Below are positions 1-64,000 of a DNA stretch of 64,000 bases, piece after piece. The stretch comes from Pseudofulvimonas gallinarii (GTDB lineage Bacteria > Pseudomonadota > Gammaproteobacteria > Xanthomonadales > UBA2363), in contig NZ_SMAF01000002.1 in assembly GCF_004343305.1 (NCBI RefSeq), forward strand, positions 204,137-268,136, written 5' to 3'. Under the pieces are notes generated by a model that had not been told where the DNA came from, made no database searches, and saw only the letters and a program-made list of their open reading frames with translations. Position numbers and translations under genes: made by a program. Positions within the stretch are counted from its first letter, which is position 1, and each line of letters begins with the position of its first letter.

Positions 1-32
1 CGTACCGACCCGCACCGCGCTGCGCCCTTGTG

Positions 33-72
33 GACGGGTAGCTTGCTGCCCGCTGCGACCGCCAGGCCGCTG
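33..72. repeat. REP-like palindromic repeat, copy 1
   Basis: This stretch reads GGGTAGCTTGCTGCCCGC followed by a GC-rich tail, and it recurs nearly identically at 43598-43645. The first part folds as a short stem (CGGG/CCCG around a TAGCTTGCTG loop). In this copy the second stem is damaged (GACCGCCAGGCCGC instead of GGCCGCAAGGCCGC). Two distant intergenic copies with paired stems fit a bacterial REP-type element. The family assignment is inferred. Confidence 0.5.
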
Positions 73-156
73 CCAGCAGCCGCATGATGGGATTGCCGCG
101 GCGAATGCGTAGTACTGCCTATCGGGCAAGTATTGCCCCATATTCAGGAGACCGGC

Positions 157-2877
157 GTGCGCCGAACACATCTGCTTTCATCCGTACTGATTCTTGCCTT
201 TGCCGGCACCGCCGCGGTCGAGGCCGCGACTTGCCGGGTGATGCCGACCGGCACCGGCAACGGCTCATCGTGGTCGTCGCCGATGGCCTTGCAGGCGGCG
301 CTGGCCGCGTCGAACTGCGGCGAAATCTGGATCCGCGCCGGCCTGTACAAGCCGGTGCAACCAGCCAATCCGAGCAACCCGACCCAGGCCGAGCGTCGCA
401 TCAGTTTCGTCATCCGTCCCGGCCTGCGCGTGTACGGCGGTTTCGCCGGCAATGAAACCCGCCGCGACCAGCGCGATCCGGCGCAGCACCTGAGCGTGCT
501 TTCAGGCGACATCGACAACGACGACACCACCGATGCCAATGGCATCGTCACCGATCCGCAAGGGGTGCGTTTTTCCAACAGCTACCACGTGCTGTTGATG
601 GACGGCGGCACCGCCGCCGGGCCGATCAACCGCGACACCGTACTCGATGGCGTGGTCATCACCGCCGGCCGCGGCAATGGCAGCTCGTCCGATCGGTTCA
701 ATGTCGGCGGCGGCCTGTTCTGTCGCGCCACCAACAGCGGCCACCGATGCAGCCCGACGCTGCGCGACATCGTGTTCAGCGGCAACGTCGCCGGCTACGG
801 TGCCGCGCTGTACAACCTGGGCATCACCGGCGGTGTCAGCCAGCCTCTGCTTCACCGCGTGCATTTCACCGCCAACCATGCCACCTCGTACGGCGGCGGG
901 ATGGGCAATGACGGCAGCAATGCCGGTGACGCCAGCCCGGTACTGCGTGATGTGCGCTTTACCGGCAACCGCGCCGGCAGTTACGGCGGCGCCATCTACA
1001 GTGATGCCTCCGCCGGCGGCAAAGCCAGCGCCCTGATCGACCAGGTGCAGTTCAGCGGCAACAACGCGACCTACGGCGGCGCCATCTACAACGACTCCAC
1101 AGGCGGTGGCCAGGCACGCCCGGTCATTACCAACGCCACCTTCCAGGGCAACACGGCCAGCAATGACGGCGGCGCGATCTACAACCATGCGAGCAGCTCC
1201 GGCGATGGCCGGGCAACGCTGCGCCATGTCACGTTCAGCGGCAATACCGCGGCGCGCGGCGGCGCCATCGCCAATATCGGTGGCAGCAACAATCCGACCG
1301 GCGCCAACCCGACCCTGAGCAATGTCATCCTGTGGGGCAACCAGGCCAGCCAGCAGGGCGCGGAAATCCACAACCAGAACGCGCAGCCGGTCCTGCGCCA
1401 CAGCATCGTCGCCGGCGGCTGCCCGGCCGGAGCACAGTGCATCGGCGTGCTTGCCGGCAATCCGCTGCTGGGCGCGCTGGCCGACAACGGTGGCTGGTCA
1501 TGGACGATGAAGCCCGGCAACGGCAGCCCGGCGATCAATGCCGCCGCCGACGCCGACTGCCCGGTGATCGACCAGCGCGGTGTGCCGCGCGCGCAAGGCC
1601 TGCGCTGCGACATCGGCGCCTTCGAGGTCGAGGCGGCACCGTGCTACGTGCGCGCCAATGCCGGCGGCAGCAACAACGGCAGCAGCTGGACCAATGCCTA
1701 CACCAGCCTGCAGACGGCGCTGGCCAACAGCAGCTGCGGCGAGATCCGTGTCGCCCGCGGCGTCTACACGCCGACCAGTGGCAGCGACATCAACATCAGT
1801 TTCAATGTCCGTCCCGGGCAGCGCCTGTACGGCGGCTTCGCCGGCAACGAAACAACGCTGCAACAGCGTGACCCGGCGGCCAATCCGACCGTGCTGTCCG
1901 GCGACATCGGCGGCGACGACAGCACCGACGCGCATGGCATCGTGATCAGCACCGCCGATATCGTCGGCAGCAACAGCCATCGGGTAGTGTTGATGGACGG
2001 CAGCACCGGCGCCGGCCCGATCCTGGCCACGACCGTGCTGGACGGCTTTGCCATCACCGCCGGCAGGAGCTTCGACTTCGACGGCGGCGGCCTGTACTGC
2101 CGTGGCAGCGGCGCCGGCAATGAATGCAGTCCGACCCTGACCAACCTGCTGTTCAGCGCCAACATGGGCGTTCAGGGCGGCGGCATCTTCAACGCCGGCG
2201 GCAACGGAGGACGCGCCAATCCCACCGTCAGCAACACCACCTTCCGCAACAACGTCGGCATCTATGGCGGCGGCGGCATGTACAACCAGGGCTGGCAGTC
2301 CGGCGAATCCAGTCCGCTGCTGAGCAACGTCACCTTCATCGGCAACACCTTCAACGCCCTGGTCAATGACGGCGGTTACGGCGGTGTCAGCAGCCCCTGG
2401 CTCAACCATGTCACCTTCAGCGACAACAGCAGCCGCTTCGGTGGCTCTTCGGTGATGAACACGTCGTACAACGGAACCAGCGAACCGGTGTTCAGCAACG
2501 TCATCGCCTGGGGCGGCTTCATGACGATTCCCGACGAGCCGGAGTGCGACATGGAAATCTGCAATCTGCACAACACGCTGGCGACGTTCACCGCCAGCCT
2601 GATCGCCGGTGGCTGCCCGACCGGCGGCCTGTGCGGGCCGGATGTGTCGGGCGCCGATCCGCTGCTGGCGCCGCTGTCGTACAGCGGCGGCGGCGCCCCG
2701 ACCCTGGTGCCGCAACCGCCCAGCCCGGCCATCGACGCCGGCGATGCCGACACCTGCGCCGAACTGGACCAGCGCGGCGTGTCGCGCCCGCAAGGTGGCG
2801 GCTGCGACATCGGCGCCGTCGAGTACCAGCCTGGCGGCGAAGACCGGATCTTCGACAACGGCTTCCAGATGCCCTGA
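157..2877 (+). CDS. Secreted right-handed beta-helix protein with two duplicated choice-of-anchor-Q-like halves
   Basis: A large exported or surface protein of about 906 residues and unknown ligand. I place the start at the GTG at 157 because AGGAG sits 6 bases upstream and the first 23 residues then form a signal peptide ending VEA; the TTG at 133 is less likely. Many short repeats of the type FSGNxAxYGGAIYN are typical of a parallel beta-helix. The protein is two homologous halves. Each opens with a Cys-containing block (NGSSW...AL..S.CGEI..A.G.Y), continues with YGGFAGNET and LSGDI, and closes with DQRGV..(C)DIGA.E. The second half begins near residue 495. The C-terminus reads RIFDNGFQMP, like the IFADGFED tail of the protein ending at 48471. 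Function (adhesin, polysaccharide binding) cannot be fixed from sequence. Confidence 0.85.
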   Translation: MRRTHLLSSVLILAFAGTAAVEAATCRVMPTGTGNGSSWSSPMALQAALAASNCGEIWIRAGLYKPVQPANPSNPTQAERRISFVIRPGLRVYGGFAGNETRRDQRDPAQHLSVLSGDIDNDDTTDANGIVTDPQGVRFSNSYHVLLMDGGTAAGPINRDTVLDGVVITAGRGNGSSSDRFNVGGGLFCRATNSGHRCSPTLRDIVFSGNVAGYGAALYNLGITGGVSQPLLHRVHFTANHATSYGGGMGNDGSNAGDASPVLRDVRFTGNRAGSYGGAIYSDASAGGKASALIDQVQFSGNNATYGGAIYNDSTGGGQARPVITNATFQGNTASNDGGAIYNHASSSGDGRATLRHVTFSGNTAARGGAIANIGGSNNPTGANPTLSNVILWGNQASQQGAEIHNQNAQPVLRHSIVAGGCPAGAQCIGVLAGNPLLGALADNGGWSWTMKPGNGSPAINAAADADCPVIDQRGVPRAQGLRCDIGAFEVEAAPCYVRANAGGSNNGSSWTNAYTSLQTALANSSCGEIRVARGVYTPTSGSDINISFNVRPGQRLYGGFAGNETTLQQRDPAANPTVLSGDIGGDDSTDAHGIVISTADIVGSNSHRVVLMDGSTGAGPILATTVLDGFAITAGRSFDFDGGGLYCRGSGAGNECSPTLTNLLFSANMGVQGGGIFNAGGNGGRANPTVSNTTFRNNVGIYGGGGMYNQGWQSGESSPLLSNVTFIGNTFNALVNDGGYGGVSSPWLNHVTFSDNSSRFGGSSVMNTSYNGTSEPVFSNVIAWGGFMTIPDEPECDMEICNLHNTLATFTASLIAGGCPTGGLCGPDVSGADPLLAPLSYSGGGAPTLVPQPPSPAIDAGDADTCAELDQRGVSRPQGGGCDIGAVEYQPGGEDRIFDNGFQMP

Positions 2878-2924
2878 TAACCGGCTGTCCCGGCCCGATC
2901 AGGCCGGACCCGCCGTGACCGGTC

Positions 2925-2964
2925 GCACAACCGCCGCCCGCACCCCGGGCGGCGGTTGTGCTTT
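2925..2964 (+). terminator. Hairpin terminator after the beta-helix gene
   Basis: A perfect 15-bp stem (GCACAACCGCCGCCC pairing with GGGCGGCGGTTGTGC) with a 7-base loop is followed by TTTG, 47 bases after the stop codon. The stem is very strong but the T-run is short. Confidence 0.7.
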
Positions 2965-3011
2965 GCCGGCCCGGTTCATCCACTGCCGCTATACTCCCGG
3001 CTGCAACACAC

Positions 3012-3202
3012 ACGGTGGGAGAAGCCGGTCCGGCCGGCTGCCGAAGGCGCAAACGCCCGTAATCGCTCAGGCCCGATACCACCGCAGCGGCAAACACTCT
3101 GGAGAGACCGACCGGCCTGGCCGGAACCGGCGCCGAAGGGGCACGAGGCAGGCGGACGCAGGTCCGGTCGCCTCCAAACTCTCAGGCAAAAGGACAGAGG
3201 GG
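3012..3202 (+). promoter_or_regulatory. Tandem glycine riboswitch upstream of gcvP
   Basis: Two glycine-aptamer-like units lie in series. The first (about 3012-3085) has GGTGGGAGAAGCC, GCCGAAGGCGCAA and CGCTCAGGC. The second (about 3094-3202) has CTCTGGAGAGACC, GCCGAAGGGGCA, CTCTCAGGCAAAAGGACAG and AGGG. These are the recognisable conserved core blocks of the glycine riboswitch family, joined by the short linker usual for the tandem form. It ends 92 bases before the gcvP start codon. In this family glycine binding usually turns on glycine-cleavage genes, so substrate-induced gcvP expression is expected; the on-switch direction is inferred. Confidence 0.93.
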
Positions 3203-3294
3203 CACGCGGGAGCCGGCGCAGCCATGCGTCATCCCGACAACACCCGCGCGCCTGCGTGCGCCGACGATGCCCCTCCACTTCCCGGAACGCCGCC

Positions 3295-6192
<2,898 letters not shown>

Positions 6193-6220
6193 GCGCCTGC
6201 GGCCGCACCGGCAACACCCG

Positions 6221-6247
6221 CACGGCCACCCTCATCGGGTGGCCGTG
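6221..6247 (+). terminator. Hairpin terminator after gcvP
   Basis: An 11-bp perfect stem (CACGGCCACCC with GGGTGGCCGTG) around a TCATC loop lies 29 bases past the gcvP stop. No U-tract follows, so it may be Rho-assisted or only protect the mRNA end. Confidence 0.55.
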
Positions 6248-6327
6248 TGCCATCCGGGTGGCGGTCACGGTATAGCCAATGTGAGCGAGCCCCTTGATCC
6301 GTGGGCGGTTTCCGGCGGCATCCCCAG

Positions 6328-6365
6328 CGTCATCCACACGCCTGTGCACAGAATCCGTGGATAAC
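6328..6365. repeat. Partial copy of the DnaA-box-like repeat
   Basis: CGTCATCCACACGCCTGTG followed by CACAGAATCCGTGGATAAC resembles the 3' half of the three full copies at 7653-8492. It has the same outer arms (GTCATCCAC and GTGGATAAC) but a different core, and no GAATACAAACTCGCC box. It lies between gcvP and the deacetylase gene. Confidence 0.6.
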
Positions 6366-6449
6366 TTGCCGCCGCCGGTTGTGCATCAGGATCCCCGGCA
6401 GGCAACCGGCGGCGGCACTATGATCGGCGCTGGTTTACGGACCGCGCGC

Positions 6450-7415
6450 ATGTCGAGAATCCTGCTGCTGCTTTCCCTGCTGGCCTGCTTCGCGGCGCAC
6501 GCCACCGAACCGGACCGGCGCATCGCCATCACCATCGACGACCTGCCCTGGCAGCGCATGGGCACCACGCCCGCCGGCGAGGTCGCCGGCCGGCACCGGC
6601 AGCTGATGGCGCTACTCAGGCAGGCCGGCGTACCGGCCACCGGGTTCGTCAACGAAGGCAAGCTGGAAGTCGACGGAGTCGTCCAGCCCGAGCGGCTCGC
6701 GATGCTGCGCGACTGGCTTGTTGCCGGTTTCGAACTGGGCAACCACACGCACGGCCACCTCGACCTGCATGCGGTCGGCCTCGATGCCTACCGGGACGAC
6801 ATCCTCAAAGGCGAGCGCGTGTTGCGTCCGCTGCTCGCCGGATTCGGCCAGGTGCCGCGCTGGTTCCGTCATCCCTACCTGCGCGCCGGGCGCACGCGCG
6901 AGGATCGCGCCGCGCTGGAAGCCTTTCTTTCTGGCCACGACTACCGCATCGCGCCGGTGACCGTGGACAACGGCGAATGGGTCTGGGCGTTCGCCTATGC
7001 CAACGTGCTCGACGAAGAACCCGATACGCCCGGGCGCGCGGCCACGCTCGAGCGCCTGCGTCGTGGCTACATCCCGTACATGCTCGACAAGGTCGACTAC
7101 TTCGAGAAGCAGTCGCAGGCGCTGCTGGGTTACGCCCTGCCGCAGGTCTGGCTGCTGCACGCCAACGAACTCAACGCCGTCGCCTACGCAGACCTCGTCT
7201 CCGGCGTACAGCGGCGCGGCTACCGCGTTGTGACGCTGGAAGAAGCGATGCGGGACCCGGCCTACGATCGCGGCGCCGAAGGCTATGACGGCCGCTACGG
7301 ACCCAGCTGGCTGCACCGCTGGGCGATGGGCGAAGGCAGGCGCGGCGACTTCTTCGCCGGCGAGCCGGTGGTACCGAAGTGGGTGCTCGAACTGGCGCGC
7401 GTGGAGTCGGAGTAG
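6450..7415 (+). CDS. Secreted polysaccharide deacetylase (NodB-type)
   Basis: A predicted metal-dependent carbohydrate esterase that would remove N- or O-acetyl groups from a cell-wall or extracellular polysaccharide. The chosen ATG gives a signal peptide (MSRILLLLSLLACFAAHA) and 321 residues; an in-frame ATG at 6420 is possible but puts ten residues ahead of it. NodB motifs are visible: TIDDLPW (motif 1 with the metal and base aspartates), GNHTHGHLDLH (metal-binding histidines) and FRHPYLRAG (motif 3). The C-terminal third, after the WLLHANELN block, is less conserved. No partner gene adjoins, so the substrate is unknown. Confidence 0.88.
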   Translation: MSRILLLLSLLACFAAHATEPDRRIAITIDDLPWQRMGTTPAGEVAGRHRQLMALLRQAGVPATGFVNEGKLEVDGVVQPERLAMLRDWLVAGFELGNHTHGHLDLHAVGLDAYRDDILKGERVLRPLLAGFGQVPRWFRHPYLRAGRTREDRAALEAFLSGHDYRIAPVTVDNGEWVWAFAYANVLDEEPDTPGRAATLERLRRGYIPYMLDKVDYFEKQSQALLGYALPQVWLLHANELNAVAYADLVSGVQRRGYRVVTLEEAMRDPAYDRGAEGYDGRYGPSWLHRWAMGEGRRGDFFAGEPVVPKWVLELARVESE

Positions 7416-7652
7416 CCGGCAACCTGCAGGATCCAGCGAACCGGCATTGCCGCCGCGTGCGCTGCCGGCCGGATTACCCGACCATTGCCGGTACGTCGGG
7501 TAACGACACGACGATGCGGCCCGCGGCGCCCGCTCAGCGATTCGAATGGGTGGAGGCGCCCGCAATCGTGCCAGTGCGCCCCGATCACTCGGCCACCGTG
7601 GCTGTCTACACCGGATCGTGAGCCCGCAGCGCACCCCGCGATGGCGCTACGG

Positions 7653-7758
7653 CGTGAATACAAACTCGCCAATCTGAAGCACGTCGCTGATGTGCTTCGC
7701 TTTTTCCTGCGCGCCCACAGAGTCATCCACAGCGTTGCGCACACGATCCGTGGAAAAC
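7653..7758 (-). repeat. Fixed-spacing DnaA-box-like repeat, copy 1
   Basis: The left box is GTGAATACAAACTCGCCAA and the right block is GTCATCCACAGCGTTGCG then CACACGATCCGTGGAAAAC. Exactly 51 bases lie between CGCC and GTCATCCAC, as in the other two copies. The variable middle of this copy contains a GAAGCAC/GTGCTTC hairpin followed by GCTTTTT. Its right arm is GTGGAAAAC rather than GTGGATAAC. Strand is arbitrary; the arms pair best, with a G-U wobble, on a minus-strand transcript. Confidence 0.8.
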
Positions 7759-7910
7759 ATCGGCACGGTCGTTCTCCGTCCGCGTGTACGCGCCTGGACA
7801 GTCGCGTCCACACAGGCCACCCGCCGCGAGATGCCCGGTGCCGGGCGCGGCGCGACACGCGGATGTCAAGCGTTTCCGCGCACCTCCGCGCACATTTAAG
7901 GGGATGGCCG

Positions 7911-8018
7911 CGGTTGAATACAAACTCGCCAAAGTGAGACACATCCCTGACGCGCATGGATTTTTCCGGCGCACGCACAGACTCGTCCACAGCGTTGCGC
8001 ACACGTTCCGTGGATAAC
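7911..8018 (-). repeat. Fixed-spacing DnaA-box-like repeat, copy 2
   Basis: The left box is TTGAATACAAACTCGCCAA and the right block is CTCGTCCACAGCGTTGCGC, ACACGTTCC and GTGGATAAC. The spacing between the boxes equals that of copies 1 and 3, while the middle roughly 30 bases differ. GTGGATAAC is the reverse complement of GTTATCCAC, one mismatch from the DnaA consensus TTATCCACA over its core. Confidence 0.8.
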
Positions 8019-8385
8019 AGGCGCGCGCGGGCCCCATGCAGGTGCAACCGGATTGAACGATCACGTCCACGCAAGGCATGCGCATCGACGGGGTGGCACC
8101 CTGCGCTTGACGACTGCGTCCACGTGCGTCGCCCGCTCCGGCATAAGGACGGCATGGAGCGGGAAGCGTGCGTCCATCCCACGCCACGCATTCACAACAC
8201 GCACAAGCGTCCACGTCGCACGGGCGCATCGACCAGATCGCAGCCTTGACGGACGATCGCGGCCGGGCCGGGATCCGGCTCAGTGGGGCAAGGACCGCCC
8301 CCCCGGCGGCACCCTCGCCGCGATCCTGGTCAATCCCTGCGCCGGAAATTCACCGCGCGCGCCCTGTGACGACTGCAGCGTCGAG

Positions 8386-8492
8386 GCGTGAATACAAACT
8401 CGCCAAACCGATGAACCGCGTTGACCGTACTGGATTTTCTGGCGACGCCCACAGCGTCATCCACAGCGTTGCGCACACGATCCGTGGATAAC
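8386..8492 (-). repeat. Fixed-spacing DnaA-box-like repeat, copy 3
   Basis: The left box is GTGAATACAAACTCGCCAA and the right block is GTCATCCACAGCGTTGCGC, ACACGATCC and GTGGATAAC. The right block is identical to copy 1 except at the last arm. The middle segment is unlike both other copies although its length is kept. Confidence 0.8.
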
Positions 8493-8761
8493 CTTGCGTG
8501 AGCGAAGGGGCACCGATGCCGCACCCGCACGGCATGGACCTGTCGACGCGCTCACGAGTTCGAAGGGGCGCACGCCGTAGTAGCGCGTCCTCGCAGCGGC
8601 GCTACCGTCACTACGCACGGCAGCGCCATGCCCTGCCGTCGCCCAGATGAAGCTGCGCAAACTCGCCCGTGACCAGACGCGGCAACGAACACACGCAGGA
8701 TGAAAGGCCGTGAAGCACGCAGCTCACGTTTCGCCCCGTCACGAAATAGCCCATGCCACCC

Positions 8762-10192
8762 TCAGGTGCCCGGCCGTGCGGTGGGCTTGGGCTCGGCGAT
8801 TTCCTGGCCCGGCTGGGCGCGGCCGGACATTTCGGCGCCGGCGTCGGGTGCCAGGCGGCGCAGCGAGAACACCGAGCCCAGCGAGATCAACGCGATGGTG
8901 GCGAAGGCCAGCGTGAAGTTGATGCTGTCCCCGACCGGCTGACCGGTGGCGATGCTGGCCAGCGACAGCGCATAGCCGCCGATGGTGACGCCGGTGGCCA
9001 GTGCGATCTGCTGGACCATGGCGGCAAGGCTGCTCGCCTGCGACATGCGCGCCTGGTCGATGTCGGCGTAGATGATCGCGTTGAGGCTGGTGAACTGCAG
9101 CGAGCGGAAGCAGCCGCCGATCAGCAGCACGCCGACCATCATCACGTAAGGCGTGTCGGCGCGGAACAGGCCCAGCGGCACCAGGAACAGCGAGGCGACG
9201 ACAGCGTTGAAAACCAGCACCCGGCGGAAACCGAAGCGCTTGAGGATCCACGCCGCGACGGTCTTCATGAACATGGCCCCGGCCGCACCGGCGAAGGTGA
9301 TCAGGCCCGATTCAAGCGGGTCGTAGCCGAAGCCGAGCTGCAGCATCAGCGGCAGCAGCAGCGGCGTCGCGCCGACGCCGATGCGGAACAGTGCGCCGCC
9401 GAGCACGCCGATGCGGTAGGTCGGCACGCGGAACAGCTCGAGGTTGATCAGCGGATGCGGATGCCGCTTCGCATGCAGGACGTACATCACGAGCAGGCTG
9501 ACGCCGACCACGCTGACGCCCAGCAGGAGCGCGGTGCCGGCCATCTGCCGCCCCAGCATGGACAGGCCGAACATCGTTGCCGCCAGGCCCATGCTCGACA
9601 GGAAGAAACCGACCCAGTCCAGCCGTCCGACCGGACCGTAAAGCTGCGGGATATGCCGCCACGCGAACCAGATGCCGAGCGCGCCGATCGGCAGGTTGAC
9701 CAGGAAGATGTAGCGCCAGTGGCTGTAGGTGGTGATGAAGCCACCGACGACCGGCCCGAGCATCGGCCCGAGCAGCGCCGGCACGGTCAGCCAGCTCAGT
9801 GCGCGCACCAGCTGCGACTTCTCGATACTGCGCAACAGGACCAGTCGGCCGACCGGCACCATCATCGCGCCGCCGATGCCCTGCATGAAGCGCGCGGTGA
9901 TCAGCCCGCCCAGCGTGTGGCTGGCGGCGCAGGCGATCGAGCCGCACATGAACACGGCGATCGCCGCCATGAAGGTGCGCTGCGAACCAAAGCGGTCGGA
10001 CACCCAGCCACTGATGGGAATGAACACCGCCAGCGCGAGCATGTAGGCAGTCAGCGCGAGCTTCAGCACCACCGCTTCCACGCCCAGGTCCGCCGCGATT
10101 TCCGGCAGCGAGGTGGAGATCGCCGTCGACTCCATGTTCTCGATGAACAGGGCGCTGGCAACGATCAGCGGCAGCAGGCGTTCGCGTCTCAC
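8762..10192 (-). CDS. MFS multidrug exporter, DHA2 (EmrB/QacA) type
   Basis: An inner-membrane drug:H+ antiporter of 476 residues. Hydrophobic segments run throughout in a pattern fitting 14 helices. Near the N-terminus ALFIENMESTAISTSLPEIA resembles the D/E-x-T-I-V-N-V-A-L-P motif of DHA2 transporters. GWVSDRFGSQRTF is the MFS motif A loop, and RFMQGIGGAMMVPVGR is the motif B/C region. It stands alone, with about 500 bases of apparently empty sequence upstream and no adaptor (EmrA-like) or regulator gene beside it. The substrate is unknown. Confidence 0.9.
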   Translation of the reverse strand: MRRERLLPLIVASALFIENMESTAISTSLPEIAADLGVEAVVLKLALTAYMLALAVFIPISGWVSDRFGSQRTFMAAIAVFMCGSIACAASHTLGGLITARFMQGIGGAMMVPVGRLVLLRSIEKSQLVRALSWLTVPALLGPMLGPVVGGFITTYSHWRYIFLVNLPIGALGIWFAWRHIPQLYGPVGRLDWVGFFLSSMGLAATMFGLSMLGRQMAGTALLLGVSVVGVSLLVMYVLHAKRHPHPLINLELFRVPTYRIGVLGGALFRIGVGATPLLLPLMLQLGFGYDPLESGLITFAGAAGAMFMKTVAAWILKRFGFRRVLVFNAVVASLFLVPLGLFRADTPYVMMVGVLLIGGCFRSLQFTSLNAIIYADIDQARMSQASSLAAMVQQIALATGVTIGGYALSLASIATGQPVGDSINFTLAFATIALISLGSVFSLRRLAPDAGAEMSGRAQPGQEIAEPKPTARPGT

Positions 10193-10689
10193 CAGGTCCG
10201 GGGCAGGAAAAGGTCAGCCCCGATTGTCGCCCATCAGGATGGCGACAGGGCGAGCGCCGGCTAAATGCCGGTTCGATGTGTCTGCGCGGGATCGCAGGTC
10301 CCCGCCGTCCGATGTTTCCATCGCCGTTGGACGCGCGAGCGCGCGGCAGCTTCCCGCCAGTCATGGGACACTGACGTTCAGGCCTCTATCCACGCAGTGG
10401 AAGGCCGGCGCGCCCTGCACGCCGGCGCGACGAAGCATGCACCGCCGCTGTCCGTCGAGCAGCTGTACCCGTGGGCGTGATCACGAAGCCGTGGCGCCGG
10501 ACGCGCCCCGGTGCCCCGCGGCTGCGCGGTGGCCTGGTACCGACCGCGCTGACGCGACTGTGCGCCCTGCCGCTGCCTGAAGACGCACGGACCGGTGTGC
10601 TGATCCGGCCGAACGGCGCCGAAGGGTCAGAACACGCGAGCGGCGTGAAGGTCGCCCTCCACGCCGCTCGCCGGATCGGTCAAGAACGC
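10193..10689. other. Intergenic region, no gene recognised
   Basis: About 500 bases between two leftward genes. The only structured element I see is the hairpin at 10636-10671. Short open frames here are high-GC shadows with no domain. Confidence 0.5.
10636..10671 (-). terminator. Hairpin downstream of the secreted protein gene
   Basis: A perfect 12-bp stem (GCGAGCGGCGTG with CACGCCGCTCGC) with a 12-base loop lies 18 bases beyond the stop at 10690. On the minus strand it is followed by GTGTTCTGACCC, a weak U-tract. Confidence 0.55.
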
Positions 10690-12096
10690 CTAGTGCGCAC
10701 GCGTTCCGGTCAATCCGAAATAGTTGAAGACCGAGAAATCATCCGACCAGTTGACGCCATCGGCGGTGGCGGCGGCATGCCAGAAATACGACAGCCCCTC
10801 GTAGCCCTGCGTGGTCGATGCCATCCAGTCGAAGCTGCCACCCGCGATACCACCGACTTCCAGCCAGTACATGGTGTTCGGCTGCAGCACGAAAGGGCTT
10901 GCCGTGGTGAACACGTACTCCTGGATTCCCGCGCCGCCCGGCGGCGGCGCGGTGAAGGACACCAGCAACTCACCGGGCGCCTGCATGTTGTCCACGTCGA
11001 ACGCCTTCAGGCTGGCAACCACTTCGCCCGTCAGGTCGTAGTCCTGCAGACGCAGCACCAGCTGGTCGATGGTGGTCGCCTCGTAGTACTCGGTATAGAA
11101 CATCACGGCCTTGCGGCGCACATCGCTGAGGCCGGTCGTCGCATCGTCCTCCTCCAGCGCCGGCAGGTTGGTGAACACCTGGCCCGGGCAGCTCTCGAAC
11201 CAGCTGCAATCGAACTCGTCGGCAAACAGTCGATCACCCAGCAAGGCCGATTCGTCGACCGAGATGACCCACTGGAACTGCAGGCTGCCATTCGCCGGCA
11301 GCGTGCGGTTCTGCCACTGCAGCCCGCCGGTGAAATCGCCCGGGCCGTAGGGGAGTCCGGTATTTCCCAGCGTGATCGGCTCTGGGCCGTTGAGCTCGTC
11401 GCGCAGGTCGGAGTGCGTGGTCACGGCGTATCGATCCGCACCGATGCCGCGGATTTCACCGATCGTCGGCCCCTTGTCATTGCCAAGGACTTCCATCCAG
11501 TTGTTGGCCTGCAGCAACGTGGCGGTATGGTCGGAGGACGAATCCGCCAGGTCCAGGTCCACGTAGGTGAAGACGTTGATCTCCTGCGGCTGGCTGGTCG
11601 TGTTGGAAATGGTGAGCGTCCACGTCGTCGCGCCCTTGCTGCCATCCCTGCCCGCCGACGTGTCATCCACCTTCACTTCCAGCGTGGCCTCGGCGGCGAT
11701 GGTGGCGACATCGGTCCAGGTGAAGACGGCGGTATCGCCCTGGTAGGTCGCGGTCGCGGGCAACGGCTGGCGCACCTGCGTTTCATCGCCGGGGCCGCGG
11801 ATGAACCAGCCCACTTCGTAGCCGTGATCATGGGCATAGGGAAATTCGATATTCAGCTCGAATCCACCATCACGGTCACTGCTTGTGCCTTCCACGGCGA
11901 ACACGATCCGGGCGAAGCCGTCACTGATGACGCCTGGACCGGCGGCCGGCGAGCCCTGCGGCGCCGCGGCGCCACCCGGGGCAGCCGCCGTACGGCGCCC
12001 TTCCTTGTCCATTGCGGGACCGCCCTGCACCGCAGCGGCCGTGCCCATGGCAGCGACCAGCCCGGACGCCAGCCATACCCCCATCCTGTTACGCAT
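10690..12096 (-). CDS. Secreted protein of unknown function with choice-of-anchor-R-like C-terminal domain
   Basis: A predicted exported protein of 468 residues. The ATG at 12096 has GGGAGG about 7 bases upstream and begins a signal peptide (MRNRMGVWLASGLVAAMGTA...). Residues about 60-290 resemble a beta-sandwich with no family I can name. A GDRLFADEFDCSWFE segment lies near the middle, similar to the IFADGFE tails of other secreted proteins in this window. The last 150 residues (QLVLRLQDYD..., PGELLVSF, NTMYWLEVGG) look like the choice-of-anchor R type of bacterial surface domain. No enzymatic motif is seen. Confidence 0.75.
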   Translation of the reverse strand: MRNRMGVWLASGLVAAMGTAAAVQGGPAMDKEGRRTAAAPGGAAAPQGSPAAGPGVISDGFARIVFAVEGTSSDRDGGFELNIEFPYAHDHGYEVGWFIRGPGDETQVRQPLPATATYQGDTAVFTWTDVATIAAEATLEVKVDDTSAGRDGSKGATTWTLTISNTTSQPQEINVFTYVDLDLADSSSDHTATLLQANNWMEVLGNDKGPTIGEIRGIGADRYAVTTHSDLRDELNGPEPITLGNTGLPYGPGDFTGGLQWQNRTLPANGSLQFQWVISVDESALLGDRLFADEFDCSWFESCPGQVFTNLPALEEDDATTGLSDVRRKAVMFYTEYYEATTIDQLVLRLQDYDLTGEVVASLKAFDVDNMQAPGELLVSFTAPPPGGAGIQEYVFTTASPFVLQPNTMYWLEVGGIAGGSFDWMASTTQGYEGLSYFWHAAATADGVNWSDDFSVFNYFGLTGTRAH

Positions 12097-12291
12097 ATCG
12101 AATCCTCCCGGTGCCCAGCCTGATGTGCATGCCGTTGCGGGCCCACCAGGCTGCGAACGCCCTGTCGCGCCGGCTGGCACCCGTCCCCCCACGGCCGCAT
12201 GGGCCCTGATCGTGCACCGGAAATTATGCGCCGTCATTCACATTTTTAGTGGACTTCGCATGAGCCTCTGTCCAGCCTGGGTTGTCGGCCT

Positions 12292-14174
12292 TTACGTGCA
12301 CACCGCATCGCCCGCCGTTCGCACTGTCGGCACGGCGACCTCGACGCGGTCGCGGCCGTTGGCCTTGGCGCGATAGACGGCGTGGTCCGCCCGCTGCATC
12401 CAGCTGGACTGGTCGTGGCAGTCGACGCCGTCGAACACGGCCAGGCCCTGGCTCACCGTCACCGGCATGAAGCGCTCACCGGCATGCCGTGACAGGCCGT
12501 GCACGGCGAAGCGGATGCGATCGGCCAGCGCCAGCGCGTGCTCGCGACCCAGCCGCGGGCACAGCATCAGGAATTCCTCGCCGCCCAGGCGCGCGATCAT
12601 GCCGTCTTCCGGCACCAGCTGCAGCAGGCAGCGGCCGAGATCGGCCAGCACCGCGTCACCGAAGGGATGGCCGCCGACATCGTTGATGGTCTTGAAGTGG
12701 TCCAGGTCGATCATCAGCAGCACTGGCCCTGCTCGGCGGCGTGCGGCTCGCGCAGCAGTTGGCCGATGCGCTCCATGATCGCCCGCCGGTTCGGCAGCGA
12801 GGTCAGCGCATCGCGGTAGGCCTGGTCGCGGAAACTGCGCGCCAGGCGCCGCTGGGTGCGCAGCAGCAGCGCCAGCGCCACCAAGGTGATCACCAGCAGC
12901 ACGACGACGACCGTGGCCATCAGCATGAAGCGGCGCTGCTCGCGCAACAGCAGTTCCTGCCGGGTGGCTTCCAGTTCCGCCACCCGCAGTTCGTGCTGGC
13001 GCAGGCGGTTCTCGTGTTCCAGCTCGCGGATGCGCAACGTCTGTTCGCGTTGCATGTGGCGCGATTCCAGCGAAACGATCTCCTCGCTTTCGCTGGCATC
13101 GGGAATCGCCGCCTCCAGCGCGCGGATGCGGTCGCCCAGCGCGGCGACCTCCGGCTTGCCGGCATCGGCGCCGGCCGCGGCACCGGTTCGGGCGCCGCCA
13201 TAGTGACCCTGGAGGATATTCTTCTTCGTGCGCAGCAGCGTGGACAGCTGCGACGGCGCGTCCAGGTCCTCCACGATGGCAATGGCGGCGTCGATGTCCG
13301 CCAGCGCCTCCTGCACGCGGTCCAGCCCGGCCAGCGCTTCGGCGCGCACGCCCCGGACGAGGCCAACGCTGATCGGATTGCCGGCCGCTTCGGCCGCGGC
13401 GATCGCTTCCTGCGCCAGCGCCAGGGCCTCTTCAAATCGATGCATCGCGACCAGGTCGCCGGCAAGGCTGCCGGCGGCGCGTCCGGCCAGCGTATCCAGT
13501 CCCGCCGCAAGGAATCCCTCGCGCGACTGTCGCCACAGGCCGACGGCGCGATCCAGCTCGCCGGCGTTGCTGTTCGCCGAGGCCTCGAGATAGCGGGCGC
13601 GCGCGAGGGTCACCGGGTCGCCGAGCTCTTCAGCCAGCGCGGAGTAGCGTCGGCAATGGTCGATGGCCTGGCCCGGCCACTCGGCCAGCAGGTAGGAGCG
13701 GCACAGTTCGGAAGCGGCGATGGAGCGCTGCGCCGGATCGGCGTTGACGTCCAGCACGTTCGCCGCGCGCAGCACTTCGGCCATGCCGGCGCCGACCTGC
13801 CCGAGTTCGATCATGCGCGATCCGCGCAGGAAGCCGGCGTAGGCACCGGCCACCACATCCCCGTTCTGGTCGTGCAGGCTGCGCAGCCGCAGGACGACTT
13901 CGTCCAGTGCCACCGCGTCGGGAATGCCGAGGGCGGCGCCGCCCATGTACCACAGCAGCGACCGCTCGCCGACCGGGTCGTCCTTGAAGACGTCGGCGTC
14001 CAGCGCCGCGCGGCCCTCGGCGATGCCGGCGGCCCGGTTGCTGGCGGCGCGCAGGCGGTACCCGGCCAGTTCAAACACCTGCTCCTTCGCCGGCGAAATC
14101 GTTGCCCAGGTGCACAACACCAGCCCCAGCATCACGACGACACTGCTGCCGATGTTCCGCTGCCTGCCCGTCAT
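12292..14174 (-). pseudogene. Diguanylate cyclase with TPR-like sensor region, split by a frameshift in the GGDEF domain
   Basis: The upstream part (14174 down to 12714) encodes a signal peptide, alpha-helical TPR-like repeats, a coiled coil (QREQTLRIRELEHENRLRQ), one membrane helix (FMLMATVVVVLLVITLVALA) and the start of a GGDEF domain (YRDALTSLPNRRAIMERI), then stops at EQGQCC. The rest of the domain continues in another frame from 12723 (LLMIDLDHFKTINDVGGHPF, RLGGEEF). The break is at CAGTGCTGCTGATG; one extra base after CAG would restore Q-V-L-L-M-I-D-L-D. The active-site motif is GGEEF, a functional variant, and I see no RxxD inhibitory site. The start at 14174 is chosen for its GGGAG and signal peptide. 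The break may be a real mutation, a sequencing error, or translational recoding at the TGATGA overlap. Confidence 0.8.
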
Positions 14175-14425
14175 TGCTCTCCCGGCCCCAGACATCCCTG
14201 CCACCGAGTCTAGCGCCATGCCCGGTGCGGCTGGCAACCACACCGGATCAAGGCGTGCGCAGCGCGTCGATCGCCTCGGGATCCTTCTGAAAAACACGCG
14301 CGCGGCGCCGCAGCCACAGTCCGGGTCCAGACGATTACGGGCACACGCGCCACGGCAACAGCCCGTCGCCCGTAGCGCGCCACCCCCGATCGGGTGGTAC
14401 CTTTGCCGCTGGGGACCTTCACATA

Positions 14426-17400
14426 ATGGCTGCCATGGATCGTGTCCGCACCGCCATCCGGATTGCCTGCGCAGCCTTCTGCCTGCTGCTGGTTTCCGGT
14501 CCGCCGGTGTCCGCCGACACGCCGCAGATCAAGCCGGCGTGGCGCTACAACATCCGGCAGTGGACCACGCTCGACAGCCTGCCGCACAACAAGATCCATG
14601 GCATCACCCAGGACGCCGAAGGTTTCATCTGGGTGGCGACCTGGAACGGCCTGGTGCGCTTCGACGGCGACCGCTTCACGCTGTTCGACACCCGCAACAC
14701 GCCCGGCCTGCGCACGCGCGGCTTCAAGTCCGTCGCCAGCAACGCGCAGGGAGACCTCATTGCCGGTTCCAGCCGCCAGGGCATCTGGCGCTATCTCAAT
14801 GGCCACTGGACCGCGCTGTCGCCGGAGACGCTCGACAACCTCTGGGTGACGACAGTGATGTCCGACGGCCAGCTCGGCTGGTGGGTCGGCACCGAACGCG
14901 GCCTGGTGCACATCGATCGCAATGGCCGCCGCCTCGACCAGTGGCCGGAAGGCGCGGTGGTTGCCAGCGCCTGGATCAACGGCATCGCCCCCGATGGCGA
15001 CGGCACCATCATGGTCAGCAGCGAGGACGGCCTGTTCACCGGCGTTTCCGACACCTCGCCTGGCACGCTGTTCAACGAAAACGACGGCCTGCCCTCGTCG
15101 ATGGTGCTGGCGGCGCTGCGCCTGCGCGACGGCCGCCTGCTGGTCGGCGCTGACAATGGCGTCTATGTACGCAACACGCCCGGCGCGCGCTTCGAATCGG
15201 TGCCGCAGATTTCCGCGCTGCGCGTCGATGCGCTGCTGCAGGACGACGAAGGCAACATCTGGGCCAACACCAACGACAACGGCCTGCTGATCTGGGACGG
15301 CGACCGCGACTTCTCGCGCATCGACAGCGCCATGGGCCTGCGTGGCCGCGCCACCTTCGCGCTGATGCAGGACCGCGAAGGCCTGGTCTGGGCCGGCACC
15401 AGCGATGGTCTGGTGCGTGTCGCCGACGGCGTCGCACGCACGTTGCACGCCGACCTCGGGCTGGTGGACAACTACGTGCGCAGCGCCTTCGCAGCGAGCG
15501 ACGGCAGCATCTGGATCGGCAGCGCCCGTGGTGTCAACCGCTGGCACGATGGCCAGCTGCAGACCATCGACGTGCCCTGGCAGGACGGCCGCGAAGGCTC
15601 CGTCATGGGCCTGGCCGAGGACAGCGAAGGCATCTGGCTGGGCACCGACAACCAGGGCCTGATCCGGCTGCCGCATGACCCGAAGCAGCCCGTCCTGCGC
15701 ATCGGCCGCGCCGACGGCCTGCCCGCGAACCAGATCCGCGCACTGCTCGGCGGCCGCGACGGCAGCCTGTGGATCGGCACCATCGTCGGCCTGGTGCGGC
15801 GCTTTCCGGACGGCCGGCTGGAAGACATCCGTGGCATGCCGCTGCCGGAGAACGGCGTCGTGCGTTCTCTGCACGAGGATGCCAACGGCGGACTGTGGAT
15901 CGGCACCGCCAACGGTGTCGGTTACCGCGCGCCGGACGGCACGCTACGCCACTACGACCGCCGCACCGATCCGGCCTATCCGGTCGAAACCGCGTTCGAC
16001 TTCCTCGCCGACAGCGACGGCACGGTGTGGATCGGCAGCGATGGCGGCCTGATCCGCTTCCGCGATGGCCGGTTCAAGACCTTCGGCCATAAACTGGGCA
16101 TGCCGAACGAATCACTGTTCCGCATCCTGCCCGCGAACGAAGACGGGCTGTGGCTGACCAGCGACCAGGGCGTGTTCCGCATCAGCCGCACGCAGTTCGC
16201 CGAAATCGACAGCGGCCAGCGCAACCGCCTGGCGCCGGAAATCGTCGATCGCGCCGACGGCATGCGCAGCAACCAGGCCAACGGCAACACCTTTCCCGCC
16301 GGCGCGCTGGATCGCGACGGTCACCTGTGGATTCCCACCGCCGACGGCGTCGTCACCGTCGACCCGCGCGCCATGTCGGCGCAGCAGGCGACCGCGCCGC
16401 GCACGGTCATCCATTCCATTTCCATCAACGGCGAAGTGCATCCGGCCGGCGACTCGCTGCACGCCAGATCGCGCGACCTCAACCGCGTCATCTTCAGCTT
16501 CGCCGGCCTGAACTTCCGCAACCTCGGCAACATGGTCTACCGCTACCGCCTCGACGGCGTGGACAGCCACTGGATCGAAGCCGGCACCAGCACCGAGGCG
16601 GTGTACACCAACCTGCCGGCCGGACACCTCGTCTTCCATGTCGAGTCGATCATCCGGCCCGACGACTGGGGCATGCGCCAGCGCGTCGGCACCGCGTCGG
16701 TTTCGCTGCATGCCTCGCCGCCGTTCTGGGAATCCTGGCCGTTCCGCTTCGCCATGCTGGCGCTGTTCCTGATCATCTTCGCGCTGGTGCAGCGGGCGAC
16801 GCAGATGGTGCACATCCGCCGCCAGCGCGCGCTGTCGCTGCTGGTCGAGAAGCGCACCGCCGAACTGCAGGAGAAGAACAAGGCGCTGGAAGTGGCATCG
16901 CGCGAACGCCAGCAGCTGCTGGAACAACTGGAACTGCAGGCCACCCACGACGAACTGACCGGCCTGCCCAACCGCCGCGCCGCGCGCCGCGAGCTGGCGC
17001 GCCTGGTGGACGAACAACGCATCATGCAGGTGGCGCTGGTCGATGCCGACCACTTCAAGCACATCAACGACACCTGGGGCCACGACGCCGGCGACCGCGT
17101 GCTGGTCGCGCTCGGCGACCACCTGCGCGACACCGTCGCCGGCCGCGGCACCTGCACCCGCCTGGGCGGCGAGGAATTCCTGATGATCCTGCCCGACCTG
17201 TCGCAGGAAGATGCGCTGGAATGCTGCGAGGCACTGCGCAGTGCCGTCGAATCATCGCCCGTGGTCCTCGCCGACGGCCGCGTCATCCGCTATACCGTCA
17301 GCGTCGGCCTGTCCTCACGCACGCGCGGCGCCGATGTCCAGACCCTGCTCAACCAGGCCGACGTCCAGACCTACCGCGCCAAGGCCGCCGGCCGCAACCG

Positions 17401-17440
17401 CGTCTGCGCGGATGCGGCGGTGGCGCAGCTGCTGGGCTGA
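14426..17440 (+). CDS. Periplasmic-propeller sensor diguanylate cyclase (Reg_prop / Y_Y_Y / GGDEF)
   Basis: A membrane sensor of 1004 residues that would make cyclic di-GMP in response to a periplasmic signal. After a signal peptide (to about residue 30), residues 35-660 contain repeated D..G.iWigT..Gl.r segments typical of two-component-regulator propeller blades forming a two-domain beta-propeller. A Y_Y_Y-type domain follows (about 690-760; YRYRLDGVDSHWIE). There is one membrane helix near residue 770-790, a coiled coil, and a GGDEF domain (ATHDELTGLPNRRAARREL, DADHFKHINDTWGHDAGD, RLGGEEF at about residue 914). The GGEEF motif suggests activity; no RxxD inhibitory site precedes it. It is transcribed divergently from the frameshifted cyclase at 12292-14174. 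Confidence 0.93.
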   Translation: MAAMDRVRTAIRIACAAFCLLLVSGPPVSADTPQIKPAWRYNIRQWTTLDSLPHNKIHGITQDAEGFIWVATWNGLVRFDGDRFTLFDTRNTPGLRTRGFKSVASNAQGDLIAGSSRQGIWRYLNGHWTALSPETLDNLWVTTVMSDGQLGWWVGTERGLVHIDRNGRRLDQWPEGAVVASAWINGIAPDGDGTIMVSSEDGLFTGVSDTSPGTLFNENDGLPSSMVLAALRLRDGRLLVGADNGVYVRNTPGARFESVPQISALRVDALLQDDEGNIWANTNDNGLLIWDGDRDFSRIDSAMGLRGRATFALMQDREGLVWAGTSDGLVRVADGVARTLHADLGLVDNYVRSAFAASDGSIWIGSARGVNRWHDGQLQTIDVPWQDGREGSVMGLAEDSEGIWLGTDNQGLIRLPHDPKQPVLRIGRADGLPANQIRALLGGRDGSLWIGTIVGLVRRFPDGRLEDIRGMPLPENGVVRSLHEDANGGLWIGTANGVGYRAPDGTLRHYDRRTDPAYPVETAFDFLADSDGTVWIGSDGGLIRFRDGRFKTFGHKLGMPNESLFRILPANEDGLWLTSDQGVFRISRTQFAEIDSGQRNRLAPEIVDRADGMRSNQANGNTFPAGALDRDGHLWIPTADGVVTVDPRAMSAQQATAPRTVIHSISINGEVHPAGDSLHARSRDLNRVIFSFAGLNFRNLGNMVYRYRLDGVDSHWIEAGTSTEAVYTNLPAGHLVFHVESIIRPDDWGMRQRVGTASVSLHASPPFWESWPFRFAMLALFLIIFALVQRATQMVHIRRQRALSLLVEKRTAELQEKNKALEVASRERQQLLEQLELQATHDELTGLPNRRAARRELARLVDEQRIMQVALVDADHFKHINDTWGHDAGDRVLVALGDHLRDTVAGRGTCTRLGGEEFLMILPDLSQEDALECCEALRSAVESSPVVLADGRVIRYTVSVGLSSRTRGADVQTLLNQADVQTYRAKAAGRNRVCADAAVAQLLG

Positions 17441-17466
17441 TCGCACACACTGTCGCGGGCGAACGA

Positions 17467-18180
17467 TCACAATCCTTCAACGTTCATGCCGAACTCGGCC
17501 AGCCACGCCTTGCGCTGCGCGTAGTCCGGCATTGCGCGCTCCACGCGCAGCCAGAACGCGGGCGTGTGGTGCGACTCGTGCAAGTGGGCGATCTCGTGCA
17601 CCACCACGTACTCGGCAATACGCGCCGGCAGCAGGATTGCCTTCCAGTGGAAGTACAGCCAGTCGCCCTTGCCGCATGAGCCCCAACGGTAGCCCAGGTC
17701 CTGTACCTTCACGCCGGCGGGCGATACCTCCATACGCGACCGGTAGTCGGCCACGCGACTGGACAACCAGGCCTTGGCACGCTCGCTGTACCAGCGGATG
17801 AAGTGCTCGCGCGCGGCAGGCAAGGCATCCCGGCGCAGGCAGAAGCTGCCCGCCGCCAGCTTCAGCGGAACGTCCTGCTCGTCCACAAGTTTCAGCCGAT
17901 GGCTGCGCCCGAGGTACAGGAAGCCCTCTCCGCCAACGAACTCCTTGCGTGGCACCTGGCGTTGCAAGCGATCCTTCTCGGCCAGCTTGGTATAGATCCA
18001 GAAGCGCTTTTCCAACACGAAGGCGCGCAGCGCGGACTCGTCCACTTTGGGCGGTGCCGACAGCACCAGCTCGCCGTCACGCTCCACGGTGATCTGCATC
18101 GTCTTGCGGCGCGTGCTGCGTCGGAGCACGAAGTGCAGGTCATCCACCTGAAGGCTGGGCGATTTCACAGGTGCCAGCAT
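17467..18180 (-). CDS. SprT/YgjP-like zinc metalloprotease (DUF45 family)
   Basis: A cytoplasmic protein of 237 residues with the gluzincin signature HEIAHLHESHHTPAFW near residue 193, the third conserved histidine following shortly after, and the YRWGSC motif that precedes it in this family. It starts 4 bases after the hsdR stop, so it is the last gene of the defence operon. Family members beside hsdR are common, but their role in restriction-modification is not established. It ends 26 bases from the convergent cyclase gene. Confidence 0.88.
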   Translation of the reverse strand: MLAPVKSPSLQVDDLHFVLRRSTRRKTMQITVERDGELVLSAPPKVDESALRAFVLEKRFWIYTKLAEKDRLQRQVPRKEFVGGEGFLYLGRSHRLKLVDEQDVPLKLAAGSFCLRRDALPAAREHFIRWYSERAKAWLSSRVADYRSRMEVSPAGVKVQDLGYRWGSCGKGDWLYFHWKAILLPARIAEYVVVHEIAHLHESHHTPAFWLRVERAMPDYAQRKAWLAEFGMNVEGL

Positions 18181-18184
18181 CGGT

Positions 18185-21100
18185 TCATACCTGCACCAGT
18201 TTGTCGTGGTTGGCGCGAGCCTGCTCGATCAGTCGGTCAGCCAGAAGACCGGCCATTTCGGCGTCGATCAGTCGCGGCTTCAGATTCATCAGGTGGTCGA
18301 ACAGGATGCCGTCGCGCAGGTTCTCCTGATCGGGCATCTTGTTGGGACTCCAGATGCGCGGGTTGGCTTTCAGCTCCTGCACAAGCAGATCGACGAGTTC
18401 GACCGTCACATCCTTCAGGCGCAGCAGTTCGGCCGACGTGGGCGCCTGACCCGCAAAGGCCACGTCCAGCACCGTGCGCAGGAATGGCGCACAATGCTCC
18501 GGCAGGTCGCCGGGCACATCGACAGCCCCCGCCGTGCCCGTGCGCAGTTCGTCGATGATCTTCTGCAGCTGCGCGATGACCTCGTTCCACTGCTCACCCA
18601 GGGACTTGAGAATCTCGTTCAGCCGCTCGGACAGCTTGCGGTACAGCACCGGGTCCTCGTCCGCATGCTTCCGGATGTGCGAGCGGATCGCGTGCTCCAT
18701 TTCCGAGGCCTTGGCGCGATCATTGGCCGCGCGAGCCAGGTGGGTATCGAACTCGGCGTCGGTCAGCTGGATCGGCGGGATCTTGGGATCGATGCCCAGC
18801 GAGATCACGTGGTCGTCGATCAGCTTGCGCACCTTGGCGCCGACGTCCTTGCCGAGAACCGGCGTGTCCTTGTAGCGGTTGCGTGCCCGCGCGTAGATGT
18901 AGGCCAGTCGTTTGGCGTCGCCCGAGTACGGCAGCCCCTCCGGGCGCGGCAGCACCGTGTCCAGCGATGCCAGGAAGGCCTTGAGCTTGACCGCGAACTC
19001 GGCCCGCAGCCTCTCGCTGCCCAGCGCCTCGACGCAGGCCTCGGTGTCATCGAGAGACTCGATGCCCTGCTGGCGGAACAGGTCCACCACGCGCAGGTGC
19101 CGGTCGCGCAGCACCGGGATTTCATCCTTGAGGCTGGCCAGCGCGCCTTCCACGTCCTCGTCAGCGTAAGCGGCGAGGGCTTCCTTCAGGTGCTGCGCCA
19201 CGCCGTAGTAGTCCACCACGATGCCGCAGCGCTTGCCGAAGCCGGTGCGGTTGACGCGGGCGATGGCCTGCAGCAGCTCGGCTTCCCGGATCGGCCGATC
19301 CAGATACATGACGCCCTCGATGGGTGCATCGAAGCCGGTGAGCAGCATCGACTTCACCACCAGGAAGGCCAGCGGGTCGGTCTTCGCAGGATCGGCGTGG
19401 AACAGCGGCTTCTTGAAGCGCTTGATCAGTTGCTCGTGCGCAGCGCCATCGGTCCAGGCTTTCCACGCCGGATCGTCGTTGTTGCTGCCCGAGATGATGG
19501 GCGCGAACTCGAGGCGCGCCAGCGTGTCGCGGTGGCGCCAGGCCTGCACCAAGGCTTGGACCTTGGGCGGGCGCTGGCATAACGCCTCGTCATCCAGCGC
19601 CTTGTCCTGCGGACTCAGGCCCTCGGCCTCGGCCAGCAGCTCGTCGCGCGCGGTCTTCAGTGCCGCGAAGTAACGGATCGCCGCCAGCCGGCTGTAGGCC
19701 ACCACCTGGGCCTTGTAGCCATTGGGCAGGATGTTGGTCACGTAGTGACGCAGCATGTCGCGCGCCTTGTCGGCGATCAGCGCCGGAGCGTCGAAGATAT
19801 GGCCCTTGGTGGCGTACTTCTGCTTGATCGCCTCCAGCTCCTCGGGCGTGCGCTGCCGGAACAGGTCCTCGAACAGCGCATCCAGGCTGGCGCCGTCCTT
19901 GACCGCACCCTTGGCGGTGCGACCCTCGTACAGCACCGGCACCGTGGCGCCGTCGGCCTCGGCCTGCTTGATCGTGTAGCGGTCGATGAACTCGCCGAAG
20001 ATCTCATGGGTGCGCTTCTTCTCGCCCATGATGATCGGCGTGCCGGTGAAGCCGATGCGCGCGCAGTTGGGCAGCCCGGCCAACAGGTTGGCGTGCAGGT
20101 CGCCCGCCTGGGTGCGGTGCGCCTCGTCCACCAGCACGAGGATGCTGTCGTCCTCGTTCAGCACTTCGAACTTTTCACCGGCCTTGTAGGCGCCCTTCGG
20201 CTCTTCCACCTTGGGCAGGTCGTCGGCTGTCAGCGGCACCTCGCCCGCCGTATCCGCGTCGCGGTACTTCTGGATCGTGGCGAAGATCAGGCCCGGTCCC
20301 TTGCGCCGCGCCAGCGCCTTCACGCCGGCCGTGCTTTCGGCCACCTCCACCACCTCGCCGGTCAGGGTGGCGGTTTCCGAAAGCTGGCGCTGCAGATCCT
20401 TGCGGTCGGTAACGACGATGACCTTGAAGCGCCGCAGTTGCGCGTCGGCGCGCATCTTGCGCACCAGGAACACCATCGTCAGGCTCTTGCCCGAGCCCTG
20501 GGTGTGCCAGATGATGCCGCCGCGCTGGTCATGTTCGCCGTGCTGCAGGCGCGTCTTGCCGGTCTTGAGCCGGGCAAGGGCGCGGTTGACGGCCCTGTAC
20601 TGCTGGTAACGGCAGACCGACTTGATGGTCTGGCCACCCACCTGCATGAACAGCAGGAAGTTCTTGATCACGTCCAGCAGGTGTGCCGGAGCCAGCAGGC
20701 CGGCGACCAGCCGTTCCTGCTCCGACAGGCTGGACTTGCCCAGCTTCTGCGCCACCTCGATCTCGCTGCCGGAGCCATCAGGCCCGACGACGGTCTTCCA
20801 CTGCGCGTAGTGCTCGAAGGTCGCACCAATGCTGCCCACGCGCGCTTCGTCGAAGCTTGTCGCGATCAGCAACTGATTGGTGGCGAACAATGCCTCGTTG
20901 CCCTCGTTATCTTCGACCTCCAACGCAGTCTTGCGCTGATTGCTGTAGCGGCGCAGCTGGTTCACGGCCTCGGTCAGCGGCTCGGGGATGGACGGACTCT
21001 TGCATTCCACCACCACCAGCGGGATGCCGTTCACCAGCAGCACCAGGTCGGGCACGATGAAAGCCTTGCCGCTGTTGTAGCCGGGCGGGCAATCGACGCG

Positions 21101-21505
21101 GTACTGGTTGACGACGGTGAAGCGGTTGTTGGCCGGCGTATCCCAGTCGAAGTAGCGGATCGTCTGGCCGCGCCCGCCATCCCAGCCCGGCAGGCCCTCG
21201 ACCGTCAGACCCTTGATCAGCAACTCGGTGGCCTTCTGGTTGGCCTCCATCAGCTTGTGCGTACCGAGCCGGGTGATGGCGGCCACGGCTTCCGACAGGC
21301 GTGCATCGTCCAGCCAGGGCTGGCCGTCCGGGCCGGGGTTCAAAGCCCGCAGCCGCTCGCGCAGCACGCCCTCCTGGATCACTTCCGAGAAGCTGCCGCG
21401 CCCCGTCACCTCCGGGTCGTCCAGGCTGCCCTCGACATGGACCCAGCCCAGTCCCGCAAGCTGAGCTACGAGCGGCTTTTCAACGTCTTCGAGTTCCCAC
21501 CCCAT
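18185..21505 (-). CDS. hsdR: Type I restriction enzyme, R (endonuclease/translocase) subunit
   Basis: The motor and nuclease subunit of a type I restriction-modification complex. It translocates DNA with ATP and cuts away from unmodified target sites. The ATG at 21505 has AGAGGAG 7 bases upstream and gives 1106 residues (MGWELEDVEKP...). The N-terminal PD-(D/E)xK nuclease shows PDLVLLVNGIPLVVVECKS around residue 150-175. SF2 helicase motifs follow: HTQGSGKSLTMVFL (Walker A, about 333), VDEAHRTQAGD (DEAH box, about 457), GFTGTP, and LTGFDAP with IARVNRTG further on. The C-terminal region is helical, as expected for the HsdM contact. All catalytic motifs look intact. Confidence 0.97.
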   Translation of the reverse strand: MGWELEDVEKPLVAQLAGLGWVHVEGSLDDPEVTGRGSFSEVIQEGVLRERLRALNPGPDGQPWLDDARLSEAVAAITRLGTHKLMEANQKATELLIKGLTVEGLPGWDGGRGQTIRYFDWDTPANNRFTVVNQYRVDCPPGYNSGKAFIVPDLVLLVNGIPLVVVECKSPSIPEPLTEAVNQLRRYSNQRKTALEVEDNEGNEALFATNQLLIATSFDEARVGSIGATFEHYAQWKTVVGPDGSGSEIEVAQKLGKSSLSEQERLVAGLLAPAHLLDVIKNFLLFMQVGGQTIKSVCRYQQYRAVNRALARLKTGKTRLQHGEHDQRGGIIWHTQGSGKSLTMVFLVRKMRADAQLRRFKVIVVTDRKDLQRQLSETATLTGEVVEVAESTAGVKALARRKGPGLIFATIQKYRDADTAGEVPLTADDLPKVEEPKGAYKAGEKFEVLNEDDSILVLVDEAHRTQAGDLHANLLAGLPNCARIGFTGTPIIMGEKKRTHEIFGEFIDRYTIKQAEADGATVPVLYEGRTAKGAVKDGASLDALFEDLFRQRTPEELEAIKQKYATKGHIFDAPALIADKARDMLRHYVTNILPNGYKAQVVAYSRLAAIRYFAALKTARDELLAEAEGLSPQDKALDDEALCQRPPKVQALVQAWRHRDTLARLEFAPIISGSNNDDPAWKAWTDGAAHEQLIKRFKKPLFHADPAKTDPLAFLVVKSMLLTGFDAPIEGVMYLDRPIREAELLQAIARVNRTGFGKRCGIVVDYYGVAQHLKEALAAYADEDVEGALASLKDEIPVLRDRHLRVVDLFRQQGIESLDDTEACVEALGSERLRAEFAVKLKAFLASLDTVLPRPEGLPYSGDAKRLAYIYARARNRYKDTPVLGKDVGAKVRKLIDDHVISLGIDPKIPPIQLTDAEFDTHLARAANDRAKASEMEHAIRSHIRKHADEDPVLYRKLSERLNEILKSLGEQWNEVIAQLQKIIDELRTGTAGAVDVPGDLPEHCAPFLRTVLDVAFAGQAPTSAELLRLKDVTVELVDLLVQELKANPRIWSPNKMPDQENLRDGILFDHLMNLKPRLIDAEMAGLLADRLIEQARANHDKLVQV

Positions 21506-21565
21506 CAAAGACTCCTCTGGTGAAATCGGATGCAGCGTGCCAATTGCATCCGTTTTCATCCGTTT

Positions 21566-21868
21566 TTATCCAATTTCAATCCCCGTTCCCCCAGCCGGTA
21601 CAAGGCCATCCACTCCCAAGGCCTGCACCGTCACGTTGACCGAAGGGGAGGTCCGTGCCGCCACCAGGCCGGGCAGGCCATCGAGCATCCGGTGCTCCGC
21701 ATGCAGTCCCGTAGGCGTGCCGTCATCTTCAACACCTAGCCACAGCTCGCCGCCCTCTGCATTGGCAAGGCAGACAATGGCCTCGACCAGATCGTGGTCC
21801 GACAGGCGCTGGCGGTCGCTCTTGAATTCGACCGTCAGGGATTCGGCAGGTGGCAGCCTGGGCGTCAT
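21566..21868 (-). pseudogene. Truncated AlbA_2 (Schlafen-like ATP-binding) protein, N-terminal fragment
   Basis: A 100-residue reading frame beginning [20 protein letters not shown], then LVEAIVCLANAEGGELWLGV and ARTSPSVNVTVQAL. This is the N-terminal part of the AlbA_2 domain family, whose members in type I loci usually run to several hundred residues with a C-terminal ATPase-like region. Here the frame leaves the family after about 85 residues (VDGLVPAGGTGIEIG) and hsdR follows 60 bases later, so the C-terminal part appears deleted. The ATG overlaps the hsdS stop (ATGA). It may be a remnant or a functional short protein. Confidence 0.7.
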
Positions 21869-23185
21869 GCTTGTTGCGCCTCCTGTAGCAGAGGGGTGAC
21901 GCGGACGCGGCCGATGAGGAGGTCGTCCATGAGACCGAATTTGAGGTCACGAAGCTTCGCCGATTCCCTTGTCGCGTTCTGGATGCGGTTGTCGATCTCG
22001 TCCAACCGCTCGGCGATGAGGTTCTGCTCGGTATGCTCGGGCCTTGCTGTCAGCAGCCCGCGAATGGTTGGGAGGTTCAGACCAGCTTTCGCACCGGCAT
22101 CGTTCAGCTTGCTGATATAGGCTTGAGCGACGGGGCTGGCCAAATAGTGGCCTACGAAGCGCGGGTTGACGGCACCGATATTGGGCCGCACGAGGGCGAT
22201 ATGCTGATTGATATACGCCTCGCCCATGCCATCTGGAACGACTCCAACAATACCCAGATCGGCCGTGATCGAAATCAGGATATCGCCCGGTTCCAACCGC
22301 GTTCGTTGACCGTCTGCGTTGTGTGGCGGGCACACGTAGATGGTGGAGTCAAACCGAAAGTTGATGTGCTCGCGCGTAAGATTTCCGATGCGCACGAACA
22401 GCGCGCCGCTTTCGGCATAGAAGCGCGCCCAGTCACGAGAGCCGCTAGTGACAGTGGAGGACACCGCCTCCAATGTGGCGATATCCCACTCCTTCGGAAT
22501 CCACCCCAGCGGCGACGGCTTGTAGAGATTCGGCGCCTCGGATTGGGGCGGGCGCAGTTCGCCGTTGGCGTCGATGCCGCGCGTCAGCAGGTCGTGCAGC
22601 AGGCCCTGCTTGACGGCCTTGAGCTTGGCGATGATCGCTTCGGTTTCCTGGATGGCGGTGTCGAGGGTGTCGAGGATTTTCGAAATAGCCGCCTGTTCTT
22701 CCCTACGCTCCGGGAAGATCACCTTCATCTTCTCGACATCGGCAAGGTTAAGCCCCGGCTGCGCGGAGCCCTTCATGTACTTCTTCACCTCAGAGTGAAA
22801 TGCCTTCGAGCGGAAGAAGTGAAGGAAAAATCGTGAGTGGAGTTCCTCTTGGATTGCGATGCGCGCTGTGGTCTGCGTTAGGTTGGCACCGGACAGAATC
22901 TCCGGCACTTCTGCGACTAGGCCAACGTAGCCAACAATGGACAAAAGGATGTCGCCACCTCGAACCGAGGCTCTGTCGAAGCTTGCCGCAAGTCGAGGGG
23001 AAACATAGTAGAGGTCATCGACACGAACTTCGCCGCCGCTGTAATCCTGGCCGCGAATCATTGGGACGCCGAGCTCTGGGGTAAATCGAGGGCCTGGCTG
23101 GACGATTCCGTATGTAATCCTGCGATGAGGATTAACCACTTCCGCAAGTTTCTTTGACGTCCAGTTATCGGGAACCGAGCTGAAG

Positions 23186-23193
<8 letters not shown>
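21865..23193 (-). CDS. hsdS: Type I restriction enzyme, S (specificity) subunit
   Basis: The DNA-recognition subunit, 442 residues. Two target-recognition domains lie at about 5-150 and 225-370. Each is followed by a conserved helical spacer: [20 protein letters not shown]...[11 protein letters not shown] in the centre, and [19 protein letters not shown] at the C-terminus. Its start overlaps the hsdM stop by 8 bases. The recognition domains are visibly poorer in GC and less regular in codon use than hsdM and hsdR, as expected for the horizontally exchanged part of such loci. The target sequence cannot be predicted by eye. Confidence 0.95.
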
Positions 23194-25690
<2,497 letters not shown>

Positions 25691-25693
25691 GAT

Positions 25694-26401
25694 TCAGGTG
25701 TTCCTGGTAATTGCATGGAGCGCCATCTGCTGCAGGCGCTCGCGGACTACATCTGCCCGATCCGGGTCTTCGACCAGGCCCGGCAGGCTGTTGTTGAAAT
25801 CGTCATTCGCCAGCAGCCCGGCGAATGTTTGCCCCACCGACCGCCTGAGCGGTTCCGAGGCAGCGGCAAGTTCCTCCACGAGTTCGGGGCGCCCATCCAC
25901 GACCTGGATTACGTCCTCCAGATCGTGGCTCGTCAGGAAGTCGCCTTTGCCGCGACTCATGAAGGCCTCAAGCTTGGTAGCGACAAACGCGGGCGCCGAA
26001 ACCAGCCGGATGGTTATTCCGTTACCCAGCTCAAACGGGGAGGCGGTTGCGATTGCCTCCTCATACCAGCGATTGGTAAAGCCGAGGACGGCGCCAGCAG
26101 TGGGCATGAGGTCGAACACAACACCCGACTCGCGATGCAGCCAGCGGCAGATGACCCCACTGGCGGCGTCACGAACGAATCCGCGCTGCTCCAGCTGCTC
26201 TTCCACGCGGTAGAACTGCGGGAGTGTTTCGGCAGGGACGATGGCATCGACGTCCATGGTGGGGCGGATCCCTTCCACGAACGGATCGGTAAGCAACAGG
26301 CCGGCCGTGGAACCCGCTACGAATACAACCTGCTCGCAGAGATCACCAAGGGCCAGTGCAATCGCCTGAAGGCGGGGAAGGTCTGAGTCAGGCCGCGGCA
26401 T
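25694..26401 (-). CDS. AbiEii-like nucleotidyltransferase (putative toxin/abortive-infection component)
   Basis: 235 residues with the minimal nucleotidyltransferase signature: VAGSTAGLLL near residue 30, RPTMDVDAIV near residue 50 (the TxDxD metal site), and a third acidic position in GVVFDLMPT. This resembles AbiEii/AbiGii-type enzymes, some of which are toxins of type IV toxin-antitoxin or abortive-infection systems. It is shorter than classical AbiEii. It overlaps the upstream winged-helix gene by 14 bases and sits 3 bases before hsdM. Activity and target are unknown; the toxin reading rests on family resemblance and pairing with a DNA-binding partner. Confidence 0.75.
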   Translation of the reverse strand: MPRPDSDLPRLQAIALALGDLCEQVVFVAGSTAGLLLTDPFVEGIRPTMDVDAIVPAETLPQFYRVEEQLEQRGFVRDAASGVICRWLHRESGVVFDLMPTAGAVLGFTNRWYEEAIATASPFELGNGITIRLVSAPAFVATKLEAFMSRGKGDFLTSHDLEDVIQVVDGRPELVEELAAASEPLRRSVGQTFAGLLANDDFNNSLPGLVEDPDRADVVRERLQQMALHAITRNT

Positions 26402-26918
26402 CGTGAGGCTTCAGAGCATCGGCCAACAGCTTCGCCGCAAGCTCCCGCTCGCGGGCCCGCCCCATACGCAAGGCATCGAGTAGCGCCAGGAGGCGATGCA
26501 AGGCCGGGTCCGCCAAGGCAGCCTGTGGCGCCGTGCGATAGATCGGGGAAACCGATGGGCCGCGCGCATTGCCTTGGGGATGCGCCCAGACGGGTGGGTC
26601 GCCCTCGCTGTGCAGCAGGCTGACAAGCGGTTCCGCGCCATGCGCCGTGGGAACGCCCCGCTTCACAGGCCCGATCTCCGCCGGGAAGGCATAGCGCGCC
26701 CCATGCACTAGGAACTCCTGCACGGCGGGCCGGACCGGAGACCAGTCCCCCCTGCCCCGGATGTTCACCAGACCCGCACCCTTGGCACGCTTGACGCTGG
26801 CGTGAACCTCGGCAGGGCTCATTCCCAGCTCCTGGGCCAGGGCGGCAAAGGTAAAGTGCCGGTCCGGATGGGCCGACACCTTGAGAATCACCAGTAGTTC
26901 TTGCGGCTTGAGGTCCAT
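26388..26918 (-). CDS. Winged-helix regulator (putative AbiEi-like partner), first gene of the hsd operon
   Basis: 176 residues. The N-terminal 60 (LLVILKVSAHPDRHFTFAAL, AQELGMSPAEVHASVKRAKG, AGLVNIRG) form a MarR/GntR-like winged helix. The C-terminal part has a VQEFLVHGARYAFPAEIG block and no enzymatic motif. It overlaps the nucleotidyltransferase gene, as antitoxin and toxin genes often do, and a 26-bp palindrome lies 6 bases upstream of its ATG. I infer that it represses its own operon and may neutralise the nucleotidyltransferase. No good Shine-Dalgarno separates palindrome and start, so the mRNA may be nearly leaderless. Confidence 0.75.
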   Translation of the reverse strand: MDLKPQELLVILKVSAHPDRHFTFAALAQELGMSPAEVHASVKRAKGAGLVNIRGRGDWSPVRPAVQEFLVHGARYAFPAEIGPVKRGVPTAHGAEPLVSLLHSEGDPPVWAHPQGNARGPSVSPIYRTAPQAALADPALHRLLALLDALRMGRARERELAAKLLADALKPHDAAA

Positions 26919-26923
26919 GGTCT

Positions 26924-26949
26924 TATTCGCTATTCGCGAATAGCGAATA
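26924..26949. promoter_or_regulatory. 26-bp perfect palindrome, likely operator of the hsd operon
   Basis: A perfect 26-bp palindrome made of two direct TATTCGC repeats facing two GCGAATA repeats, with TTCGCGAA at the centre. It begins 6 bases upstream of the ATG of the winged-helix gene and is AT-richer than its surroundings. Position and symmetry fit an operator for a dimeric or double-dimeric winged-helix repressor. The binding protein is inferred to be the adjacent gene product. Confidence 0.75.
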
Positions 26950-27020
26950 TAGGTCAGCTCTCCGACCGAAAGAAGCCCCCAGGAAGCAGCCTTGACCTGG
27001 GCTCACCGCCTCACGGCGAC

Positions 27021-27047
27021 AGCCCCGCTTTCGCGGGGCTTTTCCTT
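27021..27047 (+). terminator. Intrinsic terminator oriented rightward
   Basis: AGCCCCGC, a TTTC loop, GCGGGGCT, then TTTCCTT: an 8-bp stem with a U-rich tail on the plus strand. Both neighbouring genes read leftward; purA ends at 27067. It cannot be the canonical terminator of purA in this orientation, although the same stem could still act on the minus strand without a U-tract. Confidence 0.65.
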
Positions 27048-27066
27048 CAAATTCGATCAGAGCCTC

Positions 27067-28714
<1,648 letters not shown>

Positions 28715-28729
28715 CGAATCGGATTGGTC

Positions 28730-28906
28730 GTCATCCCCGCGAAGGGGGGATCCAGTCAGGATCACGCTTTTGGAAGGCTGGATTCCCGCCTGCGCGGGGA
28801 TCCAGTCACGACCACGCTTCCGGAGCGCTGGATTCCCGCCTTCGCGGGGATCCAGTCACGATCACGCTCTTGGAAGGCTGGATACCCGCCTGCGCGGGAA
28901 TGACGG
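28730..28906. repeat. MITE-like inverted-repeat element, tandem triple unit
   Basis: Outer arms GTCATCCCCGCGAAG and CGCGGGAATGAC flank three units sharing GGATCCAGTCACGA, CACGCT and CTGGATTCCCGCC. The basic unit is a roughly 78-bp element whose ends form an inverted repeat (GTCATYCCCGC...GGCGGG.ATCCAG with CTGGATTCCCGCC...GCGGGAATGAC). Here the units are fused at their GCGGGGATCCAG junctions. There is no transposase gene, so it would be a non-autonomous element. Confidence 0.8.
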
Positions 28907-29012
28907 CGCAGAGCAGACCTGGCCGGTCATGCCCGCTCGGCAATGGTCGCGTTCCGGCGGCCCCTCGAACTCGGCACACTTCAGGTCAGTACTTCGCGAA
29001 TCGATTTGGGCT

Positions 29013-29091
29013 CGTCATCCCCGCGAAGGCGGGGATCCAGTCACGACCACGCTTCCGGAGCGCTGGATTCCCGCCTGCGCGGGAATGACGG
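29013..29091. repeat. MITE-like inverted-repeat element, single unit
   Basis: Arms CGTCATCCCCGCGAAGGCGG and CCGCCTGCGCGGGAATGACG surround GGATCCAGTCACGACCACGC and TTCCGGAGCGCTGGATTC. The interior is nearly identical to the middle unit of the triple element at 28730-28906. Confidence 0.8.
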
Positions 29092-29136
29092 CAATGCGGG
29101 CAGCATCGATTCGTCGCCCGGCGAGTCGCTGGGGCT

Positions 29137-29214
29137 CGTCATCCCTGCGAAGGCGGGGATCCAGTCACGACCACGCTTCCGGAGCGCTGGATTCCCGCCT
29201 GCGCGGGAATGACG
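29137..29214. repeat. MITE-like inverted-repeat element, single unit
   Basis: Same organisation as the copy at 29013-29091, with one arm change (CATCCCTGCGAAGGCGG) and an otherwise identical interior. Confidence 0.8.
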
Positions 29215-29247
29215 ACGGGGTTGGCTGGTGTGTGGCGGCGGTGTTGG

Positions 29248-29360
29248 GCTGATCGGATGCGGTGTATTGCGGACGATCGGATGCGGGCGATCGGCGGGGT
29301 CGAATGCGGAGATCGGGCGGGGTCGAGTGCAGACGATCGGACGCGGCCGGGTGCGGGCGG
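29248..29360. repeat. Degenerate short tandem repeats
   Basis: Imperfect repeats built on GATCGGATGCGG, GATCGGCGGGGTCGAATGCG and GATCGGGCGGGGTCGAGTGC fill the space up to the DUF2065 stop codon. The two longer copies are tandem, about 23 bases per unit. No function is evident. Confidence 0.55.
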
Positions 29361-29361
29361 A

Positions 29362-29547
29362 TCAGCCGCGCACGAACTGCAGGCTGATGAGGCCGAGCAC
29401 GATCATGATCGCGCCGCCGATGCGGAGCTGCCGCGAGGGCAGCTCCTGGATGCGCATCGCCATCTGCTTCCAGCCATCGGGAGACACGAAGAGCATCAGC
29501 CCTTCCAGCACCATGACCAGGCACAGCGCGGCCCAGAGCTCGCTCAT
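29362..29547 (-). CDS. DUF2065 small membrane protein (YjeT-like)
   Basis: 61 residues with two hydrophobic helices (ELWAALCLVMVLEGLMLFV and LRIGGAIMIVLGLISLQFV) joined by SPDGWKQMAMRIQELPSRQL, the conserved loop of the family. It follows hflC by 16 bases, its usual position. The function is unknown. Confidence 0.9.
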   Translation of the reverse strand: MSELWAALCLVMVLEGLMLFVSPDGWKQMAMRIQELPSRQLRIGGAIMIVLGLISLQFVRG

Positions 29548-29563
29548 GGCTGCGGCGGCCGGG

Positions 29564-30433
29564 TCAGCGGGCGCGCGCGCCTTCGCCGAAGTAACGGAAG
29601 AATTCCGAATTCGGGTCGAGCACCATCACGTCGGTGCCGCCGCGGAACGCTTCGCGGTAGGCCTGCAGGCTGCGGTAGAAACCGTAGAACTCGGCGTCGC
29701 TGCCATAGGCGGCGGCATAGACTTCGGCGGCGCGGGCATCGCCCTCACCGCGCAGGGTCTGGGCGTCACGCTCGGCCTCCGCAAGCAGCACATTGGCCTG
29801 GCGGTCGGCATCGGCGCGGACGCGCTCGGCGGCTTCGCCACCCTGCGCGCGCAGTTCGTTGGCGACGCGGCGGCGCTCTTCGCGCATGCGGCGGAACACC
29901 GAGTCGATGACTTCGCTGTCCTCGGGCAGCTCGATGCGCTTGATGCGCACGTCGACCACGGTGATGCCCAGCGCGCGCGCCGCCTCGTCCGACTTCGCCT
30001 TCAGCACGTCGGTGAGGTTGGTGCGCACGTCGGCGACGACTTCGGCCAGCGTGCGCTGGTTGAATTCGTTGCGCAGGGCTTCCTTGACGATCGGGTTCAG
30101 GCGCGCCAGCGCGTTGCTCTCGTTGCCACCGGTGGCCTGGTAGAAACGCGACACATCGACGATGCGCCAGCGCACGAAGAAGTCGACGCTGACGTCCTTC
30201 TTTTCCGAAGTGAGGTAGCGCTCCGGCTGCGCGTCCAGCGTCAGCAGGCGGCGGTCGAAGCGGCGCACCGACTCGATGAAGGGCACCTTGAAGTGCAGGC
30301 CCGGCTGGATGTCCGAACGGGTGATGGCGCCCAGGCGGAACAGCGCCGCGGTCTGGTGTTCACTGACGGTGAACAGGCTGTTGGCCAGCACCAGCAGGAC
30401 CAGTGCGGCGACGATCAGGATGGCGGGTCTCAT
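29564..30433 (-). CDS. hflC: HflC, SPFH-family modulator of FtsH
   Basis: An inner-membrane, periplasm-facing band-7/SPFH protein of 289 residues that forms a cage with HflK around the FtsH protease. It has an N-terminal anchor (AILIVAALVLLVLANSLFTV), the SPFH domain, and helical LRAQGGEAAERVRADADRQA. The ATG overlaps the hflK stop by 4 bases. Confidence 0.96.
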   Translation of the reverse strand: MRPAILIVAALVLLVLANSLFTVSEHQTAALFRLGAITRSDIQPGLHFKVPFIESVRRFDRRLLTLDAQPERYLTSEKKDVSVDFFVRWRIVDVSRFYQATGGNESNALARLNPIVKEALRNEFNQRTLAEVVADVRTNLTDVLKAKSDEAARALGITVVDVRIKRIELPEDSEVIDSVFRRMREERRRVANELRAQGGEAAERVRADADRQANVLLAEAERDAQTLRGEGDARAAEVYAAAYGSDAEFYGFYRSLQAYREAFRGGTDVMVLDPNSEFFRYFGEGARAR

Positions 30434-31632
30434 CGGCGGCTCTCCCGTCCGGTGGAACGGTTGTCACGGCTGCTGGACGCGCTGCTGCCGGTCGACGGTT
30501 CGGCGCGGCCGGGCGCGACGCTGCCGGACGCGGCGGGCGGCTCGAAGAGCTGGGCCTGGCGGCCCTTGAGCAGCTGGTCCAGCGGCAGGTACATCAGCGA
30601 CTGGCTGCCGCCGCCGCTGACGTCGACCATGATCTTCGGATTGCGCGCCAGCACTTCCTGCATGGTCTCCAGCAGCAGGCGCTTGCGCGTGACTTCCGGT
30701 GCCTTGCGGTATTCGTCCACGAGCAGGCTGAAGCGCTTGGATTCACCTTCGGCGCGGGCGATGGTGACTTCCTTGTAGCCTTCGGCATCCAGCGTGATGC
30801 GGGCGGCCTCACCGCGCGCTTCCGGGACGACGCGGCTGGCGTAGGCCTCGGCCTCGCGCACCAGGCGCTCGCGGTCCTCACGCGCGGCGATGGCGTCGTC
30901 GAAGGCGGCCTTCACTTCCTGCGGCGGCTCGACGCCCTGGAAGTTGACGTCGCTGATCTCGATGCCGGTCCTGTAGTCGTTCAGCGCTTCCTGCAGGTGG
31001 TCGCGCACCGATGCGACCAGCACCGCGCGCTGGCCGATCAGCACTTCGTCCAGCGTATTGGCGCCGATGACCTGGCGAACGGCCGCTTCGGCCGCCTCGC
31101 TCAGGGCGAGGTCCGGATCACGGCTGCCGAACAGGTAGAGGTTGGGATCGGCGACGCGGTACTGCACGTTGAAACGCATGACGACGAGGTTCTCGTCGCG
31201 CGTCAGCATGCGCGCTTCGGCGTTGACCGAACGCACCGAGGTGAAATCGACCTTGCGCACATCCTCGATCGGACGCGGCCACTTGAAGTTGAGGCCGGGA
31301 TTCATCTGGCGGTCGAACTTGCCGAAGCGCAGCACGGCGCCGCGCTCGCGTTCCTCGATGACGACGACCGAATCGAACGCGGCCCAGATCAGCAACGCGG
31401 CCAGCGCGATCAGCGCAATACCGCCAAAACCGGGACCACCGGAACCCAGGCCGTCACCGCCGCCGCCGCGCTTGCCGCGGCCACCGCCGAACAGGCGGTT
31501 CAGGCGATCGCCCATGTTCTTCAGCCAGCGATCGAAATCGGGGCCATTGCCGCCGTTTCCACCGCCACCTTTGTTGTTGCCGCCACCGGACCAGGGGTCG
31601 CGCTGGCCGCCGCCGGGTTCATTCCAAGCCAT
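30430..31632 (-). CDS. hflK: HflK, SPFH-family modulator of FtsH
   Basis: The 400-residue partner of HflC. Its typical Gly/Asn-rich cytoplasmic N-terminus (residues 5-80: NEPGGGQRDPWSGGGNNKGG) is followed by one membrane helix (GGIALIALAALLIWAAFDSV), the SPFH domain starting VVIEERERGAVLRFG, and a Ser/Arg-rich tail. It is translationally coupled to hflC, and 135 bases separate it from hflX upstream. Confidence 0.96.
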   Translation of the reverse strand: MAWNEPGGGQRDPWSGGGNNKGGGGNGGNGPDFDRWLKNMGDRLNRLFGGGRGKRGGGGDGLGSGGPGFGGIALIALAALLIWAAFDSVVVIEERERGAVLRFGKFDRQMNPGLNFKWPRPIEDVRKVDFTSVRSVNAEARMLTRDENLVVMRFNVQYRVADPNLYLFGSRDPDLALSEAAEAAVRQVIGANTLDEVLIGQRAVLVASVRDHLQEALNDYRTGIEISDVNFQGVEPPQEVKAAFDDAIAAREDRERLVREAEAYASRVVPEARGEAARITLDAEGYKEVTIARAEGESKRFSLLVDEYRKAPEVTRKRLLLETMQEVLARNPKIMVDVSGGGSQSLMYLPLDQLLKGRQAQLFEPPAASGSVAPGRAEPSTGSSASSSRDNRSTGRESRR

Positions 31633-31767
31633 CGACTGCTCCGTCGTTGCGGCCGGCGCAGGGCGCCGACCGGTGGAGTACGCCCTTTACGGCGCACCAC
31701 AGGGCTGCTGATTGTACCCCAGCCGTCGGAAGCGTCCGGCCGGGGAAGGGGTGTGTCGTCCTGCCTG

Positions 31768-33210
31768 TCATGCCGCCGCGTCGTCGCTGCCGCCGCGCGG
31801 ATCAAGCGTGTCGTCGGGCGGTTCGCCGAAGTCGAAGGCGTCATCGTCGTCATCGTCGGCGGCGCGGACATCGATGGCCCTGATAAGCAGGCCGTCGGCC
31901 TCCCCGCGCTGCCGCAGGCGGTTGGCCTCGGCGTCGCCCAGGCGGACCTGCAACTGCCAGCCTTCGTCCGTCGACGCTTCCGATTCGATGGCCTGCTGGC
32001 GATACAGCGCGGCGCGCACCGAACCCTGGCTGTGCGGCACGAACAGCCGGTAGCGCAGGCGGCGTTCGGCGAAGTGTTCGCCGATGGCCTCGAACAGCAG
32101 GTCCATGCCCTCGCCTTTCGCGGCCGACAGCCACACACGCGGCTGGTTGTCGCCGTCGATGCGGTCGCGATGCGGCACCCGGCCTTCCAGGCAGTCGATC
32201 TTGTTCATCACCAGGATGCGCGGCAGGTCGCCGGCACCGATTTCCTCAAGGACGGCATCAACCTGGCGGATGCGTTCGGTGTGTTCGGGATCGGCGGCGT
32301 CGACGACGTGCAGCAACAGGTCGGCTTCGCGCGCCTCCGCCAGCGTCGAGCGGAACGCGGCGACGACCTCGTGCGGCAGCTCGCGGATGAAGCCGACGGT
32401 GTCGGCCAGCAGCAGTGGACCGCAGGGCAGGCCTTCGATGCGACGCAGCGTCGGATCCAGCGTGGCGAACAGCTGGTCGGCGGCATAGACCCCGGCACCG
32501 GTCAGCTGGTTGAACAGCGTGGACTTGCCGGCGTTGGTGTAGCCGACCAGCGCCAGCGTCGGCAGCTCGCCCCGGCGGCGCGAACGCCGTGACTGGCTGC
32601 GCTGCACCTGCACCTGGTCGAGGCGGCGCTTGAGGATCTTGACGCGCTCGGCGAGCAGCCGGCGGTCGGTTTCCAGCTGCGTTTCACCTGGACCGCGCAG
32701 GCCGATGCTGCCGCCGCGCTGTCGTTCGAGATGGGTCCAGCCGCGCACCAGGCGCGTGGACAGGTGGCGCAGCTGCGCCAGTTCGACCTGCAGCTTGCCT
32801 TCGAAACTGCGCGCACGCTGCGCGAAGATGTCGAGGATCAGCCCGGTGCGGTCGATGACGCGGCACTTGCAGTGGCGTTCGAGGTTGCGCTCCTGCACCG
32901 GCGACAGCGCCTGGTCCACCAGGACAACGTCGGCGTCGTGCAACTGGCGCAGCGTCGCAACCTCCTCGACCTTGCCGGAACCGACGTAGGTGGCGGAGTG
33001 CGGTCGATTGATGCGCGCCGTGACGACGGCGACGACCTGCGCACCGGCCGACGCGGCCAGTTCGGAGAATTCGGCGATCTCGCCGTCGGCATCCTCGCCC
33101 GTGGCGAGCGGAACCAGGAGGATGGCTCGCTCGCCGCCGCGGGCACGGCTGAAAGGATCGGGACCGGCCTCGATGTCAGGCCGGTCGATCTGCGGGTTCG
33201 ACTCGTTCAA
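31768..33210 (-). CDS. hflX: HflX, ribosome-associated GTPase
   Basis: A cytoplasmic GTPase that splits or rescues stalled ribosomes under stress. It has 480 residues. The N-terminal HflX domain includes GSGKVEEV and [15 protein letters not shown]-motifs are [16 protein letters not shown] (G1), [14 protein letters not shown] (G3) and VMNKID (G4). The C-terminus is acidic ([12 protein letters not shown]). The start is a TTG whose last bases overlap the hfq stop (TTGA), implying coupling to hfq. Confidence 0.95.
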
Positions 33211-33503
33211 TCGTCGTCGTTGCCGTTGCCGTGGCCATTGCCGTGGTCATGGCTGCCACCCGGCGCCGGGGCGACCTGCGGACCATGTTCGGTCATGCGC
33301 ACGTTGCGCGCGGGAACCACGGTGGAGATGGCGTGCTTGTAGACCATCTGGTTGACCTGGTTGCGCAGGAGAACCACGAACTGGTCGAACGACTCGATCG
33401 TGCCCTGCAACTTGATGCCATTGACCAGGTAAACCGAAACCGGCACGCGCTCTTTGCGCAGTGCGTTCAGAAAAGGATCCTGCAGTGACTGGCCCTTCGA
33501 CAT
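33207..33503 (-). CDS. hfq: RNA chaperone Hfq
   Basis: An Sm-like hexameric RNA chaperone of 98 residues that pairs small RNAs with mRNAs. The start ATG follows AAGGAG closely. The Sm core is complete: [21 protein letters not shown], then [18 protein letters not shown], and [10 protein letters not shown] (the Sm2 motif). The tail is short and His/Gly/Asp-rich ([15 protein letters not shown]), unlike the longer enterobacterial tail. Gene order miaA-hfq-hflX-hflK-hflC matches other gammaproteobacteria. Confidence 0.98.
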
Positions 33504-33604
33504 GGTGCTTCTCCTTATGCGTGCAACCTGTTGTATTTTCTGCCTGATACGGGCCGCGAACTGACCACGACCTAAGGGGCGCACCGGCTTTTTCAAGTCG
33601 CCCG

Positions 33605-33610
33605 AGTATA
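33605..33610 (-). promoter_or_regulatory. Possible -10 element for hfq
   Basis: On the minus strand TATACT occurs about 100 bases upstream of the hfq start codon in the 293-base miaA-hfq gap. No clear -35 hexamer lies 16-18 bases before it, so the assignment is weak. Confidence 0.3.
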
Positions 33611-33796
33611 GGTGATCCGATCCGGCCTTGCCCCTGCCGTTGGTTGGCCCGGCGCGCGGGCGCCCGGATCTGTGTCGCAAGTCGTTGTTCGACAAGGAAA
33701 TCGCGTCGAGGCCGCCACGCAGGAGAGCGGGTCGACGGCCCGGCAATTCTTATAGTTCAGTGACTTACGGAAACTTTCACTCGGATTGGCATCCGT

Positions 33797-34759
33797 TCAT
33801 TCAGACCGGTCGCCGAGGAAGGCTTCGACATAGCGGACCGCCGCCGGCAAGGGGTCGGCGGCCAGTGGATCCAGGGCGAAGGCGTCGCGTTCGCCGCGGA
33901 ACCAGGTGAGCTGGCGCTTGGCCAGCTGGCGCGTCGCCTCGATGGCCTGCTGGCGGAAGCCGTCGGTATCGGTCTGGCCGTCCAGATGCGACCAGGCCTG
34001 GCGGTAACCGACGGCCCGCAGCGCCGGCAGGTCGGGACGGCCAGCCAGGCGCGGATCGGCGCGCAGGCGCCTCACCTCGTCGAGGAAGCCGGCCGCCAGC
34101 ATGATGTCGAACCGCCGGGCGATGCGGCGATGCAATTGCGCGCGGTCCGCCGGCAGCAGCACCAGCTTGAGCAGGCGCCACGGCGGCCGCTGCGACGACT
34201 GCGCCTGCAGCACGCTGAGCGGCTGGCCGGTGCTGAGGCAGACCTCGAGCGCGCGCTGGATGCGTTGCGGATCGGTGGGCCGGATGCGCGTGGCGGCGAC
34301 GGGATCCAGCCTTGCCAGTTCGGCGTGAAGTGCCGGCCAGCCTTCGCGGCCCCCGCGTGCCGACAGCGCCTGGCGCAGGGCCGGCTGGGCGACCGGCAGT
34401 TCGGCCAGGCCGCGTGTCAGGGCGCGGAAGTACAGGCCGGTGCCGCCGACCAGCAGCGGCACCTTGCCGGCGGCATGGATGCGCGCCATGGCGGCCAGTG
34501 CTTCGGTGCGGAAATCACCGGCCGAGAACGGCTGGTCGGGCTCACGGATGTCGACCAGCTCGTGCGGATGCACCGCAAGCGTGCCGGCATCCGGCTTCGC
34601 CGACCCGATGTCCAGGCCGCGATAGACCAGCGCCGAATCGGCACTGACCAGGCCGAGCGGGAACCGCCCAGCCAGTGCGATGGCCAGGTCGGTCTTGCCG
34701 CTGGCCGTCGGCCCCATCAGCGCGATCGCCGGGGGCCGGTTGTCGATGCCGCCTGTCAT
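33797..34759 (-). CDS. miaA: tRNA dimethylallyltransferase
   Basis: Transfers a dimethylallyl group to A37 of tRNAs that read codons starting with U. The 320 residues begin [10 protein letters not shown] and reach the P-loop at [15 protein letters not shown], followed by [45 protein letters not shown] and, near the end, [10 protein letters not shown]. The start is set by the P-loop position; reading further upstream would run into the S46 peptidase gene. It stops 294 bases before hfq. Confidence 0.97.
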
Positions 34760-34782
34760 GGCCGCGGGGCGCGGCGGCAGGC

Positions 34783-36948
34783 TCAGCGTCGCGCCGCGGA
34801 CAGGCCCATTTCGCGCAGCAGGTGGTGGGCGCCATCGACGACGTCCATCACCCACAGCATGTAGCGCACGTCGACATGGATCGAACGGGTGATGGCCGGC
34901 TCGAACAGCCAGCTGGCGCTGACCGATTCGATGTTGCCGTCGAAGGCCAGGCCGATCAGTTCGCCCTTGCCGTTGAGCGTCGGCGAACCGGAGTTGCCGC
35001 CGGTGATGTCGAGATCGGCGAGGAAGTTGACCGGTACCGAACCCAGCGCCGGATCGGCATAGCTGCCGTGGCGCCTGGCGGCGATCTCGTCCAGCTGCCG
35101 CTGCGTGGCGTCGAAGGGATCCTCGCCGGTGTGCTTGGCGGCCAGGCCTTCCAGCGTCGTGAACGGCAGGTACTGCATGCCGTCGCGCGGCGAATAGCCG
35201 GTGACGGTGCCGTAGCTGACGCGCAGCGAGTTGTTGGCATCCGGGTAGATCGGACGGTTGCGGCTTCGGTTGTAGTCGATCATCGCCTGCATGTACTGCG
35301 GGCGGTACAGGAAGGCGTTGCCGCTGGCCTGCTTGTCCTGTTCCTCGGCACGCAGCCAGGCCGGCATCAGCGCATCGACGAAACGCAGCAGGGCGTCGTC
35401 GCTGGCCTTGATGGCGTCGAGATCGGCGGCGAACCACTCAAGGCGCCTGGCCGGATCGGTGAGGCTGGAGCCCGCATACAGCGCGGTGAGCCGGGCGCTG
35501 ATCGCTTCGGCGGTGCTGGCGCCATCGAGCCAGGCGTCCAGCTCGGCGATGCGCTGGTCGGCAGGCAGGCGTGCGTAGCGCACCAGCAGCTCGGTGCCCA
35601 GCTTCACCTCGACGGCCGGGTCGAAGCGGCGGTCGATCGTGCGCAGGAATCCTTCCAGGCGTGCCTCGTCGCGCTGCTGGAAGCCGTATTCGCGTTCGGC
35701 ATCCGGCTTGCCGCGTTCCATCGCCAGGCGCTCGATGCTGTAGCCGGCGCGCAGCATCGCCAGGCCACTGAACTGGCGGAACAGCAGGTCGCGCTCGCGC
35801 GTGCCACGCGCCTTCGCCAGCTCTTCGCGGAGGCGGGCGACACCGGCCTTCAGGCGTTCGCCGTCGCGGTTGCGGTCGAGCCAGCGCTCCAGCTCCTCTT
35901 CGCCCCGGGCCTTCACGGCGACGGCATCGGCGCGGCGAAGGCCTTCGATCTGGCCGCCGAAGTTCTTCAGTGTGTTGTTCCACGAGGCGATGTTGCCGGC
36001 GTACTTCAGGCGCGCCTCGGCATCCGGATGGCCTTCGACGATATCGACGTAACGCTGGTACAGCTCGATGGTGGTCGGGTACTGCCACTCGATGGCGTCG
36101 CGCACTTCCTCCGACAGGCGGTAGCGGTTGGTGCGACCGGGATAACCGGTGACCATCACGAAGTCGCCGGCGGAGACGCCCTCCGGCTGCACCTTCAGGT
36201 GGTGGCGTGGCTTGTAGGGCACGTTGTCTTCGGAATAGGCGGCCGGCTTGCCGTCCGGGCCGACGTAGGCGCGCAGGAAGCTGAAGTCGCCGGTATGGCG
36301 CGGCCACATCCAGTTGTCGATGTCGCCGCCGAACTTGCCGATGGCGCTGGCCGGGGCATAGACCAGGCGCACGTCGCGCACTTCCAGCTGGCGAACGAGC
36401 TGGAAGGACAGGCCTTGATGGAAGACGTACACGTCGCAGCGGTAGCCCGGCGTCGCCTCGCATTCGGCGACGACGGCCTTGCTGGCGCGGTCGATGGCCT
36501 GGTGGCGCGCGGTACCGGTGACGCTGTCGTCCAGGCCTTCGGTGATGCGCGCGGTCACGTCCTCGATGGATTCGGTGACGAAGATGCGCATCGTCGGCTC
36601 AGCCGGCAGCTCGTCCTTGTGGGTCGCGGCCAGGAAGCCGTCGGCGAGCAGGTTGCGCTCCGGCGTCGAGTTGTACTGGATGGCGCCATAGGCGCAGTGA
36701 TGGTTGGTGACCACCAGGCCATCCGGCGACACGAACGACGCCGTGCAGAAACCGAAGCCGACGATGGCACCGAGCGGGTATTCGGTCAGGCGCGCCAGGT
36801 CTTCCGGTTCCAGGTCGAGGCCGCGGGCCTTGAGCTGGACTTCCAGGTCCGGCAGTTGCGCCGGCTGCCACATGCCTTCGTCGGCGTGGCCGTGCATGGC
36901 GGGCAATACGAGGGACAGGCTCAGCAGTAAACCGGGCAGGACGCGCAT
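34783..36948 (-). CDS. S46 family dipeptidyl-peptidase (DPP7/DPP11 type)
   Basis: A periplasmic serine exopeptidase that releases dipeptides from N-termini. It has 721 residues with a signal peptide ([20 protein letters not shown]). The chymotrypsin-like fold shows the catalytic histidine region [20 protein letters not shown] at about residues 65-84 and the serine in [18 protein letters not shown] near residue 653. The following FDGN, where DPP11 enzymes have Arg after FD, suggests the Gly-type (DPP7-like) specificity for hydrophobic P1 residues; this is inferred from remembered family differences. The upstream GNAT gene ends 76 bases away. Confidence 0.9.
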
Positions 36949-37024
36949 GGGTTGTTTCCGGAAAGTCGGGAGGTGGGCAGGATAGAAGTAGGGGAAACCG
37001 GGGGCAAACCCGCCGCGTGCGCGA

Positions 37025-37579
37025 TCACGCCGGGACGAGCGGTTTTTCCAGCACGATGAAGTAGAGGTCGTCGCGCCGGGGCAGGCCGAAGCGCGGCTCG
37101 CCATAGGGAAACGGATGCGTATCTTCGCAGCGCTGGAAACCGCGGCGCTGGTACCAGGCGATCAGGCTGTCGCGCAGCCAGATCACTTTCATGCGCAGGC
37201 GGCGGCTGTGGAAGGATTCGACGACGCGGCGCTCGGCTTCAATGAGCAGGCGGTCGCCGATGCCGTGGCCCTGCAGCCCCGGATCGACAGCGAAGAGGCC
37301 GAACCAGGCGTCATCGCCCTCGCGACTGACATGGCAGCAGCCGACCAGCGCGGCTTCGACGTCGTCGCGCTCGGCCAGGACGATGCCCTGCCCTTCACCG
37401 ATGAGTTCAAGCACGCCTTCGCGGTCGATGCGCTGGCCGTCGAGGAAATCCGCTTCGGTCGTCCAGCCGGCACGGCTGGCGTCGCCACGGTAGGCGGACT
37501 GCGCCAGCGCGACGATGGCATCGGCATCGCCGGCCGTCGCCCAGCGGTAGCGCAGCGGAATGCGGGAGGGGTCGGTCAT
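37025..37579 (-). CDS. GNAT family N-acetyltransferase
   Basis: 184 residues with the acetyl-CoA motif A (GLFAVDPGLQGHGIGDRLL) in the centre and the WYQRRGFQRCE motif B region. The substrate is unknown. It follows sufS by 19 bases, so it may be transcribed at the end of the suf operon. Confidence 0.88.
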   Translation of the reverse strand: MTDPSRIPLRYRWATAGDADAIVALAQSAYRGDASRAGWTTEADFLDGQRIDREGVLELIGEGQGIVLAERDDVEAALVGCCHVSREGDDAWFGLFAVDPGLQGHGIGDRLLIEAERRVVESFHSRRLRMKVIWLRDSLIAWYQRRGFQRCEDTHPFPYGEPRFGLPRRDDLYFIVLEKPLVPA

Positions 37580-37598
37580 GACACCGCGATTGTGCCGC

Positions 37599-38858
37599 TC
37601 AGGCCAGCAGCGTGCGCGCTCGCTCCAGCGCGTTGACCAGCTGGTCCACCTCGCCTTCCTGGTTGTAGAACGCCAGCGAGGCGCGGCAGGTGGCGGACAC
37701 GCCGAAACGCTTCATCAGCGGATGCGCGCAATGATGGCCGGAACGAACGGCCACGCCTTCCAGGTCGATCAGCGTGGCGAGGTCCTGTGCCTGCACGCCT
37801 TCGACCAGGAACGAGAACACCGGTACGCGCTCGCGCGCGCCGGCGCCGACCAGGCGCAGGCTCGGCATCGCCTGCAGGCGGGACAGCGCGTAGTCGGCCA
37901 GGGCCTGTTCGCGGGCGGCGATCGCCTCCATGCCCAGCGCTTCGATGTAATCGACCGCGGCACCCAGCCCGATCACGCCGGCGATGTTCGGCGTGCCGGC
38001 TTCGAAGCGATGCGGCGGATCGGCGAAGGTCGTGCCGGCGAAATCCACTTCGCGGATCATCTCGCCGCCGGACAGGAACGGCGGCATCGCCGCCAGCAGC
38101 GCATGGCGCGCCCACAGCACGCCGGTGCCGGTCGGCCCGAACATCTTGTGGCCGGTAAAGGCGTAGAAATCGCAGCCGATGGCCTGCACGTCGATGCGCA
38201 GGTGCGGCGCCGCCTGCGAGCCGTCGATCAGCGTGGTGATGCCGCGCTCGCGCGCCAGCCGGCACAGCTCGACGACCGGATTGATGGTGCCGAGCGCGTT
38301 CGAGACATGCGTGAAGGCGAACAGCTTCACCTCGGGCGTCAGCAGCGCCGGCAGCGCGTCCAGATCCAGCTCGCCGCTGTCCAGCACCGGCAGCACCTTC
38401 AGCGTCGCGCCGCTGCGCTCGCAGAGCAGCTGCCACGGCACGATGTTGGCGTGGTGCTCCATGCCGGTGACGAGGATGGCGTCGCCGGCCTGGATGTTGG
38501 CGCCGCCCCAGCTGTAGGCGACCAGGTTGATGGCCTCGGTGCTGCCCCGTGTGAAGATGATTTCATTGCGCGACGGCGCGTTGACGAACGCGGCCAGCCG
38601 GTCGCGCACGCCCTCGTAGGCTTCGGTCGCCTCGGTGCCGAGCGTGTGCACGGCGCGCGAGACATTGGCGTTGTACTGGCGGTAGTAGCGCTCCATCGCC
38701 GCCAGCACGGCCTCGGGCCGCTGCCCGGTGTTGGCGTTGTCCAGGTACACCAGCGGCTTGCCGTGCACCTGCCGGCGCAGCGCCGGGAAGTCGTCGCGCA
38801 GGGTCTGCCAATCGCGCGAGGCGGCCGGCAGCCCGGGCCGTTCCGCCGTGGCGATCAC
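37599..38858 (-). CDS. sufS: Cysteine desulfurase SufS
   Basis: A PLP enzyme that takes sulfur from cysteine to feed the Suf scaffold. It has 419 residues. The GTG start at 38858 overlaps the sufD stop (GTGA). The PLP lysine is in AFTGHKMFGPTGTG near residue 237 and the catalytic cysteine in RSGHHCAHPLM at about residue 377. EHHANIVPW and STEAINLVAYSW are standard group II motifs. No sufE lies next to it. Confidence 0.97.
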   Translation of the reverse strand: MIATAERPGLPAASRDWQTLRDDFPALRRQVHGKPLVYLDNANTGQRPEAVLAAMERYYRQYNANVSRAVHTLGTEATEAYEGVRDRLAAFVNAPSRNEIIFTRGSTEAINLVAYSWGGANIQAGDAILVTGMEHHANIVPWQLLCERSGATLKVLPVLDSGELDLDALPALLTPEVKLFAFTHVSNALGTINPVVELCRLARERGITTLIDGSQAAPHLRIDVQAIGCDFYAFTGHKMFGPTGTGVLWARHALLAAMPPFLSGGEMIREVDFAGTTFADPPHRFEAGTPNIAGVIGLGAAVDYIEALGMEAIAAREQALADYALSRLQAMPSLRLVGAGARERVPVFSFLVEGVQAQDLATLIDLEGVAVRSGHHCAHPLMKRFGVSATCRASLAFYNQEGEVDQLVNALERARTLLA

Positions 38859-40084
38859 GCGACCTCCAGCCACTGCGCCAGGCGCAGGGCGGCTGGCGAA
38901 TCCTGTCGCTCGCCGAAGGCTTCGGCGGCAAACGCGCGCGTCAGCATCGAACGCGCCTGGTCCAGCCCGATGCCGCGGCTGCGCAGGTAGAAAAGGGCCT
39001 GCGCATCCAGCTGGCCGACGGTGGCGCCATGCGCGCACTTCACGTCGTCGGCATAGATCTCGAGGACCGGCTTCGCATCCACTTCCGCCTGCACCGAACC
39101 GAGCAGGCTCTTGCAGCCCAGCTGCGCGTCGGTGCCGTCGGCCCCTTTCGCGACATTGATGTGGCCGTTGAAAACGGCGCGCGAGCGTTCGTTGGCGATC
39201 GCGCGCCAGGTCGTGTTGCTGGAGGCGTTCGGGCTGTCGTGGCGCAGGTCGAACTGCAGGTCGGCGACGCGGCGGCCTTCGAGCATGAACACGCCACCGA
39301 CATCGGACTGCACGTTTTCGCCCGCGAGCACGACGGTGAGGTCATGGCGCGAAGGCGACGCGCCGGCGTCGAGGACATGCAGCGTCAGCCGCGCGTCGGC
39401 TTCCAGTTCGATGCGCGTGCGCGCGATGCTGGCCATGTCACCGGCAGCGCGTGTCCACGCCAGCTCCAGGTGCGCGCCACGGGCGACGCGGATGTCGCTG
39501 ACGATGGTCGCCAGCCCGCTGCCGGACAGGGCTTCCTGGTCCAGGTGCAGGCGCAGGTTCGCGCCTTCGCCGAGCTGGATGCGGTGGGCGAGGTGCCAGT
39601 GCGTCGATGCCGCCTGTCCGGCGCCACGGATATGGATGCGGAACCAGTCGTCGTCGACGTAACCGGCCGGCACGTCGATCAGCGCGCCATCGCTGGCAAA
39701 CGCGGCGTTGGCATGGTCGAAGACGTCGCCACCTTCAGCCGCCGGGGTGGCCGGTGCCAGCGCCTGTCCGGCCTGGCCGGACGCCAGCGCATCGGCGAGG
39801 CGACGCATGAAGGGCGGCGCATTGCCGACCGCGCCCTGCCCTGCCACGAAGACCATTGCGGCATCGTCCACGGCGGCCGGCACCGCTGCCTGCACGACCT
39901 GCGGCGCCTGCTGCGCCAGTTCGTGCAGGCTGGTGTACTTCCAGGCCTCGTCCTTCCGCTGCGGCCAGCGCGCGGATACCAGGGCGTCGAGCGCGCGCTG
40001 CCGGCGTTCGATGAACCATGCCGGCCAGCCTGCCGAGGGTGGCGGCAACTGCGCCGCCAGGGTCTGTTGCAGCACGGTGTCCAT
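38855..40084 (-). CDS. sufD: Fe-S assembly protein SufD
   Basis: A 409-residue partner of SufB in the SufBC2D scaffold. RKDEAWKYTSL near residue 45, the central beta-helix and the C-terminal block KCAHGATVGQLDAQALFYLR, SRGIGLDQARSML are typical. It follows sufC by 2 bases. Confidence 0.97.
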   Translation of the reverse strand: MDTVLQQTLAAQLPPPSAGWPAWFIERRQRALDALVSARWPQRKDEAWKYTSLHELAQQAPQVVQAAVPAAVDDAAMVFVAGQGAVGNAPPFMRRLADALASGQAGQALAPATPAAEGGDVFDHANAAFASDGALIDVPAGYVDDDWFRIHIRGAGQAASTHWHLAHRIQLGEGANLRLHLDQEALSGSGLATIVSDIRVARGAHLELAWTRAAGDMASIARTRIELEADARLTLHVLDAGASPSRHDLTVVLAGENVQSDVGGVFMLEGRRVADLQFDLRHDSPNASSNTTWRAIANERSRAVFNGHINVAKGADGTDAQLGCKSLLGSVQAEVDAKPVLEIYADDVKCAHGATVGQLDAQALFYLRSRGIGLDQARSMLTRAFAAEAFGERQDSPAALRLAQWLEVA

Positions 40085-40086
40085 GC

Positions 40087-40851
<765 letters not shown>

Positions 40852-40857
40852 GTCGGG

Positions 40858-41195
40858 TCAGTCCAGGTAGGGCTTGAGGTCGGCCGGGATCGGCATCGGC
40901 TTGATGGCGGAGACATTGGCGCCACCGGTGTTGCCGACCGGCACCCAGATCAGGCTCTTGGTGAGCGCCGCGGGAATGCGCAGCAGCTGGCCGGCCAGCT
41001 CGCGCGGGTCGCGACGGCGCCAGCCGATGCGCAGCATGTGCAGGTGCGCGCGTGTATGCGCGCGGGTGTTGCGCTGGCCGAGGATGTGCGCGCGCTCCAG
41101 ATGACTGAAGGCGGCGTCGAGATCGCCTGCGGCTTCGGCGCGGCGGGCCTGCGCCATTTCGTTGTCGTAGGCGGCGCGCTGGTGGGGACGAAGCT

Positions 41196-41199
<4 letters not shown>
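40858..41199 (-). CDS. DUF3703 family protein inside the suf operon
   Basis: 113 residues, helical, with [20 protein letters not shown] and [20 protein letters not shown], the conserved core of DUF3703. It has no membrane segment and no Cys cluster. Its ATG overlaps the sufB stop by 4 bases and sufC follows 6 bases later, so it is translated between two core Suf components. The function is unknown; an accessory role in Fe-S assembly is an inference from position only. Confidence 0.8.
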
Positions 41200-42641
<1,442 letters not shown>

Positions 42642-42679
42642 GTCGTGGATTCTCAAGCTGGCGTTGGCTGGCTCGGGGT

Positions 42680-43153
42680 TCAGCCCAGGCGGATGTCGAT
42701 GCGTCCGCCATTGGCCGTGCGCAGCGCAGGTGCGGGTGGAGGTGCCGGCGGCAGGCCGCCGAGCATGTCGGCCAGCGTCATGTCGGCGAGCACGCGTTCG
42801 ATGGCGCGCGAGATGTGCTGCCAGGACACGCGGGCGGTGCAGTGCGATTCATGGCTGCATTCGCCAGCCGACGCACTGCAACGCGTCATGCCGATCGGGC
42901 CGTCGATGGCCTCGACGATCTGCGCCACGCTGATCTCCTGTGCCGGACGCGCCAGGCGGTAGCCGCCGGCGACGCCACGCTGCGACTGCACCAGCGCCGC
43001 CGAACCCAGCAGCTTCAGGACCTTGCTGACGGTCGGCAGCTCCAGTCGTGTCGCTTCCGCCAGCTCGGTGGCGGCCCGCAGCGCATCCGGCTTGCGCGCC
43101 ATTTCGGCCAGCAGGATGGTCGCGTAATCGGTGAGTTTGCTGACGCGAAGCAT
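42680..43153 (-). CDS. Rrf2 family regulator of the suf operon (IscR/SufR-like)
   Basis: A 157-residue Fe-S-sensing repressor or activator. The winged-helix N-terminus is [20 protein letters not shown]. The recognition helix lies in [20 protein letters not shown] and the wing in [11 protein letters not shown]. Three cysteines (92, 99, 105) in [15 protein letters not shown] are suitable cluster ligands. It lies at the head of the suf operon and its upstream region has a TACAAT stretch usable as a -10. A Pro/Arg-rich C-terminal tail is extra. Confidence 0.92.
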
Positions 43154-43330
43154 CGCGGCACTCCAAATGGGACCAGAATTGTACTGATTAGGCCGGCACC
43201 CCGCCAAGCCATGCAGGCACGGGCTTTGCCGGCTCCGTTCAGCGCCAGGCCAGCCGTTGCACGGCTTCATGGCCGCAGCAACACACAACACGACGTCCCT
43301 CAACCCCTCCCAGACGAAGGAGTCCTGCCC

Positions 43331-43537
43331 ATGTCCTCGAACACCTTTATCGGAATCGCCCTGCTGGTCGGCGGCGCCATCGCCCTGTATTTCGGCCTGA
43401 CCGCCACTGACAGCCTGAGTGAACGCGTTGTCGAAGGCGTCACCGGCCGCTACACCGACGGCACCATGTGGTATCTGATCGGCGGCGGCGTCGCCGCCGT
43501 CGGCGGCCTCGCCCTGCTGTTCATGGGCAAGCGCTGA
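43331..43537 (+). CDS. DUF3185 small membrane protein
   Basis: 68 residues with two hydrophobic helices (FIGIALLVGGAIALYFGLTA and YLIGGGVAAVGGLALLFMG) flanking TDSLSERVVEGVTGRYTDGT, the pattern of the DUF3185 family. AAGGAG precedes the ATG at good spacing. It is divergent from the suf regulator. The function is unknown. Confidence 0.85.
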   Translation: MSSNTFIGIALLVGGAIALYFGLTATDSLSERVVEGVTGRYTDGTMWYLIGGGVAAVGGLALLFMGKR

Positions 43538-43597
43538 CGCGCACACCCTGCGTCGTGCAGCGCACGTGTCGAATTCATGCCGCAGGATTCTGCCCCT

Positions 43598-43645
43598 GTA
43601 GGCGGGTAGCTTGCTGCCCGCTGCGGCCGCAAGGCCGCTGGCAAG
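43598..43645. repeat. REP-like palindromic repeat, copy 2
   Basis: GTAGGCGGGTAGCTTGCTGC CCGC is followed by a perfect second hairpin, GCGGCC-GCAA-GGCCGC, then TGGCAAGC. It matches 33-72. The GTAG head and imperfect palindrome are the layout of REP sequences mobilised by RAYT transposases; none is in the window. Confidence 0.6.
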
Positions 43646-43853
43646 CTCGCCGCACACCAGTATCGCTCGAGACCAACAACTGCGACATGACATCAGGTTT
43701 TTTTAGGGCCGATTAGGTGTCGTGAATGGTGGGGCAACTCAAGGGAGCACTTGACGCTAATACACAGTATTTACGTACACAAGATCATTTCAGGTTGATT
43801 CATGTGGAGAAGTGGGCTACGGTCGAACCACGCTCCTGCATGGAGTCATCGTC

Positions 43854-45623
43854 ATGAGCCGCCTCTTCTCGAAATTGCTGGCCGCATCGCTCACCATCTC
43901 CGTATTCGCCCCCCCCTTGCTCGCTCAGGCGTTGCCGCCTGAGCGTTTGGTCGTGCGCAAGGACGGTGAGGGCAACGTGCTCGATCCACGTATTGCAACC
44001 GAATTGCTCGAAGAGTTTGCTGGTCTGTCATCGCCACAACGGCTGATCATCCAAGTTTACACCGGGCCCGGCTACGATCCCTATGCCATGGGCGTAGACG
44101 ACGAGTTGGCGGAGCAGATCGGCACCCGTCATGCCGAAACCTTCCACCAGCTACGCGAACGGGTTCCCGAGGAACTTGCAAACAATTCGCTAACGATCAT
44201 CAAGGAGCTCTTACCCCTTCCGTTGGCAATTGTGGAAGCTGACGCCCAAGGGTTGACTTGGCTCCTCGCTGATGCAGGCATTCAAGTTCTCTATCAAGAA
44301 GTTTCCATGCGAGCCTTTTTGCAGGAGACCCTGCCGCAGATACAAGCCGGGACCGCACACAGTGGCGGCGCGACTGGCTCGGGGCACACTGTCGCCATAC
44401 TCGACAGCGGCGTACAACGAAGCCACCCGATGTTCAGCGGAAAAATCGTCGGAGAAGCCTGCTTTTCAACCAATAAGTTCAGCTACGCCGGCTGCCCGGC
44501 CGGACACAGCTGGGGATCGGTCAGTGCCGGATCTGGCGAAACGTGCACCGGCTCAGCCGCCTGCGACCACGGGACCCATGTGGCGGGCATTGCGATCGGC
44601 TCGCAGCAGACCGTTCCGCCATCTGGGCCGGTTCTTAAAGGCGTTGCCTATGCCGGTAACCTGATGACGGTAAGAACCGGGTCCTTGTCCGACAACTGTG
44701 GCTGGGATCCAGGGCCATGCTTGGGGTTTGACATAAGCGACACAGAAGCTGCGCTGGAGCACGTCTACTCAATGCGATCCACGCTGGACATTGCTGCTGT
44801 AAACATGAGTTATGGATGGTTTGCCTGGTTCCCAGGTTATTGTGATGTCGCATATACCGACTTGGCGCAGCTGGTAGACCTTCTCACCGGCGCGGGGGTC
44901 GCGGTTGTAGCGGCTTCCGGGAATTCAGCAATGGACGGACTTGCCAACATAATCGCCGCACCCGCATGCATCGAGAACACTCTGGCGGTTGGCGCAACCG
45001 ACAAAAGTAATAATCATGCGAACTACAGTAATGCGAGCAGCGCACTTGATATACTTGCGCCCGGCGGAATGGGCAACGCAAGCTTTCTTTGCACTGGCAC
45101 TCATCAATGTGTCCTGTCTGCCATTCCAGGATCCAGTTATGGTTATTCCTTCGGCACCTCAATGGCCGCACCGCACGTTGCCGGCGCATTTGCTGGACTC
45201 CGCAACCTTTGGCCGAAGACCAGCGTACCTGTGCATGTTATCGTCGATCACTTGAAGGATACCGGCTTGCCCATCAGCTTCACCCAAGGCGCAACCTCTT
45301 ACACGATCCCACTCATCCAGCTTGGCGACGCGGTGGCAAAACCTACCTCACCCACTACTGCCACAGTCGAACGGATGCTTTGCTATGGGTCCAACTGGGT
45401 GTACTGGTCAGGCAGTAGCGGGCCATTCAGCCACTATGAACTCCAAGGATCGTATTCATCGATCTACTCTTCCCCCTTCTCGCTGTACTCGGGAACCGCT
45501 GCATTTGCCCATATCGACGTAACCGGAACCACATGGGTGCGGGTGCGCGCATGCAACGGCCCAAGCTGCAGCAGCTGGACGAATGGCGATATATCCGCAA
45601 CGTATACTCCATGGTGCATCTGA
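43854..45623 (+). CDS. Secreted subtilisin-like serine protease (S8)
   Basis: A 589-residue exported protease. The ATG at 43854 has GGAG upstream and starts a signal peptide (MSRLFSKLLAASLTISVFAP...LAQA). A propeptide of about 130 residues precedes the S8 domain. The triad is Asp184 (AILDSGVQRSHP), His239 (CDHGTHVAGIAIG) and Ser436 (SFGTSMAAPHVAGAF), with the oxyanion Asn in AASGNSAMDG. The C-terminal 90 residues form a small beta domain (VYWSGSSGPFSHYELQGSYS). Codons are markedly richer in A/T than in neighbouring genes. Its stop overlaps the next start (TGATG), so the two are coupled. Confidence 0.93.
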   Translation: MSRLFSKLLAASLTISVFAPPLLAQALPPERLVVRKDGEGNVLDPRIATELLEEFAGLSSPQRLIIQVYTGPGYDPYAMGVDDELAEQIGTRHAETFHQLRERVPEELANNSLTIIKELLPLPLAIVEADAQGLTWLLADAGIQVLYQEVSMRAFLQETLPQIQAGTAHSGGATGSGHTVAILDSGVQRSHPMFSGKIVGEACFSTNKFSYAGCPAGHSWGSVSAGSGETCTGSAACDHGTHVAGIAIGSQQTVPPSGPVLKGVAYAGNLMTVRTGSLSDNCGWDPGPCLGFDISDTEAALEHVYSMRSTLDIAAVNMSYGWFAWFPGYCDVAYTDLAQLVDLLTGAGVAVVAASGNSAMDGLANIIAAPACIENTLAVGATDKSNNHANYSNASSALDILAPGGMGNASFLCTGTHQCVLSAIPGSSYGYSFGTSMAAPHVAGAFAGLRNLWPKTSVPVHVIVDHLKDTGLPISFTQGATSYTIPLIQLGDAVAKPTSPTTATVERMLCYGSNWVYWSGSSGPFSHYELQGSYSSIYSSPFSLYSGTAAFAHIDVTGTTWVRVRACNGPSCSSWTNGDISATYTPWCI

Positions 45624-46900
45624 TGAAATCTTCAACGTTCCCGCTACTGGTGCTGTTGGCAACTGCCAGTATGATTTGCAATGCCACACCCCCTCCTGTT
45701 CAGAGCACATCAAGCGAAGTGGAAATTCTGGCCGTTTGGCACGACACGATGCCAGACAACTCGCTGAATAATGACCGCATCGTTCTGGCGTTCCATAACG
45801 GGGAATTCGATGCATTCGACCGAGGCCAACCCTTACCGCCGTTCCTGCGCAACTGGATACCCTCCGACTTCCTCCCCGCAGATGCGTTCATCGAGAACTT
45901 TTTTCAGAACTACCCGGATGCCGAGCTGGGACTGATCTGGAATCCCAAGCCAAACGGTCTCGGACACATCATAGGAACTCCCCCGTGGAAAGCATTGGTG
46001 ACGCTGGATCCGGAAAAACACCGGTTTTTGTCCTATGTCTTTCGTCTCTATCCAGCGAACGATGCGTTCGTAGCGAACGAAGATCCCTTCGAGATCGAAC
46101 TGTTCGACAGCGAGGGAAAATTCAAAGGACCGCTCTATATCGACGTGTTCGGCAACCAGACTGTCGATGCGGGCCTGTGCCGGAACGATGAAGCCGTTCT
46201 GACCCGCTTGGACGTCGGTTTGTGGGATGAACAGACTTGCGATCCCGAAAACGGAGTTGTCATGCCGCATCCGGGCTTGAATGGCTCATGGCGGAATCCC
46301 GATGGCTCGCCGCAGCGTGTCCTAGGCGGCACCGGCCACTTCCATCATGACAATCCTGCCCTCAACCCGCACTATGATGCCCAGCGCGCCGACTTCTCCC
46401 GTCCCGGCTACAAGATCGGCCGCCTGCTGATCACACGCCGCTGGTCCAGTGGCTATACGTCCGGCTCGTATTACAGCCCCGAACGCGCCGGCGAAGGCTT
46501 CAACATCGAACTGGTGGAGCCGGAGCCGGGCCAGCCACACACACGCATCCTGGTCTACTGGTACACCTTCAAGCCCGATGGCAGCGGCGAGCAGGTCTGG
46601 CTGGCCGGCATGGGCGAGATGGATGCCGACGGCGGCATCGCCTCCGATGTGGAGATGTATGTCACCACCGGAGGCGAGTTCGCCTCGACCGGCAACCCCG
46701 ATCTGGTGGATCGCCAGCGCTGGGGCACGATCCGTATCGGCTTCGGCGATTGCGGCCATGGACGGGTGTTCTATCAGCCCGACGATCCCGACTGGCCCAG
46801 CGGCGACTACTTCATCAACCGCCTGAGTCCACAGATCGAGGGCTTGGGCTGGCCCTGCGCGCTTCCGGACGAGGCGCGCCTCATCCTGCCGGAGGATTGA
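45623..46900 (+). CDS. Secreted protein, spondin-like N-terminal region and repeated C-terminal beta domain (paralogue 1)
   Basis: 425 residues with a signal peptide (MKSSTFPLLVLLATASMICN). The start is taken at the TGATG overlap with the protease stop. Residues about 30-240 (VWHDTMPDNSLNNDRIVLAF, HRFLSYVFRLYPANDAFVAN, VMPHPGLNGSWRNPDGSPQR) resemble a bacterial spondin-type domain, but this is a weak call. Residues about 275-420 (GSYYSPERAGEGFNIELVEP, RILVYWYTFKPDGSGEQVWL) form a domain repeated in the next gene. The first two thirds are A/T-rich like the protease; from about 46380 the codon use becomes GC-rich. No enzyme motif is visible. Confidence 0.8.
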   Translation: MKSSTFPLLVLLATASMICNATPPPVQSTSSEVEILAVWHDTMPDNSLNNDRIVLAFHNGEFDAFDRGQPLPPFLRNWIPSDFLPADAFIENFFQNYPDAELGLIWNPKPNGLGHIIGTPPWKALVTLDPEKHRFLSYVFRLYPANDAFVANEDPFEIELFDSEGKFKGPLYIDVFGNQTVDAGLCRNDEAVLTRLDVGLWDEQTCDPENGVVMPHPGLNGSWRNPDGSPQRVLGGTGHFHHDNPALNPHYDAQRADFSRPGYKIGRLLITRRWSSGYTSGSYYSPERAGEGFNIELVEPEPGQPHTRILVYWYTFKPDGSGEQVWLAGMGEMDADGGIASDVEMYVTTGGEFASTGNPDLVDRQRWGTIRIGFGDCGHGRVFYQPDDPDWPSGDYFINRLSPQIEGLGWPCALPDEARLILPED

Positions 46901-46901
46901 G

Positions 46902-48233
46902 ATGAACGACCCCCATTCCCTGATCTTTCTTCGTTCGCGCAAGCGTGGCGCGGCTCTCGCCAGCATGGCTGGCGCGGCGCTGGCTTTGGCCGCCAGCACC
47001 TTTGCCACGCCCGCCCTGGCGCAATCGGCCGATGCACCGGTGAAGCTGCTGCTGCGCTGGTACGACACCATGCCGGACGATTCCCTGCACAACACGCGGG
47101 TGCAGGTCGCCTTCCATAACGGCCAATTCGATGTGTTCGATCTGGGCAAGCCGCTGCCGACCGTGCTCGCCGAGTGGGCCGGACGCAATTTCACGCCAGT
47201 GCCGGAGTTCCATGCGGCGTTCCTGGCGGCCTGGCCGGACGCGAAGATCAGCCAGATTTTGAATCCGAAGCCGCCGCTGGCTGCCACGATCCCTTCACCG
47301 GGCTTCAACCGCCCGATCCCCTGGCAGACGGTTGTGACGGTCAACCCCGCGCAACATCGTTTCCTGACGTTTTTTTCGTTGCTGCACCCGGCCAACGACG
47401 CCATGGTCGCCAACGAGGATCCGTACCAGATCGAGTTGTTCAACAGCCAGGGCAGGTTCCGCGGCCCCTTGCTGCTGAACATCCACGGCAACCAGGTCGT
47501 CGACTTGGGCCTGTGCGTGAACAACGAGGCACAACTGGCGAACCTGGATGTAGCCGAATTCACCGGGCAGGCCTGCAGCGCCGAGGACGGGACGGTGACC
47601 TGGCATCCGGGCCTGAACGGCTCGCACCGCAATCCGGACGGCCAGCCGCAGCGCGTGCTGGGTGGCAGCACCTCGTATGTGCCGTCCGGAAGCACGGGAC
47701 ATTCGTTCTACGACCCCGTCAACGCCGATTTTTCCCGGCCCGGCTATCGCATCGGGCAGTTGCAGATCAGCCGCTGGGTGGCACCGGTCAGCCTCACCGG
47801 CTCGTGGTACAGCCCGGAGCGCGCCGGCGAGGGATTCAATATCGAACTCGTCGAGCCGGCGGCGGACAGCCAGAACCCGCGCATCCTGGTGTACTGGTAC
47901 ACCTTCACTCCCGACGGCAGCGGCGAGCAGGTATGGCTGGCCGGCATGGCCGATATGGACGACGAGGAGGCCTTCGCCGATGTGGAGATGTACCTGACCA
48001 CCGGCGGCGAATTCGCCTCGACCGACAACCCGGCTCTGGTGACCCGCGAACGTTGGGGCAGCCTGCGCGTCGCCCTGGACAATTGCCAGACCGGACAGGT
48101 CACCTGGCAGGCCGACGACCCGGACTGGACCGATGGAAACTACATCATCCACCGTCTCAGCCCGCCGCTGGAAGGTCTGGGCTGGACCTGCGACAGCCGC
48201 GAACAGCGACGGCTGATCCTGCCGGAAGAGTGA
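46902..48233 (+). CDS. Secreted protein, paralogue 2 of the preceding gene
   Basis: 443 residues, start one base after the previous stop. A signal peptide with a long n-region (RSRKRGAALASMAGAALALA) is followed by the same two domains: WYDTMPDDSLHNTRVQVAFH, FFSLLHPANDAMVANEDPYQ, and C-terminal GSWYSPERAGEGFNIELVEP ending RRLILPEE, as the paralogue ends ARLILPED. It is GC-rich throughout. The tandem pair behind a protease suggests a shared extracellular role (substrate, inhibitor or binding partner), which is inference. Confidence 0.82.
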   Translation: MNDPHSLIFLRSRKRGAALASMAGAALALAASTFATPALAQSADAPVKLLLRWYDTMPDDSLHNTRVQVAFHNGQFDVFDLGKPLPTVLAEWAGRNFTPVPEFHAAFLAAWPDAKISQILNPKPPLAATIPSPGFNRPIPWQTVVTVNPAQHRFLTFFSLLHPANDAMVANEDPYQIELFNSQGRFRGPLLLNIHGNQVVDLGLCVNNEAQLANLDVAEFTGQACSAEDGTVTWHPGLNGSHRNPDGQPQRVLGGSTSYVPSGSTGHSFYDPVNADFSRPGYRIGQLQISRWVAPVSLTGSWYSPERAGEGFNIELVEPAADSQNPRILVYWYTFTPDGSGEQVWLAGMADMDDEEAFADVEMYLTTGGEFASTDNPALVTRERWGSLRVALDNCQTGQVTWQADDPDWTDGNYIIHRLSPPLEGLGWTCDSREQRRLILPEE

Positions 48234-48326
48234 GGCAACGCTCGGCCGAATCGCCAACTCGACCGTCGTCGCAAGACCAGGAGATCGTGCGGCGCAAGCT
48301 CCAATGCTCATTGACTTCGGGGCGCT

Positions 48327-48402
48327 GTCCCCACGGAGGCGGGGATCCAGTGGCTTCAGTGCCCAAAGAGCACTGGATTCCCGCCTTCGCGGGAAGGACG
48401 AC
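48327..48402. repeat. MITE-like inverted-repeat element, diverged copy between convergent genes
   Basis: GTCCCCACGGAGGCGGGGAT then CCAGTGGCTTCAGTGC on the left pairs with CACTGGATTCCCGCCTTCGC then GGGAAGGAC on the right. The ends match the family at 28730-29214, the interior does not. It lies between two convergent genes (stops at 48233 and 48471) and may serve as a bidirectional terminator. Confidence 0.7.
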
Positions 48403-48470
48403 TGGAAAGCTCCCGCGTACGCCATGAGAATCGGGGCTTGCGCCGGGCAGCGGTCTGCTGCCGGAGGCGG

Positions 48471-49808
48471 TCAGTCCTCGAAGCCGTCGGCGAAGATGAG
48501 GTCTTGCGGCCGGATGACGGCACCGATGGTCGGCGGTGTCTGCGCCGGCCGCGGCGTGGCGGTGCCGGGCGCCTGCCAGCTGCGGATCGGCGGCAGAAAC
48601 TGCGGCAGCAACGTCGGTGACGGAAACGGCCAGGCCGGCGGCGAGGTCGGCGATGCGTTGCCCGCTGCCAGCAGCGGGCTGCCGGGCGCCGGCCGGTAGT
48701 CGTGCGCGGCGGCATCGAGGAAGGCCGGCGTCAGGCCGCTGAGCGTACCGGTCCATTCGGCGGGCACGAGGTTGGCGCCGGCGTTGATCCAGTTGTTGCT
48801 GCCGGCCACCCGTCGCGAACCGGCCGCCCAGACCGCTTCGACGGTGCGCTCGATGCGCAGTTCGCCGGGGCTGCTGCGCCAGATGACATTGTTGTGCGCC
48901 TCCACCGATTCCAGGCCGTCGAAGAGACGGAACACGGTGGCGGGACTGGCGCTGCCGCTGATGATGAAGGTGTTGTTGACGACGCGGTAACGCCCGTGCG
49001 ATTCGCCGGTGGCATCGCCGCCGAAACGCATCACCGCACCGAAACTGTTGAGCGGCGAGGAATGCACGATGACATTGCCCAGCACTTCCGAATCCTCGCG
49101 CGCCAGGCCCGGCGTCCAGCCCGGCAACTGCTGGAAAGGATCCGGACCGATCAGTTCCAGCTCGTGGAACCACGCACCCTCGAACCAGTTGTAGTGGATC
49201 TCGTTGCGCTCGTGCCGGCTCTTGAGCAGGTTGCCGCCGGTGCCGTGGTGCACGTAGTTGAAGCGCATGCGGAACACGCTGCCGGGATTGCTGACCTCAT
49301 CGCTCTGGATGTACAGCGAATGCTGGCCGGAACCGTTGCCACTGTCGCGGATCTCGCTGTATTCCAGCGTCAGGTTGCCGGTGTGCTGGTCGGCGGCGAG
49401 GATGCCCTGCCCGGAACAGTTGCGTACCAGCAGGTCACGGAGCACGACATCGCGGGCGTGCACGAACACGCAACGGCTGCTGCCGCCGGTGAACGCCAGG
49501 CCTTCCAGCACGACGTGGTCGGCGCGGCGGAATTCGAAGGTGTTGGTGCCACCCGACAGCAGCGGACGATTGCCCTGTCCGTCGCGCAGGCCGCGGATGG
49601 TGATCGGCTGCGATGCCGAACCGCTGCGCGTGAGGATGACGCCGCCCGGATAGTCTCCCGGATCGATCTCGACGATGTCGCCCGGCTGCAACGTGACGGC
49701 CCCCAGCAGTTGCTGCAGCGTGGTGTGCGGCCGGGCGGGCCCGACCTGGTAGGTGGCGGCGGATAACGGCGACGCGAGCAGCGCCAGCAGGAACGCGGAT
49801 ACACGCAT
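48471..49808 (-). CDS. Secreted right-handed beta-helix protein with IFADGFED tail
   Basis: 445 residues. A signal peptide (MRVSAFLLALLASPLSA) is followed by a parallel beta-helix with PGDIVEIDPGDYPGGVILTR near the start and turns such as NVIVHSSPLNSFG, NNTFIISGSA and HNNVIWRSS. This layout is shared with polysaccharide lyases and periplasmic carbohydrate-binding proteins, but no catalytic set is recognised. The Pro-rich stretch TSPPAWPFPSPTLLPQFLPP precedes the terminal LIFADGFED. The gene is divergent from amgK. Confidence 0.82.
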   Translation of the reverse strand: MRVSAFLLALLASPLSAATYQVGPARPHTTLQQLLGAVTLQPGDIVEIDPGDYPGGVILTRSGSASQPITIRGLRDGQGNRPLLSGGTNTFEFRRADHVVLEGLAFTGGSSRCVFVHARDVVLRDLLVRNCSGQGILAADQHTGNLTLEYSEIRDSGNGSGQHSLYIQSDEVSNPGSVFRMRFNYVHHGTGGNLLKSRHERNEIHYNWFEGAWFHELELIGPDPFQQLPGWTPGLAREDSEVLGNVIVHSSPLNSFGAVMRFGGDATGESHGRYRVVNNTFIISGSASPATVFRLFDGLESVEAHNNVIWRSSPGELRIERTVEAVWAAGSRRVAGSNNWINAGANLVPAEWTGTLSGLTPAFLDAAAHDYRPAPGSPLLAAGNASPTSPPAWPFPSPTLLPQFLPPIRSWQAPGTATPRPAQTPPTIGAVIRPQDLIFADGFED

Positions 49809-49971
49809 GGTTGTCCCTTGTGGTCAATGCGCCCCCCTGGCGCGTTGGCCAAAGGTTAGCCGCAATCAAGGGTTCCAATTGCGACAGGTTGCGCAGAATG
49901 CCGGCCGGACGCCGGCACGATCCGGGGCCGCTTTCTGCTAGCGTGGCCGCCCCGCAGCCGTTCCGCCCGCC

Positions 49972-51003
49972 ATGACAGCACCCGACCGCGCCCGCCTCCG
50001 CCACGACTGGATCCATGCCCGACTGGGCGATGCCATTGAGTCAGTCGAGCCCGCTTCCGCCGACGCCAGTTTCCGCAGCTACTGGCGCGTGCATCTGGCC
50101 GACGGCGGCACCCGGATCGTCATGGACGCGCCGCCCGACAAGGAGGATGTGGCGCCCTGGCTGGACATTGCCGGGCGATTGCGGCGCGCCGGCGTGCACG
50201 CACCGCAGGTCCACGCCGCCGACACCAGCGCCGGCTTCCTCCTGCTGGAAGACCTGGGCACGCGCACCTACCTGCCGGCGCTCGACGACCACAGTGTCGA
50301 CGCGCTGTACGGCGCCGCACTAGACACGCTGCTGCAGATGCAGGCCCGTGCCGATACCGGCGGCCTGCCCGATTACGACGAAGCGCGACTGGTGGCGGAA
50401 ATGGAACTGCTGCCGGAATGGTTCCTGCGCCGACACCTCGGCGTGGTGCCCGAATGCGAGGAGTGGGACACCATCGAGTCGGCGTTCCGGATGCTGGTCG
50501 ATTCGGCGCGCAGCCAGCCGCGGACCTTCGTGCATCGCGACTACCACTCGCGCAACCTGCTGGTGCTGGATCAGGGCGGACCCGGCGTCATCGATTTCCA
50601 GGATGCGGTGCTCGGCCCGGTGACCTACGACCTGGTCTCGCTGCTGCGCGACTGCTACATCGCCTGGCCGATCGACCGCGTCGATGCCTGGGTCGAAGGC
50701 TACCGCCGGCGCCTGGTCGAAGCCGGCCTCAGCGATGCCGATGCACGCCGCTTCCGGCGCTGGTTCGACCTGATGGGCCTGCAGCGGCACATCAAGGTGC
50801 TGGGCATTTTCTGCCGCCTCTGGTATCGCGATGGCAAGGCCAGCTATCTCGGCGACCTGCCCCTGGTCTGGCGTTATACCGACGAGGTGATGGCGCTGTA
50901 TCCGGAATTCGAGGGGCTGCGCACCCTGCTTCAGCGCTGGATCGGCGGGCGCGACCTGCGCATCCCCCGCGGCCGCGACGACACATCGACGGCAACGCCA
51001 TGA
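49972..51003 (+). CDS. amgK: N-acetylmuramate/N-acetylglucosamine kinase AmgK
   Basis: An aminoglycoside-phosphotransferase-fold sugar kinase of 343 residues that phosphorylates MurNAc at C1 in cell-wall recycling. FRSYWRVHLADGG marks the glycine-rich region, FVHRDYHSRNLLVL the catalytic loop, and GVIDFQDAVLGPVTYDLVSL the metal-binding Asp. The murU start overlaps its stop (ATGA), the standard arrangement. Confidence 0.95.
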   Translation: MTAPDRARLRHDWIHARLGDAIESVEPASADASFRSYWRVHLADGGTRIVMDAPPDKEDVAPWLDIAGRLRRAGVHAPQVHAADTSAGFLLLEDLGTRTYLPALDDHSVDALYGAALDTLLQMQARADTGGLPDYDEARLVAEMELLPEWFLRRHLGVVPECEEWDTIESAFRMLVDSARSQPRTFVHRDYHSRNLLVLDQGGPGVIDFQDAVLGPVTYDLVSLLRDCYIAWPIDRVDAWVEGYRRRLVEAGLSDADARRFRRWFDLMGLQRHIKVLGIFCRLWYRDGKASYLGDLPLVWRYTDEVMALYPEFEGLRTLLQRWIGGRDLRIPRGRDDTSTATP

Positions 51004-51722
51004 AGGCACTGGTCTTCGCCGCCGGCCGCGGCGAACGCATGCGGCCACTGACCGACACGCTGCCGAAGCCGCTGCTGAAGGTCGGTGCACATCGCCTGAT
51101 CGAATGGCACCTGCACAAGCTGGCCGCACTGGGCGTCACCGATGTCGTCGTCAATCTCGCCTGGCTGGCCGACCGTTTTCCCGAACTGCTGGGCGACGGC
51201 AGCCGCTACGGCCTGCATCTGCACTACAGCCGCGAAGGCGACGTGGCACTGGAGACCGGTGGCGGCATGCTGCATGCGTTGCCACTGCTTGGCGACGCAC
51301 CGTTCATCGTCGTCAACGGCGACGTATGGACCGACTACGACCTGGCGCGGCTGCCAAGCGAACCGCGCGGACTGGCGCACCTGGTCATGGTCGATCCCGC
51401 CGCGCACGTGCCGGCGGGCGACTTCCGGCTCGCCGATGACGGTCGGCTGCATGAGCGCGATGCCCCGCCGGCACAGTCCTGGCCGGCGCTGACCTATTCG
51501 GGCATCGGTGTCTACCGGCCGGCCCTGCTCGACGGCTGGCGTGGCGTGATCGGCCATGCGCCCGGCGCCCGTGACGAGCCTCCGCGCTTTCCACTGGCAC
51601 CGCTGTTGCGCGCGGCCATGCGTGACGGCCGCGTCACCGGCGAACACCATCACGGCGCCTGGACCGATGTCGGCACGCCCGGGCGACTGGCCGCGCTGGA
51701 CCGGCAACTGCGCGACCGCTGA
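51000..51722 (+). CDS. murU: N-acetylmuramate alpha-1-phosphate uridylyltransferase MurU
   Basis: A nucleotidyltransferase of 240 residues that converts MurNAc-1-P to UDP-MurNAc, bypassing de novo synthesis. The signature is FAAGRGERMRPLTDTLPKPLLKVG, read in parts as FAAGRGERMRPL and PKPLL; FIVVNGDVWTDYDL holds the metal Asp. It is coupled to amgK by a 4-base overlap. Confidence 0.94.
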   Translation: MKALVFAAGRGERMRPLTDTLPKPLLKVGAHRLIEWHLHKLAALGVTDVVVNLAWLADRFPELLGDGSRYGLHLHYSREGDVALETGGGMLHALPLLGDAPFIVVNGDVWTDYDLARLPSEPRGLAHLVMVDPAAHVPAGDFRLADDGRLHERDAPPAQSWPALTYSGIGVYRPALLDGWRGVIGHAPGARDEPPRFPLAPLLRAAMRDGRVTGEHHHGAWTDVGTPGRLAALDRQLRDR

Positions 51723-51844
51723 GCGCAACCTTACGCGGGCCGGTGAAGCCAGCGCGGCGGTCGCCGGGCTGCGGCGACATCGGACTTCGATCATGGCCCG
51801 CAACACGCCTGCACCGCCCTGCGCGCCGCTGCTAGGCTTGCGTG

Positions 51845-52963
51845 ATGGACCAGGCGCCGGCATTCCAGATCGAAACGACGCCGTCGGGCGACATCGCCCG
51901 GCTGCGTGGCGCGTGGACGCTGCCCGGCTTCGCCCGGCTGCAGCCGGCGCTAGACGGACATCGCCAGATCGCCACGGTCCGCAGGATCGACCTCGGCGAC
52001 ATCGAACGCCTCGACAGCGCAGGCGCCCTGCTGGTCGCGCGCGTGCTCAAGCGCAACGGCCTCGACCTCGATGCGCTGGAGAAGGCCAGCGACGAACAGC
52101 GCGCGCTGATCGCGGCAACGCGGGCGACCCTGGACCAGCAGGTCGCGCATGCACGTCCGAAGCACTGGACCGACCTGTTCGAACGCGCGGGCCACGCAAC
52201 CGCCGTGCTGGTGGACCAGGTCCGGCGCATGCTGGGCTTCATCGGCCTGGTCGCGGTGCGCTTCCCGTCCGTGATGGTGCAGCCGGCGCGCTGGCGGCTC
52301 ACGTCCATCGTCAGCCATGTCGAGCAGACCGGTGTCGACGCGCTGCCGATCGTCGCGCTGCTGTCCTTCATGGTCGGCGCCGTCATCACCTTCCTCGGCG
52401 CCACCGTGCTGCAGGAGTTCGGCGCCAGCGTGTTCGCCGTGGAGCTGGTCAGCTTTTCGTTCCTGCGCGAGTTCGGCGTGCTGTTGACGGCGATCCTGCT
52501 CGCCGGCCGCACCGCAAGTGCTTTCACCGCGCAGATCGGCGCCATGAAGGCGCGCGAGGAGATCGACGCCCTCCGCACGCTGGGCATGGACCCGGTCGAT
52601 ATCCTCGTGCTGCCGCGATTGCTGGCGCTGCTGGTCGTACTGCCACTACTGACCTGCGTGGCGATGGCCGCCGGCATCATCGGCGGCCTGGTGATCTGCG
52701 CGACGTCGCTGGACATCTCCTCGGCGATGTTCCTGGCGCGGCTGCAGGATACCTTCGAGTTCCGGCATTTCCTCGTCGGCGTGATCAAGGCACCGGTGTT
52801 CGCGCTGGTGATCGGCATCGTCGGCTGCCTGCAGGGTTTCGAGGTCGGCGGCAGCGCTGAATCCGTCGGTCGCCATACCACCACCAGCGTGGTGCAGGCG
52901 ATCTTCCTGGTCATCATGCTGGACGCGGTGTTCGCGCTGGTTTTCCAGACCCTGGGCATATGA
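51845..52963 (+). CDS. mlaE: MlaE-like phospholipid ABC permease fused to a STAS domain
   Basis: An inner-membrane permease of the Mla/MCE phospholipid transport family, 372 residues. Residues 1-100 form a STAS domain (RIDLGDIERLDSAGALLVAR), and the rest is the MlaE/YrbE fold (FMVGAVITFLGATVLQEFGA, ILLAGRTASAFTAQIGAMKA, EEIDALRTLGMDP). An in-frame GTG lies one codon upstream. The next gene starts within its last codons (4-base overlap). Confidence 0.93.
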   Translation: MDQAPAFQIETTPSGDIARLRGAWTLPGFARLQPALDGHRQIATVRRIDLGDIERLDSAGALLVARVLKRNGLDLDALEKASDEQRALIAATRATLDQQVAHARPKHWTDLFERAGHATAVLVDQVRRMLGFIGLVAVRFPSVMVQPARWRLTSIVSHVEQTGVDALPIVALLSFMVGAVITFLGATVLQEFGASVFAVELVSFSFLREFGVLLTAILLAGRTASAFTAQIGAMKAREEIDALRTLGMDPVDILVLPRLLALLVVLPLLTCVAMAAGIIGGLVICATSLDISSAMFLARLQDTFEFRHFLVGVIKAPVFALVIGIVGCLQGFEVGGSAESVGRHTTTSVVQAIFLVIMLDAVFALVFQTLGI

Positions 52964-53775
52964 GCACGACGCCTGACACCCTCATCCAGGTGCGCGGACT
53001 GGTCAACCAGTTCGGCACGCAGCGCGTGCACGACGGACTGGACCTGGACGTGCGCCGCGGCGAGATCCTCGGCGTCGTCGGCGGCTCCGGCACCGGCAAG
53101 TCGGTGCTGATGCGCAGCATCGTCGGCCTGCGCCCGCCCGACGGCGGCAGCGTGAAGGTGTTCGGACAGCAGCTGGATGCGCTGGATGACCGCGCTCGCC
53201 GCGCGATCGAGCGCCGCTTCGGCGTGCTTTTCCAGGACGGCGCGCTGTTCTCCTCTCTCACCGTCGGCGAAAACGTCGAGGTGCCGCTGCGCGAATACCA
53301 TCCCGAACTGGATGCCCGCCAGCGCGACCTGATCGCCGACCTCAAGGTCGGTCTGGCCGGCCTGCCGGAGTCGGCGGGCGACAAGTTCCCCAGCCAGCTG
53401 TCCGGCGGCATGCGCAAGCGCGCGGCACTGGCGCGTTCGCTCGCGCTCGATCCGGACATCCTGTTCCTCGACGAACCGACGGCCGGGCTCGATCCGATCG
53501 GCGCCGCCGCATTCGACCGCCTGATCCGCACGCTGCGCGATGCGCTCGGCCTGACTGTGTTCCTGATTACCCACGACCTGGACACGCTGTACAGCATCTG
53601 CGACCGCGTCGCCGTGCTGGCGGAAAGGAAAGTGCTGGTGTGCGCGCCGCTGCCGGAAGTCGAAGCCTTCGACCATCCGTGGATCCGCGACTACTTCCAT
53701 GGCCCGCGCGGTCGCGCCGCACAGGCGGCGACCGCGTCCCAGGCCGTTCCCGACCGACAGGGTACCGACCGGTAA
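52960..53775 (+). CDS. mlaF: MlaF-like ABC ATPase
   Basis: The 271-residue ATPase partner of the permease. Walker A is GGSGTGKSVLMRSIVG, the signature QLSGGMRKRAALARSLALDP, Walker B ILFLDEPTAGLDP. About 20 extra Ala/Gln-rich residues end it (AAQAATASQAVPDRQGTDR). No MCE (MlaD) or lipoprotein gene follows, although these usually complete the operon. Confidence 0.93.
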   Translation: MSTTPDTLIQVRGLVNQFGTQRVHDGLDLDVRRGEILGVVGGSGTGKSVLMRSIVGLRPPDGGSVKVFGQQLDALDDRARRAIERRFGVLFQDGALFSSLTVGENVEVPLREYHPELDARQRDLIADLKVGLAGLPESAGDKFPSQLSGGMRKRAALARSLALDPDILFLDEPTAGLDPIGAAAFDRLIRTLRDALGLTVFLITHDLDTLYSICDRVAVLAERKVLVCAPLPEVEAFDHPWIRDYFHGPRGRAAQAATASQAVPDRQGTDR

Positions 53776-54242
53776 CAACCGTGAGCCGGCCAGACTGTCC
53801 GCCCCTCGTCGTGTCCATGCAGGCGTCGCGGTTCGCGCCGACCTGACCGGTCATCGCGTGCCGCCGGAAGCGCGGCCCTATCCGACCCGGATGGGTTTAT
53901 CGCGCTGCGACCGGCGAAGGCGGATGCAACCCCCGCACGGTCGTGGATCGATGTCGGCGCAAGTGCGGGAGGCCTTGCGGGCAGCGCTGGAGAAGCGGCC
54001 GCTGGAGGAAGCGTGGCGGCTGCACGCCGGAAAGCCAACGACCCTCGCACACGGAGTCGAGCGGGCTGCGGCTGGTCGGCGACCAGGGCACCGGTGCACG
54101 CGACGCGCCCCCCGACGGCCGGCGCCATGTTGACCTCCTCCCGGCATGGAGGGCGCAATCGCGCCGGTGATTTTCCGGCGCCCGAAACGGACAAGGGCGC
54201 CCTGGGGCGCCCTTGTCGTTCGGCTGGAGCCGTTGTCGAGGA
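53776..54242. other. Gap where mlaD would be expected; no gene recognised
   Basis: 467 bases between mlaF and rplI. I see no MCE motif in any frame. The open frames are short and lack domains. It ends with the rplI terminator hairpin. Confidence 0.5.
54190..54217 (-). terminator. Strong hairpin after rplI
   Basis: A perfect inverted repeat GACAAGGGCGCCC / GGGCGCCCTTGTC with two bases between arms (so about 11 paired bases plus loop) lies 25 bases beyond the rplI stop. On the minus strand CGTTTCGG follows, a weak U-tract. Confidence 0.7.
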
Positions 54243-54692
54243 TCAGTCCTCGGCGACGACTTCCACCTTCACCGTACGCTCGATGTCGGCGTGAAGGTGG
54301 ATGATCACTTCGAACTCGCCGATGCGGCGGATCGGGCCTTCCGGCATGATCACTTCGTTCTTGCCGACCGGCTTGCCGGCGGCGGTGAAGGCCTCGGCGA
54401 TATCGCGCGGACCGACCGAACCGAACAGCTTGCCTTCGGTCGAGGCGTTGGCCTTGATGGTGACCGACGCGTCTTCCAGGGTCGCGGCGCGGGCGCTGGC
54501 ATCACCCAGAAGCTGGGCGGCCTTGGCCTCGAACTCGGCGCGGCGGGCCTTGAACATTTCCACGTTCGCCGGCGTGGCCGGAACGGCCTTGCCCTGCGGC
54601 ACGAGGTAGTTGCGGCCGTAGCCCGGCTTGACGTTGACGGTGTCGCCCAGGCCACCCAGGTTGACGACCTTCTGCAGGAGGATCAGTTGCAT
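54243..54692 (-). CDS. rplI: 50S ribosomal protein L9
   Basis: 149 residues starting [20 protein letters not shown] with [20 protein letters not shown], the N-terminal rRNA-binding domain, then a long helix and the C-terminal domain ([14 protein letters not shown]). It is the last gene of rpsF-rpsR-rplI. Confidence 0.98.
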
Positions 54693-54775
54693 GGATTTGT
54701 TTCCTTGAATTCGTTAGCGGACCGTCGCCGGTCCGCAACCAGTGAGCTGTCCGAATTGGAACCGGGCCCGGGGGC

Positions 54776-55000
54776 TCAGTGACCGTCGGTGTACGGGATC
54801 AGGGCCAGGAAGCGCGCGCGCTTGATGGCCAGGGCCAGCTGGCGCTGGTAACGCGACTTGGTGCCGGTGATGCGGCTCGGCACGATCTTGCCGGTTTCGG
54901 TCACGTACTGGCGCAGGGTGCCCAGATCCTTGTAATCGATCTCGGTGACGCCCTCGGCGGTGAACTTGCAGAACTTGCGGCGACGGAAGAAACGGGACAT
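54776..55000 (-). CDS. rpsR: 30S ribosomal protein S18
   Basis: 74 residues, basic, with [20 protein letters not shown] and [20 protein letters not shown], the full family pattern. It partners S6 on the small-subunit platform. It starts 12 bases after rpsF. Confidence 0.98.
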
Positions 55001-55012
55001 GGATCAAGCTCC

Positions 55013-55465
55013 TCAGGCAGCGGCGTTGTCGTCGGTGGCGGCTTCGGCTTCAGCCTCGCCACCCTCTTCCTCGCCACGCGAGGTCAGGGACTTCGGCTCC
55101 GGATCGCCGTAGCCATACTCGGACTCGATGCGGCGCGGCTTCTCGTCCTTGTTCTTCAGGATGTAGCTCTGCTCGGTGACCGCGTCCTCGCGGGCGATGA
55201 TCAGGTGGCGCAGGACCGCATCGTTGAAACGGAAGCCGGCTTCCAGCTCCTTCAGGACCGGCTGCGTGCACTCGATGTTCATCAGCACGTAGTGGGCCTT
55301 GGCCAGGCGCTCGATCGGGTAGGCCAGCTGGCGGCGGCCCCAGTCTTCCAGGCGGTGGATCGAGCCACCGTCGCCTTCGATCAAGCCCTTGTAGCGCTCG
55401 ATCATGGCGGGCACCTGCTCGCTCTGGTCCGGATGGACCAGGAACACGATTTCGTAATGACGCAT
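55013..55465 (-). CDS. rpsF: 30S ribosomal protein S6
   Basis: 150 residues, start [20 protein letters not shown]. The S6 fold includes [20 protein letters not shown] and [10 protein letters not shown]. The C-terminus is an acidic extension ([20 protein letters not shown]), as in other gammaproteobacteria where RimK may modify it. It leads the rpsF-rpsR-rplI operon; priB is absent between rpsF and rpsR. Confidence 0.97.
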
Positions 55466-55632
55466 TGGATTGTTCCTTGTGGATGTCGTCCCCGTGTCCG
55501 GGGAAGGCAGCCCTCCGGGCATCCGGTAGGGCAAGGGACCCCGGCGCGGGGCCGGGGGTCGCGCATTCTCGCGCGGATCGGGCGGGCGCGCAACTTCCGG
55601 CCAGCAGGGACGGCCGGGACACGCGCGCTCGT

Positions 55633-55965
55633 TCAGACGGCTTCCGTGGTGAAGCTCTCGCCGCAGCCGCAGGCCGCCGCCACGTTCGGGTTGTCGAACA
55701 CGAACTGGCTGCCCATGCCCTGGCGGACGAAGTCGATGCGGGTGCCGTCGACCAGGCGCAGGCTGTCGTCGTCGACGAAGATACGGATGCCGCGGTCCTC
55801 GAAGACATGGTCGCCTTCGCGGCCGGCCTCGGCGAGGTCGACCTCGTAGGCCCAGCCGGAACAGCCGGTCCGCTTCACGCCGAAACGCAGGCCGAGCTTG
55901 CCCGGCTGCTCCTGGAGGTAACCGGCGACGCGTGCCGCCGCCGCTTCAGTCAGGGAAATGCTCAT
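55633..55965 (-). CDS. iscA: A-type Fe-S carrier protein (IscA-like)
   Basis: 110 residues with the three cluster-binding cysteines Cys35 ([16 protein letters not shown]), Cys99 and Cys101 (ACGCGESF). The GCSGWAY sequence is closer to IscA/SufA than to ErpA (GGCSGFQY). It probably carries clusters from the Suf machinery to clients; no isc operon is in the window. It is divergent from asnS. Confidence 0.94.
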
Positions 55966-56045
55966 GGCCGGAAGTCTAGCGCGCGGCCGCTGAACCTCAA
56001 CGTCCCGGTATCATGGCGCCCCCACTCTCCATGGAACCGCACGAC

Positions 56046-57446
<1,401 letters not shown>

Positions 57447-57456
57447 GCACGGCGCC

Positions 57457-58095
57457 GTGTTCGTTCCCGCCCGGTTCTCCGAAGGGCAGCAGGCGCTGGA
57501 GGCGCTGCTCGCCCGCGACGCCTTCGTCACGCTGGTCAGCAGCGTCGAAGGCGAGCCCTTCGCGACGCACCTGCCGGTACGCGCCGAGCGGGACGGCGAA
57601 CGGTTCGTGTTGCGCGGGCACCTGGCGCGCGCCAACCCGCAATGGCGCTGCCTGGCCGGACAGACCGTACTGGTGATCGTGCACGGGCCGCACGCCTACG
57701 TGTCACCGACCTGGTATGCGCAGCCGGACCACAGTGTGCCGACCTGGAACTACACGGCCGCGCACCTGTATGGCACGGTGCGACTGATCGACGATCCCGC
57801 CAGCCTTCTGGCTCTCGTCGCCGACCTCGCCGCGCACTACGAGGAAGGCATCGGCAGCGACTGGCGTTTCCCCGGCAGCGCGCCGGAGACGGCCCGCGAA
57901 CTGGCCGGCATCGTCGGCTTCGAGTTCGAGGCCACACGCATCCAGGTCAAGCACAAACTCAACCAGCATCACGACGCCGCCAGCCTGCGCGGCGCCATCG
58001 ACGGCCTGCGCACACATGGCAATCACGAGGGCCGGGAAATCGCCGCGCTGATGCAGGGCGTCCTCGATGCGAAGACCGGAGGGCCATCACCATGA
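57457..58095 (+). CDS. PaiB-like FMN-binding protein
   Basis: 212 residues from a GTG start (VFVPARFSEG) 10 bases after asnS. PaiB family blocks are visible: HLPV near residue 45, GHLARANPQWRC, HGPHAYVSPTWYA, VPTWNYTAAHLYG and KHKLNQ. The family has a split-barrel flavin-reductase fold and was named as a transcriptional regulator in Bacillus; the enzymatic role here is unknown. Confidence 0.9.
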   Translation: MFVPARFSEGQQALEALLARDAFVTLVSSVEGEPFATHLPVRAERDGERFVLRGHLARANPQWRCLAGQTVLVIVHGPHAYVSPTWYAQPDHSVPTWNYTAAHLYGTVRLIDDPASLLALVADLAAHYEEGIGSDWRFPGSAPETARELAGIVGFEFEATRIQVKHKLNQHHDAASLRGAIDGLRTHGNHEGREIAALMQGVLDAKTGGPSP

Positions 58096-58388
58096 TGGGT
58101 GGACTCGTACTGTTGCTGCTGGGCATCGCCTTCGCCACAGTGGGCGTGACCGGCTATGTCATCTTCGGCCCGCTGACCTGCCGGCACCTGCAGGATCGCG
58201 GCCAGGCCGGACTGATGGCCGGCTCGTCGCTGTCGCCCACCGGCCTGTTGTGGATCCTGCGCGGCGGCTACGGGCAGCTCGGCGACGCCGGCCTGCGCGC
58301 ACTGGCCTTGCCGGCGCGCATCATGCTGATCCTCACCCTCGCCGGCGTGTTCCTCCTGGTGCTGCGCTGGCTGCTGGTGCAGGCCTGA
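58092..58388 (+). CDS. Small membrane protein, unknown
   Basis: 98 residues with two hydrophobic helices, GGLVLLLLGIAFATVGVTGY at the N-terminus and IMLILTLAGVFLLVLRWLLV at the C-terminus, joined by a polar 45-residue loop. The start overlaps the PaiB-like stop (ATGA). No family recognised. Confidence 0.65.
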   Translation: MMGGLVLLLLGIAFATVGVTGYVIFGPLTCRHLQDRGQAGLMAGSSLSPTGLLWILRGGYGQLGDAGLRALALPARIMLILTLAGVFLLVLRWLLVQA

Positions 58389-58431
58389 CCTGCCCGGCCC
58401 GGCTTCCAACCACACTGCGCGGGGACACGCG

Positions 58432-59220
58432 ATGGACCTCAATCTCACTGGCAAGCACGCACTGGTATGCGGCGCCTCGGAAGGCATCGGTCGCGCCGCC
58501 GCGCATGAACTGGCGGCACTTGGCGCCGACGTGACCGTGCTGGCGCGACGGGCGTCCGTGCTGGAAGACGTCGCGCAGGCACTGCCGCAGGTACACGGCG
58601 CGCAGCGCCACGGCTGGCTGGCCGTCGACATGGATGACGGCGCGACGCTGCAACGCAAGGTGCAGTCGCTGGTCGCCGGCTCGCGCGTGCAGATCCTGGT
58701 GAACAACACCGCCGGGCCGCCACCGGGTCCGGCCTGCACGGCCTCGCCGGAGGATTACCTGCGCACCTTCCAGCGCCACGTGGTCGGCGGACAGATCCTC
58801 GTGCAGGCCGTGCTCGACGGCATGAAGGAAGCCGCCTTCGGGCGCATCGTCAATGTCATTTCCACTTCGGTGCGCGAGCCGATCGCGAACCTGGGCGTGT
58901 CCAATACCGTCCGTGGCGCCGTGGCGAGCTGGGCGAAGACGCTGGCCAGCGAGCTGGGCCCGCACGGCATCACCGTCAACAGCGTGCTGCCCGGCTATAC
59001 GCAGACCGGCCGGCTGGCGGCGATCATCGCCGGCAATGCCCAGCGCAGCGGCAGGAGCGAGGCGGAAGTCGCCGCCGGCATGCTCGCCGCCGTGCCGGCC
59101 GGCCGATTCGGCACGCCCGATGAAACCGCCGCCGCCATCGCCTTCCTGTGTTCGCCCGCCGCCGCCTACATCAACGGCGTCACCCTCGCCGTCGACGGCG
59201 GCCGGACCCGCGCGCTCTGA
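58432..59220 (+). CDS. Short-chain dehydrogenase/reductase with substituted catalytic YxxxK
   Basis: 262 residues with the Rossmann motif ALVCGASEGIGRAAAHEL and NNTAGPPPGP. The active-site region reads GRIVNVISTSVREPIANLGV then SNTVRGAVASWAKTLA. Aligned to ordinary SDRs (YSASKAAVASLTKTLA), Tyr and Lys of YxxxK become Ser and Arg. VNSVLPGYTQTGRL follows as usual, and the C-terminal VDGGRTRAL is normal. Upstream of an aldehyde dehydrogenase gene of aromatic degradation, it may act in that pathway, but the substitutions leave its chemistry uncertain. Confidence 0.88.
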   Translation: MDLNLTGKHALVCGASEGIGRAAAHELAALGADVTVLARRASVLEDVAQALPQVHGAQRHGWLAVDMDDGATLQRKVQSLVAGSRVQILVNNTAGPPPGPACTASPEDYLRTFQRHVVGGQILVQAVLDGMKEAAFGRIVNVISTSVREPIANLGVSNTVRGAVASWAKTLASELGPHGITVNSVLPGYTQTGRLAAIIAGNAQRSGRSEAEVAAGMLAAVPAGRFGTPDETAAAIAFLCSPAAAYINGVTLAVDGGRTRAL

Positions 59221-59467
59221 GCGCCTCGCCCGTCGCGCGGACGCGCCCGGGCGCGCTGGTTTCCGCGGTTTCCGCAGCCGGTACCGGCATCCATGCCACC
59301 TGGAACGTGCGAGGAGCAGGCTGCTTCCGGGTACGGGCCAGCACCGGAACGTGGCGTCGCGGCCTGTCCCGAAAACTGCCCGTGGAATCGTAAATTCATG
59401 TGACAGGCCCTTGATTTGACGGCCTTCGGGCAGTAATGCCGGACAAATGCCGTTATGCTCGGCCCCC

Positions 59468-60919
59468 ATGGAACTCCACATCGGCCATCTGATCGGCGGC
59501 GACATCGTGCCCGGCCGAGGCCAGGTGCTCCCCGTCCATGAACCCGCCACCGGACGGGTGATCGCGGAGCTGGGAGATGCGGACGCCGAGCAGGTCAGCG
59601 CGGCCATCGGGGCGGCCCGCGACGCCTTTCCCGCCTGGTCCGCCCTCGCGCCCGAGCAGCGCGGCCGGCACCTGCGCCAGCTCGCCGATGCGATCGAGGC
59701 ACGCCTGGAGGACTTCGCCCGCGCCGAATCACGCGACAGCGGCAAGCCGCTGCACCTGGCGAAATCCCTCGACATTCCCCGCGCGGTCGCCAACCTGCGC
59801 TTCTTCGCCAGCGCCGGCGAGCAGTTCGCCAGCGAGAGCCATCACGACCACGGCCGCCTGAACTACACGCTGCGCCAGCCACTGGGCGCCGTCGCCGCGA
59901 TCTCGCCCTGGAACCTGCCGCTCTACCTGCTCACCTGGAAGATCGCGCCGGCGCTCGCAGCCGGCAACACGGTGGTCGCCAAGCCTTCCGAGGTGACACC
60001 ACTGACGGCCTTCATGCTCGGCGAACTCACCCGCGCGCTGGGCTGGCCACCGGGGGTGCTCAACATCCTGCAGGGCCGCGGCGCGGTGACTGGCCAGGCG
60101 CTGGTGACGCATGGCGGCATCAAGGCGATCAGTTTCACCGGCAGCACCCGCACCGGTGCCGCCATCGCCGCCGCCAATGCGGAGCGCTTCCGCAAGCTGT
60201 CGCTGGAACTGGGCGGCAAGAACCCCACGCTGGTGTTCGAGGATGCCGACTTCGACGCCGCCATCGATGGCGCCGTCCGCGCCGCCTTCACCAACCAGGG
60301 GCAGATCTGCCTGTGCGGATCGCGCATCCTGGTGCAGTCGTCGATCTACACGCGCTTCCGCGAGGCCTTCGTGGAACGGGCGCGCGCCCTGCGGGTGGGC
60401 GACCCTGAAAACGCCGACGTCGACCTGGGAGCGGTCGTTTCGCGCGAACATTTCGGGAAGATCACCGCTTGCATCGAAACCGCCCGCCAGGAAGGCGGAG
60501 CCATCCTCTGCGGAGGCGAACCGGTCCACGTCGAGGGCCGCTGCGCCGACGGCTGGTTCATCGCGCCGACGGTGATCGAGGGCCTGCCTTCCGGATGCCG
60601 CACCAACCAGGACGAGATCTTCGGGCCGGTCGCCACCCTGCTGCCCTTCGACGACGAGGCGCAGGCGGTGGCGATCGCCAATGACAGCCGCTATGGCCTG
60701 GCGGCATCGGTGTGGACGCGCGACATCAGTCGTGGCCACCGCGTCGCCAGCGTGCTGGAGGCGGGCATCGTCTGGATCAACACCTGGTTGAACCGCGACC
60801 TGCGCACGCCCTTCGGCGGTGTGAAAGAATCCGGCCTCGGCCGGGAGGGCGGCCTGGAAGCACTGCGCTTCTTCACGGAAGCCAAGAACGTATGTCTGAG
60901 CTGGGGAGCATCGACATGA
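59468..60919 (+). CDS. Aldehyde dehydrogenase, probable 2-aminomuconic 6-semialdehyde dehydrogenase
   Basis: An NAD-dependent aldehyde dehydrogenase of 483 residues. Catalytic Glu247 is in LSLELGGKNPTLVFEDAD and Cys281 in FTNQGQICLCGSRI. SPWNLPLYLLTWKIAPALAA and FTGSTRTGAAI mark the cofactor site, and GGVKESGLGREGG lies at the C-terminus. The sequence style is of the hydroxymuconic/aminomuconic semialdehyde group. With the RidA-type deaminase and the 3-hydroxyanthranilate dioxygenase downstream, I infer the 2-aminomuconate step of tryptophan/kynurenine degradation. The start at 59468 gives MELHIGHLIGG. Confidence 0.88.
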   Translation: MELHIGHLIGGDIVPGRGQVLPVHEPATGRVIAELGDADAEQVSAAIGAARDAFPAWSALAPEQRGRHLRQLADAIEARLEDFARAESRDSGKPLHLAKSLDIPRAVANLRFFASAGEQFASESHHDHGRLNYTLRQPLGAVAAISPWNLPLYLLTWKIAPALAAGNTVVAKPSEVTPLTAFMLGELTRALGWPPGVLNILQGRGAVTGQALVTHGGIKAISFTGSTRTGAAIAAANAERFRKLSLELGGKNPTLVFEDADFDAAIDGAVRAAFTNQGQICLCGSRILVQSSIYTRFREAFVERARALRVGDPENADVDLGAVVSREHFGKITACIETARQEGGAILCGGEPVHVEGRCADGWFIAPTVIEGLPSGCRTNQDEIFGPVATLLPFDDEAQAVAIANDSRYGLAASVWTRDISRGHRVASVLEAGIVWINTWLNRDLRTPFGGVKESGLGREGGLEALRFFTEAKNVCLSWGAST

Positions 60920-61488
60920 AGCTGCGATATTTCATTTTTCTTGTTGCGTCCGCGATCTTGACCGCAACGCCTCTGTCCGCACAGCAGTTGCCGGAGGTGG
61001 ACGAGCGCATGCTGCGCGAGATGTGCCTGCGCGGCGAATGCCGGTTCGATGTCGTCACCCGGGTTCGGCTCGCGGACGGGCAGACGCAGGAAGAGCGCAT
61101 TCCCCAATACCGCCCGGCCATCCTGCCCAACAGCCTGAGCATCATGCTCGGGGAGGAGCTGCAGGCGGTGGCCGATTTCGACAACAACGTTTTCCGCCGC
61201 TGGCGTGCACCCGAGCGGCGCGAATCCAGCCGCAACGCGGTGCTGGACTTCAAGCTCGCGCAGACCGGCGACGGCAGCATTGCGCTGGAAGTGCGCAACA
61301 ACGGTCGCGAGCCGATCAAGCTCAACCTGTTCATCCGCGCACCGGGCGCCATGGCGGGCGAATACACCTCCAGCTGCCCGGTCATCGCCGGCGGTTCGGT
61401 TTTCGAATACTGGTCGCGACCGGTGGCCGAGCTGATCGTCGGTGAAGCGGTGCTGGTCACCGATGCCGGCGCCCTGCAGTGCAACTGA
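60916..61488 (+). CDS. Secreted/periplasmic protein of unknown function
   Basis: 190 residues with a signal peptide (MKLRYFIFLVASAILTATPL SAQQ). Four cysteines remain in the mature part (MCLRGECRF, SSCPVIAGG, LQCN), suggesting disulfides. A central beta-rich region (VLDFKLAQTGDGSIALEVRN) has no family I know. The start overlaps the dehydrogenase stop (ATGA), placing a secreted protein inside a catabolic operon. Confidence 0.75.
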   Translation: MKLRYFIFLVASAILTATPLSAQQLPEVDERMLREMCLRGECRFDVVTRVRLADGQTQEERIPQYRPAILPNSLSIMLGEELQAVADFDNNVFRRWRAPERRESSRNAVLDFKLAQTGDGSIALEVRNNGREPIKLNLFIRAPGAMAGEYTSSCPVIAGGSVFEYWSRPVAELIVGEAVLVTDAGALQCN

Positions 61489-61501
61489 CGCCCGGATCGA
61501 C

Positions 61502-61957
61502 ATGACGAAGACGGCCGAGGCCCCTGGCGGCAGCATCCACACCGGACAGGCACCCGCGCCGGTCGGCGCCTATCCGCATGCCCGCCGCGTCGGCGACCTG
61601 CTGTTCCTGTCCGGCATCGGACCGCGTACGCCCGGCACGGACGAGATTCCCGGCAACCGCTACGACGGTGACGGCACGATGGTCGAATACGACATCGCGG
61701 CGCAGGCGCGCGCGGTGTTCGCCAACGTGCGGGCGGTGCTGGAAGCGGCCGGTGCCGGCTGGGATGACCTGGTCGACGTGACGGTTTACCTTACCGACAT
61801 GGCGCGCGATTTCCGCACCTACAACGCGGTCTGGGCCGAACATTTCCCGGATCCCGCGCGCGCGCCCTGCCGTACCACGCTGGGCATCACCGCGCTGCCA
61901 ACGCCCATCGCGATCGAACTCAAGTGCATCGCCGCGCTCCGGCGCGACAACGACTGA
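61502..61957 (+). CDS. RidA/YjgF family protein, probable 2-aminomuconate deaminase
   Basis: 151 residues of the RidA fold: [20 protein letters not shown] near the N-terminus, [20 protein letters not shown] and the C-terminal [20 protein letters not shown], which provides the conserved Arg and Glu of the inter-subunit site. Between the aldehyde dehydrogenase and the dioxygenase genes, it most likely hydrolyses 2-aminomuconate to 4-oxalocrotonate and ammonia. A general enamine/imine deaminase is the alternative. Confidence 0.87.
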
Positions 61958-61967
61958 GGAGCCGGAC

Positions 61968-62483
61968 ATGTTGCCGCCCATCGATTTCCAGGCCTGGATC
62001 GAACGCCACCGCGACCTGCTGAAGCCGCCGGTCGGCAACAAGTGTATCTATGACGAGGATTTCATCGTCATGATCGTCGGCGGGCCGAACCAGCGCACCG
62101 ACTACCACTACGACGAAGGCCCCGAGTTCTTCTACCAGCTCGAAGGCGAGATGGTGCTGAAGCTGATGACGGATGAGGGGCCGCGTGACGTGCCGATCCG
62201 CGCCGGCGAGATTTTCTACCTGCCACCGCGGGTACCGCATTCACCGCAGCGCATGGCCGATTCGGTCGGCCTGGTCATCGAGCGCCGGCGGCTCGGGCAC
62301 GAGCTCGACGGCCTGATCTGGTTCTGCCAGGACTGCAACGCGAAGGTCTACGAGGAATTCTTCCCGCTGCGCGATATCGAGAAGGACTTCCCGGCGGTGT
62401 TCGAGCGCTTCTACCGCTCGATGGAACATCGCACCTGCAAGCAGTGCGGCGCCGTGCATCCGGCGCCGGCGAAATACACCTGA
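61968..62483 (+). CDS. nbaC: 3-Hydroxyanthranilate 3,4-dioxygenase
   Basis: A cupin Fe(II) extradiol dioxygenase of 171 residues that opens 3-hydroxyanthranilate to 2-amino-3-carboxymuconate semialdehyde. Iron ligands are His47, Glu53 and His91 ([14 protein letters not shown] and [10 protein letters not shown]). A second rubredoxin-like metal site is formed by Cys120/Cys123 (FCQDC) and Cys157/Cys160 (TCKQC), characteristic of bacterial enzymes. The decarboxylase for the next step, kynureninase and kynurenine monooxygenase are not in the window. Confidence 0.95.
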
Positions 62484-62497
62484 CGGGCAGGCTGCGG

Positions 62498-62755
62498 TCA
62501 GCGGCGGCGGCCGCGACCCTGCGAAGCGAGACTGACGCGGATCGACTCGGCGCCCTGGATGGAGCCATCCAGCGCGGCGATGGCGGCACGGGCTTCGTGG
62601 CCTTCCATCTGGAGTTCGGCGAAGCCCTTGCACTCGCCGCTGAAAAGATCCTTGGCGAGCTTGAGGCCGCGGACACGGCCGTGCGCCTCGAACAGGTCGG
62701 TGAGACCCTTCTCGGTCATGGAACGGGGCAGGCCGCGAACGGTAATGGTCAACAT
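62498..62755 (-). CDS. RRM-domain RNA-binding protein
   Basis: 85 residues: a single RNA-recognition motif with RNP2 (LTITVRGLP) and RNP1 (CKGFAELQM), then a short basic tail (SQGRGRRR). AAGGAG is properly placed before the ATG at 62755. Such small RRM proteins in bacteria are often cold-induced; here it follows a cold-shock gene on the same strand. Targets unknown. Confidence 0.9.
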   Translation of the reverse strand: MLTITVRGLPRSMTEKGLTDLFEAHGRVRGLKLAKDLFSGECKGFAELQMEGHEARAAIAALDGSIQGAESIRVSLASQGRGRRR

Positions 62756-62914
62756 GGAGATCTCCTTGGGTACGGAGCGGATCGTTCCGTGCACCTGGCG
62801 TTGACGGCGTGCTGCGTCATCGCCACGGGCCTGCGGCGTGTCCGGATGGGGTTCGCCAGGGTCCCGATACCGGGGACGGTGCGCGAACAGGGTCTTCCGC
62901 GGATTCCGGAAGCG

Positions 62915-62950
62915 CTAAAAAGAATCGCCCCGATGCAGGGCAGTCGGGGC
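62915..62950 (-). terminator. Intrinsic terminator of the cold-shock gene
   Basis: On the minus strand GCCCCGA, a 10-base loop and TCGGGGC are followed by GATTCTTTTTAG: a 7-bp GC-rich stem plus a T-run, 45 bases beyond the csp stop. Confidence 0.75.
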
Positions 62951-62959
62951 GACACTGTT

Positions 62960-62986
62960 CAACCGGGCGCACGGGGCGCCCGGTTG
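62960..62986 (-). other. Hairpin directly after the csp stop
   Basis: An 11-bp perfect stem (CAACCGGGCGC with GCGCCCGGTTG, loop of 5) lies 9 bases past the stop codon, upstream of the intrinsic terminator. Without a U-tract it may stabilise the mRNA 3' end. Confidence 0.5.
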
Positions 62987-62994
62987 AGGGTGGA

Positions 62995-63204
62995 TCAGAG
63001 AACCTGGACCTGATCGGCCTGCAGACCCTTCTGACCACGCGTCACGATGAAGCTGACCTTCTGGCCTTCCTGCAGCGACTTGAAGCCGGTGCCGACGATG
63101 GCGCGGAAGTGGACGAACACGTCGTCACCGCTCTCCGGCGTGATGAAGCCGAAGCCCTTGGCGTCGTTGAACCACTTGACGGTGCCGGTCTGACGATCGG
63201 ACAT
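62995..63204 (-). CDS. Cold-shock protein (CspA family)
   Basis: A 69-residue single-strand nucleic-acid-binding protein. RNP1-like KGFGFITP and RNP2-like VFVHF are intact ([26 protein letters not shown]). AAGGAG precedes the ATG. The 195-base gap to the methyltransferase gene leaves room for a long 5' leader, as typical csp mRNAs have. Confidence 0.97.
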
Positions 63205-63398
63205 GGTGAAACTCCTTGCAATGTTGGGAACAACCCCGAGGCGAAAAAGCGTCGGGTGATACTGGGTTGCAGGGAGTGAGCGGGACGAAGCGTTGTACAC
63301 ACTCGGTGGAACTGACGCATCGGATCACGATTCACCGTGATCCCTGACAATCACAGCGCAGGCAGTGTAACGCCAGACAATTGAAAAAGCGAACCGGC

Positions 63399-64000
63399 TC
63401 AGGATGATGGCGCGGATCGTTCAGTTTCACCCGTCCCGATGAGGGGTTGACGGCAGCGGAACAGCCTGACCGGAACCAGGTTGCGCCACTCCGTCTCGCG
63501 CTCAACCACGGCAAAACGCGCCCGCAGCGGCTCCAGGACATGGTTGGCGTACTGGTACACCCGGAACTCGCCTTCGGGCGCCAGCGATTGCGCCACGGCG
63601 TCCAGGATGCCGTCGCGCACGTACGCCGGCATGGTGCTGAAGGGAATGCCGGAGATCACCAGGTCGGTGTCCGCCCATTGCCGCGCCGCCAGCTCGCCTT
63701 CCAGGTCGGCGGCGCTGGCGTTGACGATCTCCAGTCGCGGATCGGGAAATCGCAGTGCCAGTTCGCGCACGAAGTCGGTATTCATCTCGATGGCCAGCAG
63801 GCGCGCCTCCGGCGCCATCGCATCCAGCACCGCACCGGTGATGGTGCCGACGCCCGGACCGAACTCGACCACCCTGCGCCGATTCGACCAGTCCACGCCG
63901 TCGAGCAGTCGCCGCACCAGGGCCGGCGAACTGACGGCGAAGGTACCGACCATGCGCGGGTGCTTGATGAAGTTCACTGCGAACACCCAGGCCTGACGCA
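63399..64000 (-). CDS. SAM-dependent methyltransferase, possibly truncated by the window edge
   Basis: A Rossmann-fold methyltransferase with RRVVEFGPGVGTITGAVLDA (motif I), LLAIEMNTDFVRELALRF (motif II) and DLVISGIPFSTMP (motif IV, a GIPF variant of NPPY). It resembles the phospholipid N-methyltransferase/KsgA-like group. A GTG at 63986 would start it (195 residues: MFAVNFIKHPRMVGTFAVSS), but the frame stays open to the last base, so the true start may lie outside. Confidence 0.82.
   Translation of the reverse strand, partial: RQAWVFAVNFIKHPRMVGTFAVSSPALVRRLLDGVDWSNRRRVVEFGPGVGTITGAVLDAMAPEARLLAIEMNTDFVRELALRFPDPRLEIVNASAADLEGELAARQWADTDLVISGIPFSTMPAYVRDGILDAVAQSLAPEGEFRVYQYANHVLEPLRARFAVVERETEWRNLVPVRLFRCRQPLIGTGETERSAPSS

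Follow-up and report, generated by a model that had tools for sequence, protein, structure and literature searches.

DnaA is the protein that starts the copying of the chromosome, and the DARS of E. coli are sites that recharge DnaA. (Another gene that appears below, priA, is the gene for replication restart.) In E. coli K-12, DARS1 and DARS2 each have three 9-mer boxes in the register 9-5-9-3-9; DARS1 departs from the DnaA-box consensus at 3 positions and DARS2 at 5.

The statements from the literature that we use here come from excerpts of the sources. DARS sites set the timing of chromosome copying. What is known of them comes from E. coli, and similar sites are reported from related species. 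(An excerpt of a review states, at second hand, that many species of proteobacteria have conserved DARS-like sequences.) Boxes II and III of DARS1 and DARS2 are the double boxes given for DnaA ChIP peaks in the part of PMC11317965 that we cite, and box II is described as essential in E. coli DARS (excerpt of a review). For DARS1, full activity requires a 42-bp flank and no other protein (PMC4585315, in part). DARS2 requires IHF and Fis, and its IHF sites lie between the core and the Fis sites, according to the excerpts. Another E. coli site, datA, requires an IHF site, and DnaA-box clusters in other bacteria restrain initiation (both from part of PMC4585315, section 24).

We analyzed a stretch of 64,000 nucleotides ("the window"), in which a first-pass annotation had described a three-copy repeat with an invariant left box, a fixed distance of 51 bases from there to the right arm, and an almost invariant right block. 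The three copies are real: a 105-nt unit occurs at 7655-7759 (c1), 7915-8019 (c2), and 8389-8493 (c3), and c2 and c3 are 83% and 76% identical to c1. The 15-nt left box, GGCGAGTTTGTATTC, is exact in all three copies (7656-7670, 7916-7930, and 8390-8404, on the minus strand), and the distance of 51 bases holds in each of them. With up to 2 mismatches allowed, the left box is expected 0.05 times in a shuffled window, and we observed it 3 times, always exact. Across the whole genome, five places match it with up to 2 mismatches, and the exact matches are those in c1-c3. The right block, described as almost invariant, is invariant at 32 of 35 positions; c1 departs with GTGGAAAAC and c2 with CTCGTCCAC. 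The left box is invariant at 17 of 17 positions and the spacer at 21 of 50. Conserved blocks and changing spacer differ with p = 6e-9 (Fisher's test), with the caveats that the unit was picked out for its conserved ends and that gene conversion is possible.

Searching the whole genome with the unit (BLAST, E ≤ 10) gave four places in the window and nine pieces of 14-26 nt. The fourth place is a diverged copy that the first-pass annotation overlooked. This copy, c4, lies 1.3 kb upstream of the other three, at 6309-6365 according to BLAST or 6262-6364 according to a model of the element (see below). The similarity does not clearly extend into the flanks. Five of six flank comparisons score at the level of shuffled sequences, and for the sixth (downstream of c1 versus c3), 16 of 200 shuffles score equally high.

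The right block can be read as a cluster of DnaA boxes. On the minus strand it is TTATCCACg-N5-TGTGcgcAA-N3-TGTGGATGA, which is one 9-mer and two inverted 9-mers of the DnaA-box type. All four copies have the register 9-5-9-3-9, with box I followed by the inverted boxes II and III. The first-pass annotation was correct that the arms resemble DnaA boxes, and their place can be given more exactly: the arms correspond to boxes I and III in a cluster of three that has the register of the DARS core. In c1 (7723-7757), box I is TTTTCCACG (7749-7757), box II is TTGCGCACA (7735-7743), and box III is TCATCCACA (7723-7731). In c2 (7983-8017), these are TTATCCACG (8009-8017), TTGCGCACA (7995-8003), and TCGTCCACA (7983-7991). 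The boxes of c3 (8457-8491) are TTATCCACG (8483-8491), TTGCGCACA (8469-8477), and TCATCCACA (8457-8465), and those of c4 (6330-6364) are TTATCCACG (6356-6364), CTGTGCACA (6342-6350), and TCATCCACA (6330-6338). All of these clusters are on the minus strand.

We compared the clusters to the pattern TTATCCACA-N5-TGTGGATAA-N3-TGTGGATRA (27 positions). c3 and c4 have 4 mismatches, and c1 and c2 have 5. One further, overlapping triple-box site in the window has 9 mismatches, and ten Markov-1 control windows contained one site at 9 mismatches and none at 8 or fewer. No exact TTWTNCACA box occurs within the window. In c1-c4, box I is 1 base off this consensus, box II is 2 off, and box III is 1-2 off. 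The window has 18 near-boxes (1 mismatch to TTWTNCACA), and 8 of them are in the 2.2 kb starting at 6301. A caveat is that the exact triple-box pattern also matched 13 times in viral contigs, which we judged to be unrelated from their surroundings. As these viral matches show, an exact triple box also occurs outside DARS sites.

The copies lie beside ordinary genes. A polysaccharide deacetylase gene (6450-7415, plus strand; its start codon is uncertain) lies between c4 and c1, with c4 upstream of it. c1-c3 lie between the 3' ends of this gene and an MFS transporter gene (8762-10192, minus strand). One of our models of the element (R3, described below) had no match at E ≤ 1 in 66 deacetylase loci from other genomes (806 kb), so the deacetylase gene does not regularly come with the cluster. 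In the region between the two genes (7416-8761), the plus strand has GTCCAC five times and the minus strand lacks it, as compared to 24 and 18 times in the whole window. The run of GTCCAC spans 7806-8209 (plus strand), with one of them inside c2, and these are perhaps more worn boxes. A GTAG...CTAC palindrome at 8577-8624 resembles a REP/SMAG-type repeat. Elsewhere in the window, GC content falls to about 0.60 at 42000-48000, as compared to 0.667 window-wide. This stretch contains an ORF that looks like a subtilisin-type protease (43812-45623) and adjacent ORFs for two similar proteins of about 450 amino acids each (45533-46900 and 46902-48233).

We looked for relatives of the element in other genomes. 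Our first pattern, GTTATCCAC...GTGGATRAC, matched in 1 of 299 genomes. With a looser pattern, 19 of 121 genomes from the source organism's order showed the layout, and the best matches of this pattern lie upstream of priA. We obtained the priA locus for 24 of the 25 genomes searched. In 11 of these 24 loci, including the one from the source genome, a triple box with at most 3 mismatches is just upstream of priA. (Of the remaining loci, L294 has a weak site with 6 mismatches, and 12 have none within 8.) The elements at L227, L232, L234 (as L268), L235, L236, L237, and L238 are also upstream of priA, as identified with Pfam, and other elements adjoin a sigma-factor gene (L240) and an obg gene (L242).

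A model built from 25 elements (c1-c4 included) had matches at E ≤ 0.01 in 129 of 131 genomes of the order, which is an upper bound for true elements because short or one-sided matches were counted. Its six matches in the source genome are c1-c4 and the priA leader on both strands; this genome appears to hold five elements, one at priA along with c1-c4. Four genomes from another family (f11: G029, G058, G065, and G072) have tandem pairs of elements that are 317-366 bp apart. (Examples are L246 and L240, G065:C1:11457/11817, and G072:C412:2660/2977.) Local multiplication is not unique to this window.

We then examined the flank beyond box III. The 25 related elements were chosen by the triple box alone, and the flank was tested apart. 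These elements are kin, with several from one genus, so shuffled flanks overstate their independence; that said, the Fis consensus GNNYANNNNNTRNNC is found at +49 to +53 after box III in 14 of 25 elements exactly and in 20 of 25 with at most 1 mismatch (0.11 and 1.6 in shuffled flanks), and the IHF consensus is found at +70 to +110 in 10 of 25 exactly and in 20 of 25 with at most 1 mismatch (0.05 and 0.89 in shuffles). Among the matches listed, the IHF-consensus site is at +85-87. The window copies share the nearer site. A Fis-consensus-like box is at +52 after box III in all four: c4 has an exact match (GGCTATACCGTGACC, 6263-6277, minus strand), and c1-c3 have one mismatch, in what is the left box of the first-pass annotation. 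By its likeness to the consensus this is a candidate Fis site, and it could serve another dimeric protein. A reading of the left box as a -10 promoter element was set aside. None of c1-c4 has an IHF site within 1 mismatch at +70 to +110, and we found no exact IHF consensus in the 185 nt that precede the boxes, between them, or in the 220 nt that follow.

Two unusual loci are included in the counts of 25 but did not go into the models R2 and R3. L294, where neither a Fis-like nor an IHF-like box is present within 1 mismatch, is probably a false element. At L233 (G022:C11:73732), the triple box is next to a tRNA gene and has the same box II as c1-c3 (TGTGCGCAA); it lacks the +52 box and an IHF-like box.

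For an independent comparison, we used two models built from 15 priA leaders, all with PriA confirmed by Pfam and with the window copies left out. R2 covers the core. On the window, its matches to c4, c3, and c2 are weak (13.5, 13.2, and 11.8 bits; E = 0.006-0.02), and its match to c1 is out of register. On E. coli, R2 scores DARS1 at 24.5 bits and misses the DARS2 core. R3 covers the same 15 leaders plus the flank; they include the source genome's own priA leader and two from the same genus. R3 scores c4 at 30.0 bits (E = 3e-8), c2 at 24.7 (1.5e-6), c3 at 22.6 (7e-6), and c1, weakly, at 15.3 (1.3e-3). Because R3 scores above R2, the flank adds to the match. The R3 matches of c1-c4 each stop at the start of the model's IHF part, around position 102-104. 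R3 also matches E. coli DARS1 over its full length (33.2 bits) and DARS2 weakly (18.0 bits). In 14 pieces (280 kb) of the contig that includes the window, R3 finds c1-c4 and nothing else.

We considered several other explanations for the repeat. The first-pass annotation suggested a small coding unit on the minus strand (STDRVRNAVDD...GEFVF), and this frame is open over 35 codons in all three copies. But three pairwise comparisons in this frame gave 5 synonymous and 43 non-synonymous codon differences, and the differences among c1-c3 are spread over the codon positions as 20/23/29, with no third-position excess. Also, the three 35-residue peptides match no Pfam family at E ≤ 10. We rejected the coding reading on the codon differences and give it almost no credence. 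The statement that no known repeat family or gene explains the repeat is half right: no gene fits, and a search of 7400-8800 against Rfam (E ≤ 1) gave no family, but DARS, which are sites of a known kind, do fit. (In seven related loci, Rfam gave nothing except a tRNA. In the whole window, it gave only a glycine riboswitch aptamer, RF00504, with 50 bits, at 3089-3207 on the plus strand; this is far upstream of the repeat and is upstream of a glycine dehydrogenase gene.)

A mobile or dispersed repeat was also rejected, as the genome has no further full copy (BLAST, E ≤ 10). Among 398 genomes of the order, with the two best candidates scored for each, there was no full-length relative of the unit; 19 of the 398 had some match at E ≤ 0.01, nearly all of them pieces of 22-35 nt. 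Plasmids gave 27 records that match about 4-6% of the query, and the best 20 of the 27 are unconvincing. In viral contigs, the left box alone matches at least 120 stretches, which means little for so short a box, and a 22-nt piece of the right block has no match. In the tests that we ran, nothing identified the copies as fragments of a transposon or as a decayed gene family. Finally, the origin of replication was rejected as a reading, using GC skew and the position of dnaA in a relative whose genome is one contig (G099). There, dnaA is at position 142, and the priA element is at 3.892 of 4.299 Mb, or about 407 kb from dnaA; GC skew (20 samples) switches at about 2.1-2.2 Mb and close to the ends of the contig. 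Within the window, the skew goes from negative to positive near 22-24 kb (22000-24000) and not at 8 kb. In the source genome, dnaA is on contig C27 and the window is on contig C2.

Overall, we propose that the four copies form a group of DARS1-like elements that would turn ADP-DnaA into ATP-DnaA, and we put the probability of this at roughly 0.6, based on sequence and on analogy to E. coli. What we observed is that the copies keep one register and one spacing, that their parts are unevenly conserved, that they resemble priA leaders as well as DARS1 and DARS2 of E. coli, and that they lack a coding signal. DnaA would bind the triple boxes of c1-c4, ADP would be released from ADP-DnaA at the elements by nucleotide exchange, and the elements would be active in the cell, with a role in the timing of initiation. 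By anatomy the elements are DARS-like and nearest to DARS1; they are putative and short of a proven DARS. Two things argue against DARS function: every copy has a box II that is 2 bases off the consensus, and none has the IHF site. Also counting against the proposal are the lack of any exact DnaA box in the window, the weak scores with the core model R2, the lack of a Fis-like box at +48 to +56 in DARS1 and DARS2, and the 66 deacetylase loci without the cluster. Because of the deviations in box II, these sites are possibly weakened. In favor of function, the blocks hardly differ among c1-c3, whereas the spacer, at a constant length, varies at 29 of 50 positions.

The same facts bear on the possibility that the copies are decaying relics, that is, DARS-like leader copies that spread locally and are losing function. 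The degenerate box II and the missing IHF site would both be expected of relics, and the cluster's absence from the 66 deacetylase loci of other genomes also fits, but decay would not leave the blocks almost invariant beside a spacer that changed so much and kept its length. (This counter-evidence is limited by the small number of copies and by possible gene conversion.) We consider relics to be unlikely. It also seems improbable that the cluster is a sink for DnaA, like datA in effect, which would lower the pool of free DnaA without any nucleotide exchange. The concentration of near-boxes in 2.2 kb (8 of 18) suggests a sink, as do the clusters that restrain initiation in other bacteria (in the excerpt of section 24 of PMC4585315). 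However, the head-to-head register of boxes I and II at a fixed spacing is that of DARS, as far as the excerpts describe it, and not that of any cluster; and the IHF site that datA requires, by the same excerpt, has no exact counterpart from -185 to +220 nt around the boxes. A third possibility is that the elements are operators for DnaA-controlled promoters, as at priA, with c4 acting on the deacetylase gene and c1-c3 on unseen small transcripts. The element is just upstream of priA in 11 of 24 loci, and c4 is oriented to the start of the deacetylase gene just as those elements are to priA, but c1-c3 lie between two convergent gene ends and match no Rfam family, so we view operators as quite unlikely.

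If the four copies are DARS1-like elements, then a DnaA-recharging site may have been multiplied locally: four elements without IHF sites, in 2.2 kb and sharing the +52 box, would add to a canonical element at priA, and the supply of ATP-DnaA would be set by the local copy number. We offer this tentatively, and it is doubtful as it stands. If it is true, the tandem pairs in G029, G058, G065, and G072 are on the same theme. More broadly, if the DARS reading is correct, then priA is preceded across the order by DARS-type elements whose second and third sites are fixed in place, and one genome adds a cluster of four to the one at priA. This would tie priA, and with it replication restart, to how active DnaA is supplied. 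It would also provide natural variants (with or without the IHF site, with a weak box II, in one or several copies) with which to probe what DARS require. Our literature search, which covered a minority of the subscription journals, turned up no description of DARS next to priA or in any member of this order.

The element type is already known, and what is unusual is to have four of them clustered beside ordinary genes. Like datA, the window copies are a non-coding cluster of DnaA boxes, probably also away from the origin, but the arrangement of the boxes differs, and datA requires an IHF site (according to the excerpt). Compared to DARS2 (upstream of mutH), the register is the same. DARS2 has an IHF-like site (1 mismatch) at +74, comparable to the relatives' site at +85-87, while the window copies lack an IHF-like site and the Fis-like box is the nearer one. 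Neither DARS1 nor DARS2 has a Fis-like box at +48 to +56 (2 mismatches at best), unlike the window copies. The priA-leader elements of the order, including the source genome's own, have the same core, +52 box, and spacing as the window copies, but their boxes I and II are perfect, most have an IHF-consensus site, and they adjoin priA; the window copies differ in each of these respects. DARS1 (between bioD and uvrB) differs in that its box II is perfect, as compared to 2 bases off in the window, and in that it is a single copy. Otherwise, DARS1 is much like the window copies: it has the register 9-5-9-3-9, its box I is off the consensus at the last base (TTATCCACT in DARS1 and TTATCCACG in the window), it too has no IHF site within 1 mismatch at +70 to +110, it has TTGG at +49 where the window copies have it at +50, and it is matched along its full length by the model of priA leaders.
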